DNA from: Dichotomocladium elegans
Lineage: Eukaryota; Mucoromycota; Mucoromycetes; Mucorales; Lichtheimiaceae
Direction of reading: 5' to 3'
DNA length: 64,000 nt
Assembly: GCA_025716815.1 (NCBI GenBank)
Contig: JAIXMN010000016.1
Coordinates: 744,001-808,000, forward strand
In this document: positions 1 through 64,000 of the stretch, in pieces
How positions within the stretch are numbered: the stretch's first letter is position 1
Layout of the letters: every line of letters begins with the position of its first letter
Notes under the pieces: generated by a model
What the model was told of the DNA's origin: nothing
The model's database searches: none
Seen by the model: only the letters and a program-made list of their open reading frames with translations
Translations under genes and position numbers: made by a program

Positions 1-945
1 CTCAGTCGCCTCCTCGCCACGCGTTTGTACCGTCAATTCATACGCCCTAAAATGGAATATGGACTCGCCATCGTCCACCTCAACAAGAAACAACACCAGG
101 CTCTTGAGACCGCGCAGTCCACATGCTTGCAAATGATCTATGGAGCACACAAAGCATCCTCTACGCAAGTTATGGCCCATCTAGCCAACATCCCCCCCAT
201 GATCAATCGGGTCGCCATCCTCCAGGCAAAATTCCTGCTTCGTGCACACAACCTCCCAGAGGACACCCTTCTTGCAAGCCTTATCCCACAAATTCGGCAT
301 GCAAGAAGTGGCTCTTGGCGTAACCTCCAATCAAAGAACCTGATCTGGATGAGTCTTCCGCACCCTCGCGGTACAATCAGTCTAGGGGAACTTAAAGCAG
401 CCATACGAATGTATCTGGCCAACCACCTAACTGCCACACGTAACCACCGCAAAAGCAAACTCCTCAGCCAGTGCCGCCCACATATAGGGGTGGATCCGGT
501 CATGTGGCTGCCAATGACCCAGTTCGAGCGTAGCAGATGCATCCGATGGCGAATAGGCTGGCTGCCTGGTGGGAAACCCCGTGATTGTCCTCGCTGTGGC
601 ACCACCTCTGGAACCACACGCCCACACCTCACTCAATGCCTCCGTCTACATACCAGACTCCGTGTGAACTCGCAGATCGCAGACCCCATCTCGTACGTGC
701 TCAATATGCTACCCAAATCACCGCCAAGGCACCTATCCCGCATTAGATATTGGATGCACACCTGGCCCATCCTATGCGATATCCTGGACGAGCTCGAAAG
801 CATCCAACACCCAGAGTATAAACGCCACTCCAAATATAACCAAGGCACGCCTGGCCAAGACCTCATTACATGGCTTCAACCATCTCTGCCTTTCTCGCCT
901 CCTCAGCTCCCTCCATCTTCCTTCATCACGTCAGCTAGTATCTAG
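1..945 (+). CDS. Non-LTR (LINE-type) retrotransposon reverse transcriptase, C-terminal part, truncated by window edge
   Basis: The frame is open from base 1, so the protein begins outside the window; about 314 codons are visible, ending in TAG at 943-945. The N-terminal visible part (LYRQFIRPKMEYGLAI) resembles the thumb/connection segment that follows the RT palm in LINE ORF2 proteins. Near the C terminus, 586-639 encode a CX2CX9HX3C zinc knuckle (CPRC...HLTQC), the usual C-terminal knuckle of LINE ORF2. After the stop there is a pyrimidine-rich 3' region with an AATAAA-like signal near 1163 (caaataaaacc). There is no host-like intron. The clade (I/Tad/Jockey-like) cannot be fixed from this fragment. 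No frameshift is seen in this part, so it could belong to an intact element extending upstream. Confidence 0.75.
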   Translation, partial: LSRLLATRLYRQFIRPKMEYGLAIVHLNKKQHQALETAQSTCLQMIYGAHKASSTQVMAHLANIPPMINRVAILQAKFLLRAHNLPEDTLLASLIPQIRHARSGSWRNLQSKNLIWMSLPHPRGTISLGELKAAIRMYLANHLTATRNHRKSKLLSQCRPHIGVDPVMWLPMTQFERSRCIRWRIGWLPGGKPRDCPRCGTTSGTTRPHLTQCLRLHTRLRVNSQIADPISYVLNMLPKSPPRHLSRIRYWMHTWPILCDILDELESIQHPEYKRHSKYNQGTPGQDLITWLQPSLPFSPPQLPPSSFITSASI

Positions 946-3900
946 AAACCGCCACCCCTCCTCATTTCTACTTTTAGCTTCGTTCTGCCTTTTCTTCTAT
1001 CTGTTTTCTTCCCTATACCTATCTCCCCATTATCTTACGCTATCTGTTGCCACTTTCATTTTTTCCCTACAATCCTCTAGGGTTTTTTTAGCCACCCATC
1101 ATTCAGAATCGCGCGAGAGCGGAAGAGCTGCAAGCAGCAAGCGCTCATATATCGCAATATCAAATAAAACCAACTTTATCTGCTGTGTATCCCCTCTCCT
1201 CTGCATGACCGGCGCCAATCGTGCGTCCTCGGAGAGATCCCTCCAACAAGCAGACACCGCACCCACTCATGACGGATACTCAAGCCGAAGGTCAAGTATA
1301 CTGCCTACCTCCCTCAAGTCTATACTGATGCACCAGGATTTTGACCAGCAAGATCCCAATACACCAAGACCGACAAGCGCTAAGCATGAGTAGGAGGAGG
1401 ACCCACGAGACGCCAACCAACAGTTGATGCCGTGCATCATACTTCGTTGACCGGTATCCATTGGGGCTCGGCGAGCAGGATAAGTACACAACATGCCAAA
1501 AGGAAGAAAAAAAGATGTGCGAGAAATCGCCTTTATATAGACTTTTTGCCCTCTCCCCCAACACTCCCCCCCCAACGGGGTTACTGCCCCCCATGCTGGG
1601 TACCATCCCCCACATTGTACGCTGCGTGCACCACCCCCAACTCACGAAATGCTGCGGGTACCACCCCCACAAACAAAAATGGTGTGGTACACACTACGCG
1701 GACTGTTCCTTCGAAGACGGAAGCCAGCCCTGCAATGGAATAGTATGTCTCACGTAAGCGTTACTGTAAACATCAAGCAGGAAGTTGAATGTTCAATGGG
1801 ATGTGTGTAGCAGTAGCAAGGATAACGATCACGATAAGAAAACCTGCTTCTCCGGCAATGATACTATGAAGAACTCATTTTCTCTGTACGATGAGCCATT
1901 GTATCTACCACTGCTATTACCCTGCTACTGTTTACTCCACCAACCTTCAGCCCTCTTTTGCCCGTCCGCAGACTGAGCCCCTCCGCTACGCTCCGTATCA
2001 GTCCCCCTTCTGGGCTTCAGAGAATCCGGCTAGCTGGGGGATAAACCCCCTAGACTCCCCAATGCGTGTCGTGGAAAGAGCTATAACTAAATTTCGATTT
2101 GTGTCTAGCATGAACATAATTATATATTTTGTTTTTGAAAAAGAAGCATAGAAAATGCGAAGAAAAGCGTAAGGCGTAAGTTAAAGGAGTGTATAAGTAC
2201 GGATAATTGCTCATAATGATATAGTGGAGCTAGTTAATGGCGCAGCAGGACTTCAGGATAGACGATATTAGGCATTGTATGGGTGTTAGTGGTGCCATCC
2301 ACAGAAACGGAAATATGTAAGTTGCTTGGGTCCGTCGTGCACGAGAGAGCTACATATCATTGCCCATGATTAAATAACTCAGTCATCTATGCAAAAGCGG
2401 TCTATCCGTCTACCAGCCTGGATTTCCCCACCTCACCCCAAGGAAATAGGAACCGAAGCAGGTCTCCCTTACGGATCAGGTCATTTTGTCTTTAATAAGC
2501 GTTAGGCTATATCTTGCTAGGCGACCTTGGCAATACTCCCTATACCTTATTATTTTACAAACACGCCTCGTCAAGGCCAAGGCTGCCACTTTGCCAGATC
2601 CGGAGGAATGAAGATGAGTCAGTGTCTATAATGTGTGATGCTGCGTTGGTCGTTTATCCAAAACAGGGTTTGGATTTCATGAATCTACAAAGCAGAGCTA
2701 TCCATTCCTTACACGCAATCCAGTTGTATCGGCGGAAGGGTTCCAGGCTCAATGAAAGATGGCCTCAACTAGACTTTGGTCAGAAACGAGCCGATGTTAA
2801 ACAAGCGCGACCAACTCAATGCACATATATCAGCATTTCTGCTAGCTAGCCAAGTCCGGCCAGAAAAATGGTCCAACAGGCTATCCGGACGGACTGCTGC
2901 TGATGATGATCGCATGTACCTACTTTATTTTTTTTGGTTAAAAAAAAAAGCGAGAAGCCATGCATTTTGTGGATCTGAATTGCCAAAAAGTACACAACCA
3001 AATTCAGACATCCCAGCTTGTCACCCTGCGGAAGTTACAATTCACTTCTTTAAAGCGTCGGAAGCCGCCATTCCAGGGGTTTTCAATCGAGATGGTTGAA
3101 CAAAGTCAACTCTGTCATCTCCCCCACTGTCTGCAACTCTATGCCATGGAGTATTTTACCTGCCACTCCAAGCGCACTACGGCGGCAGCGGGGAGGTCGG
3201 AACATCAACACATCCCGGTATAGTGACCCATCCACGGTTGGGCTAACCAGCACAAGTGTCCGGCACCACAGCACATCCCCTCGCGGATGGGTCTATATCC
3301 TACGACCTTCCGTGACTTAAACGACCTCCGATTACTGACGGACAGAGTTCTAGGGCCCCTGCCAGGGTCCCAAAAAACGTGTGGAGGGGTTTAGGGAGCA
3401 AGACTAGGTGTAAACCACCGGCGAGCGGCGTTGACCCGGAAGCTTGCATAGATTATGCAGCCATAGCAAAATAGCCTGATGTAAACAACGATTCATTGTT
3501 GAGGAAATACCATTTCTGACAGGCAAGCTAGATAGCTGCTCGTGATCTCGCCTAGGAAGATGTTGTGTGATAAAAAAAAAAGCCTGTTCAAGCAGGAGCG
3601 AAACAATCACAGAGTGCAGTGCATGCGCGGGCGCGCGTGGAACGATCTATATACAGTACTTCGAGTCAGTGGGAGCTCTACGTGTCTCTTATTCTTATAG
3701 ACACGCTTCTGTTTGTATTCAAGCAAAAGCCTGTCATCGTTTGTGAAACATTGATGTCTTTTTGCCATATGCGATTATTTGTTAATATTACACTTGGGCT
3801 ACGAATGATGACCCCGAAGCGACACAGTGCCTGTTTGTTCCATACCTAGAGCGCTAATACTGAGATATCTGAAACAATTTAAAACGCCAGCTCATTTTTA

Positions 3901-4310
3901 CAAGTAGACACCTAGCTGTTAACGTACAGTACACCAGAGGCAGTTGGGTAAACATCAAGAAGCAATGTTTCGTTTCGCTTTCTTTACAAGAACATTTTAC
4001 TTGTTTTTTTTTCCTTGACAGCCGTCCAAACCTGCTCCAAAAGGTTGAGTTTAGACAGAGTACGTGCATAGAATGGTAAAGATTGGGCTGCGTAGATATC
4101 CTCAGCCTGACGAATATGCCAATAATCCTTGACCAAAACAATAGAATCTTCGTATGTTCATCCTTATTCCGTTCATCCATTATAGCTTTTAACAAAGCTG
4201 AGAGGATGCCCCATTAAAGTTCTTTTGCAAGCACTGTCGGCTTGTGCGCGCCTCTCATCGACCCTCCGCTTTTTTTTATTTATTTAGCATTATAACTACT
4301 GTCTCCGTTC
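946..4310. other. Gene-poor intergenic stretch
   Basis: No recognisable gene was found on either strand. Bases 946-1200 are probably the 3' untranslated region of the retrotransposon. Several ORFs of 60-126 codons exist (1292-1672 on minus, 2514-2849 on plus) but they overlap one another, are low in complexity or lack any family motif, and were not called. An imperfect G5/C5 hairpin lies near 2031-2054. Confidence 0.4.
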
Positions 4311-4845
4311 TTGGGATTATGCCATGGTGCGTTTCATGTTAATATGGAATCCAAACTCATCAAGGGGGAAAATAACGCCGTTTCTCTAAAGTCCAATGCC
4401 GATCATGTCCCACCCCACCACCAGTCAAGGTGCGCTTGGACACTCTTTATCACGACGTATCCCTTTAAAAGGGGAAGCGGATATCGAGGATTCACCTTGA
4501 ATATTTTAAACTTCCCCTCACGTCATTCTCTAGATTGTTCACCATAATCTGCTTGAAGAACCGTGGATGGATCCTCACCAACCCATTTATAATAAAACAC
4601 ATGTGTTAAGAATACGTCGTCGACAACGACTTACCCCTTGGTTCTTTGTTTCTTAAATACATTCTGCCAGTAATCACATTGTAGCGCGCATCGCTGTGCT
4701 GAATGGACTTGTAGGTTGTCTCCCCAAGAACATCTTCTATCACTTTCGGTCGTGAACAAAACATACTGAAAACAGCATGTTCTGTTCATGCAAACATTGG
4801 ATTTGGTCGTTTTGCTCTGGAAATTCTTGGGTAAATGGTGCATAC
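4311..4845 (-). mobile_element. Eroded Tc1/IS630-type transposon remnant (copy A)
   Basis: On the minus strand, 4311-4560 aligns by eye with the transposase region of copies B-D: the stretch encoding the segment around the first catalytic Asp and the segment before it (compare 4318-4440 with 22118-22240). Farther upstream on the same strand, 4631-4720 encodes a helix-turn-helix-like piece (QRCALQ...VFKKQRTKG) corresponding to the DNA-binding part of the family (xALQYEKDPVSICKKSKARG in copy D). Multiple stops and indels are present. It is more diverged than the other copies, so it is an older insertion or a different subfamily. No terminal repeats are detectable. Confidence 0.6.
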
Positions 4846-4943
4846 AAGTAACGGGGAAAAAGCGGGCTATGTGTTATCAATCCAACACCTTGCCCCACTC
4901 TTTCTCAAATCTTATTGTTCAAATGTCTTGATTGGATTGAGGA

Positions 4944-4993
<50 letters not shown>
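4944..4993. repeat. Compound microsatellite (AT)n(TG)n
   Basis: About 12 AT units run directly into about 13 TG units, lying roughly 300 bp downstream of the 3' end of the minus-strand zinc-finger gene. Confidence 0.95.
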
Positions 4994-4997
<4 letters not shown>

Positions 4998-5306
4998 AAA
5001 GGAGCTTAGGGAATGAAATAGGACGAAGAAAGAGAGTGTATGTGTACGTAGAAATGATCGAGCGAACGAACAGAAGAAAGCGGTAGGAGGCGTGAGAGAG
5101 AGAGAAAGCTGAAGAACATGAAATGGATGAAAGAGGACATAATATGTTGATACAGTAGGATGTGTATAACGTGCCGTGTACGTTACAGGAGAGGAATGAT
5201 GACAATGGAAGGTTCGTGGTTGCTTTCAGATTTATACGTGGAAAGTCCTTTGATGGTGTTTCGATGTATGTGTGCTTATGGTTGCTGCTATGTACGAGTG
5301 ATATGT

Positions 5307-6746
5307 CTAGATGTCGACAACCCGTTTTATCCGGCTGCAATTGTCGATATGTTTTCCGCGATATTTGATCAGATACTCGCCATTGTCCTTGAAGGTCACG
5401 GTCTTATTGACTGGGCAACCCTGTTGGCGAAACATCGGATTGGAATGGACCAGTTAGTGTCCATGCAATAACAGGGAAGAATTGCGCTTTACCTTTGCGT
5501 TATTCGCGCACTTGTAGTAGATGCTCCTGTTTCCAGAACCTTTATGGATGGTGTTGCCATTGTTCTTCCAGAGATAATCGTCGTTGTAAGGAAACTCACG
5601 AGTCTCAATCACCATAGTGATGGCCTGCATCTCTCGGCGACGTCGTTTTCCATGGTATGTGGTGCTGCCGCTCGTCAGGCTGCTATTGCCCGAGATCCCT
5701 TTCCGGTTGGCGAGACCAGCAATGCTGCTATGTATAGGCGGTATTGGAAGCTTATTGCTGTTGTTGCTGGATGGCATCAGCGATGTTTCATAGTAGTAGC
5801 GAAACGTTGTGGCGTTCTTTTTTGAAGAAGATGGTTCCTCGGAATGCTGTATGTCAACTTTTAATATAGACAGTTGTGTTAGCCCAGGAAGAAACGCGCA
5901 TGAAAACCGTTTCTCTCGCCTCTCTCATTTTTTCGTTGGCTCGAAACATACCACTGTCCAGTGAGGATCTATATGGTATTCATGTGTATTAGTGATTATA
6001 ACCGTAGGATGTTGCAAGACACAACAGACTAACCTCTTCCGATTTGGAGAAAGCGGCCTTATTGGCGGCGGCGGCGGCGGTTGTTGTTGCTGTCGTTGAG
6101 GCTGCTGGTTCTGCTGCTGACTTCGCTCTAACATTGGACCAGGTGGGCAATTATCCATGAGAGAAGGTAACAAGGGAGCAGAACGGGCCTCCTGGTGTTG
6201 AGGCTGATACTGCTGGCCGACCACCGTATGCGACGGCGTAGATCGTTGTTGGTCCTGCTGGGTTATCTGCTGGGAGAGCAGGGGATGCTGTTGTTGTTGT
6301 TGTGAGGAGAAAGAATTAGAGCCATTACGATGGTGTTGCTTTTCTCTAGTCAATCCATGGTTTTCTGTGGATGGCTCCCTGGGGTAATATCGGTCAGGTT
6401 CAGGGATTGACTGGGGCGAACCAAACGAAGAACTTGTTAGCGAAGGGGAGTTAAGTTTCGAGTCCATGATAGAGGGCAACGACGGCAAGGAAAGGCGATG
6501 GTGATGGTGATGAGAGGGTGATGGCTGAGTCTGCTCTTTCTGCAAGATGTAGTCGATTTCTTTACTTCGAAGTTTGGCCTCTTCCGCCCTTCGACGGTCC
6601 TCCTGGACTTTGCTCAGCAGAATAAGCTCGAGGAGTTCTGGCTTCTGACTATAGTGATGTAGGATGGTCTCTAATGACCCGGTTGAAGAAGTCAGCGGGA
6701 CAAGTCTTGGGTCTGTTGCTGCCGGACGGTTCTCGAGGGGAATCAT
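5307..6746 (-). CDS. WRKY/GCM1-type zinc-finger protein with long glutamine-rich N-terminus, probable transcription factor
   Basis: Model: exons 6746-5952, 5846-5493 and 5420-5307 on the minus strand (420 aa). Intron 1 has GTATGT..ACAG with a CTAAC branch; intron 2 is GTAAAG..ACAG with ACTAAC. Residues 1-265 hold a short helical charged segment (about 25-70) and then His, Gln and Pro runs (QQQQQ, PPPPPP). A basic KRRRR patch lies near 332. The C-terminal domain (about 340-415) reads WKNNGNT...SGNRSIYYKC...GCPVNKTV...GEYLIKYRGKH..NC; candidate zinc ligands are C378, C385, H407 and C411. This matches the WRKY-GCM1/FLYWCH-like fold as I know it; the splice between AAK and GCPVNK restores the conserved core exactly. 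A DNA-binding role is inferred. Target genes are unknown. The first ATG of the open frame was chosen as start. Confidence 0.75.
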
Positions 6747-9700
6747 TTGGGGAGCGAGGGAAAAGCGGAAAAGAGAGATGGTAAACGGACAATTGGGGAG
6801 GGCGAGCTGCTTCTGCTATTTTTGTTTAAGGACACAGAGAACGGGATGGTATCCAATCAAGAGCTACGCCACAAGTGGGGGTTATACAGCCTAATTTTAC
6901 CCCGCACTCACTCATCACATGTATTCCCCGCTTTCTTTCCCCTTTCCGATGGCGGTCTTGCTCTTTCGTTCCTTGTTTATTTCCAAAAAACTCAGCATCC
7001 ATGCTTCAGGGACGCCGGGGTGGTTCTTTTTGCCCGCGCATGTATATGCGGGGGTGGGCAGGAGAGGAGGGGCACCATGGCTAGGCAGAACGTGGGTGAT
7101 GCGCTTCTCTCACATTCACAAAGAGTGATTTGTCACTATCTTCGGAGAAGACTGCTTAATTAGACAAAGTGGGGCGTGCACGGAAGGCCGTAAAAGATAT
7201 ATTCATTGGACACAAGCGCATTGATTTTGCGTGTTTTGCACGAATAAGGCACAACTTGGGTTGCGACAGAACATGAAACGGGCAAGTAGGGTCGCCAGGG
7301 TCTGGGTGATAATCGTGCGATTATGGACATTACGTAAGGAAGCGGATGGAAAAGAATGCGGGAAGATACATTTCCATGGGAATAAATGGTTTGTGATTGC
7401 GGACCGGATTGTGGGCATGCGTGCCATGTGAGTCCATGATTAATAGGTTTGGAATTCACCCAGGTTACAGCAATTCGGATTGACTTTTTTGGGAGACCTC
7501 GTAGGGACCTGAAGGGCCCTATTAGTAACTTTTTTTTTGGGCTGCCGGTTTTCCCATTGTGCCCCGCCCATATGACCGGCAACTGAAAAAATTACCACAC
7601 CGACACGCGCGCATGCCCTGCATTTATTCAGACTGCTAAACGCGTTATTACTTCTTCGAGCCGGTTCACACGGTAATTTTTCACCAACCACATTAACTAC
7701 TGGGATCAATTGTTGTCAGCGCCGACGCAACGTTCTTTCCGACTTGCTCCGTAAAGCCCGATCAAGTAGTTGGTCCAAAGGTAAGGCAAAATTCTTTTTT
7801 TTAGGTGGCTTTTGCTGCCTGGGTCGATAATAGGCAAAAGAAAGCGAGAGAATGAGATCCAGCAAATGATGATGGAGTCGAGCTCGTGCTAATACATTTT
7901 TATCAAGTCCAATCACCCTTTGACAAAAAAAAAAAACCATGTTTGCCGATCTTGTCAACATACGATGATTGTCCCCATTTTACATGCTCCGGACAAGATG
8001 GAATCTGTCCAACCTGGAAATACGTTCCAGGCATGTTACACTACCGAATCCGTGTGCATTTGCCTTTTTTACCCGTTTCCATTGTTCTGCTTTCGTCAAG
8101 TCCTATTCGATAACATGTGCAGACAGATCTTGCTGGAACCAGTCTAGTCAGGCCACCCCAGAAATAAATATCTTGTATCTTCTTCCCTAAATCATCTTTA
8201 TTCATATGACCGTTTCCATAAAACCTGGAAATTGATATTTCTCAGCAGAAAAAATAAAAAAAACGTCTGTGTCGCATCCCGCACCTGTATATCGCACGCA
8301 TGACAAAAAAAAAATGAGACTCAAGATCATGTTTCCACGGGGGAAAGGTTGCATTATACGTCTTTTTCTCTGTATCGCAGTCGTAGCAAACTGAGACGGC
8401 TAGATCTTCGTCAGTCTTTTTATCAAATCTTCCGATCATGTTCAAGGCCATTGTCAAACTCCTATTCGCCGATTAAGCTATACTAGTTACCGTTTTCCGA
8501 GGAAGTAGCATTTGCTTTTATCGCAAACCCAGCGCGTTTTTGTTTTCCACGAGACGCGCCACCACCTATATTGCTACGCTTCGTCCTTCGTCGTACTATC
8601 CTGTGTTATTCTTGAGACACAGCGCTCTCCAAGTTATCTGGTTTCACAGGCCGCAGAAAGGGACCCATGGAGTGCATTCTGTGGAACTCTTGGATCAATA
8701 TTTTCGGCTGCTAGATATAAAGCCCTACCTTGATAAGAAAAAGTAAAGCATATTTTTTCACAGACGATTATTATCTAGTGTTCTGCTTATCTTGCTTTCC
8801 AAATAAAATTCGTATACAAGATTAACTCAAAATTATTTGAAATCGTCGTATCAATAAGCAAAATGATTTCGTTAGCCAACAGGAAGTACAATATTAGCCC
8901 CAACTCTTCACGTTTTAGTTTACTAACCCGGTCGACACCAGGCATATCCAGGTCTGCACATGGCGATAAGCACGGCGGAAGAATTGGGTGACGCGTCAGG
9001 AGAAGCGGCAAGAACAAGGATAGGTAACGCAAGAAGCAAAAGCCTCCTCGGTAAAAGAAAAAAGGTAGGTCAACTCGCGGCACCACCGCATGGCCTGATA
9101 TCCTTTCTTTGACCTCTCTTCCATGGCTCATCAAGTTCGAGTGCGACCGGTCAATCTATAAACGACAAAAAGTGTTGGTTCGAATAAAAAGCAGGTCGAT
9201 ATAAAGACTCGTCATCTTTCTGCGTGTATATATGCGATATGTGCTTTGTCATTACGCGTAAAGATTTCTGGACAGAGTACGGATTCATTTTGGGGGAAAA
9301 CAGCATATATTGCTCGAATGCGTGCGACTCGATCGATTTCTACAGAATGATCTAAGCTACTGGATTCTACGCTTTGTTGATACCTGTCACCGTCCCACAA
9401 AGAAACCACCCGTAGACCATGTCAACTGACCAAAACTCTTTATCGAATCGAGTCCAGCAGAACATAATGTGCGATAGGCTTAATCGACGCCCATGCCGAA
9501 ACTGCACAGCAGGTTTAACTCGCGTGTTCACTTACAAATATCTCGCAGGGGCCTAACCTGCAGCATATCCTTCAGGGCCATCAGGAAGATGCTACGATCA
9601 GAGCAGGACGTGGAGGCAGGGCCTATTTTCTCTCAAAAGAAAACTACCGCAACAATACGACGCGACAGTTACCATCATCGCAACAATAGCTTTTCCGCGT

Positions 9701-11199
9701 CAATTAACACATAAACTTATAGCATAAAGAACGGTCCCTCGGGAAGAAAGCCAAGTCATATAATTCTACGTGGCAACGATAAAACTTTTTTGCACCTTAT
9801 ACAAAATTCTACCTCCCACTAAACTTTACCCACAGTTAAAAGCTGACAAGATAAATATGAAAAGAGGCAGATTTTTTTTATCAAGTTACTCTTTATTACA
9901 ACTATGATATCATTAAAATAACTACTAAACAAACCTAGACAACCAGCATAACGTTAGAGCATTATATCAAGAAAACAAGGCGACAAAGCTCCTGTTTGTA
10001 TATGGTGCCTCAGAGATCTTGGTGTTTACGATCAATCACTTCCACTCAGCAGTAGCAAATATTTTTATAATCATCGGCAGCCATACTACACACAGAACCT
10101 TGTCCCAAAAAAAGGATAAGAAAATTTTACCTTCAGTAAAGCAAAGAGCTTTTACATTTGCGCTCGGTTTATCTATACACTAAAGAAATATCACGGTAAG
10201 TATAATTCTTTTCCACATACACTATGAGACGAGGACTGATATGTGGTTGCTCAACAATGTATCAGAAAAAAGTTGGTTTCATTTCGGCACCCCCGCTTTG
10301 TTGCACCGGCGAAGATGCGCGTGAAGTGCCAGTCAAACGCAAATTACAAGCATCATATAGGATGCAGAGCCAAACACAATCGTCCAACATCTCTTGTGAA
10401 TGTTCGGGGGGAGGGAAGAATGCACTTACGGTTTAACAAGGTACAAGAATGTAGAATGAAAAAAAATAAGCAGTACAAACGTAGTGGGGGGGCCTTTATA
10501 TATAGCAGAAAATTTTTTTTAAAACGGAGCCAAATGTGACTCTCTTCGAATCCCATGGAAAAGAGGCTGACGAGAAAGAAAGGGCAATATATTGGTTTAA
10601 AGCCCAGTCGCAGATATCTGCCCAGAAAGCATTTACGCAGCGCTATGAACTCTGGATGTCGCCCGTGAGAAATACACTCAGGTGGAGCAGATGAATTCAA
10701 AGGAAATGGTATCGCACGGCGCCGTTTCGAAAAGACGAAAAAGGGAACTAAGCGTGAATATCAGCAGAATTTCACCAAGCACGCGTTTGATAATCGCGTG
10801 ACGAGCCGCTTCGAAGCAAATGGCATTTATCTGATGACAATATCAAAGTAGATGATGGCGCTTTTGTTTACAATGCAACGAGTTCAGGACAAGGTGGAAT
10901 GATATTTTAACAAGATAACGCCACAAAATGATTCCACGTTTCTTCCCCAACAGAATGAAGAAAAAGCTACAGAAAAGTGGGGGCGGTGGGAACTCGACAC
11001 AGGTTTTTGGACCTTGCAATAAACGGTGGGCCTTGAAGCAAATCTTTTTTTAATTTCAATGAGCCTGCTAATATGAGGGAGATGGGTTGCATAATTTAAG
11101 GGGGACGTCGTTAGTAGCAACGTTGCACAGGAACGGATAGTCTTACCATCCTCGCCTTTTTTCTCTCTCTCGCAAAAAGACCCCCTCCATCTTGCTTCA
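6747..11199. other. 4.4-kb gene-poor region
   Basis: Read on both strands; no ORF shows a recognisable domain or convincing spliced continuation. The stretch is AT-rich in 8700-10250, with several A/T homopolymers (7922-7935, 8303-8314). Bases 6747-6900 are probably promoter and leader of the minus-strand zinc-finger gene. ORFs such as 8787-9134 (-) and 10353-10700 (-) look like chance frames. Confidence 0.4.
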
Positions 11200-12854
11200 A
11201 TGAGCATCATGAACGAATTGCTTTTCCGCTCATTGCCGTACGATATACTTGTTGACATTTTCTCCTTGATTGACCAGCCGTCGTGCCTGGAGTGCATGCT
11301 CGTCTGTCGGACTTGGTTTTACCTCGTACCCCAATACGCTTATCGAGTCTGGGAGCACGTCGCCCTCCAGGGGCCTGTCATTGATACACGCACAAGCCGA
11401 TGCATTGGCGCCCACGTACGCAGCTACACGCTGACATACTATCCGGAAAATATAATACCTGCAATCCTAGGGACTGATCACAGCGGTGTCAGGGGATTGT
11501 GTAAGCATCCGTCATCTGCGTAGCATGCAGGCTTCACATTAAAAAATCTACGCATTTTTTTCTTCCTGTAGCTTTACTGGGCAGTTCTGCTGAAACGACA
11601 ATGCTACCGCCCCTTCTCGCCGAGATTGGTTGGCACCTGACAGATCTGATTCTCAAGGGCGAAACCTGCATGCTCTCGCTGTCGCAGCTCCTCCTGATGT
11701 GTCCCAATTTGGAACGCTGCCATTACGATCTCCTGAGCGTTCCTGCTGTCAAAATGGACGATTTCCCCCCGCATGCGCACTTCCCTCGTCTTGTGGAACT
11801 TGAGATCCTGCCTCCCATCCAGGCTGTCCTTCTGGAAGAACTCCTCGTCCGATGTTCAAATCTCCAGGAACTAGCAGTCCATGATGTCGATCACGACAAT
11901 CATGTGTATGCCCACTACGGTGCAGGCGGTTTCCAAGATATGATCCATATCCTCTGTCCGTCCTTGCAGGTGCTGAAATGCCATTCGTATAGCTGGGAAT
12001 GGCTGATACCACATCCAAGCGCTAAATACCATCCCTTGCCATCATCAATGGCACCGACTCCGTCAACTTTACGCGAGCTGCTCTTCGAGGGCACCGGCCA
12101 CTTCCGACACAACGACCTTATCCAGCTATGTCGCGCAAACGAGGCTACTGTCGAGGCGCTCCTCATCTCGACCTCCTTTGAAGGTGCCTACATCGACTGG
12201 TCATGTCTCGCTACCCTCCATCTACCCTGGCTCCGATCCCTCCACCTCCGGCACATTTGGACCGAAGCCAATGCTGTTGCAAGTCTGATCCACTGGCATG
12301 CACCCACGCTGCAGGACATCGTGCTTGATCACGTGCATCTCTCCACAGACGTCCGAAGTGCACTCAAAGATTGCGTCCATTTACGCGAGCTGCAGATTCG
12401 CACAGATATCGAAAACATGGACGATCTCGTGGAAACCTTGCGTGTGCACCAAATGCGCCTCGAAGCACTGCGGATCGACGCGCTTATTTCCCAAGCTGTC
12501 ATCGAAGTCATTGCGGATATGGAGCAACTCGAGGCCCTAGAGCTGTATGACCTTTCATTGATTCACGAAAATGAGCTGCGTGGTCTATTTGGAAAATTCC
12601 ACGACCATCGTCGGCATCTGCGTACCCTGATTGCATGGACATCCCAATACATGACAGATCAAGTTTTAGACAGTATTGGATACATCAAGACCATAGAGCA
12701 TCTATCCATCGGCCAATGTAGTCCCTGCACACAAGACGGAATTATAAGGTTACAACGGTCACTTGCAAAAAGTCTACAGACCGCACAGTTCAGTCTGATG
12801 CAATGCTTTGCAAACACCGACACGACAACGCAGCCAAACGGAATATACATATAA
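11200..12854 (+). CDS. F-box protein with leucine-rich-repeat-like C-terminal region
   Basis: Model: exons 11200-11500 and 11572-12854 (527 aa); the single intron is GTAAGC..TGTAG. An F-box lies at about residues 9-50 (LPYDILVDIFSLID...CLECMLVCRTWFYLVP), the part that binds Skp1 in SCF ubiquitin ligases. The rest is made of irregular leucine-rich units (for example LHLPWLRSLHLRHI, LEALELYDLSL), typical of fungal F-box/LRR proteins that select substrates. The specific substrate cannot be read from sequence. The ATG used is the first in frame; a second Met follows three codons later (MSIM). Fungi carry many such genes and orthology is not assignable. Confidence 0.85.
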
Positions 12855-13147
12855 TGGCCTAGTGAAGACATCGCCAGATGTAGTAATGGACACAAATTGA
12901 TACCACTGCATATTATTAGCATGATCAACTCGAATAATCGAAGTTGTTATTTACTGTTAACGTGATGTAGGATATAATTTTTTTCGGGGGGGGGAGGAAG
13001 AGAGGGAAGAACGGCCCTATTATTTGACAGTCAATCCCAAAAAAGAAGCTCCTAAAAAAGTGAGCAGGTGGGGAGAGGTAGCCAGAAAATGAAACCTTCA
13101 ACACCAGACCACTGCAATACTATAATTCCAATAATAATAAGAATCCG
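12855..13147. other. Short intergenic region
   Basis: Contains the 3' region of the F-box gene, a G-run near 12987 and the promoter of the next gene. Nothing else is seen. Confidence 0.4.
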
Positions 13148-14135
13148 ATGTATAACTCATCAAAGCCAAGCGTGGATAGCGTACAAGATTTATACCAGGC
13201 CATGGGCAATTTGAGGGAAGCTTGCGATGACCTGATTAATACTGAAGTGAGAAAATCAAACTTGAATCCACTTGCTGAACAACAAATACGCGAGCGCATT
13301 GAGAACGTGTGTGTTTTCCTTTTTTTTAATGTTTTGGGCATTGGTAAATTCGACATTGAATAACTTTTACTGCGAACCAGTTTATCAGAGAGACGACCAC
13401 TACGGCAAGTTCCAACATCCTTGTGGACGAGACCGGTGCCCAAGAACTTCTCAATCTGGGATGTGGTAAGGATGCTCCGGGGAGAGCAGGGAAGGACATG
13501 AGAGGAAAAGCGCATACTAGACAACCTTCTCTCTTCTCTGGTGTTTTCGTATGGTACTGATATCAAAAACCATTCTCGCCCGGTATGACGGGAACATAGA
13601 GCCACAAGATCAGGGACTCTTATGGAGGAAGACAGGGCTTGAGAAGGATGCACGGGGATTAATCGAGGAGATCATTTCAATGAGGAGGACGTTACCAACA
13701 CAGATGTTACCCCTAATCAAAGACATTGTTCTTGAGAGATCATATGAAGTCGATCATGTTGATTTTGAAGACGCGAATAATAACCAAGGCCAAGACACAG
13801 GAACAGGTGCGCGTTTGAATTCCAAAAATGGGAGTTGGTACGACTGGGGTGTGCTCACATCTGTGTAAAAATTGCAGGATACACCCCACCGACGGAGGTG
13901 GAAAAGATGTTAAATGAGCATCGGGATGCGATGGCGCTGTTAGCGCGTCTGGAAGAGGTAACACGGATATAAATGGGACCTTTTTCTTTCAACCCGAGGT
14001 GAGTAGTCAAGGTATAGACTGTCTGACGCGCATGTGGATTTTGTTTCGCTATAGGCGTTGCCAGAGACGACCAAGGACTGCGAGGCATTACTGGAACTAT
14101 TAGACAACGCAGACAAAAGACGCTTGCAGCAATAA
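13148..14135 (+). CDS. Probable kinetochore protein, Mis14/NSL1-like (MIND/Mis12 complex)
   Basis: Model: five exons, 13148-13308, 13389-13465, 13600-13806, 13878-13957 and 14055-14135 (201 aa), phases consistent. The protein is helical. The central part has NILVD...EPQDQ...LEKDARGLIEEIISMRRTLP, which resembles the Mis14/NSL1 pattern of an 'NI-(I/V)-x-G' element, an EP-D element, a coiled coil and an RR-x-x-P end. The C-terminal LLARLEEALPETTKDCEALLELLD resembles the family's closing 'L..LP.T......A' helix. Length fits the family (about 200 aa). NSL1 is part of the Mis12/MIND complex that links CENP-C to Ndc80 at kinetochores. The identification is from motif spacing only. The intron 2 acceptor (13599) is the least certain: an alternative exon using ORF 13551 leaves a phase conflict. 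Confidence 0.5.
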
Positions 14136-14259
14136 AACAAAAGACACATGAAAATCTGGATGCGTGTGTAATAATGCACTGTGTCACATTGAGGTTTCTC
14201 GACTCCTAGATTCAATTCTTCGTTATACCGTTCTCTCTTTTCTTCTTTAGACTGACATT

Positions 14260-17200
14260 ATGACATCGCAAAGTGTAAATGACCGAGATCCGGTAAACAA
14301 CCATGATACCTCGGCTGTGATGATGTCCAGGAAAACAGGGTGGAAGAGTCTGAAGATAAAACGCGACGAACCCCACAGTGCCACCAAAGAAGCTAGCCAA
14401 GAGGATCCAAAGCAGGAAGGCGAAGAATCGCCGAGCCAGCAATCTTCCTTGCAGCAAAAGCAGTCGCAGCAAGAGAGAATCAGCGGGTTCGACGAAGCAG
14501 AAGACCACCAGGATGATCATAAACAGATGAACAGCGAGTTTTCCTTGGTTCTAAGCGCACTTCGAGGAACTGTTGCAGGTCAGTACGACAAGAGAAGCGA
14601 AGACCAGCAGACAAATCCCACAGAGCAGGCGACGGCGATGGATCCAGAGGAGCACAAGGTGCCAATGTCTCCCGTCCCACGCAGTGCTCGCGCCGATCAG
14701 ATTATTGCTTCTGCTCAAGCAGCCAGGGACGAGGCAGAGAACAAGCAGTACGAGTATATGTATAATTATCCGGCCGAAATTCACATACCTGACGCGGACT
14801 CATCCGTTGAGGATGCAGAAAGTGAGCCGACGACGCCTATACCGTCTCGGCTTAGCTCAGATGAGGAGCGTCCAGCCCGCAATCACTCCCCCGTGCACGA
14901 AGAATCACAGCAACAGCTGCCAACTATAGATCAGCTGCAGCAACAGACTCGGATCGATCTTCCTGAGGACAAAAATATGGCCGACTTTGTGACCCCGCCG
15001 ACGCCAGGCGCCCCACCAAGCACATTTAAAGATGATGACCTTCATGAACAATCCCTTGACGATCCGCCTTCTAAAATTCCCACTAACCAAAAGAACGGTA
15101 TTCCACCGAATACCTTAAGCCCACGCGATCAAGAGTATGCAGGTACGTGGGTCATGAAGGGGTATTAAAAATCACAATTTTCTAAATAAAAAGTGTAGAT
15201 GAAACGATGCTTAGAGGAATACATGCGTTTTTCAACAACAATTTCAACGAGGCTGAAGTTGCGTTTCGATCACAATCTGATGAGTTGAGTGTCTTGGGAG
15301 CGAGGAAGAAAGACTGAAGTGGAGAATGCATGAAAACAGCTGAAAAGAACAGAATAGCTCATGAAAGCACGTCAATGTTAGAGATCCGCTCTATGCTCTT
15401 GGATTGGGTACTATGGCCTTCATCAAAGGTAATAACAATGGAATATCGAAGAATTCACTATGTATTTCTTATTTATACCCGCTTTGGGCTCGTAGCACTA
15501 TCGGTAGGTGCGAAGAAATGGGAAGAATGGAGGAAACAGACATTGAAATAGCTGGAACATGGCGAATTCTACAGACAGCAGATGGTGAGAGTTCCGAAGA
15601 CGCAATAACGCAGCTGACTGCAACCTTTCAATTTGCAACGGCTCAAATTGACGCAGCATCCGCGAAGAAGCCTCTAAAAGACACTGTGTCGCATTATTTA
15701 ACAAACCTGATGGGAACCAACACGACAGGTTTGCCAACTAACACAAGCCCCCTGTCGCATGAAGCCATGGAGAAAAAACCCGATTTTATGTCAAATGGCG
15801 CTCTACGCGCCCACGTCATACGGTCCGAATGCTGTCTCTTAATGGCAATGGTATACCTCAGTCAAGAGTCTGCAGTGGGCTATCTCAAAGCGGGACTTAA
15901 CCTACGCCGTGGTAAGTTGTAGCCCATGTCATTTATGATATGCGTTAGGCGAATGATCGTTTGGGGTACAGCTGACTGCAATCAAATTAAGCATACAGCA
16001 GCTATAGCTTGGTGTGGCAAGAATATAAGCGTATGGGCCAAGAGTTCAACACTTTCATGGACAAGAATACTATATCAGCCATTCAGTTTGGGTAAGTTTG
16101 CTAGCATTTCCCTTGCGATGGTCCTGACTCTTTTCTTTCAGCATTGGATCTGTTCATCTTGTGCTTTCGTCTCTCCCTCCCAAAATTCTGAAGATCATCT
16201 CTGCATTCGGGTGGAATGCAGACAAACACCTTGGATTTGCATTGCTGCAGCTTTGTATGGATGGTCAGCGGATACGCTCGCCTTTGGCGGCAATGATGTG
16301 CGCATTAAATGCCGGTGAAGCACGCGGCCCGTTCTTGCTAACAATTCTGTGCTTTTAGGCTATTAATGTACTATGTCACACTCATGACATACTGCCCTCA
16401 AATCTTGACCCGCGTGATGCTCCAGCCTGCTATTGAAGTGCTTCTGGAAGCACAAAAAACCTTTCCAAACTCTGCATTATTTCTCTACTTTGCCGGGAGA
16501 ATTTCACGTCTGTCACGCAATATTCCTCTATCGCAACAATCCTTCTTGTATACATACAAAGTGAGCCAAGGGGCGGCATGGGCGGAGACGACGGTGGGTC
16601 ATTTGGCGACGCATGAGATGGCGCTTAATTGCGTGGTAGACCTCGATTGGGCCAGCGCAGCGCTGCGTACTGTTGAGCTTCAAGGCAGGTATGGCTCAGC
16701 GGCATTCAATAAGTACTTTTATGGTACCTGCATGGAAATGCTTGGCAACCGGAGCGAGGCGATCTTAGCTTTCGCCGAGACAACGACGCTCTTTGGGAGC
16801 AAAAAGAGCCAAGAAGAGCAATTTGTCGCACACCGTATTACATTCTTCGAGAAGAGCGGTTATCAGGACATGGACATATTCCTACCCGGGTTCGAGATCC
16901 TTTACCTCTGGAATCTCTTCCCGAGCATGCAAAAAGCAGAACTTCAAGAATGTCTGGATCACGTCGAGGCAACTCTCTCAATCATCTACAAGCGCGAGAA
17001 AAAGGAATACCAGATCCGTACCTTTGAACTCATGCCGGATATTCCGCCACCAGACTATTACGATCAACGTGCTATTTTACTCCTCATCAAAGCACATATC
17101 CTCAACTGCTTGGGCCAGAGTAACGATGCCATTGCTCATCTCAACTGGATCGTAGATCACAAAGATCGTATTACGTACTCCACGTGGGTATTGCCCTACA

Positions 17201-17612
17201 CCTACTGGTAAAAGTGCAAAATGATATATACACCACCATCAACAGGTTAATCTGAGTTATTTCCTAGGGAGTCCGGCGTCGTGTCCTGGTATACGGGCGG
17301 CCTCAAGCGGGCCAGAAGCCTTTGGGAACAGGCATTGGCGTGTACCGGATACGACTTCGAATACAGGCTTGCAATTGTAATGTATTTTATTCTATTCCTT
17401 TGGCCTTGAAGGGAACTAATGGTACAGTATAGAAACTAAACCTCGCTGTCCACCACGCGATCGATATCGGGGTCCCGGAAACTCCCTCGAGGTCAAAATT
17501 TAAGGGTCACACAAGCTTTGGGCGCAAACGTCTTCCGGTTGCTGAAGAATCAAGTCAAGATATAAATACCACAGCATCCACCGTCGCTAATACAGCACCC
17601 ACGGAGAATTGA
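14260..17612 (+). CDS. Iml2/TTC39-family protein (tetratricopeptide-like helical repeats)
   Basis: Model: nine exons, 14260-15142, 15199-15283, 15382-15428, about 15516-15911, 15992-16091, 16142-16297, 16359-17207, 17268-17376, 17433-17612. Residues 1-290 are an acidic, Gln/Ser/Pro-rich, probably disordered tail. The folded part starts with ETMLRGIHAFFNNNFNEAE and DPLYALGLGTMAFIK, then NLRRAYSSYSLVWQEYKRM, SALFLYFAGRISRLS and WVLPYTYWESGVVSWYTGG, a series matching the Iml2/TTC39 outer-membrane/inclusion-body-clearance family. Yeast Iml2 is associated with mitochondria and inclusion-body handling via lipid droplets; the role here is inferred. The start of exon 4 is uncertain (15516 or an alternative AG near 15540), since phase allows two choices. 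The long disordered N-terminus is unusual for the family. Confidence 0.75.
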
Positions 17613-18716
17613 ACCAGCATCTTGAAGCGTAATAGAGACAGACTGTGTTTATTTCTTCATTACAAAAAAAAAGGTTACATTGAAAAAATATTTTGCATGC
17701 TCGCATCTCGAATTCCCAGGGGTGTCCCCAATTTTATTTTATGACAAAGCATTGTCGTTTCGTCCCTCTCACAGACACAGTGCATGTATTGTTAATGAAT
17801 GTTCCAGATTGCCGAATGCTGGATTTAGTTCATTGAGGCAAGTCCGTTGGGTGTGATGGGCATAGAAATAAAATGTCTACAGAACAGTGCTCCATAGCTA
17901 GGCGATTACATGTGCCTTTGCTTGCCTCTTTCGCTTTCGACCTAATGCCAACGTTTCATAGATAAAAAGCCAGACATAAGAATACCTCAGGAGGAGGCTG
18001 TTAGAAGAGGAAGAGCGAGAGGGGAAAGGAAACCATTCTTTGCTGATAGCTAAGCTCGCTTACGGGTATGAGAAACAGCTTGGACACTGTCTCCATGGGC
18101 TTGGATCCCAAATTGCGCTATGTAGCGCTCAAGGTGGGACAATAAAGCGTCAGCAAACTGTTTTATTGTGTATAGACTAAGAAGCTCCGGTATCTATAGG
18201 GCAATCAGCAGTGTACTCTGTTGCTGAGAAACACGGGCGCTTTGGTGGCGGGGCGGAGGCGGACCGGTTCGTTTGCTGAGGAAGAGACGGTTGCAAGCTT
18301 ACTCAAAGAGCGGGTTCTTTTTATTTTTGAGCACGCCTCTTCTTCTTTTTTCCCTCCCCCTCCTTTGTGTGAGTGACAGAAGGAAGTAAAAAGGAAAAAA
18401 AAAAAGAAACGCATCGTAAGCATTTTTTAAATCCATTCCATATTTCGGTACCTGGATCATTGTGTGTGCGTGTGTTTGGGTTGTCCCTTGCATTCTTTGA
18501 GGATAATGGCAAGCTCACTAAAACAGCGGTCGAAAAGAGTGTAGGAGTATAACGAAAAAGCAGCCAACATCCAGACCAGCGCGTACAGCCTTTTTATTTA
18601 CTGGTAAAAACATGCACATGTTACGACATCTACAGTGACTTTGGAAACGATAAGCTGATCTGGTCAAGATTCATTCAAAATTGCCCTTGACAGTCTGATT
18701 CACCACATCTCCCACT
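17613..18716. other. Intergenic region upstream of the heat-shock factor gene
   Basis: No gene recognised. It holds the 3' region of the Iml2-like gene and the HSF promoter, with an A-run at about 18398-18411 and pyrimidine tracts near 18330-18365. Overlapping minus-strand ORFs at 18205-18518 are low-complexity Phe/Lys frames and were not called. Confidence 0.4.
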
Positions 18717-21256
18717 ATGCCTCGCTCCTCTAGTCGATCCGGCAAGCACACCCAGGCAGCACCCGGCAGAAAACGGGCACGTCTCCCAGAGCAAGATAAC
18801 ACGCTCGAGTCAGTGACAGGAAATGGCCCGAAAGCTGAAGCTGATGCAGACAGTCAAGAGCAGCAGACCCAAAGCAAACGATTAAAAGCCCCGCCTTCCC
18901 CGGATGACTTCAACGATGAAGACGGCGAAAATGGTGGAAATAACGATTCTTCCCCAACATCCGCGGTCATCGCAACGCAGAGAACGGGTGTTCAACGTGG
19001 CGTACCAGCGTTCCTCAATAAGCTTTACAGGTACAACGCTACTGTTTGATGATGCTAGGAGTAGGAAGGTACGCAAGCATCATTTAACTCCTACATGTAA
19101 TTTTCTCGTAGTATGGTAAGCGAATCTTCAACAGACAATCTTATTCGCTGGTCGGCCGATGGCACTTCGTTTGTTGGTAAATAATCGAACGATAGATAGG
19201 TTTGGATGTGGCGGCTAACAAAAAACAAACTCGATTCTAGTGGAGAACCACGAAGTCTTTGCTAAGACGGTTCTGCCACGCTATTATAAACACAACACCT
19301 TTGCATCTTTTGTCCGGCAGCTCAACATGTACGACTTCCACAAGGTGCCGACCGTGCAGCAAGGCGTACTGTTTCCTGAGAGCGAGCGGGTGATGTGGGA
19401 ATTCAGCAACGAAAACTTCCGGCGCGGCCGACCCGATCTTTTGCTGCTGGTGACCCGCAAGCGAACCAGAGACCGGGAGAGTAGCGATGGAGAGACAGTT
19501 ACACTCGCTTCGTTGGTCAAAGATATCACGGCAATCCAGCAGCATCAGAAAATGATTAGCACCGATCTGCGCAGCTTGCAAAAGGATAACTCGATCTTGT
19601 GGCAGGAGTCCCTGGCAGCACGTGAGAAGCACCAGTTACATAAGGACGTGATTGAAAAAATACTCCAGTTTCTCACCGCCGTCTTCTCGAGTGAGCACAA
19701 TATTTTGGCGGCAACAGCACAGCAAATCAACGGTCCTTTCATGCTTGGCAAGGACAACGAATATATCAGCCTGCTGGGGAAAGCCGGTCAAGGTACGTAG
19801 CCTATTTCTCTTTTTTCGAGTTGTTCTCCAGTGTGTATAGAGAGGCGAGCAGAAGTTCTTTGTTAGTCGATCAACTGCTATATATCGGAAAGGAGAAGAA
19901 CACCTTTTTCGATTTCCGTTGATCAATCTACGCCCTCTATACTATGGCATATAGGCGATATACGTGGTTCTCTTGAAGGTCGTTTACCAACTGCTTTGAT
20001 CGAAGAGGCAGCTCAATTAGCCGGAGTAAAACCCTTGCAAGGATTTGGATCTATATCTGGAACCGATGATCCCGTGGGTAGGTATCAAGAGTCAGAAAGA
20101 GCAAGACTTCAGGGAGCCCTGTCCTCGGCGTTAATGCTGTCGTACTCAATGTTACCTGGAATGAACACCGCAGGTTCATCCTCCTCAACTGCTCCGTCGA
20201 CAGTATCTTCTGCAAGTTCCATCGAGCCCGCTGGCGAACTGAAAAATTTCACGGAAACTCTCAATTCTGCATCTAGATCAGCCGAGGCCATCACGCAGGA
20301 CATTGATGAACTTGAAGCAGATATCGAAGCGCTTGCTGCAAACATCGGCATCGACACCAACCGTATTGGCGACGGCTACCTCGAGGGCTTTGGTAGCGAG
20401 TATGAGTCGATGATAATGGGGGCGTCCCGTTCAGACAAAATTCGGCTCTACGAACTGGCAGGAGGATCTCACGTCAAGAATAAATACGATGGTTCCTCTC
20501 CCAATTTAACCAAGGGAAAGGAAGCCACTGTCCCGGTGCCTGTCCCGGTGCTATCAAGTACGGCTGCCCTCAATACTTCTGAAATGCCAATGGTAGGCGG
20601 TAGTCTGCCTGTTACGCCTAATTCAGCTCAACATCCGGAGATTCCAGTCGACATCCTTGAACCACCGCGGCCAGTGAGTTCTTTTTCTTCTTCCCTATTT
20701 CATATGATTGTATTTACCTTATAGGATATAACAGACTTCGGTCTCGGATACTGCACCATGTACCAACATCCCGCCGACCATCCACCTTGGTGCGCCCTCG
20801 GGTAGCAATTTAAGAGACACACCAATCCCACAGACAGGACCGCCGTTCATGACGACCAGTCTCTTCAATCATCCGCTCTATCAAAACTTTTCTATCCCTC
20901 CAGGCATACCCCTTCCAAGTCTCCAACCCGGCCAACCTCAGCAACAATATGTTGCTGTTCCTGTCCCCATCCCTGTCCCCGTTCCGATGCAGCAATACCA
21001 AGAACAGCAACGGCAGAACCAGGACAATGGTACCGGCATAGCAGCGTCAGCCGCAGCGGCAGCGGTAACAAGCCTCCCGCATGGGTTTCAAAGTCCTTAT
21101 TTTGGTTTCCAACTCCCATACCCACAAGCGTTTGCAAACAATCACTTTAATAGTACAGCTGCTTCTGCAAAAAGCGATCAGCAACAGCCTCAACAACAGC
21201 AGCAACAGCAGCAGCAGCAACAACCCTATCCACAACAGTCACAACAGCGACCGTAG
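18717..21256 (+). CDS. Heat-shock transcription factor (HSF family)
   Basis: Model: five exons, 18717-19030, 19112-19176, 19241-19792, 19955-20673 and 20735-21256 (723 aa), all phases consistent. Residues 1-94 are basic/acidic disordered sequence with KR-rich candidate nuclear signals. The HSF DNA-binding domain covers about 95-205: VPAFLNKLYSMV, IRWSADGTSFVV, VLPRYYKHNTFASFVRQLN, MYDFHK and the wing region, ending FRRGRPDLLLLVTRK. It is followed by a heptad-rich trimerisation region (about 225-300: ITAIQQHQKMISTDLRSLQ...). The C-terminal third is Ser/Thr/Pro-rich and ends in Gln runs, a plausible activation domain. The DNA-binding domain is interrupted by two introns. It should bind nGAAn heat-shock elements as a trimer. 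Fungi often have several HSF-like genes, so whether this is the HSF1 orthologue or a Skn7/Sfl1-like paralogue is not decided; no response-regulator domain is present, which argues against Skn7. Confidence 0.9.
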
Positions 21257-21330
21257 ATGGTTATGTTAATTTGATTTCTTCTTTGGTCTAAAAACTACAA
21301 TATATAAAGAAAGGCTATGGTCCCATACTT

Positions 21331-22860
21331 TATTTTCAGAAATACATTTCGTAAGGGCGGTGGGAACTATGACGCATATAAAGTAAACAAAATGTCGCGC
21401 AAAAATATTATCAACGTCCGTTAATCAACAGAAAATATCAGCCGCCTTGTTACTCTTTAACTTACCCCGAAAGGTAGCTAGGCATGCCAATGCCGCAATA
21501 ATGGAGGAAGGAACGACGACGGATCGACGACAACACCAAAGGCAAAGGCATCAGGGGGAGCAGACAAAGTCAAAAACACTTCGACGAAGCCATGGTGGGA
21601 GACCTGCGCCGGTGCAGCCAAACCACGGTCCCACCCAGCGCCCATATCCCCCCTCTCGAGGCACTTGAGTTAGGCTGATGTAGTTATCTACAGAGGATCC
21701 GGAATATTAGAAGATGGCAGAATGGAACAAGAGTAACCTATTGCCTTTACTTTGCTCTTGACCACTGACCAACACTGCTCATCGGATACATTGTTATCCT
21801 TAATACTCGATGTATTTAGAGATATCCTCGGCCTCATGGATAGGTGTATTATCCATTACCAAATAATGACCCTTCATATCTTCATACTTATCCATCTCGT
21901 CCATCGTGGCCTTAAGGAAGCCGAGATAATGTCCACTTGCAGTTCCTCTGCTCGCAACTTCAGACTAACCTGCCCTCTTTCTTTTCTTAGTTGGTGGCTG
22001 CTGGAGTCTCAAGCTACATTGAATGATCCCTGTTACTGAGATCGCTTCCAAGATTGTCGTTGTCTTTGCTCTTGTCTTTGGTACTGTAACCACTGCAGGA
22101 GTCCGTCTCTTGGACCATGCCATGCTGCATATCATGGTAATATGGAATCCAGACGCATCAGGAAAAACGGGGCTTTTTCTAAAGTCGATGTCGGTCCTAT
22201 CCCATCCGCGCACCCAGTCAAGGCGCTCTTGGATCTTCACACCATTATTCCTGTCTACAGGCCGAAACCGACTCCTTTTCAATGACAAGTTGCATTCGTT
22301 TTCCATAAATCGATGGAGCATCGTTTTAGATACTTTGAAGCCCTCAAATTGTGGAAGCACTTGCTCCATCAGCTGCTCTAGGACAATGGATGGACTCTCA
22401 TCAATACATTCTAAAATAACGCTCCTATGCTCTTCATTGAGAATTTGCCAACAACCCCTGGCTTTAGATTTCTTACAGATGCTGACAGGGTCCTTCTCGT
22501 ACTGTAATTACCATTGCTGGGCCGAATGAACATGGATTCCTAGCAGCTGATGTACTCAAGACCTTCTCAAACATCCATTTGAAAAATCAGACCTTGTGTT
22601 GGTCTGTGTACGCTGTGTAACTGCGTGGGAATGTGTGTGGTAGTAAGATCAGAGCTATCTACACGATATGCTACGCAGATATTCGGTGCGAGAACAAACG
22701 GATTGCGGAGAGGACACTTCTTCATCCGTAACTTAGTCCATAGGTTCAGAGAGCCATCCTCATCAACGACCTGACCTTGACCATCTTTGTACAAAGATAG
22801 ATTGTTCATTGCAGAATGTAAATAGTCAAAACCACGATTTGTGTTGTTTGTATGCCTTTG
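21331..22860 (-). mobile_element. Tc1/mariner-IS630 transposon, copy B, with transposase pseudogene
   Basis: The left end TATTTTCAGAAATACATTTCG matches the inverted terminal repeat seen in copies C and H; the right end appears truncated near 22860. On the minus strand 22369-21965 encodes a transposase fragment with the first DDE aspartate in VFPDASGFHI and a mariner-like AWSKRRTPAV segment. The second motif (MDN.PIH) is readable at about 21830-21870 and the third (LNP, then EQCWSVVKSKVK) at about 21745-21780 only with a frame change. Several stops make it a pseudogene. A region near 22620-22640 is deleted relative to copy C. The element ends about 120 bp before the NOC3 start codon. Confidence 0.8.
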
Positions 22861-22977
22861 GAAGATGTATTGCCAAATTGGGGATCTGCTCCCCCTCCCC
22901 CAACTTCGTTCTCTTAAAGCCCGCCACAAGAGAAAATTTACAGTTTTTTTTTTCGGATCCTATCCACTCTATTTGAC

Positions 22978-25900
22978 ATGGCGGGCAAACGATCGATCAA
23001 AAAAGCTACCAAATTGCCCAACAGCAAAAAGTCTTCTTCCAACACCCGATCGTCTAAGACAGCCACAGCATCAAAGGCGAAGAAACTTACCACGTCCGCT
23101 GCTAATGCCGGAGCGACACAGCGCCGCCGTGCCCCTAAATCAAAGGATCCTCATGTACGCCCCACTTTTGACCGCGCTCCCATAAACACCGATCGAAACT
23201 GATCCATGTTGATTTAGGATAAGATCCCCGCCTTTGTACCTGTTCCTGGAGCCGACGCGGAGGACGTTGACATTTCGGACGAAGATCTAGCCTTTTTCGC
23301 CGAGAACGAAGGGTTTGGGCAGTTTTTGGAGTCCATGAATCCCAAGGCCTTATCAAAGTATGGGACACAGTCACTCAGGCGAAGAAAGAACTAAATAGCG
23401 ACGGGGGAACTTTTCTTTGTAGGAACTTAACGCGCGATCAAATCCCAAAGATCGATCGATCCAAGAAAAAGGCAGAGAAGGAGGAGAAGGAGGATGTAGC
23501 GGTTTCAGAATCGGACGAAGAGGATTATGATCCTCAGATTGATATCAATGACGACACGGATGATGATGATGATGTACTAAGCGATACGGTCGAAGCAGTT
23601 AACCTTTCTTCGTCGGAGGATGAAGCGATGGACGACGAAAGCCAGGAGGTGGACGACGACGAAGAAGAAGAAGAAGAAGAAAGAAACGCCATTCAGGCCA
23701 TGATGAGTAACAGAAATAAGGGCCCTTCGTCGAAAAAGCGCAAGCACCAGAACGACGAGGATGATGAATTGATGGACTATGAGCTCAAGCCGCGTAAAGT
23801 GGGCGATGAATGGACTCGCAAGGATTTCGTAGAGCGTTTGCCAATCAAGTTACCCAGTGGCAAGATCCAGGCGGTGGAACGAGAGCAAGAAATTGAAAAC
23901 GCCGAAAGCGATGCTGAGCAAGAGAATATCCATACAGCCGAAGAAGTCACCAAAGTCGAGCCAAAGAAAGAAGAGAAGGAGAAGAAAGAGGAACCGGTGT
24001 TGTCAAAAAAGGAGTATCTTCTGAAGAAGAAGGAAGATATGGCTTTTATTGCCATGAGCATTCAGGAAGATCCTGAAGAAAACGTATGTGTGTGAGCAGA
24101 ACGCTGGAATACACCACAAGAAGAGGAAAGCTGATATGAGAATATTTTCTTATAGGTCTCTCACTTGAAAACGCTACGTCGGCTCACAGCGGATGAGAAT
24201 CCGACTGTCAAAAAGTTGGGCCTGCTTACACAACTTGCGGTTTACAAAGACATCATTCCAGGGTAATATCGAAGTAGAATTATGTATTGCGCGAGGATAA
24301 GCTTTTGACCCGCCCCTCCCCTGGAAAAAGGTACCGCATTCGACCATTGACAGAACAAGAAGAAGCAGTCAAGGTGTCGAAGGATGTAAGAAAGACGCGC
24401 GACTTTGAGAAGGCGCTACTCAACAGCTACGAGTTGTACCTGAAAGACTTGGAAAATATACTCAGTACGTATTCGTGTGATTTGTTTTGCTTGGGATCTG
24501 AAAAGAAATTCATATGTGTATCAACAGAGATGAAGGCGCCGGAAGAAGACGCCAGCATTGCTCTGGTTGCAACCAAGTGTGTGTGTGAACTCTTGACAAC
24601 GAAGACACACTTCAACTTTCGATTGAATCTGATGATGGCCGTCGTTACGCGTATGAGCAAAATATATTGGACCGAGGTAAGAAGAAAATGTTGGGGGGGG
24701 GAAAGAACGCAATTGACCTAAATCCTGCAAAGACGTCGGAATTATGCTACAAAGCCATCGTTGATGTCTTCGAGAACGATGACACGGGGCGCGTGTCACT
24801 CGATGCAGTGATCATGATGACGCGCATGATCAAATCAAAACATTATCAGGTGCACGAGAAAGTGATCAATACTTTCTTGCATCTTCGTCTCAAGGACGAG
24901 CTCATGCCAGAGTTAAGTAAACAATCTGGCAGCGCAGATGCCAAGGGCAAGAAAACAAAGAAGCAATTCCTGAACAAGAAGGCGCGCAAAGCACTCAAGG
25001 AGACAAAAGAGATTGAGAAAGAGTTCAAGGAAGCCGAAGAAATTGTCGACAAGGAAGAGAGGGAAAAAACCGTAAGTGAACAAAGGCTGTATCAAAGTGA
25101 ATACTTACTTTAGCTCTTGCTTTCTTTAGCACACCGAGACGCTCAAGTTGATCTTTGCCTTTTACTTCCGCATTCTGAAGAAACAGCCTACTTCACCTCT
25201 GCTTCCTGCAGTGCTACAGGGACTTGGAAAGTAAGCATACAGAAAGATTGAAACACACGGAAATTTGCTGACTAGCGGAGGTACGATTCATAGATTTGCC
25301 CACTTGATTAGCGTCGACTTTTTTGATGATTTGTTGGCTGCACTGAAAGCAGTCCTCGACAGCCTTGATGATGCCACCAGCAAGGGCGCTGCAGGGGCTG
25401 GCACGCGAAAGCGTCTTCTTTGTATCATCACAGCATTTGAGCTACTTTCTGGACAAGGTATAATATATGCATGACCAAAAGGAAAAAAAGGACAATGAGA
25501 AACTGACTGGGATGGAACGATTAATAGGGGAGGCATTTGTCACGTATGACCTCAAAGAGTACTATTCTGCTTTATATGAGATCATGTTTGAGGCAGCATT
25601 CCATTATAACGTCGAGCACAAACTCAATCCGGAGTATGCATCCGAGGCAGAAATGCTTGTGCGAGGTTTGGAGTTGATGTTTATCAAAAAGCGACAGGTG
25701 CCCATCGATCGGATGGCGGCGTTTATCAAAAGATTCTCTATTATTGCACTCAACATGCCCACGAGGACTGCTTCAAACTGTCTCCAGATGATGAAACGTC
25801 TAATTGCTGTAAGTTAGAGTACACAAAGTATACAGTATGACTTTAATACTCATGATGGGATGATAGAGAGACAATCGGTTAGATGCGCTTGTGCAATCGG

Positions 25901-26064
25901 AGGACCGTGCTGCAAGTGGTGTGTACATGCCCTACCTTCAAGATCCCGACCTTTGTAATCCCTTTGGCACGAGTCTGTATGAGCTATTCCTTTACAAAGA
26001 TCATTATGATCCCAATATCCGCAACTTGTCCCAGACGATCCTGCAACCTCCGGAATCACAGTAG
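22978..26064 (+). CDS. NOC3: Nucleolar complex protein 3 (Noc3-like), ribosome biogenesis and replication initiation
   Basis: Model: eleven exons, 22978-23154, 23218-23357, 23423-24083, 24156-24262, 24331-24464, 24528-24676, 24733-25071, 25130-25230, 25294-25457, 25528-25808, 25867-26064 (816 aa), phases consistent throughout. The N-terminus is Lys-rich, followed by long Asp/Glu runs (about 120-200). The family core is clear: [38 protein letters not shown]...HFNFR, then the CBF/Mak21-like C-terminal half with [27 protein letters not shown] and a closing [35 protein letters not shown]. Noc3 pairs with Noc2 in pre-60S export from nucleolus to nucleoplasm and in yeast also contributes to pre-replicative complex loading. 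An intermediate Lys/Glu-rich helix (about 515-560) is a probable coiled coil. The promoter is bordered by transposon copy B. Confidence 0.92.
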
Positions 26065-28678
26065 TGGTATAGAATCAATAAGCTATAGAAAGGATACCAA
26101 TACGTACGACACTTGCAAAATAAAATAGACTACAAGCTCTTTCATAATACAATCTCGTAGAGTGATGGTGATAATTAGCAACCATTTTGGTCTTATTGGT
26201 GCCGTCCCGGATGACCTCCATCAAGGGTTCAGCTATATATTGGCTAGAAAATTAAGCAATGGTAAGCATAACCAACATACGTAATTGGACAAAGACGGGT
26301 CCTGGATCCGTCAGTTTCGTGAGCAAAAATGCTCCATCAGATGGAGAAGACCAGAATTATTTTTTATTTCAAGTCACTGCTTCTTACTAATTTATGTATG
26401 GCGGAACCCTGCTCTACACTGGGAAGCTATCTTACGTATGGGGCATAGAGGGAACTTCACAGAATGTGTTGTAATGGCTGCGGATGCTATCGACACACTA
26501 GAAGCCATGGTAAAAGACTTCATCGTAAGACAAAATATTTGGAAAGACACCAGGATTCGTATACTCAGCGCGTATATAGCAGAACTGCGGGGAAGATTGA
26601 CTATATAGACTTCGGACCGATGGGAAATGGTGTTTGGATGGTAGAAGCTTCATCCATAAAGGTGCCACCACATACATAATGCCCTGGCCAAAGGATTACA
26701 TAATATTCCCGCAACTTAATATATGGTAGAGGACTAGGAACGATCTGACCAGTGAAGAAAGGACCAGGGTTAATGCTTTCATTGCATAGAGACCAAGTGT
26801 AAGAGTACATACCATGCACCGTTGTACTGAGTGCTTAAATAGAGCGTCTTGACATACAGCCTGGAGGAAGCGCGAACGCGACGAGAAGAACAATGACTAT
26901 CATAATGCAACGTGGGGATCCCCAACGCCATCGTGCATCCTTGTTTCTGAAGTACTGTAGCAGTGCATAGCTGGACAATAACTGGTGATACATACGACAG
27001 ATCGTCGTACAGGAAAAGTGAATCTGATATAGAATATTGTCGCCGAAAATACGGTCTTGATCTTGATCGTTATCATTATTATCTTGCGCGTCGGTTAATG
27101 AGTGATTCGCCATGGTAGCGGATGCTACATTCCCTCCAAAAGGCGTTAAGAGAGCAGGCAATAGCAGATAGGTTGAGAAGATCACTCGCTACTTCCTTCA
27201 ATCCCTCCCATAAACAATGTGTATCTTCCTTCTCAGTCGCCAGAGCTGGATCCGATGAAACAACCATGATCCGTTTGTAGTATCAAGCTCGAATAGGAGC
27301 AGCTTTTGGTCCAAGAAGGTCTGAAATGAAAAAAAAAGTCCAGATGGCCAGCAATAAAGTTCTTATAGATACTCTACTGGCAAAGCTTGATACTTGCTTA
27401 GATAGAAGGCTAACTTAGTAAGCCAAAAAAATACCGTCTGTTCTGTGACAAATCCTAGATCTCGAACATTTTACTGCTGTACGATTGCTTCAAGGATCTT
27501 CTCGCTAAAAGCTTATACGTAACACACGCGCACACACACGCACACACACGCACACACACGCACACACACACACACACACGCACGCACACATGCACACATA
27601 TCGGACGAGCATCTGAAAATGAATGCTTTGGCTTCAAAAAGATTATTATAAAAGGGAAAGGCAAACCAGCTATGGATTTCTTTTCATTCTATATATTCAA
27701 TAAGCATCTGAATGTGCTCGGAAAGCATTTACACCGTGCGGAAAGTGACTACAGCATATAATGAGAATAATTCGCTTCCCTGACGCGCGATGCGATCTAG
27801 AGGGAGCTACCAATTGTAAGTACAAGTATCTAGCCCAAGCAGGATCATGGTTGGTACACTGGAACAAAAGGCCTGAAAATAGTTGCTTTGCCCTGGGACA
27901 ATGCAAGCATCCGCAAAGGCGAAAATCCAATTATAGGTGACAAGTGCATTTTCCATTCACCACCACCGCCAGCTCTAAACATCTGGTTTAAGCGCAAATG
28001 CGAAGTGTCAAACGAAGCAGCTCATTTTATGGTTCGAGCTTAAAAACAGGATAAGTAGATAGATGCCTTGAATCAGATAGGATCTTCCTGCTCTCTACTG
28101 GGGCGCAATTTAAATTTTCCCAAAAGCGAAACCTTGGATCCGAACCGCAGCAGCGGTCGGCGTTTGTGACTTACGCAACCCTACCTGATCCCAGGTGCCA
28201 AACATCGAAAATATTGACGGAAACCGCTTTCCAAGGCAAAGCTGGACATCATGATTTCATTCCGGAATAGAAAGAATGCACGCTCTTTATTCAATGGATG
28301 TCATTTCCGAGTCTTCGGAAGCAGAAGAATACCGACCAGTCCTAAAGAACGAAAATTGTCCATTTAAGGCATGCGTCACAGTTACATTGGAGGGGGGTGG
28401 TGTCAGCTGGCATGTAATTTTTGGCTGCCCGATATTTATCCGGAACCGAAATTTTCCCTTTCTTCTGCTCTTTGAAAAAGAAAAAAAAAGGGATTCGAAC
28501 GTCCTTTTGCGTGGACCTACTTAATACAGAACGATCTGTGACACGCTGACGTCCGCCAAGGAATTGCTATATTTCGTCGAGAGGAGCTCTGGTCATTGAC
28601 ACACGTCTATTTAAACCCGTAACTCATCCCTTAAGCCATAACGACTCTCGCTTTTGTCTTCTTTCTATACGATATCCC
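26065..28678. other. Gene-poor interval with weak ORFs
   Basis: No confident gene. On the minus strand 27185-26835 (116 codons) contains an Asp/Asn-rich segment and a hydrophobic stretch (IMIVIVLLVAFAL), and nearby minus-strand frames might be joined by splicing, but no family is recognised. On the plus strand 26285-26680 has faintly transposase-like pieces (IDYIDFGP, GHRGNFT) that cannot be assembled. The interval also holds the CA-rich repeat at 27522-27600 and the ABC-transporter promoter. Confidence 0.35.
27522..27600. repeat. CA-rich repeat with CACACACACG decamer units
   Basis: (CA)n interrupted regularly by G, giving four consecutive copies of the 10-mer CACACACACG at 27531-27570, followed by pure CA and a degenerate tail. 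Confidence 0.9.
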
Positions 28679-31600
28679 ATGAACAAAATGGACGATAAAA
28701 GGCTGGATGACAACCACTCATCACTTACGGCTACTCCACCCGATACCCCAATCGATGCTCCAAACGAAAAAGATCTCGAATTCCTTGAAATTGCCAAGGC
28801 ACAACAAGCTGCAGCTGCGGCAGAATTACGAGAGACAGAGTCTTCTGGCGATCCAAAGGTTAAGAAGAAGAAAAAGAAGGAGGCAGTCTCGATCATCAAG
28901 CTGTTCCGCTTCTCGACACCGCGCGACCGAATCATGATCTTCTTTGCAATTCTTGGCTCGATTTTCTCTGGTGCAATTCTTCCGGTGTCCATTATTATTT
29001 TTGGTGACGTGCTCCGGAATCTTGGCACAGTTTCCGTGCAAGGCACCGGCGGGTTAATGGATCAAGTAAGGCCTTTAATTCTGCTCATGGTCTACCTTGG
29101 CGTGGCGGTCACGGTAGGTTCATACATGGCCAACAGCTTTTGGATCATTACTGGCGAGAATCAAACGCGGCGGATTCGCCTCAGCTATCTACACGCCGTT
29201 CTCCGCCAAGACATGAGCTGGTTTGACAAGGCGGAGGAAGGATCATTGAATACCCGATTGTCTGCCGATACGCAAACCATCCAAGATGGCATTTCCGAGA
29301 AATTTGGCATTTTTATTATGTGCATTGCGCAGTTCATTAGCGGCTACATTGTTGCTTTTGTGAAAGGCTGGAAGATGGCCCTCGTAATCTTAGCTACTGT
29401 TCCCATTACTGTTGGCAGTGGTGTCACTATGGGAATATTAATCAGGAAATACACTGCTAATGCCCAAACATCCTATGCCGACGCTGGTGCTATCGCCGAG
29501 CAGGTTTTTTCCGGCCTTCGTACAGTGTATAGCTTCTCGCTCCAGGAGCGCTTCGCTCGGCTCTTTGAAAACAAGCTCGTTAAGGCACGCAAAGCTGGAA
29601 TTAAGCGAGGCATGGTGGCTGGTCTTGGGCATGCAACCATGATGGGCACTCTCTTTTTAACCTACAGCTTGGCGTTCTGGTTCGGCTCCGGCTTGGTTAA
29701 AAAAGGCGAAACTGATGGTGCAAGCGTCCTTGTTGTCTTCATGGCAATGATGATGGGTTCCTTCGCATTACTTCAGCTCTCGCCCAACATGTCTGCCGTG
29801 TCCAGCGCCTGCGGCGCGGCCTATTCCATCTACGAGACAATCGACCGTGTTCCTGACATCGACCCTGATTCCACCGAGGGCAAAGTACCAGCCCATCTTG
29901 AGGGCCACATCGAGTTTGATGCAGTCCGCTTCAGATACCCGACACGTCCTGATCTGATTATCCTTAAGAAGCTTTCACTTAAAATCAAGCCCGGCATGAC
30001 CGTTGCGTTCGTTGGCCCATCCGGCTCAGGAAAATCGACATCGATTCAGCTATTACAACGCTTCTACGATCCCCTCGAAGGCAAAGTCCTCCTTGACGGT
30101 TGCGATATTAAGGATTACAATATTGGTTGGCTTCGTCAGCAAATCGGTGTGGTGGGGCAAGAACCAGTCTTGTTCAACATGTCCATTCGCCAGAATCTCC
30201 TTATGGGTGTCGTCGATCCTCACAAGGTTTCCCAGGATGATCTAGAGGAAGCTTGCAAAAAGGCCAATTGCCACACTTTTATCAGTCAATTACCCAAAGG
30301 CTATAATACCTTAGTTGGGGAGCATGGCGGTATGCTTTCCGGCGGTCAAAAGCAACGCATTGCTATCGCCCGTGCTATCCTGAAGAATCCGACTATTCTC
30401 CTGCTTGATGAGGTAATGATTCTTTCTTTTCTTTGGTCTGCAAGCGCTGACATCTCATCTGGTGTTCTGTTCTTCACTAGGCGACCTCTGCTCTCGACAC
30501 TCAGTCTGAGCGTCTAGTGCAACGTGCTCTTGATGCCGCCGCCGCCGATCGTACAACCATAGTCATCGCCCACCGCCTGTCGACCATTCGCAATGCTGAC
30601 TTGATCGTAGTAATGGATCATGGCGACTTGGTAGAACAAGGTACTCACGCGGAACTCATCGCTCTCGGAGGCTTATACGCCGATCTCGTACGCAAGCAGG
30701 AGATTTCCACCGAACGTGATGAAACTAACCCGCCAGAAACCCAAGAGACCCACGCATTACTTGAGCTCGAAAGGCAGGAGACTAAGGAAGTGGTAAACAG
30801 TGCCGAAAAAAGCGAATCTTTTGAGATCCACATCGACGATGGCGGGAAGGTCATCAGACGTGTCACGACTGGGGCTTCCATTGACGCGTTTGATCATAAG
30901 ATTCGCATGGAAAAGGCGCTCAAGAAGGCCAATGCGGCTCAAAAGGTACCTATCCTGCAGATTATCAGGGACATGCGTCCCGAATGGCCCTTTATGGCAC
31001 TGGGATGCATGGGTGCTACTGTGGCAGGTGCCATTTTCCCTTGCTATGCACTTGTCTTCTCGCAAGTGATCGTCATCCTTACCGACCAATCCAAAGTCGA
31101 CGAAATTCAAAAAGGCCCTGTCCAGGGCACCAATCTTTATGCCTTCTTATTCCTGGTGATAGGTATCGTCTCCTTCCTCTCGTTTGGTGCGCAAAATGTT
31201 GCATTTGAGGTTGCTGGTGAGCGCTACACTGATCGCTTGCGTATCAAGATTTTCCGGGCATACATGCGCCAAGAAGTTGGCTATTTTGACCGGGAAGAGA
31301 ACAGCATGGGTGCACTTACTTCGAAACTTGCAGTGGATGCCAAGAATGTAAATGAGCTCGTGACCAAAGTCTGGGGTGATTTTATCCAGGTGATTGTCAC
31401 AGCTGTTGTTGGTAAGTTTGAGTGACAACCGGCTGGACTTTCTAGGCATAGAACCTGATTTTTTTTTTCGTTAGGATTGGTCATTGCGTTCTCATACAGT
31501 TGGCTTCTGACACTCATCATTATGACCGTAAGCCCGTTCATTATCTTTGCCAACTATTCTGAAAGCAAAGCTCGCAGTGGTTTTGAGGATAAGACCAAAC

Positions 31601-32854
31601 GCGCTAACGCTCAGAGCGGCGAGGTCGCTGGCGAAGCCATCAAGGAGATCCGTACGATCGCCTCGCTTAACAAGCAGGAGCAGTTCGAGGCCAAGTACAA
31701 ACATGCAACGGAATACTCCCATAGACTTTCGATGCGCAAAGCCATCCATGCTTCCTTCGGCTACGCCTTCTCCCGCGGATTTAGTCTGTTTACGAACGCG
31801 ATTGCCTTTTACGCGGGTGTGCGTCTAATTCAGAATGGTTGGATCACTTTTAACCAAATGTTCACCGCTCTCATGGCGATCGTGATGACAGCCACAAATG
31901 TCGGTCGCTCTAGCACATTCACTGCTACCTATACAAAGGCCAAATTCGCAGCGGTCTCTGCCTTTGATGTACTCGACCGCAAACCCACCATTGACCCGGA
32001 TCTCGAAGGCATCGAGCCTGCCAAGGTGAACGGTGACATCAGTTTCGAAAACATATCATTTGCTTATCCTGCACGTCCGGATCAAAATATCTTCTCGGGT
32101 GACTTTGATTTGTACGGAAAAGCCAATATGTCGATCGCACTCGTCGGTCCGTCAGGCTGCGGCAAATCGACCACCATCGGCATGCTGTTACGGTGGTATG
32201 ACCCCCTCTCAGGCGCCGTACGTCTCGACGACAGAAATGTCAACACATATACTCTCGGTAATTTGCGCAGCCACATTGCTTGGGTCGGGCAAGAACCGGT
32301 CCTTTTCGATATGACCATCCGAGATAATATCAAGTTTGGAATCGAAGAGGAAGACGTGTCTCAGGAACGCATCGAGGAAGCATGCAAGGCGGCCAATATC
32401 CACAACTTCATTGCCAGCCTTCCAGAGGGTTACAATACCCGTGCAGGCGACAAGGGTTCTCAGCTATCAGGTGGCCAAAAACAACGCATTGCCATTGCCC
32501 GCGCCTGGATCAGAAAACCCAAGGTGCTTCTGCTCGATGAGGCGACATCCGCTTTGGATTCGGAGTCTGAAAAGCTTGTTCAAGCAGCTCTGGATAAGGT
32601 GCTCAGCGAGGGTGGCCGGACGACGATCACCATTGCTCATCGGTTGTCCACTATTCAGGTAAGAGACCTGCGCAGACGCTGAATGTGTTGGTGCTCAGAG
32701 GGTCTTCCTCTTTCTTTCTTTATAGAATGCCGATTTGATTTGCGTTGTCAAGGACGGTCGTGTTGCTGAACAAGGAACTCACTGGGAGCTGCTTGCTTTG
32801 GACGGTGTATACAGTGAATTGGTTCACCAACAGTCCCTCAATGTCATCAACTAA
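28679..32854 (+). CDS. ABCB-type full ABC transporter (P-glycoprotein/multidrug-resistance-like)
   Basis: Model: four exons, 28679-30412, 30481-31411, 31475-32658 and 32726-32854 (1325 aa), arranged TMD-NBD-TMD-NBD. The N-terminal cytosolic segment has a Lys run ([10 protein letters not shown], about 60-70). NBD1 has Walker [11 protein letters not shown] (about 445), Q-loop, signature LSGGQKQR (about 552), Walker B ILLLDE directly followed (across intron 1) by ATSALD, and the H-loop AHRLST. NBD2 has [10 protein letters not shown] (about 1111), signature [19 protein letters not shown] and AHRLST. All catalytic motifs are intact in both NBDs, so both sites should hydrolyse ATP. TMD motifs such as [25 protein letters not shown] are typical of Pgp/MDR1 exporters. 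Substrates are likely hydrophobic compounds, inferred from family only. A second Met lies three codons after the first (MNKM). Confidence 0.95.
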
Positions 32855-33164
32855 TCTAAACCATTCTATTGCAATTGTTTCTCCTTTTATTTCTTGCATA
32901 TTCCTTACGGGGACTGCGCTAGTATCGGGTTCCCCTCATATGAAAGTGCTTCATACATTTTTACGCTCATTCTTTCTTATTACCATGTAACTTTATAGAA
33001 TATAGGGATTCCAGTGCGGATCCTCAATCTGATACGTGATAACGTTAGAGTTGCGTACTAGTTCTGTTGGCTACACATTTTTTACAGGTATAGACAAAGG
33101 ATTACCCACATCACATGATTGTATAAAAATAGTGCCCAGTCTACATGGGACATACTCGGCACTT
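32855..33164. other. Intergenic region between ABC transporter and transposon copy C
   Basis: AT-rich 3' flank of the ABC gene; no gene or other structure is seen. Confidence 0.4.
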
Positions 33165-34881
33165 TATTATCAAAAAATAAATTTCGTAAGGGGGGATAAC
33201 ATTGCATAAAAAACATAAGACTTGTCGCATGCATAAACAAGACCGGACGCAGACCCGGTAGTCCACAGAAAATGTCAGCATCCTTCTTATTTTTTAACGT
33301 ATCCCGAAGGTAGCTAGCTCTGCCATTGCGGTAACAACAGCGGAAGGATTGGAGGAAGGATCGAGGACGGACGACGACGGATCGACGACAACATCAAAGG
33401 CAAAGACATCGGGGGGAAGCAGGCGAAGTCAAAAACACCTCGACGAAGCAAATTGTGGGAGACCTGCGCCGACGCAGCCAAACCACCGTCCCACCCAGCA
33501 CCCATATCCCCCCTCCTCTCGAGGCACTTGAGTTAGGCTGATGTAGTTATCTACAGAGGATCCGGAACATTAGAAGATGGCAGAATGGGAAAAGAGTAAC
33601 CTATTGCCTTTACTTTGCTCTTGACCACTGACCAACACTGCTCATCGGATTGAGTTCAGACGAGTATCGTGGAAGCTAAGTACATTGTTATCCTCGGCCT
33701 CATGGATAGGTGCATTATCCATTACCAAACAATGACCCTTCATATGTTCATACTTATCCATCTCGTCCATCGTGGCCTTAAGGAAGCCGAGATAATTTCC
33801 ACTTACAGTTCCTCTGCTCGCAACTTCAGACTAACCTGCCCTCTTTCTTTTCTTAGTTGGTGGCTGCTGGAGTCTCAAGCTACATTGAATGATCCCTGAT
33901 GCTGAGATTGCTCCCAAGATTGTGGTTGTCTTTGCTCTTGTCTTTGCTCTGTCTTTGGTATTCTGACCACTGCAGGAGTCCGACTCTTGGACCATGCCAT
34001 GCTGCATTTCACGTTAATATGGAATCCAGACGCATCAGGAAAAACGCAGCTTTTTCTAAAGTCGATGTCGGTCCTATCCCATCCGCGCACCCAGTCAAGG
34101 CGCTCTTGGATCTTCACACCATTATTCCTGTCTACAGGCCGAAACCGACTCCTTTTCAATGACAAGTTGCATTCGTTTTCCATAAATCGATGGAGCATCG
34201 TTTTAGATACTTTGAATCCCTCAAATCGTTGGAGCACTTGCTCCATCGGCTGCTCTAGGACGATGGGATGGATTCTCATCAATACATTCTAAAATAACGC
34301 TCCTATGCTCTTCCTTGAGAATTCGCCAACAACCCCTGGCTTTAGATTTCTTACAGATGCTGACAGGGTCCTTCTCGTATTGTAATTACCATTGCTGGGA
34401 CGAATGAACATGGATGCCTAGCAGCTGATGCACTCAAGACCTTCTCAAACATCCATTTGAAAAATCAGACCTTGTGTTGGTCCGTGTACACTGTGTAACT
34501 GCGCTTGATCGCCGCTTCTTTCATCCGAATGTCTGTGTCCTTTCGCTTGGAAATGTGTGCGGTGGTAAGACCAGAATTATCTCTGCAAGGCATGTTACGC
34601 AGATATCCAGTGCAAGAACAAGCAGATTGCAAAGAGTACATTTTTTCATCACCAACGTAGTCACTAGGTTCAGGTTAGCCATGCCCATCAACGACATGAT
34701 CTCGACCATCTTGGTAAAAAAAAAAAAATAGATTGCTTATTTCAGAAATGAAAAAGTGTATAAAGAGAAAGACTCAAAAAGACGATTTGTCATCATGCCT
34801 GTTCTGGGCAAAACGCGATTTTATTTTTTGTGATCTTGAGACTTTAGAACTGGCAGCGTGCGACTTTGATTTTGGAAAATA
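33165..34881 (-). mobile_element. Tc1/mariner-IS630 transposon, copy C (about 1.7 kb), with transposase pseudogene
   Basis: Both ends carry imperfect inverted repeats: left TATTATCAAAAAATAAATTTCG, right (reading inwards on minus) TATTTTCCAAAATCAAAGTCG, both starting with TA. The minus strand 34282-33875 encodes a transposase piece with VFPDASGFHI (first Asp) and HRFMENECNLSLKRS; the second motif MDNAPIH is at about 33690-33725, the third (SELNP...EQCWSVVKSKVK) at about 33615-33660 with a one-base frame break. A helix-turn-helix region lies upstream at about 34290-34400. Stops and frameshifts make it non-coding now. This is the best copy for defining element ends. Confidence 0.85.
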
Positions 34882-35204
34882 GGGTATGTCTTCTCATCAA
34901 TGAAATAGTTCACACGCTCGAGGAGAGCCATTCTCAGTAACAACATGGTCCTATCCACCTCCGTATAGAAATTAATTATTATTTCAGAATGGTGAATAGA
35001 TATGGAAGGAAAAAGAATCGTAAGGTTAAAAGGCAAACACTTTGAATCAGGTACCATGAGACTTTTTTTTTGCGGAGATGCATAGATCAACAATGTGCAA
35101 GAAGAGTTTTCATCGTCAACATGCTTTATAAAGAAAAGAGAGAGATAAGGACCACAAAACTCCCGTAGAAAACCAAATAACAACAGCTGTTTACATAATT
35201 CCCT

Positions 35205-37205
35205 CTAGAAGAAGGTACTTGTCCAGTTGTTGGCATTTGCACCAGTTGTAGCAGTGGGTATGAAGCCGGTGTTGGGTTGGGAAGATACCATACTAGTGAA
35301 ACCGGCGGATGTAACGAGAGAAGGATGTTGTTGTTGCTGTTGCTGGGGTATCTGTTGGTGGGCAAGAGGGGCAGCAGTGGTGAAAGGCGACTGTTGTTGC
35401 TGTAGGAACATCAGGAAATCAGGTGCTGTGTTCGCCCTCTGTGGCATCTGGTGGCGTTCTGAGAATGATTGAGACTTGGTAATAGAAGGCGATGCGCTTG
35501 TCATTTGAGAGAACGGGTTGTTATTCGCAACGGGCATGCCTGTAACCTGAGGCTGTACAGCGCCACCGACGCCTGATAGTGGCATACCGGTCATCTGTGG
35601 CTGCATGAATGTATTTTGCGCTGGAGAGGGCATGCCTGTCAACTGAGGCTGTAAGGGTACATTGCTGAAGGCAGGTGAGGCCTGTTGTTGACTTTGGGAA
35701 AAAGTATTAAATACTACTGAAAAGAGGAACAGAGATTAAAAATTGTTGACTGAAAAATCACGTTATCTCTTGTTGCCATCGTACTTGAAGGTGTAGAAGA
35801 TGATACGGTCATGCCTGGAGACGAGGTCTGCCCGAATGGGTTAGTGGTAGGTTGTGAAAAGAAAGACGGTTGCTGTTGCTGTTGCTGTTGCTGTTCGGTA
35901 GGCTGTGATGATATGTGAAAAGGGTTGATATTCGTCGCTGTTGCTGCTGCTGTTGCTGCTGTCGTTGTTGTTGACTCTAGATCCAAAAGAATCCCGGTTT
36001 TTCCGCCTGATAAGGTATGCGTTTGACGTTCAAGTACATTTTGAGCTCGTCCAGCAAGCTTATTGTCGGAAGATGATGAGCTATTACTAAAGGCAGGAAG
36101 AATCTCGGATGCACGTTGCTGCTGCTGCTGCTTTTTTTGACCCTCCAAAATGCTTATGGCAACCTCGTAGTTGCCGCCCGATCGGCGCAGGGCATCCTGA
36201 TTAGCAGCAACGTTGGTGAATCCAAGCACATTCAGTCTCAACAGCTTGTCCTCTAGGGTAATTGGTTGATTATTGTTGGTATTGCTGTTGATAATTGAAC
36301 GTTGAGCATTTGGAAGCCGTGAGAGGATATCAACTGCAGCTGACACGTTTCCTTTTGTATGTCGCAGGACCTGGCGATTTCGCTCAGTGTCTCTGAAGCC
36401 CATCTCAAATAACTTCCCCATTGAGGCCGAGTACTCTTCCTGGTCACGGATTACCACAGGCACTGAAGATGAGCGTTTAGGGTAGTTTTGAGCTGGTGCG
36501 GGAATTTTTGGGGAAGGCACAGGCTATTATAATAGCAGAGATGGTTTTTTTTTACATAATTGTCTTTTATCTCTCGGCTCGAGCACCCAACACTTACTGG
36601 TGGTGCAATAACAGGCTTGGTAACAAACGCCCGCTTCTCCCATTTGTTTCGAATAAAGCGCTCCAGGGCTCTTTACTCTGACATGAGCATCCTTCCTTTT
36701 GCAATATTCAAGTGTCTACTCACCGATCGCCTTCATCGTCTCCGACCGGTATGGTATTCCTGTCTGGATGGGGATTTACAGTAAGATTCACCTTGTCATT
36801 ACCGCCTCCTTTACGCATCATCTGTATATTAAGAGCCCATTACTGTTAAATCGACATCTCTAAATTGTCTTTTTTTTTTTTTCTTCCGTACATCAATCTG
36901 CTCAAGAGACCATTCATCCATGGTTATGGATTTTACGCGGGAGACGTGGGTGCCCATCTTTCGATGAAGGCCTGCGCATCGAATGCACAAAAAGATGCCA
37001 AGCGAATAGGATGCCCATCGGGGATCTGGTGTAGAAAAGGGGGGAAAGCCTACTGAGATGATGCTCGAAGATAACAAAAAGACAATGTCCTCTTCCTACT
37101 TCTTGAATTGCAGTCTGCACAGCGATCGTTTCCAGGAAGCTTAAGGAGTTCGAGTAACATGCGCTCATGGCGGCCCTGGGTGGCTTTTGACTGACGCTCG
37201 GGCAT
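35205..37205 (-). CDS. ArfGAP protein with two UBA domains, NPF motifs and LxxQxTG repeats (Gts1-like)
   Basis: Model on minus: exons 37205-37100, 37025-36892, 36821-36724, 36670-36598, 36523-35785, 35716-35205 (553 aa). The ArfGAP zinc finger is CADC-X16-CIRC near residues 29-52, followed by the Arg-finger region [14 protein letters not shown]. Two UBA-like modules follow (about 166-207, [27 protein letters not shown]; and about 225-265, [26 protein letters not shown]). The rest is Gln/Ser/Thr-rich with three NPF tripeptides, which bind EH-domain proteins, and three repeats at residues 405-452. It is expected to stimulate GTP hydrolysis on Arf and to act at endocytic sites or in vesicle traffic; yeast Gts1 has the same ArfGAP-UBA-Q-rich order. 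The last intron (35784-35717) is the least certain, chosen because it restores frame into the repeats. Confidence 0.82.
35511..35654 (-). repeat. Three in-frame 48-bp (16-residue) repeats inside the ArfGAP gene
   Basis: Three consecutive units start [18 protein letters not shown] and VQPQVTGMP, exactly 16 codons apart (residues 405, 421, 437). Each unit has the [LIVM]-x-x-[QNTS]-x-T-G motif known as the Ark1/Prk1 kinase consensus. Confidence 0.85.
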
Positions 37206-38346
37206 CTTTGTTCGAAGATTATGAAAGAGGAAGAAAGAAATGAAAATAAAAAACGCTTAGCCGGGGGAATTCACGCACACAAGTCAGGCTTGGGAAAATT
37301 ATTACAGCAGAAGTGTTTCCAAAAATAGTTAATAAGCAACGTAACAATAAAGCTTCTACGCGCGCTCCTCGAAGAAAGTTGTGAACTGATGTCAATCAGG
37401 ACAAATAATCATCCAGATGCAGCTTATAAAAATTTACGAGGATGCTCCTGTTTGTTGGATTTTAAAAACAGGAATGGCGGGAATTTCTGCTCCTCGAGTC
37501 AAGGATAAGCGCTCATGCTCAATCGCTGCAACACGGTGCTCAGTAAATTGAAGACGAGCGTCATGAAGCCATACGTACAAATTTATCAGGCATATGTGTG
37601 GATCCAAAAGAAGTCAACAGATGCAACATGTGCTTGTGGAACCCTTCAGTTTTCCAAGGTAAAGCCCGTTCGATATTTTGTGCATATCATTGAAAGCTTT
37701 TGTATGGGAAGATATTCCCACAGCATCTAATACCTATAGCAAAAATGATCCATCTCGATCTACGCACGATTATGTTGGGTAAGCTCCATATGCGTGTTAA
37801 ATTAACATACTAGATAGGAACCTCCGTACGCACATTGCATGTGGAAATAGCAAGTTGCAGTCGAATTGGGTGTATCAACAACTCCTTCGTTTAGCGATAG
37901 AACCACAAATGTCAAATTTCTATAGCTTTTTATGCGACATGCAAGATTAAGGCACCAAAAATATTTGTGGTGATTGTGCTGCACAAGGATATTTTTGGGA
38001 GAATGCGACTGGATTGCCGTTTTAGTTAGGGTCTACGTGAGAGAGGATAAAAAAGAAGGTACGGATTAACTCCTTTTTTCGTTATTACCATCGCCATCTT
38101 CCGTGGCAACGCTCGAGTCCAGATCGCGTATGTGTAACTAAAATGACAGGACACCCCCTTACATTACAGTTGCCACCTGCTATGGTGATAGCTTTGGTTC
38201 CAACCACATCAAATCATCCTATATGACGAACATCATTATGAAGGGGGGTTATGTGCCAGGAAGAAGATAGTTTGGTATCCACACTGAAAGATATTTCACA
38301 ATGTACAATACCTTTTTATACCATCATTACTTCCCCGAGCATACAC
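37206..38346. other. Intergenic region upstream of the ArfGAP gene
   Basis: Promoter side of the minus-strand ArfGAP gene up to transposon copy D. No convincing ORF or RNA gene is seen. Confidence 0.4.
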
Positions 38347-40495
38347 CATTTTCCGAAACTAAGTAGTACCCTGGTAATTCTGAAGTCGCAGAATCACAAA
38401 ATAAAAACGCGTTATGCCCAGGATACACTTGATGACAAATCGAATGTCACATGCATACAAGGAAACATGTCGCACAAAAAAAAACTTGACAGATCCATGT
38501 CTTCCTTTTGACTCTTTCCCTTTTGTCGCGTAGGTGATTACGGATTGAAGGATCCATGACGCTGCGTTATAACCAGATCCATTTCCACAGTCTTTTTCCC
38601 GCTATTTTTCTCCCACTGGGTTTTTATGAGGTTTTACCGACGTGAGGATGGTCTGAAAGGAACAAGGACACATAGTCTATGATAGAGGTCACTGATACAC
38701 ACACAAGCACCTTATCTGTAATAGTGCTACCATCTCTGAGTACCTGTGTAAGACGGAGTATCCAGTTGACCTAATTAGGACCTCTTCCATAAATCATTAA
38801 ATAGTAGATAAATGTGCAGCGATGGAGGATCTTAATTCCAATTTCATTCGAATAAAAGACATCCAAGAGTCTCATCGTATTCTAACTGTCCACCATAAAA
38901 AACAACTAAACCACCACACCTTTATACACTTTTACATTCTGAAATGATCGGTTTTTTTACGATGGTCATGTCTTGCCATTGATGGGCATGGCTATCCTGA
39001 ACCTAGGGACTACGTTGGCGATGAAAAAATCTACTCTTTGCAATCTGCTTGTTCTTGCACTGAATATCTGCGTAGCATGCCTTGCAGAGATAATTCTGGT
39101 CTTACCACCACATACATTTCCAAGCGAAAGGATACAGACATTCGGATGAAAGAAGCGGCGATCAAGCGCAGTTACACAGCGTACACGGACCAACACAAGG
39201 TCTGATTTTTCAAATGGATGTTTGAGAAGGTCTTGAGTGCATCAGCTGCTAGGAATCCATGTTCATTCGTCCCAGCAATGGTAATTACAGTGCGAGAAGG
39301 ACCCTGTCAGCATCTGTAAGAAATCTAAAGCCAGGGGTTGTTGGCGAATTCTCAAGGAAGAGCATAGGAGCGTTATTTTAGAATGTATTGATGAGAATCC
39401 ATCCCATTGTCCTAGAGCAGCTGATGGAGCAAGTGCTCCAACGATTTGAGGGATTCAAAGTATCTAAAACGATGCTCCATCGATTTATGGAAAACGAATG
39501 CAACTTGTCATTGAAAAGGAGTCGGTTTCGGCCTGTAGACAGGAATAATGGTGTGAAGATCCAAGAGCGCCTTGACTGGGTGCGCGGATGGGATAGGACC
39601 GACATCGACTTTAGAAAAAGCTGCGTTTTTCCTGATGCGTCTGGATTCCATATTAACGTGAAATGCAGCATGCATGGTCCAAGAGTCGGACTCCTGCAGT
39701 GGTTACAGTATACCAAAGACAAGAGCAAAGACAACCAATGTTGGGAGCAATCTCAGCATCAGGGATCATTCAATGTAGCTTGAGACTCCAGCAGCCACCA
39801 ACTAAGAAAAGAAAGAGGGCAGGTTAGTCTGAAGTTGCGAGCAGAGGAACTGTAAGTGAACATTAGCTCGGCTTCCTTAAGGCTACGATGGACGATATGG
39901 ATAAGTATGAACATATGAAGGGTCATTATTTGGTAATGGATAATGCACCTATCCATGAGGCCGAGGATAACAATGTACTTAGCTTCCACGATACTCGTCT
40001 GAACTCAATCCGATGAGCAGTGTTGGTCAGTGGTCAAGAGCAAAGTAAAGGCATTAGGTTACTCTTTTCCCATTCTGCCATCTTCTAATGTTCCGGATCC
40101 TCTGTAGATAACTACATCAGCCTAACTCAAGTGCCTCGAGAGGGGGGGGATATGGGTGCTGGGTGGGACGGTGGTTTGGCTGCATCGGCGCAGGTCTCCC
40201 ACAATTTGCTTCGTCGAGGTGTTTTTGACTTCGCCTGCTTCCCCCCGATGTCTTTGCCTTTGATGTTGTCGTCGATCCGTCGTCGTCCGTCCTCGATCCT
40301 TCCTCCAATCCTTCCGCCGTTGTTACCGCAATGGCAGACCTAGCTACCTTCGGGGTAAGCTAAAGAATAAGAAGGATGCTGACGTTTCTGTTGATCAGCG
40401 GGTATGTCTACGGCCTCTTTTATTTACGCGACATCGGTAATAGTTTCGTGCGACATTATTTTACTAAATATGCGTACTCACTTTCTGGGTTAAGC
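38347..40495 (+). mobile_element. Tc1/mariner-IS630 transposon, copy D (about 2.15 kb, with insertion), transposase pseudogene
   Basis: Plus-oriented relative of copies B and C. The left end CATTTTCCGAAACTAAGTAG is a degraded terminal repeat; the right end is near 40495. Bases 39388-39783 encode 131 codons of transposase including HRFMENECNLSLKRS and VFPDASGFHI (first Asp). The second motif LVMDNAPIHEAEDN is intact at about 39930-39971, and LPRYSSELNP follows at about 39990-40014, after which EQCWSVVKSKVK is only readable after a one-base shift. The helix-turn-helix part is at about 39230-39390. An extra block of about 400 bp (38521-38920) separates sequences that are adjacent in copy H. Confidence 0.85.
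38521..38920. other. Insertion of about 400 bp inside transposon copy D
   Basis: In copy H the string 'ttttgactctttc' runs directly into 'tttatacacttttacattct'; in copy D the two are separated by this block. No ORF, terminal repeat or target duplication was recognised. Confidence 0.55.
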
Positions 40496-41125
40496 AAACA
40501 CTGACTATTTGATTGGGTCATGTGAATGCTCACGTTCATGTGTACGCTCATCATGTTTATGCTCATGTTCATATGCAGGTGCTGGCGATTCGTTTTCTTT
40601 TATCGCAGTGAATGACATCAGTTCTGCACGTCTTGCACTTATCAGCTTTCTAGTTCTAATTTTTTATTTCACCTACATTGGCCTTCACTCACCCTTTATT
40701 GACTTTCTCAGTTCAAGCGGGAAATAGATAGCAAGTGAGGGAGCTGCTTCTGAATTGACACAGAATCCTGCAGGAAGGTGTATATATTCATGAGATACAC
40801 ACCTTCTCCAGGAAACCATCGACAGCAATACGTACTTTGCAGAGGGGCGCAGATGGTTCTACATACCATGGCTCGGGGGAGATAAAAGCGATTGCCCATC
40901 GCACGAAACAGCCTTGGTAAGTTGCCAGATATGTAACCTCGTACAGGGCGTCATATTTGCATGAGTCTTGACAGTGCTTTTGACGTTACGGCATTGGTAT
41001 GTTATCCTCTTGATGCAATATAAGAACCATCGTTTCTGTGCGTGAGGTTGTGTGCGGAGTGGCTTCTCGATCTACCCAACTTTTCTTTTTATTTTGTGCG
41101 CGTAGAAACTCCCATTTCTTAATGA
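40496..41125. other. Intergenic region between transposon copies D and E
   Basis: No gene seen. An imperfect tandem of a 'gctcatgttcatg'-like unit lies at about 40527-40578. Confidence 0.4.
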
Positions 41126-41860
41126 AGGCTAAAGTGTTCTACTTTTAAAATGCATATGAGAATACATTCATTGTCGTCGCGGAACTTATGGAACAATTGC
41201 TCAGTCGACCTGAGTGGCTGAAAGTATCCAAGTCGACGATCTGCTGATTCATTAAAAGCGCCTTGCCTTGGTAGATCCCTATGGGACATGACAGATATTG
41301 AATTTATAAGAAACAGCGTTGTTCTTGATGACTCCGGGTTTCATACAAACAAGAGGCGCATCATAGCATGGCCCAAGAATGGGGCTTCCGCAGCGTTTAT
41401 GGTATCGAAGACAAGAAACAAACACAGCAACCTCAGTATCGTATTGGATATCGGTCAAGAAAAGGAAGAGGACGAGGTAATTTGATGCTCCAATCAAAGG
41501 AACTGTGGCTGGACGCTATCTCGGCTTCCATAAGGCTCCAATGGACGAGATGAATATGATCATTGATAGATAATGGACCTATTAATATAACTGAAGATAT
41601 GCAAAGTGCCCATATTGATAGGCTTTGGCGTTAATCTGGAGTGATAAGCTGTCTCTCAAAGTCCATTTTAGCTACAATTGTCTACGAACATTTTAAATTG
41701 GTGCCACCGTCCTTCTGGTTCTGCGATCCCCCTCGCTGCGCTGAACAAAGGTGCATTTCTAGCTGATTTAATGCGGCTAATGCACCCGTAGCGTTCTCAA
41801 ACATCAGCTTTAAAAATTTGACGCTGTGTTGGTCAGTGTTAGTTGCGTATCTGCACATAG
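41126..41860 (+). mobile_element. Rearranged, eroded Tc1/IS630 remnant (copy E)
   Basis: Bases 41190-41660 follow the transposase region in plus orientation (MEQLLSRPEWLKVSKSTI, then DIEFIRNSVVLDDSGFH with a DD at the first catalytic position, and a degenerate LIIDNGPINI.ED). Bases 41750-41850, in contrast, match the 5' terminal part of copy C in the opposite orientation (ctcaaacatc...gtgttggtc). Many stops are present. It lies about 150 bp upstream of the CSL4 start codon. Confidence 0.65.
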
Positions 41861-42010
41861 GAAGATGGTGTATTGTCCGGAATGATCCACCGGGTTATCA
41901 CCGTAACCGTGGTCTATTTTACCGGGTTTATAAAAATCCAAAATCCGCTGTTGAAAAATGCTTTCCAGCTTCTCTTTATATATATATACACATACATATA
42001 CACACACAGA

Positions 42011-42871
42011 ATGGAGCCTAGCGTCGTAACACCAGGCCAGCGATTAGGCTATGCAGGCGACTACATTGCCGGTCCCGGCACCTACGAGCGCGGTGGATTA
42101 CTATATGCAAGCGTTGTCGGCTATCGATCTGTTAGCCCGGGAGATGACCATAATGTAAAATTACTTGAAAAGCAATTGCTTAACGATCTCTTCTACTGCA
42201 ACGACAAAGTAATATACCTCTCCGCTGACATTTGGGCATACACATACTTTTTTTTAGCTGCCTATAATGACTGTTTCACGGGAAAAAGAACAGTCTGCTG
42301 TGCCAGAAGTTGGAAGTGTGGTATGTGGCGAATATCTTCGGAATGGTCAAATCTAGCTGCTGATCAATTAGATAGATCACAGGCAAAGTGATTCGGGTGG
42401 CACCACATCAGGCAGTGATTGCTATTATGGTTGTTGGTGATACACCTTGCAAGGAGGATTTTTTGGGCGCAGTTCGGTAAGCTGCGTAGTAAAAAGGGAG
42501 GAGCAAAATGAAACAAGATACTGACAGTGAGTGGATTGTACCTTTATGAAGTGTTCAAGATGTGCGCGCTGTGGAGAAGGATAAAGTCAAGATTTACAAC
42601 TCGTTCCGGCCTGGAGACATTGTGCGTGCAGAGGTGATTTCATTAGGCGATGCACGATCATACTACTTGTCAACCGCAAAGAACGAGTTGGGAGTCATCT
42701 TCGCTACTAGTGTCGCAGGTAAGGAAGCGATAATATTGAAAAGGGGGAGTTCACTAGATTCTGACAGTGATTGATCATTTAGGAGCCACTATGATTCCTA
42801 TTTCGTGGCAAGAGATGCAGTGCCCATTGACCAAGACGATTGAATACCGTAAATGCTCAAAACCCTTCTAA
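42011..42871 (+). CDS. CSL4: Exosome complex component Csl4 (EXOSC1)
   Basis: Model: five exons, 42011-42154, 42258-42324, 42383-42476, 42552-42718, 42783-42871 (186 aa). The N-terminal VTPGQRLG..GDYIAGPGTY is the Csl4 N-domain signature; the S1 RNA-binding domain covers about 63-150 (VPEVGSVVCKVIRVAPHQAVIAIM, RVQDVRAVEKDKVKIYNSFRPGDIVRAEVISLGDA, YYLSTAKNELGVIFA); the C-terminal ISWQEMQCPLTKTIEYRKCSKPF completes the family pattern. Csl4 is one of three S1/KH cap subunits of the 3'-5' RNA exosome acting in nucleus and cytoplasm. Length is as expected. The exon 2 donor was placed at 42325 because it yields VVCKV in frame; the stronger-looking GTATGT four bases earlier breaks the frame. Confidence 0.93.
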
Positions 42872-43250
42872 AAATCGAAAACAGAAGACAGGCTCTTTTT
42901 CATTTTGTATCATATTCCATAAAAGCTGCATTCTTTCCGGATAAGTCATATATGAGGGCGTGTATGTAAGGACATCTTCAGTTCACACACGCGTGCTTTT
43001 CCTTGCCACCCGGCCAACTAGCAAAGGGCTTGAATTGGTTGAAAAAAAGGGCGAAAATTTCGCAGGGCAGCCTAAACACCGCGTTTCGGTAATCGACAGG
43101 GAAAAAAAAAAAAGAGGTGTACAGTGAAAGAAGACAGACAATGGTCAACCTTTCTCTCTCCTCCCGTTCCTTTCCCCCCAACTTATTTCTACTCTGCTTT
43201 GATCCTCTTCCTTTTTTTCCAGTTGATAAATCTAACTCTTACAATTGCCC
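42872..43250. other. Intergenic/promoter region between CSL4 and the MYST gene
   Basis: Contains an A-run at about 43101-43112 and a strong pyrimidine tract (43150-43220) just before the next start codon, as seen in fungal housekeeping promoters. No gene. Confidence 0.5.
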
Positions 43251-45060
<1,810 letters not shown>

Positions 45061-45139
45061 ATAATTTATTACCCAAAAGCCCACCAACGCTGTTATATTT
45101 TTTTCCTTCCTCTGCGTGTAGAACGCTAATTATTATATA

Positions 45140-46748
<1,609 letters not shown>

Positions 46749-47747
46749 ATTTTATGATGCCCAATTTAATAATGGCCGCTCGTTAATCGATGAAAAAGAT
46801 CCATGAAATGATGTCGATAATTACGGATAAAGGACCCTCTGGGGGGGGGAGGAATATATCATACGTCCGGCGCATTTGCAAGTTTTTTTTGTAAACTTTT
46901 GAATCTCGATGTTGTATGCATGTCACATAATTCTGCACCAGAATGAACCAAGACAATATCATCCTAGTCTTCCACAGCTGCTTTATGACGAAAACAATCA
47001 AAGAAGGTGTATCATTGCTTATTATTACCGCATCCTCAGGCAACGAAGGGCACTATTCTTGCCGGGAATATGGCACTCGGGTTACGAACGCACGTGCGCA
47101 CAGAAGACATGAGCAAGGGGCATAGAGTAATTAGGCAGCAACACACTTGTACTGCAATTTAATGTGCGTTCATATAGATTTGCATTGCATAAAAAGTTAT
47201 GATTTGTTTTACTTCGCAATCTCTATTATGCAGCACCCATGTCTACTTTAACAGCTCCAATAATTACTGTATGATACGTTTCTTTTCCCAGCTCGTTGCA
47301 CTGAAGAAGATCCTTCTGTATCTCGGTGATGAATCAGCATTCAATGGTCCGTGTGGGGGTACACATTGCAGGGATCATAAAGCGGCGAAAGGATGTTCGA
47401 ACATATGGAAAAGTAAAATCAAAAAAGTGAAAGCTGGTGTTATGCAGGTCAGATAAGATTTAGGGTCAGCAGAGCGCGTGCATTAATTGGTGAATGTGCT
47501 CTCTCTCTCTGTGACCCATACGACGTACAAATTTCCGTTTTAAGGCTTCTTCGTTCCCTTCCCATTGTGCCACAAATTGAACCGAAGACTACTCGTGTTT
47601 CCTGTACCTTCTTTCTCCAACTTTTCACCAACCACCTCAGCCACAATATAATATACCCCATTCCTCTCGTTTCCTTTGCCTATCCCAGATATATATTATC
47701 TTTATAATCAGGCGCCAAAAAAAAAAAAGTGGAAGCGCTACGACCCC
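46749..47747. other. Intergenic region upstream of the MYND-presenilin gene
   Basis: No gene recognised; ORFs at 46909-47125 and 47199-47456 lack family motifs. A pyrimidine-rich stretch (47590-47690) precedes the presenilin start codon. Confidence 0.4.
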
Positions 47748-50000
47748 ATGACACAAAGTTCGCCCAACCTGTGCAAGGACAGCAATGATGAAATGGTAAA
47801 CGATGAAACAACAGTGACCGCGAATCCGGTTCAGCCGATCGGTGAAATTGGCTGCATACAATGTCGAAAATCTGCCACATTCATGTGCTCATCGTGCGGT
47901 CTTTCTGGCCCGCGGTACTGTTCCGTTGAATGTCAAAAGATCGACTGGAAGCAGACGCATCACAAGGACTGCGAGGCAACCAAATTGGCTCGCCGGACTC
48001 GACTTGCTGAACGAGCACGGCGGCAAGGTATTCAGGGGGTGGGCATGAAAAGAAGAGATCAGAGCTCTAGTCGACCTTCAAATATGTACTGACCATACAC
48101 TCTCCCAAAAGAAGCCGAAGATGATACTGCGACTGCCGCAGACAATATACCCCTTGAAGATCTTAACAGCCAGCGAGGCATAAACGCGGGCCCAGCACCT
48201 GATGATGAAGGTCGAGTTGACATTGATGAAGACGGTGATTCCGAGGGCGACCTGAAATTCTACATGCAGCAGATATATTTTGTAATCAAACCTGTCGTTG
48301 CATGTATTATCCTCAGTATCTTCTGGGTCAAGGTGGCCTACGATGATACTAGTGACTATAGGTATGCATATTTATAACCATAAACAATGCTCAAGAGGAT
48401 TGGAAATGGAGAATGAAAAATCATTAACTGGTCCGCTATAATAGTCCGACCCGACCTGGCTATATAATAATATCAAGTAGCGATGACAACATGGCATCTT
48501 CCGACGGGAATAATGGCAATAGCGAAAGTCACTCTGGATTAGTAAACTCGCTGGCCAATGCGTTCATTATCATTGGGCAGATAATCGTGATCACTGTTGT
48601 GATTGTCTTCCTATTCCGTAAAGGCTGGATGAGGGTACTGGTTGGATTCTTTATGATGGTGGTCCTGCTGTTACTTGGATTCATGACATATCTCCTATTA
48701 CTGTGAGTTGGATGAGCTGATAAAAGGAAGGAACCCATACGTGGTGTATTAATATGTGCATATAGTAATTTGATCCAAGTGTTCGCCATCCCAATGGATT
48801 ATATCACTATGGTTTTTGCACTTTGGAATTTCACCGTGGTTGGCCTAGTTTCTATTTTCTGGAAGGGTCCACTTTGGCTCCAGCAAGCTTACCTGACAGT
48901 GATGAGTTCGTTGATGGTACATAAACCTATCAATCACGATGCAGCAGCGCCAATATGACTCCTGAGTTTTGTTATTTTCTCTTGTAGGCGTTTTCATTGA
49001 CTGGACTGGAGGAATGGACGACTTGGATCTTACTGGGCTTGTTGGCTGTCTGGGGTAAGTTTACGAAGTAACGATTTCCAGATACTCAACACAAGGGACC
49101 TTATCAAAGACCGATGTGTTTGAGAATAGATCTAATTGCGGTGCTTTGCCCCTTTGGTCCGCTGCGGCTGCTGATCGAAAGTTCACGGAAGCAGCAACGG
49201 GAAGTCCCTGCTTTATTATATTCTGTCAATGCAGTCTGGTTTATGATGGCTACAAGTGACGACGTATCGCAGGCCCCTAGTCACGTAGGACGGAAGCTGT
49301 CAACGGCAGGAGCTTCGGTTCAGAGCTCTTATACAGTTTCTACGGATTGCGAACCATCCACCTCGTCTATTGCCCCACTGAATACGTATGCAGTCACTCC
49401 TGCAACAAGCGCCACTACATCTACTGCGCGTGAGGATCATTTGAATGCAGAATTCACTCTCGTACAAACCCAGCGCCGCAACTCAAACTGCACCACTCTT
49501 GCCTCCACAAACGATCCTGGGCGGGTACCGGGAGCTACAGAAACGGAAGACACGACCGTCGCGGAGGCAGGCGACTCTAGCCAAGACGAGGAAGACGGTA
49601 TGTTATGGTTACGAGTGGTAACGGCTCCAGCAGTGAGATTCCTGACGAGCAAGAGAAAATAGTCGAGCGAAGTGGGCTCAAATTAGGTCTTGGCGATTTT
49701 GTATTTTACAGTGTCCTCATTGCAAGAGCAGGTACAAGAAGGCGGCAGGGAAGGATTTACCCGAAGGTTAATGCTAACTGAAACTCATAAGCGTTGTATG
49801 ACTGGATTACTACCGTGTGCTGCACAATTGCGGTCCTCATGGGCCTGACCGCGACTATCTTTCTTTTGGCCATTTATAAAAAAGCTCTCCCTGCCCTTCC
49901 GATATCAATTGCATTTGGCATCCTCTTTTACTTTGTAGCAAAAACTGTGCTTGTACCCTATGTTGGAGCACTCTGCGCCTTCGGCCTGGTAGGCTTTTAG
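47748..50000 (+). CDS. Presenilin-type aspartyl intramembrane protease with N-terminal MYND zinc finger
   Basis: Model: eight exons, 47748-48027, 48112-48361, 48445-48702, 48766-48916, 48988-49054, 49130-49597, 49663-49731, 49792-50000 (583 aa), all phases consistent. The MYND finger is at residues 36-75 with all eight ligands: C36, C39, C47, C50, C58, C62, H71, C75. An acidic linker (95-142) leads into TM1 (about 147-168). Presenilin signatures follow: MDYITMVFALWNFTVVGLVSIFWKGPLWLQQAYL, LAVWDLIAVLCPFGPLRLL (catalytic D336, with W in place of the usual Y), LKLGLGDFVFYSVL (catalytic D503) and KALPALPIS (PAL, 548-550). The TM6-TM7 loop (about 380-490) is Ser/Thr-rich and longer than in human PSEN1. 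Presenilin is the protease subunit of gamma-secretase in endomembranes. The 84-nt intron joining MYND to presenilin has GTATTC..AAAAG and a TACTGAC branch 22 nt from the acceptor; the branch contains the only intervening in-frame stop. The presenilin part has no plausible ATG of its own before TM1 except M145. Confidence 0.88.
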
Positions 50001-50384
50001 ACATATATTTTTTTTTAAAAAAAAGACGGCTATCATAAACTAATTTAAAAGCGCTTTTTTGCCCAGCACTTTTGTGCTGTATACATCGAGTCATTCTTAG
50101 TGTTGAAAGTGAAGAACGGCACCTGTAAATATAAACCAAGGTCACATAAGATATCGCACATTTTTAAACGCGTTGCTCGACTTGTTGTCGCAGGCTGAGC
50201 GGATTTAGAGAACATCTGAACTGGGAAGACACGCTCTTTTGATACCGTCGGTAGTATGATATTCCCAAAGTTAAAACACATGCCACCCCATTCAGATTGC
50301 TGCATTCGTGGTGAAAATAGGTCGCACAAAGAGCTTGTCTAATTCCTGTGCACCGGCGTTTTCCTTTTGCATATGTTCACAAGA
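50001..50384. other. Intergenic 3' flank of the presenilin gene
   Basis: A/T-run at 50007-50022, otherwise nothing identifiable. Confidence 0.4.
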
Positions 50385-50880
50385 ATGAATGAATTATGTT
50401 GCTGATGGGAAGTTAAACTCTCCCCAGCCAGGCTATCTGAATAATCTGTCTTACAGTGACAGCTCTGGGCTTGTTGCTATGTATATTTTCGAGAAAGATA
50501 CAGACATCCAGCTGCTTTTTTGAAGTGGATGTTTGAAGAAGTCCCGAGTGTATCGGCGCCAGCAGCAATGCAGCTACGAATACATGTTCGTTCAGCATAG
50601 CGATTTATAAGCACACAAAAGAGTGTGACAGCATTTTTAATAAACATAGGATCAGGGGGAGTTCGCGTGTTCTCTAAGAAGAGCATATGAATGTCACTTT
50701 GAATGCATCGAAGAGGACCCATCTATTGCCCTCGACGGACTTTGAAGGAGTCGCTTCAGATATTATCTCGGCTTGCTTAAGGTTACAATGGATAAATAAC
50801 TTGGATAAGTATAAATATTAGCGATGGATAATGCACCTATTCATAACGGCTGAAGATAGCTTAAATATGTTGCATTACTT
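50385..50880 (+). mobile_element. Eroded Tc1/IS630 remnant (copy F)
   Basis: Bases 50510-50740 match the helix-turn-helix and following region of copy D in plus orientation (gaagtggatgtttga...catgttcgtt; FECIEEDPSIALD). A large internal deletion brings this next to 'tatctcggcttgcttaaggttacaatg' and 'gcgatggataatgcacctattcat', the second catalytic motif region (MDNAPIH). The block containing the first catalytic Asp is absent. No ends are recognisable. Confidence 0.65.
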
Positions 50881-52927
50881 TCCATTGATCTGCTGCTGCT
50901 GGTGTCGCCAGGTACGCATCTGGATAGCCTTTTGGAATTGAATGTTGATGGCGGACTAAAGGATATGGAGGAGATTGCATTATCTGTTGTCTAGAAATCA
51001 TTGGCAAGTTCGATGGAATCAATACAAGATTTACCACGTCTTGTCGTCAGTGTTCGGCTGTGGCTTACTGAACGAAACATCCGAGAGGCTTCAATATATG
51101 GATCCTACATCTTCCATCAATTTGAAATTTTTATTGTTTTTTTTTCCCACAAGGAGCGGGATACCTTGTATTTGTTCCGAGTGAGATCCTCACATAATAG
51201 GTTGCCAACTACCGTTTTATTCTAGATAGCTTCTACAGAGATAGATGGTTGTCCTTCTGATTTGCACATCTCCGCGTAGGCGCGGAGATGTGCCTGGTTA
51301 GAAAATTTTTTTTTACATGACAGCCACAAACATTGAGACGTTACATCCGGAAAAACCTTGTCTTTTTTCGGACATCCTCAACTGGCTGAAACACGAAGTA
51401 GCTAGGACATCTACTTCTAAATCACATCTCACAGAACCTCGGTTATAACACTATATGACCATCCATTTGAACTATGATATTATTTACCGGGATATCTCTG
51501 ACAGAGAATTTCCACGATACGTGAATGTGCGTGTGCGCATGTCTGTTTGTATTTAAGTACAGTTGACTTTGGATATCGCGCTTTAAACAACCCACAACTT
51601 GAGTAGAGGTTTGTGCCTGAATCGCTTTGCCGATTTATTTTGCGATTTGAACTCCTTATTGCCTTTGATGACAGCTCTCATAATGAGATTGGTGAATTAC
51701 GATAATGAACCACAATATACGCAAACCAATGGATCCTGCTGAGGCAATCTTCCATATTAAAAATAATATTGAAAACGAAAACAAATAATCTATGCGGTGA
51801 AAAGAGTCACTGCATGCTGACTTGCTCGAATAATTTTTACTATTCCCATCGTCTACTTGGGGCAAATATCCCGTATACTTGTTGCGGAGTTTTAAGTCCC
51901 GCTCCGTGAATCAAGCCGAGCGTGACTGGACGAACGATGAATTACATAGCATCAGTTAGTCCCGACTAATGGTTTTAATTCGTGTTGGAAGCTTCATCAA
52001 GCTTTAGCAGTGTACGCTCATATCTAATCCTAGCGATTCTTGCAGCCTCGACATCATTGCCATGAATTACGAACTATGTCAGAACTATGCCCTTCACCAT
52101 TACTGCATTGTTCCGAAATTAAGAGCATCAATGTCTTGTAAACCTAGAAAGTTTGCCCGTTATTTTCAATCACCGCGTGCAATAGGTCCCATCGCTAGCC
52201 CGTTGGGGGGGGGTGTAATGGAGCAGGATGGCTGTGAAAACGAGAAAACGCCCTAAATACTGTAGGCATCATGTCCATCTTCTGATTAAAACTTATCAAT
52301 GCATCTTTTTCCTGGGAGATGGCATGATTCTCCGACAACACCCCTACCTTTTCGCTTCGATCACTAGCGTTGTACCTTACAGTATTCATAGTCGCGAGTG
52401 CGGGGAAGTAGGTTGACATCACATCTGCTCAAAAGATCAATATCCAATTCTATCGTATGACTATGTAGAGGAATCCAAGTTATATGTTTTTCAACAGCTA
52501 CAGAGTGGAAGAGGCTGAGCAGCCTAATCTCCATATTGCATTTGTCGTGTATCAGGACCACGCAACATGACCAGATGTTTATCGTCCAGCCAAGTTGGGA
52601 CCTCTTGGTGTATGTTTTCTTTATTACGAAATCCATCAGACTGGTGCTTATTCAGGGTTCCTTAGCCTAGGAAAGTCAGTAGACAGCCCTGACGAGTAGT
52701 TTTGATGTTCCAGCGCGAGGTCTCCTTACTATGTAGATGATACCAAGCGAATGCGAGCAAGCAGGTTACTGAATCGGCGGGGGGGGTGAAGGATGAGTAA
52801 TCTTTTGTAATCGGAGAAATATTTGTTGCTCCGCACCGAAGAAGCAGTCATCTTTTTTTCTGGATATAAAGGCACCCACCTTCCATAAAAAAATTTTTCT
52901 TTACAGAGTGGAACCTCTTTTAGAAAG
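50881..52927. other. Gene-poor interval upstream of threonine aldolase
   Basis: No gene recognised on either strand. ORFs up to 90 codons (52364-52636, minus) lack motifs. Contains the perfect hairpin at 51264-51293. Confidence 0.4.
51264..51293. repeat. Perfect 13-bp inverted repeat with 4-nt loop
   Basis: Left arm GCACATCTCCGCG (51264-51276), loop TAGG, right arm CGCGGAGATGTGC (51281-51293). No mismatches; GC-rich in an AT-rich neighbourhood. Confidence 0.95.
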
Positions 52928-54209
52928 ATGATGACCTTTACAGGCAAGACCCTCAGACTCACTTCGCGCACGTTCCTTGTCCGGCGTCAACCTTTTTCAA
53001 GCACCGTTGCTTCAAGACTGTACATCCAGAACAATTTGCACAATGACCAAACCCATCCGGCCATCCAGGGCGAGGGGAAGTTCTATGACTTCCGCAGCGA
53101 TACGGTGACCGCTCCCACGGATGAGATGTTTGAGGTCATGAAGAATGCTTCCAGGGGCGATGATGTCTTTGAGGTAAGAGCTTACATAAGATTCACCATT
53201 GTTTATGCTCTTATTTGCTCAACCATACCACAAACTCTAACAGGAAGACCGCAGCACTCGCGAGCTGGAGGAGTACGTGGCCGACCTCTGTGGCCATGAA
53301 GCCGGGCTTTTCTGTACCAGCGGGACGCTCACTAACCAGCTTGGCCTGCGGACGCATCTAAACAACCCTCCGCATTCGGTGGTCTGTGACGCTCGGTCGC
53401 ACGTTCATCTCTGGGAAGCGGGTGGCATTGCATTCCATTCGCGTGCTTCTGTAAGCCCGGTCATCTGCTCAAATGGCGTCCATGTTACGGCCGAGGAGAT
53501 TGAGGGTAACCTTATTGAGGCCGATATCCACACGGCGCCCACCCGTGTTGTATCTTTGGAAAACACGCTCTCGGGCATGATCTTGCCTTTGGACGAAATC
53601 CGCAAGATCTCCGATCTAGCAAGAAGCCGCGGCCTTGCAATGCACCTCGACGGTGCTCGTCTGTGGAATGCCCACATGGCGACGGGTGTTCCGCTCAAGG
53701 ATTATGGTGCCCAGTTTGATAGCATGTCTCTTTGTCTGTCCAAAGGTGTCGGTGCTCCCATAGGTTCCATTTTGGTCGGCTCGCGCGACTTTATAAAGCG
53801 AGCACGCCATTTCCGCAAGCTCTTCGGTGGCGGTTGGCGCCAAGTCGGTGGTATCGCTGCAGCAGCAAAATATTGCATCGACACTATTGTCCCCACGATG
53901 CCCGAGACGCACAAGTTGACTCGATATCTCGCTGACCACCTGGTCCAGATGGGTGTTGATCTCCAGTGTCCTGTTCATACTAACATGGTGCTCATTGACA
54001 CCAAGAACGTTAATGTCGACATCCAACAAGATCTCGCGCCCATTCTCCTCCAGAAGAACATCAAGATCGGTGGTTTCAGAAACAAGTCCCGGATAGTTTT
54101 ACATCATCAAATTGACAAGGCTGCTGTTGATACCCTTATTGAAGGTGTTCGTGAAGCCATTCAGGCCCGAGCTCAGTCTGAGCCTATCGCTGCTTCTGGG
54201 TCAGCCTAG
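52928..54209 (+). CDS. GLY1: Low-specificity L-threonine aldolase (PLP-dependent)
   Basis: Model: exons 52928-53173 and 53244-54209 (403 aa). Fold type I PLP enzyme: FYDFRSDTVTAPTDEMFEVM, GDDVFEEDRSTRELEEYVADL, CTSGTLTNQLGLRTHL, DARSHVHLWEAGGIAFHS, LENTLSGMILPLDEI, MHLDGARLWNA and the Schiff-base lysine K249 in SLCLSKGVGAPIGS, followed by FGGGWRQVGGIAAAA. It cleaves threonine or allo-threonine to glycine and acetaldehyde. The first 40 residues are rich in Arg, Ser and Thr and almost free of acidic residues (TLRLTSRTFLVRRQPFSS), which looks like a mitochondrial presequence, unlike the cytosolic yeast enzyme. An alternative start at Met2 is possible. Confidence 0.93.
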
Positions 54210-54935
54210 AGCAAAGACGACAAATAATTGCATGATGTCCATATACACTTTCCCTCTCATCTATGAGTATTTCATTACTGTATATCCTTTCTTCTCTCCC
54301 ACGAGCTTTTGCTCGCCAATAAATCTTTTGCATCATATATAATCAACGGATAACGTTAACTTCTGCTCAGCTTGGATACATATCCATAACAGTATAAGTC
54401 GAGGCCATGTGCCTGTTTCAGCTGTTCTTGCTGCACCAGTAGCAAGAGCTGCTTATTCTCTTCATCACAGAAGGATCGGTTCGACTTCACCCTCAAGCGG
54501 AATATGGATTGATGGTCGGGATAGTGACTGCCACAGCAACGGTATGTATAGATGCGCGTCATAATACCGATGTGAGAAAACAACTGTGAAGATCCGCAGG
54601 GCGCATAATATTTGAAGAAGTTTAGTGCGTGGTAATAATGGCAAAGATCCGTACAGGTCAAGCCACGTAGCAACGAAGCACAAATATGCGGTGTTTACCG
54701 TATTTAGGAGTCGACTGCATCGAGCGGGGAATGAAAACATTGGATCAATTCCTCTTTTAGATCAGGTCGGAGTGATGGCTTTGGGCCTTCAGGTCCAGTG
54801 AGGCAAATTTAGACAGAATTTGGTTCTTTTTGTATCTCGTCTCCTTTTCCCCACGTTATACACTCAAGAATATGTAAATTAGATATCCCATCGTCTCAGA
54901 CTACACCAGCTAATATCCTATATCTTGTGCTCAGA
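54210..54935. other. Intergenic region between threonine aldolase and the first MFS gene
   Basis: Minus-strand ORFs at 54356-54740 overlap each other and show no motif. No gene called. Confidence 0.4.
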
Positions 54936-56606
54936 ATGTCCATCGACTCGAGTGTCGATAGCAGCAGCGGCAGGCAGGCGGGCCACAGCGAAGACGAGAC
55001 CCACCGACCTCTTTTGCAGAACCATACAGGACCATCCACCTCGCACCCAAGAAAAGACACCTGGCATGATCTAAAGCCTTATATACGACCATTGCTGGCC
55101 ACTAACTTTATAAGCATTGTTTGCGGAATTAATGACGGTTGTATTGTATGCTGGCTAAAACAATAAAATAGCTGCATTCAAAATAAAAGAAACTGACTAA
55201 CCGACATCCCCTCGCAATACACTCTCGATCTATATTTTAGGGTGCTCTTATACCACGATTGAAGGAGTTCTATGATATCCCTAATCAGACTGTCTCGCTC
55301 CTGTTTCTCCTCAACGCATTTGGTTATCTCATCAGTGCCTTCGCCAATGGCCACATCGTGCATACATTTGGCCAGTTGAATGCCTTATATATTGGTGGGA
55401 CGCTTTTGCTGTGCGCTTACACCATCATCTCGCTCGGTCTACCTTTTCCGGTGATGGCGACACTCATGCTCTTTCAAGGAATGGGGGTCGGTGAGTATAT
55501 TCCAATCAACTCACGCAAAGATGGGTTACGCAAAAGTCGCGGATAGTTCGTTTAACCAATGCCCGCTTTCCCATTCACAGCTCTCTTGGATGCGGGAATG
55601 AACGTGTTTACGACTACCGTTCCGAAGGCAACACTTATGCTCAATATTCTGCACGGTAAGCCATGCGAAGATGGGCATGTCAAGTGATAGCGCCTAATCC
55701 AATAATTGCATCAGCAATGTATGGTGTCGGCGCCATGACCAGCCCCTTGATTTCTTCAATGTTGCTGCATTTTGGTGTTTCTTGGAAGGCCATGTACCTG
55801 GTTCTTGCACTTGTCTCCGTTTTCAACATGCTCCTGATGTTTACCTGTTTCCGCCATATTAAGATGGACAGTGGAAGTGAAGAAATCTCGGAGGAACACC
55901 AAAAGAACATCTTGCGGGTGGCCCTGGTGCATCCCATGACAATCCTGTGTTCACTCTATATCCTCGTTTATGTTGGCGTGGAAGTAACCGTAGGCGGATG
56001 GGGTCTGACGTTCCTCAAAGAAGGTCGGCATGGCAACGAGGCTGCCATGTCCAACGTGGTAGCAGCTTACTGGGCCGCCCTGGCCGTCGGACGTATTGTG
56101 CTGGGTTATCTCGTTGAAAAGTTTGGCGAAAAGCCGTCTATTACGGCATGCACCTTCTTCACATGTGTGACGTTCATGGTGCTTTGGTGGATATCCGATG
56201 TGGTGATTGACGCGATGGCATTGGTTACATCCGGCTTTCTACTTGGCCCTATGTTCCCAAGCACTGTCTCTCTCGTGTCCAAAGTGCTTCCACGACACTT
56301 GCATCCAGCGGCCATTGGGTTTATAGCAGCGTAAGACGTTATACCCGAAGATCGCAAGAATAGGGACTATTCGAGTCTCACCAATCGATGTCGCATTTTT
56401 TTAGAACTGGTGCAGGCGGTGCGGCTTTCTTCCCTTTTCTCACAGGCCAGGTCTCAGGGCACTTTGGCATTCTGTCGATGCCTATTGTTTGCCTTCTCAT
56501 GACAATCACAATGCAAATACTATGGATCCTTGTACCCTCAGGAAAAAATGAGGGCAGGTCTAGTGAGAATCAGACAGGCCAACATCTGGAATATGGTTCA
56601 CTCTAG
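54936..56606 (+). CDS. Major facilitator superfamily transporter, first of tandem pair (Bsc6/fucose-permease-like)
   Basis: Model: five exons, 54936-55145, 55241-55490, 55581-55655, 55715-56330, 56405-56606 (450 aa). A hydrophilic N-terminus of about 50 residues precedes an MFS domain with RPLLATNFISIVCGINDGCIGALIPRLKEFY, NGHIVHTFGQLNALYIG, YGVGAMTSPLISSMLL, YVGVEVTVGGWGLTFL, GRIVLGYLVEKFGEKPS, LLGPMFPSTVSL and GAGGAAFFPFLTGQ, the pattern of fungal FucP/Bsc6-type permeases with 12 expected TM helices. Substrate is unknown. It has the same intron positions and phases as its neighbour at 57377, and exons 2 and 3 are of identical length (250 and 75 bp), showing tandem duplication. Confidence 0.88.
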
Positions 56607-57376
56607 CGGAATGTGCGGGCTGCATAGATCGATGTTTAGAAACCGTGTGTACCTGTTTCATCTTCCCACCCAAATTTCAGATTTCAAGTAAACATTCGCG
56701 CGTTTCCGTGTAGATTAAAAGCGGGATGTCACCTAATTTAGAAATCGCATTGCCCCTCCAACCCCCCAGAAGTCCGCTGCATTTTCATCATAGGTAGGTG
56801 GCAGGTTTGCAAGGGTTTGTATCTGATATTCTATTACTTTGTCATCTATCTCGTCATAATTTTCCTTGCCCCAGCCGAATCTTTACTCCATCCGCAGGGG
56901 GATCCTCCTCGGGTCAGTTATCGAGTGAGCTGTACGCGTGGCCACTGATGATTCAAGTTGTTGTTGCCCCAACATTCTCTTTTTCACCTACTTTACATAA
57001 TCGATGCTATAAGGGAGATTGTTACTGATGTTGTGCCAGCAGTTGTCACAATATCTTTTGGAAACTCGAACGAATGGCTCGAACGAATCGGATGCTAGTC
57101 GTGTACAAACGAACTTGCACATTTATGTCACCGAAACTGATGTAGAAGTACGTCGTAGCGGAACTAGGTTCTACGGGGGAAAAGGGAATCATCCCATAGC
57201 ACAATGTGGAACTTCAAGGATAAATTTAGCCTTGCGAACGAGGTCTTAGCGCCCTCCCCTCGCCAAAGAATAGTACACGCGTCTCTCTTTTCCTGCAACA
57301 TCCGTAATGTAACGTGCAAGTTTCGAATATCATCGTGCGCAAGTTAAATCAGTTTTATGTATCAGCTAGAATTACA
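56607..57376. other. Spacer between the two tandem MFS genes
   Basis: About 770 bp holding the 3' region of the first and promoter of the second MFS gene. No other gene seen. Confidence 0.45.
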
Positions 57377-59077
57377 ATGATCGAAGATTTTGATGGCATT
57401 ACCGATGAAACACGTTTTCTCGATGATAATGAGCGATCCTCGAGACCGGCATCACCCTCTGGCCCGTTGCGAGCGCGTAAAGAGACCTGGAGCGATCTGA
57501 AACCCTATGTCCGTCCGCTTCTGGCAACCAATTTTATCAGCGTTGTCTGCGGCATCAACGATGGCAGTATTGTAAATTTTTCTTTGGGCAGTGAACGGAG
57601 GGGGTTGCCCCGAAAGAGGGGAAAATTGATGATGGGCAATGCATCTAGGGTGCCATTATTCCACGGCTCAAAGATTTTTATGACATCCCGTCTGAGACTG
57701 TCTCTTTTCTCTTCTTGTTTAATTCAATGGGCTATCTGGTCAGCGCTCTGAGCAACGGACACATAGTCCAGCGCTTTGGTCAATTGAATACCCTTTACAT
57801 GGGCGGTATCATGCTCTGTTTCACCTACACCGTCATCTCATTCGGGTTACCCTTCCCGATCATGGCCGGTTTCATGCTCATTCAGGGAATGGGCGTAGGT
57901 ACAAGACGGAGAGAAACTACATGCTTAGGGACGGGACGAAACAAGATAGATACCTACTTACACAGATGTACGCATTTACTCTCCAGCTCTTCTAGACGCC
58001 GGCATGAACGTATACACGACTACTGTACCGATGGCAACATTGATGCTCAATATATTGCATGGTAAGATTCCAAAGGGGATAGATGAATCAAAACGTTTCC
58101 TCTACTGTGAATATAACACATCGAACAGCCATGTACGGCGTTGGTGCCATGGCAAGCCCACTGATCGCCTCATTGCTATTGCATATGGGCTTACACTGGA
58201 GGGCTATGTACATAATCATGGCGCTCGTTGCCCTCTTAAATGTTCTTCTGACAGTTGTCGGTTTCCGAGGAGCGAAGGTGGAGATGGTTGATAAAGATGG
58301 CGATGACCAGCAACAACAAAGCGAACAAAAGGGTGTGGTCAGTGAAGCGCTGTTGCATCCCATGACAATGCTTTGCGCAGCGTATATTCTGATCTACGTC
58401 GGTACCGAGGTGGTTGTGGGTGGATGGGGTCTGACGTTCCTAATCGAGGGGCGTCATGGTAGCGAAATCACCATGGCCAATGTTATCGCAGGTTATTGGG
58501 CGTCTCTCGCAGTTGGCCGGATTATACTTGGGTATCTTGTCGAGAAATTTGGCGAGAAACCCTCCATCCACCTCTGCACATTTGCTACCATTGTCGCAAT
58601 GGCTGTGCTTCTGACTGTGGAAAATCTCACGATCAATGTGATTGCTATCATTTCTATTGGCTTCTTTCTCGGCCCCATGTTTCCGAGCACGGTCGCATTG
58701 GCGTCTAAAGTGCTACCGCGCCGGCTGCATCCTGCATCCATCGGTTTCATTGCTGGGTAAATTGCTCTCAGGGAGAAAAAGAAATACGAGAGAGAGTGTG
58801 TGAGATGACGAGTTGGTTAAACTCATATTGGATATAACTGTTACGTAGAACGGGTGCAGGTGGAGCTGCCTTCTTTCCGTTTGTTACGGGTCAGATATCG
58901 GGTCGGTTTGGCATCCTTTCCATGCCGATCGTATGTTTGATCATGGCTGTTGTCATGCAACTTCTTTGGACCCTCGTTCCGTCAAGCAGCAATGATACAA
59001 TCTTTTGCTGCAAGGGTCGGCGCAACTCTTATTCTGTCCTCCGGCAAGAATCATCTTCTATAGCCCAAACAGCATGA
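57377..59077 (+). CDS. Major facilitator superfamily transporter, second of tandem pair
   Basis: Model: five exons, 57377-57571, 57649-57898, 57987-58061, 58129-58756, 58849-59077 (458 aa). Closely similar to the upstream gene: RPLLATNFISVVCGINDGSIGAIIPRLKDFYDIP, NGHIVQRFGQLNTLYMG, MYGVGAMASPLIASLLL, YVGTEVVVGGWGLTFL, GRIILGYLVEKFGEKPS, LGPMFPSTVALASKVLPRRLHPASIGFIAG. The central loop is longer and Gln-rich (DGDDQQQQSEQ), and the C-terminal tail differs, ending in a Cys/Arg/Ser-rich segment. Exon-intron structure is conserved. Substrate is unknown; divergence is largest in the two cytosolic tails and the central loop. Confidence 0.88.
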
Positions 59078-59724
59078 AATATATCTGCCACTTCCTACGA
59101 TCAAACTCACAATGCCATTTGATTCAAAAGTTGCATTTACCAAGAAATCTATGCGCAGAAGGATACACTTGATGGCGCATCTTCGCCTCCCGAAAAGCCC
59201 GAAAAACCACTACTATAAAAATACATCCTTTTTTCTTTTACGAAAGTCTCCTTCTCTTGGTCGATGGTCGCTCTGAAATATAACGTTGTGCTTTATATAG
59301 CCGCAAATATTAATATGATCTGGGCATAATGCCTACTGCGTCGTACGTTAAGCTCCCGGACGATCTCATTAACAGTGCATGGTCTGGCTGGACGTTGATT
59401 TTAATCTCTATGACACGGCGAATTGCACCCGCGTAAGACCATATACGCTGGAATTTTACATAAGCCTATACCTTAGTTCACACGATCAGTTCTTTGGTGG
59501 ACCCAGTTGCGTTGAAGTTCCTCTTAGCACGTATTATCATATTTGTTGCCCGCAACACTCCTGTACGAAGAAAGCTTTTTGATCTTTTTCCTGTTCTTGT
59601 GACTTTACGGTTCATAGCTTCACAAATTCCTTGTTTTTCAGCTTCGTGCATTGCGATGTGTATCTCCTTGCGTCTAGCAGGTATTAGTCGAATTCTAAGG
59701 TTCCCGTCAAGTTCGAACATACAC
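59078..59724. other. Intergenic region between the MFS pair and transposon copy H
   Basis: No gene recognised; overlapping ORFs at 59379-59720 on both strands have no motif. Confidence 0.4.
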
Positions 59725-61045
59725 TATTTTCCAAAATCAAAAGTCGTACCCCTTCCAGTTCTGAAGTCGCGTTTTCTCCAGAATACGCATGTTAACAGAT
59801 CGTCCTTTTGACTCTTTCTTTTTATACACTTTTACATTCTAGAATGGGAAATCTATGTTTATACTACGATGGTCACGTTCATGTTTGCAGTGGATGGCGT
59901 AAACAGACAATAATAAATCGTGGACTCGAAGGTAGTGAACTTTATCAGAGAAAAGAACATCGATTCGTAATACGAGTGTACGTCTGTATAAACCTAGCTG
60001 CTAGCGGAGTGGCCATCACTACTAAAATTATTCTACTTTTGACATCGCGACGCAAATCACTCAGGACACGACAATGTTGTTGATGAGCGTGGCTGCCTTG
60101 GACCTATGGACTATGTTGATGAAGAAATGTACTCTCTGCAATCCGTTTGTTCTCGCACTGAATATCTGTGTAGCATATCTTGCAAAGATAACTCTGATCT
60201 TATTACCACACACATTCCCAATCAAAAGGATACAGACATTCGGTTGAAATAAGCTCAGGCCAAGCTCGGTTACACAGCGTACACCGACCAAGACAAGGTC
60301 CGATTTTTTCAAACTGATGTTTGAAAAAGGCCTTGAGTGCATCAACTGCTAGGAATCCATGTTCGTGCAGTCTAGAAATGGGCATTACAGTACGAGAAGG
60401 ACGCTGGCAGAATCTTTAAGAAACCTAACGCGAGGGATTGTTGCGTATTTTCAATGAAGAGCATAAGGGCGTCATTTTAGAATGCGTTGATGAGAATCCA
60501 TCCATTGCCCTAAAGCAACTGATGGAGCAATTGCTCCGGGGATTGGAGCGTCTCAAAGTGTCTGAAACGACGCTCCATCGATTTATGAAAACCGAATGCA
60601 GCTTGTCATTGAAAATGGCTCGGTTTCAGCCTGTAGACAGGAATAGCGATGCAAAGATCCAAGAAGGCCTTGACTGGGTGCGTAGATGGGACATGACCGA
60701 CATCGACTTTAGCAAAAACTGCGTTTTTCTTGATGAGTCTTGATTCCATATTAACATGAAGCGCAACATGGCATGGTCCCAGAAAGGTTTCGGCGAGCAC
60801 CTGCGGGTGGTGACAGGCGTCTAGCAAGAAGGGCTAGATCGCCAGAGCCCGACGAACGAAGAGTGAGACGAAGAGGACCAGGGCGAGGTCGCCAACAGCG
60901 ATGATTTTCCGTGTCGGTTATCGCCGGCACACATCTGGATACCTTCGGGGTAATCGATGTGAAATCCTTTCCATCTTGATACGCCATTCATTTTATTTTT
61001 ATGCGACACAAGTTTCCCCACTTGCGAAATTTATTTTTGAAAATA
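59725..61045 (+). mobile_element. Tc1/mariner-IS630 transposon, copy H (about 1.3 kb), internally deleted, with transposase pseudogene
   Basis: Left end TATTTTCCAAAATCAAAAGTCG and right end (read inwards) TATTTTCAAAAATAAATTTCG form imperfect inverted repeats. Bases 60438-60743 encode a transposase part: IVLxQLMEQLLRGLERLKVSETTLHRFMKTECSLSLK and DIDFSKNCVFLDES (first catalytic Asp); a stop follows shortly. The second half, including the second and third catalytic motifs, is deleted: sequence jumps from the AWSQKG-like segment at about 60770 to the right terminal region. An extra block of about 190 bp lies at 59883-60070. The right end is 66 bp before the fasciclin gene start codon. Confidence 0.8.
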
Positions 61046-61111
61046 AAGTACACACGTCCCAAGTGCACGTATTTCTTTTTTAATTAGCATGCACCGTTCT
61101 TCCGGTCCATC

Positions 61112-63760
61112 ATGTACGATCCCAAATCACCGTCATTGATGCTCTTATTATTATTGCTGCTGGCATTTGCCACGAATACATTCGGTTACAAGACCATTAT
61201 TGATGTTCTTTCGGAGGATGCGCGTTTTGAACGTCTCATTGGTTGTCTGCAGCGCACTCGACTAGTACCAGAATTCAACCGACTGGAGGCAGGAACTTTT
61301 TTTGCGCCTGATAACGCAGCCTTTGAGATGTTTGAGGGTAAAATAACCAAAGAGCTGCTGCTGTATCACCTGCTCCCGGCCCCCATGGCTGGACAAGACT
61401 TTTATCAAGGACAGGTTTTGGAATCCAAGTTAGTGCAGCCTGATCTTCTTGGGGAGGAGCATCCCGGGCAGCGGATCAAGATGACCAAGGAGGGAAGACT
61501 GGGCAAGGGCCGCGGCAAGGTCTACGTGAATGGTGTCGAGATCACAGAAAGCGACATTGCTGTTAATAATCAAACATATATCCATGCTATTGGCGAAATC
61601 CTTCAACCGCCCCGCTCCATAGGTATTATTAGACAACAGAATTATGGAAGAAAAACTTCGCGTATAGACATATTGAACGTTCCTTCTGTACCAAGTTGAT
61701 ACCCTCTTGGATAATGAGCCGCTCTACAATTTACTCGACAAGGTCAACATCACGCAGATACTCAAAGAGAGGCGGCCTTTTACTGTCTTTGTGTCTCGCG
61801 AAGAAGCACTCGGCAGTTTCAAGTCGACTGAGAAAGCATATTTGACAAGTGATTATGGTCTAGACGATCTTGGGTTGCTGCTCAAATACACAGTGATTGA
61901 GCAGCCGATTTATGCAGCCGATTTCCTTGGCGGGAACTCAACCTGTAAGTCATCTTACCCAAGCAAGGGGGGGACGCACGCATAAAAGATTGAGGTAATA
62001 GGATTAGATAAGACACTATCCGGTGAGTCCGTTGATATAAGCGTGAGCAGGGACGGGACTATCAGTGTCAATGGAAAATCCATAATCCAATCCGACATAT
62101 TGGCAGCTAATGGTACGATTCTAAGATGATCCAAAACGAATGATCCGCTAAGCTACACTTTCGATAAAGGTGTAATCCATCGGCTCGAAGAGAGTATTGT
62201 ACCTGCCACACTGAGCTTCAATCCTCGCAAGTATCTTTATGGTTTGAATAACACTAAGTTTGTTTCTTTGATGGATCGATACAATCTTGCGCACTATCTT
62301 GATAACAAGGAAGCTGTCAAATACACCTTCTTGGTACCAAAAAACGAAGATACACGTGACGAGTCAATTTCTGAAGAGCTGAAGCAAGCTTGGCTCTCTT
62401 ATCACATCTTGTCCGAGCCACGTCTGCCGAATCAACTTAGCGACCACCAGCTAGTCAACACGGAGTTCCACTCAACCCAACTGAATGGCGTCTCGCAGAA
62501 GCTGCCTGTTTACGTCGATACGGGTACTAATACCCTGAGCAGATCCATCCGCTTTTTACATTCGCGCGTACTTGAAGATCCAGGTACCGTTTGCAAAAAG
62601 GGCAAACTATCGAACTTTCTTATTGACTTGCGAGATCATGTACATATTGCAAAGAATATGTACATGGCAACGTCATATATCAATTGTCAGAATCGCTTGA
62701 ACTCCCTGGCGACGTTATTTCGACGCTGGCTGTCGACCTTGATCTTTCAACATTCATTGCTTCCCTTTATGTTTCCGAAACCGCTAATGAGATTAAGGAG
62801 ACGAAAGGCATCACATTATTTGCTCCATCGAACACGGCGTTTGAGAGCCTTGGTCTGGTAGCGCAGTATCTGATGCATCCTGCAGCCAAATCTCGCCTTC
62901 GGAATGTGCTGCAATACCATGTGGTTAAAGGAATGCTGTACAGGGAAGACATGGCTCAAGGTTTCCGCGAGCTTCCTACGCTCGTCGGCAATCAGACGAA
63001 GCTTCGCATCGGCCCCAGTCCAGACAAAAAGGATATTTTTGTCGGACCGCCGTCGCCGAATACCAGGAGCGGCACTGTTAAACAGACTGACCTTCTCATC
63101 GGCAACGGTGTGGTGCATAAGCTCGACATGGTCCAGTTTCCGATGGATTTTCAAATTAACAGCTTCGATTTGCTCGTCGGTATTGAGGCGAGTACGATGC
63201 TTGAAGTGTTAAAAAAGGCAAATATGCTCAACTTGCTTAATGAGACGGACGCAGTTGTTCTTGTGCCATCCAATCGTGCGTTTGGGAGAATCGATCTGGA
63301 TGCGTTGTTGAAAAATCAGTACGAAGTCGAAAGGCTGGCGAAGCTCCACTTCGTACCGATGCAATGGCAGGATCGGTGGAACGGTGGAGGAGGGCATTCG
63401 TTGCTGACGACGTACGCGGATTACACTGAATACCCGACGCTGTTGTCAGATCGGGACGCGGTCATCTTTGAGGAAAGCGAAACGAGGTTGGCCATCCATG
63501 TCAAGGGCCAACCCAAAGCCGGAGTGGCCGTTGTCAGGGGCATGGGAAGAACATTCGGCAGAGCCAGCGGCGGAGTGCTGCTGATTGACGAGGTGCTGAT
63601 TCCTGTGCGACGTGGCATTTTTGGTTTGCCTTGGGGATGGTCGATTGCTGTGATTACACTTATTTGTATTGCTAGTACCAGTTTCCTGGGTATCGCCGCA
63701 TACTTTGGGTACAAGCTCTACAAACGTAGGCGACTCGGATATCAACCCATTGCTGAATAA
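61112..63760 (+). CDS. Fasciclin (FAS1) domain membrane protein with five repeats
   Basis: Model: five exons, 61112-61622, 61696-61944, 62008-62112, 62170-62583, 62655-63760 (794 aa). A signal peptide is evident (SLMLLLLLLLAFATNTFG). Five FAS1-like units follow: about 26-170 (GTFFAPDNAAFEMF), 172-300 (PFTVFVSREEAL...GVIHRLEESIVP), 308-450 (YTFLVPKNED), 455-600 (GITLFAPSNTAFESL, LQYHVVKGMLY, GNGVVHKLD) and 605-735 (AVVLVPSNRAFGRID). A C-terminal TM helix (IAVITLICIASTSFLGIAAYF) is followed by a basic tail (YKRRRLGY), so it is a type I membrane protein with a luminal or extracellular adhesive region. FAS1 proteins act in adhesion; yeast vacuolar and secreted relatives exist. The ligand and exact compartment are not readable from sequence. 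Confidence 0.88.
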
Positions 63761-64000
63761 ACACCATCGTGTTTGGCACCCTCCCCCCGCCTTGTTTTCC
63801 ATCTCTCTTTTCATAGTAGCTGCTCCCGCATTCTCACATACACCGGCACATCTGCAAACGCACGAGTACATATACAACAGTCCATGGTGTCACGTACGAA
63901 ATATGCTATTGCACGGCTTCGCGTAGATGGGTTGAAGTATTAAATGTTTTTGCTGTGTGTTGTATGTAGCAGATCCCCAGAACTCATGGAATATATATTA
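63761..64000. other. 3' flank of fasciclin gene to window end
   Basis: Pyrimidine-rich then AT-rich sequence; no feature seen. Confidence 0.4.

Follow-up and report, generated by a model that had tools for sequence, protein, structure and literature searches.

Most work on gamma-secretase has been done via Notch and APP, and its choice of substrates is an open question. The N-terminus of human presenilin is cytosolic. MYND zinc fingers bind proline-rich peptides; those of AML1-ETO (CBFA2T1), DEAF-1 and BS69/ZMYND11 belong to nuclear or chromatin proteins. Three non-zinc residues play an important part in binding by BS69, AML1-ETO and DEAF-1 (PMC4742278), and binding by BS69 is mostly lost upon mutation of Q546 and W550. 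In the window, the whole stretch of 64,000 nucleotides from Dichotomocladium elegans analyzed here, such a finger precedes an intramembrane protease. Among known systems, human gamma-secretase with presenilin-1 or presenilin-2 (PDB 5a63, 8oqz, 7y5x) is among the closest; human PSEN1 aligns with the fungal protein from residue 118 onwards only, which leaves the finger without an aligned counterpart. We consider it fairly probable that the gene combines a MYND finger with a complete presenilin, likely the catalytic subunit of gamma-secretase, and that the finger is a cytosolic dock for PxLxP-like peptides.

The MYND-presenilin gene (47748 to 50000, forward strand, as are all its features) comprises eight exons and encodes 583 residues. 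Exon 1 (47748 to 48027) contains the start codon, an N-terminal tail, the finger and most of a predicted basic helix; upstream of the ATG at 47748 the same open frame holds no other in-frame ATG. A linker and the first membrane helix are encoded by exon 2 (48112 to 48361), followed by exon 3 (48445 to 48702), which was placed by identity with the database protein P0001, and exon 4 (48766 to 48916). The codon of the catalytic D336 is split: its first base is the last of exon 5 (48988 to 49054), and its remainder lies in exon 6 (49130 to 49597) together with the loop between helices 6 and 7. Exon 7 (49663 to 49731) carries GLGD with the catalytic D503 (codon 49695 to 49697), and exon 8 (49792 to 50000) the PAL motif (49890 to 49898), the last helices and the stop. 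A model with exon 3 starting at 48478 and 572 residues was replaced, as the start at 48445 yields a product of 583 residues, the length given in the preliminary description. This product is letter for letter identical to P0001, a Presenilin-domain-containing protein of D. elegans. Two neighbours lie upstream of the gene (44617 to 45060 and 45367 to 46104), a piece of a MOZ/SAS (MYST) acetyltransferase and a cytidylyltransferase-like frame in which two stretches matched. At 52889 to 53299 the start of a beta-eliminating-lyase-like gene reached 25.5 bits for that piece alone, under the Pfam cut-off of 27.

Finger and presenilin are predicted to become one protein through the splice join 48027/48112. 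Intron 1 (48028 to 48111) is a phase-1 intron of 84 nucleotides with the donor GTATTC and the acceptor AAAAG. Reading across it in frame meets a single stop, the TGA at 48090 within the branch-site-like TACTGAC (48087 to 48093). A fusion via this intron, with no other in-frame stop between the two parts, had been proposed from the DNA alone; the stop was found where expected, and the eight-exon product matches the database presenilin exactly. If intron 1 was kept, translation would end at 48090 and a soluble finger-only protein of 114 residues is predicted. An in-frame intron with a single stop and imperfect splice sites would also suit a finger that is mainly made as a separate short protein, with splicing setting the ratio of the two forms. 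We regard this as improbable, since the annotated form is the fused one, the two parts remain together from group to group, and single frames span both parts in P0012 and P0115. These frames were found on short 'lgn' contigs and encode 557 residues in P0012 (longest contig 3,180) and, with a variant finger, 624 residues in P0115 (longest contig 6,877). We suspect that the 'lgn' contigs are transcript assemblies, in which case they would be direct evidence for splicing in relatives of D. elegans.

The finger (residues 36-75; 47853 to 47972) has the eight C4-C2HC zinc ligands C36, C39, C47, C50, C58, C62, H71 and C75. Against Pfam zf-MYND (PF01753; cut-off 22.7) it scored 31.6 bits as part of the open frame 47748-48089 and 28.1 bits as part of the whole protein, and a genome-wide search led to the same place. 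The presenilin part (PF01080, peptidase A22A) matched at residues 142-572 over positions 1-408 of the 408 in the profile, with 407 bits and a curated cut-off of 34.3. Its active-site set consists of D336, which stands in WD in D. elegans and in YD in human, D503 in GLGD and PAL at 548-550. Both the eight-ligand finger and the full presenilin with two catalytic aspartates and PAL, as named in the preliminary description, were thus recovered. The related GxGD family of signal peptide peptidases (PF04258) is encoded by a separate gene at one place in the genome, whereas the match of the fusion protein to PF01080 covers the whole profile. With NCBIfam only weak matches to archaeal PSH, below the cut-off, were obtained for two of three proteins. 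In the AlphaFold model of the 583 residues (mean pLDDT 67.5, pTM 0.56) the finger leads into a helix (76-99) and a loose linker, beyond which lie nine helices, counted here as membrane helices; pLDDT was 88-96 in blocks of the finger and below 50 at 368-488.

The D. elegans genome has one presenilin place. APH-1, PEN-2 and nicastrin were also found at one place each, all above the curated cut-off, and with all four subunits encoded a complete gamma-secretase is likely in this fungus. On the basis of four genomes, an older study had inferred that the ancestor shared by fungi and microsporidia lost gamma-secretase (PMC2770060).

Two homology searches at E 1e-3, both with finger-bearing queries, returned 354 and 414 proteins; the best 120 of each gave 135 distinct presenilins, in which the finger state was scored by a pattern and an HMM. 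Among these listed matches, the finger is whole, with all eight ligands, in 78, partial or variant in 16 and absent in 41. MYND and presenilin hence co-occur in 94 of the 135 related presenilins listed, with the finger ahead, a proportion which is no census because queries carrying the finger favour finger-bearing proteins. Species names were taken from the searches; the phyla and orders are those to which we presume the species belong. The combination was present among the matches listed in Mucorales, Umbelopsis, Calcarisporiella, Mortierellomycota, Glomeromycota and Basidiobolus, furthermore in Chytridiomycota, Blastocladiomycota and Syncephalis (there with a partial finger), and in one aphelid, Amoeboaphelidium protococcarum. 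The preliminary description knew of no presenilin with a MYND finger. This did not hold, as database presenilins of early-diverging fungi and one aphelid have this architecture, which makes the finger a trait of the lineage and no oddity of a single gene. No named row among the best 120 of 354 and of 414 was an animal, plant or nucleariid. A region search for the closest non-presenilin relatives of the finger returned just two Basidiobolus presenilins.

Twelve of the 41 finger-less models start at or beyond helix 1, nine have fewer than 50 residues ahead of it, 12 have 50-99 and eight at least 100; in the 78 whole-finger models at least 64 residues precede this helix. Roughly half of the finger-less models are therefore too short for judging, and some losses may be real. 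The finger is absent from all three Gonapodya-Hyaloraphidium rows, with a long N-terminus in the Gonapodya model only, and from the presenilin of a second aphelid, A. occidentale. P0023 (Parasitella) and P0027 (Umbelopsis vinacea) are finger-less models with close finger-bearing sisters, and their N-termini look as if the finger exon had been given a wrong start or a wrong reading frame. P0103 and P0104 of Batrachochytrium salamandrivorans, models of 968 and 904 residues, carry repeat-family accessions, which we take to be armadillo/HEAT, ahead of half a finger and are possibly two genes merged by annotation. In the stretch from the finger position to helix 1, a conserved RGNxAQ[VI]IN-like peptide was seen in 16 of the 135 listed presenilins (P0020, P0028, P0030, P0032, P0085, P0092 and ten more), with carriers in Glomeromycota, chytrids, Umbelopsis, Calcarisporiella and Syncephalis. 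At the same linker place 20 of the 135 have I[PAQ][LM]xDL[NS] instead; the named ones are Mucorales.

For the alignment A1, a length filter and three exclusions left 89 of the 94 finger-bearing proteins, and a redundancy cut at 80% left 67. Both catalytic aspartates are invariant in these 67 rows. Mean occupancy-weighted conservation was 2.74 bits per column in the finger, 2.93-3.10 in the membrane segments and 0.65-0.96 in the N-terminal tail and linkers; the zinc ligands contribute to this partly by selection, because the strict pattern requires them. Distances in the non-ligand columns of the finger correlated with those in the presenilin core (Mantel r 0.71, 45 proteins), the highest of 2000 permutations reaching 0.24, and between-group pairs alone (824) still gave an r of 0.37. 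Moreover, for all 30 presenilin fingers tested, 28 of them from named groups outside Mucorales and Umbelopsis, the best of the 17 MYND loci in the D. elegans genome was the presenilin finger, sometimes narrowly, for example with 20.2 bits compared to 19.3 for another MYND locus. A presenilin-core tree of 78 of the 135 proteins, hand-picked with one or few per genus, leaving out short and redundant models, and built by a quick method, broadly tracks the fungal groups with 26 of 75 inner branches weak. At least 17 changes of finger state are needed on this tree, several of them between near-identical sisters (for example in Podila or Cladochytrium), which points to truncated models. Since the tree has no outgroup, gain and loss are not separable.

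Conservation, co-divergence and the 30 best matches make a single old, vertically inherited fusion the likely and simplest account of these sequences. As some presenilins lack the finger, one could suppose it to be an evolutionary relic that no longer has a function. We think this very improbable, as the finger is conserved nearly to the level of the membrane core, in contrast to its diverging flanks. An artefact in which annotation merged two neighbouring genes would be in line with the weak splice sites and with a join predicted from DNA alone. Such an origin was rejected and is almost certainly wrong, because the join recurs in 94 of the 135 listed proteins, which belong to several phyla and come from more than one annotation source, and because finger and presenilin diverge together.

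The finger keeps the non-zinc triad of the peptide groove as Y57, Q63 and W67, matching the three binding residues of BS69, AML1-ETO and DEAF-1. It shares with these fingers the C4-C2HC ligands, the Tyr-Gln-Trp triad and the fold of the model. The DEAF-1 contacts M512, E514 and T516, as given in PMC3555993, are not kept in D. elegans. Of 17 MYND fingers in the genome 15 could be aligned, and eight of these have the triad. Based on the kept triad the finger is predicted to grip proline-rich peptides. Yet a scan of coding-strand frames, 25 residues or longer, around the matches of APH-1, PEN-2 and nicastrin, with the genes unassembled, showed neither PxLxP nor PPxL on presumed cytosolic parts. 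Only two motifs turned up in these frames, a PxLxP in a frame upstream of the PEN-2 match and another in a nicastrin frame, which precedes a presumed membrane helix as judged by eye; both were ruled out as cytosolic candidates. Within presenilin itself, candidate motifs occurred in 10 of 57 rows and were common only to Mortierellomycota (three rows, linker) and Phycomyces (two rows, loop); a ligand inside presenilin was rejected because these motifs are not widely shared. In the three Mortierellomycota proteins P0036, P0049 and P0054 the linker after the finger contains P[RQ]LTP, which fits the PxLxP pattern; it could serve as a ligand for the finger, either within one chain or from an adjacent one.

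The preliminary description had suggested a cytosolic tether. This is plausible with the groove triad kept, but a ligand was found neither in the subunits nor in presenilin. Alternatively, the finger may have a structural or regulatory role: it could stabilize or dimerize gamma-secretase or fold back onto the linker or loop of its own chain, with no outside recruitment. The predicted helix at 76-99 directly after the finger, the possible same-chain ligand P[RQ]LTP in three Mortierellomycota linkers and the motif scans of the subunits, in which no outside ligand was found, are consistent with this role. We nevertheless hold it to be unlikely, as the peptide-gripping triad is kept throughout, same-chain motifs occur in only 10 of the 57 rows, and the linkers on either side of the finger are poorly conserved. 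The cytosolic dock remains our preferred reading. As the N-terminus of human presenilin is cytosolic, the fungal finger should also lie on the cytosolic face. There it would bind a proline-rich, PxLxP-like peptide, as the triad and the predicted fold suggest, and could thereby recruit an adaptor or the tail of a substrate to the protease. Presenilin is usually cut in the loop that joins helices 6 and 7, and the finger would then stay on the N-terminal fragment.

The pairing of MYND and presenilin is apparently undescribed in the literature searched, yet visible in the domain tables of databases. In our searches of the literature on presenilin and gamma-secretase, fungal or combined with MYND and mostly outside subscription journals, no paper on a MYND presenilin came up; those containing both words look unrelated, judged by title and the first lines of the abstract. 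In the main text of a study on gamma-secretase of early-diverging fungi (PMC10406608), as far as it was accessible, the word MYND does not appear. More tentatively, and with rather less confidence than in the dock itself, we propose that the ancestor of fungi and aphelids had a self-targeting gamma-secretase whose MYND finger chose substrates or adaptors by PxLxP-like tails. This feature, absent in the human enzyme, would have persisted from the origin of fungi onwards, Dikarya having lost it together with the whole complex. The MYND-presenilin is also a trait common to early fungi which is absent from the searched literature. A conserved, built-in docking finger would offer a genetic handle on substrate choice by gamma-secretase in fungi, and as a bait it may reveal partners of this ancient intramembrane protease, possibly including substrates.
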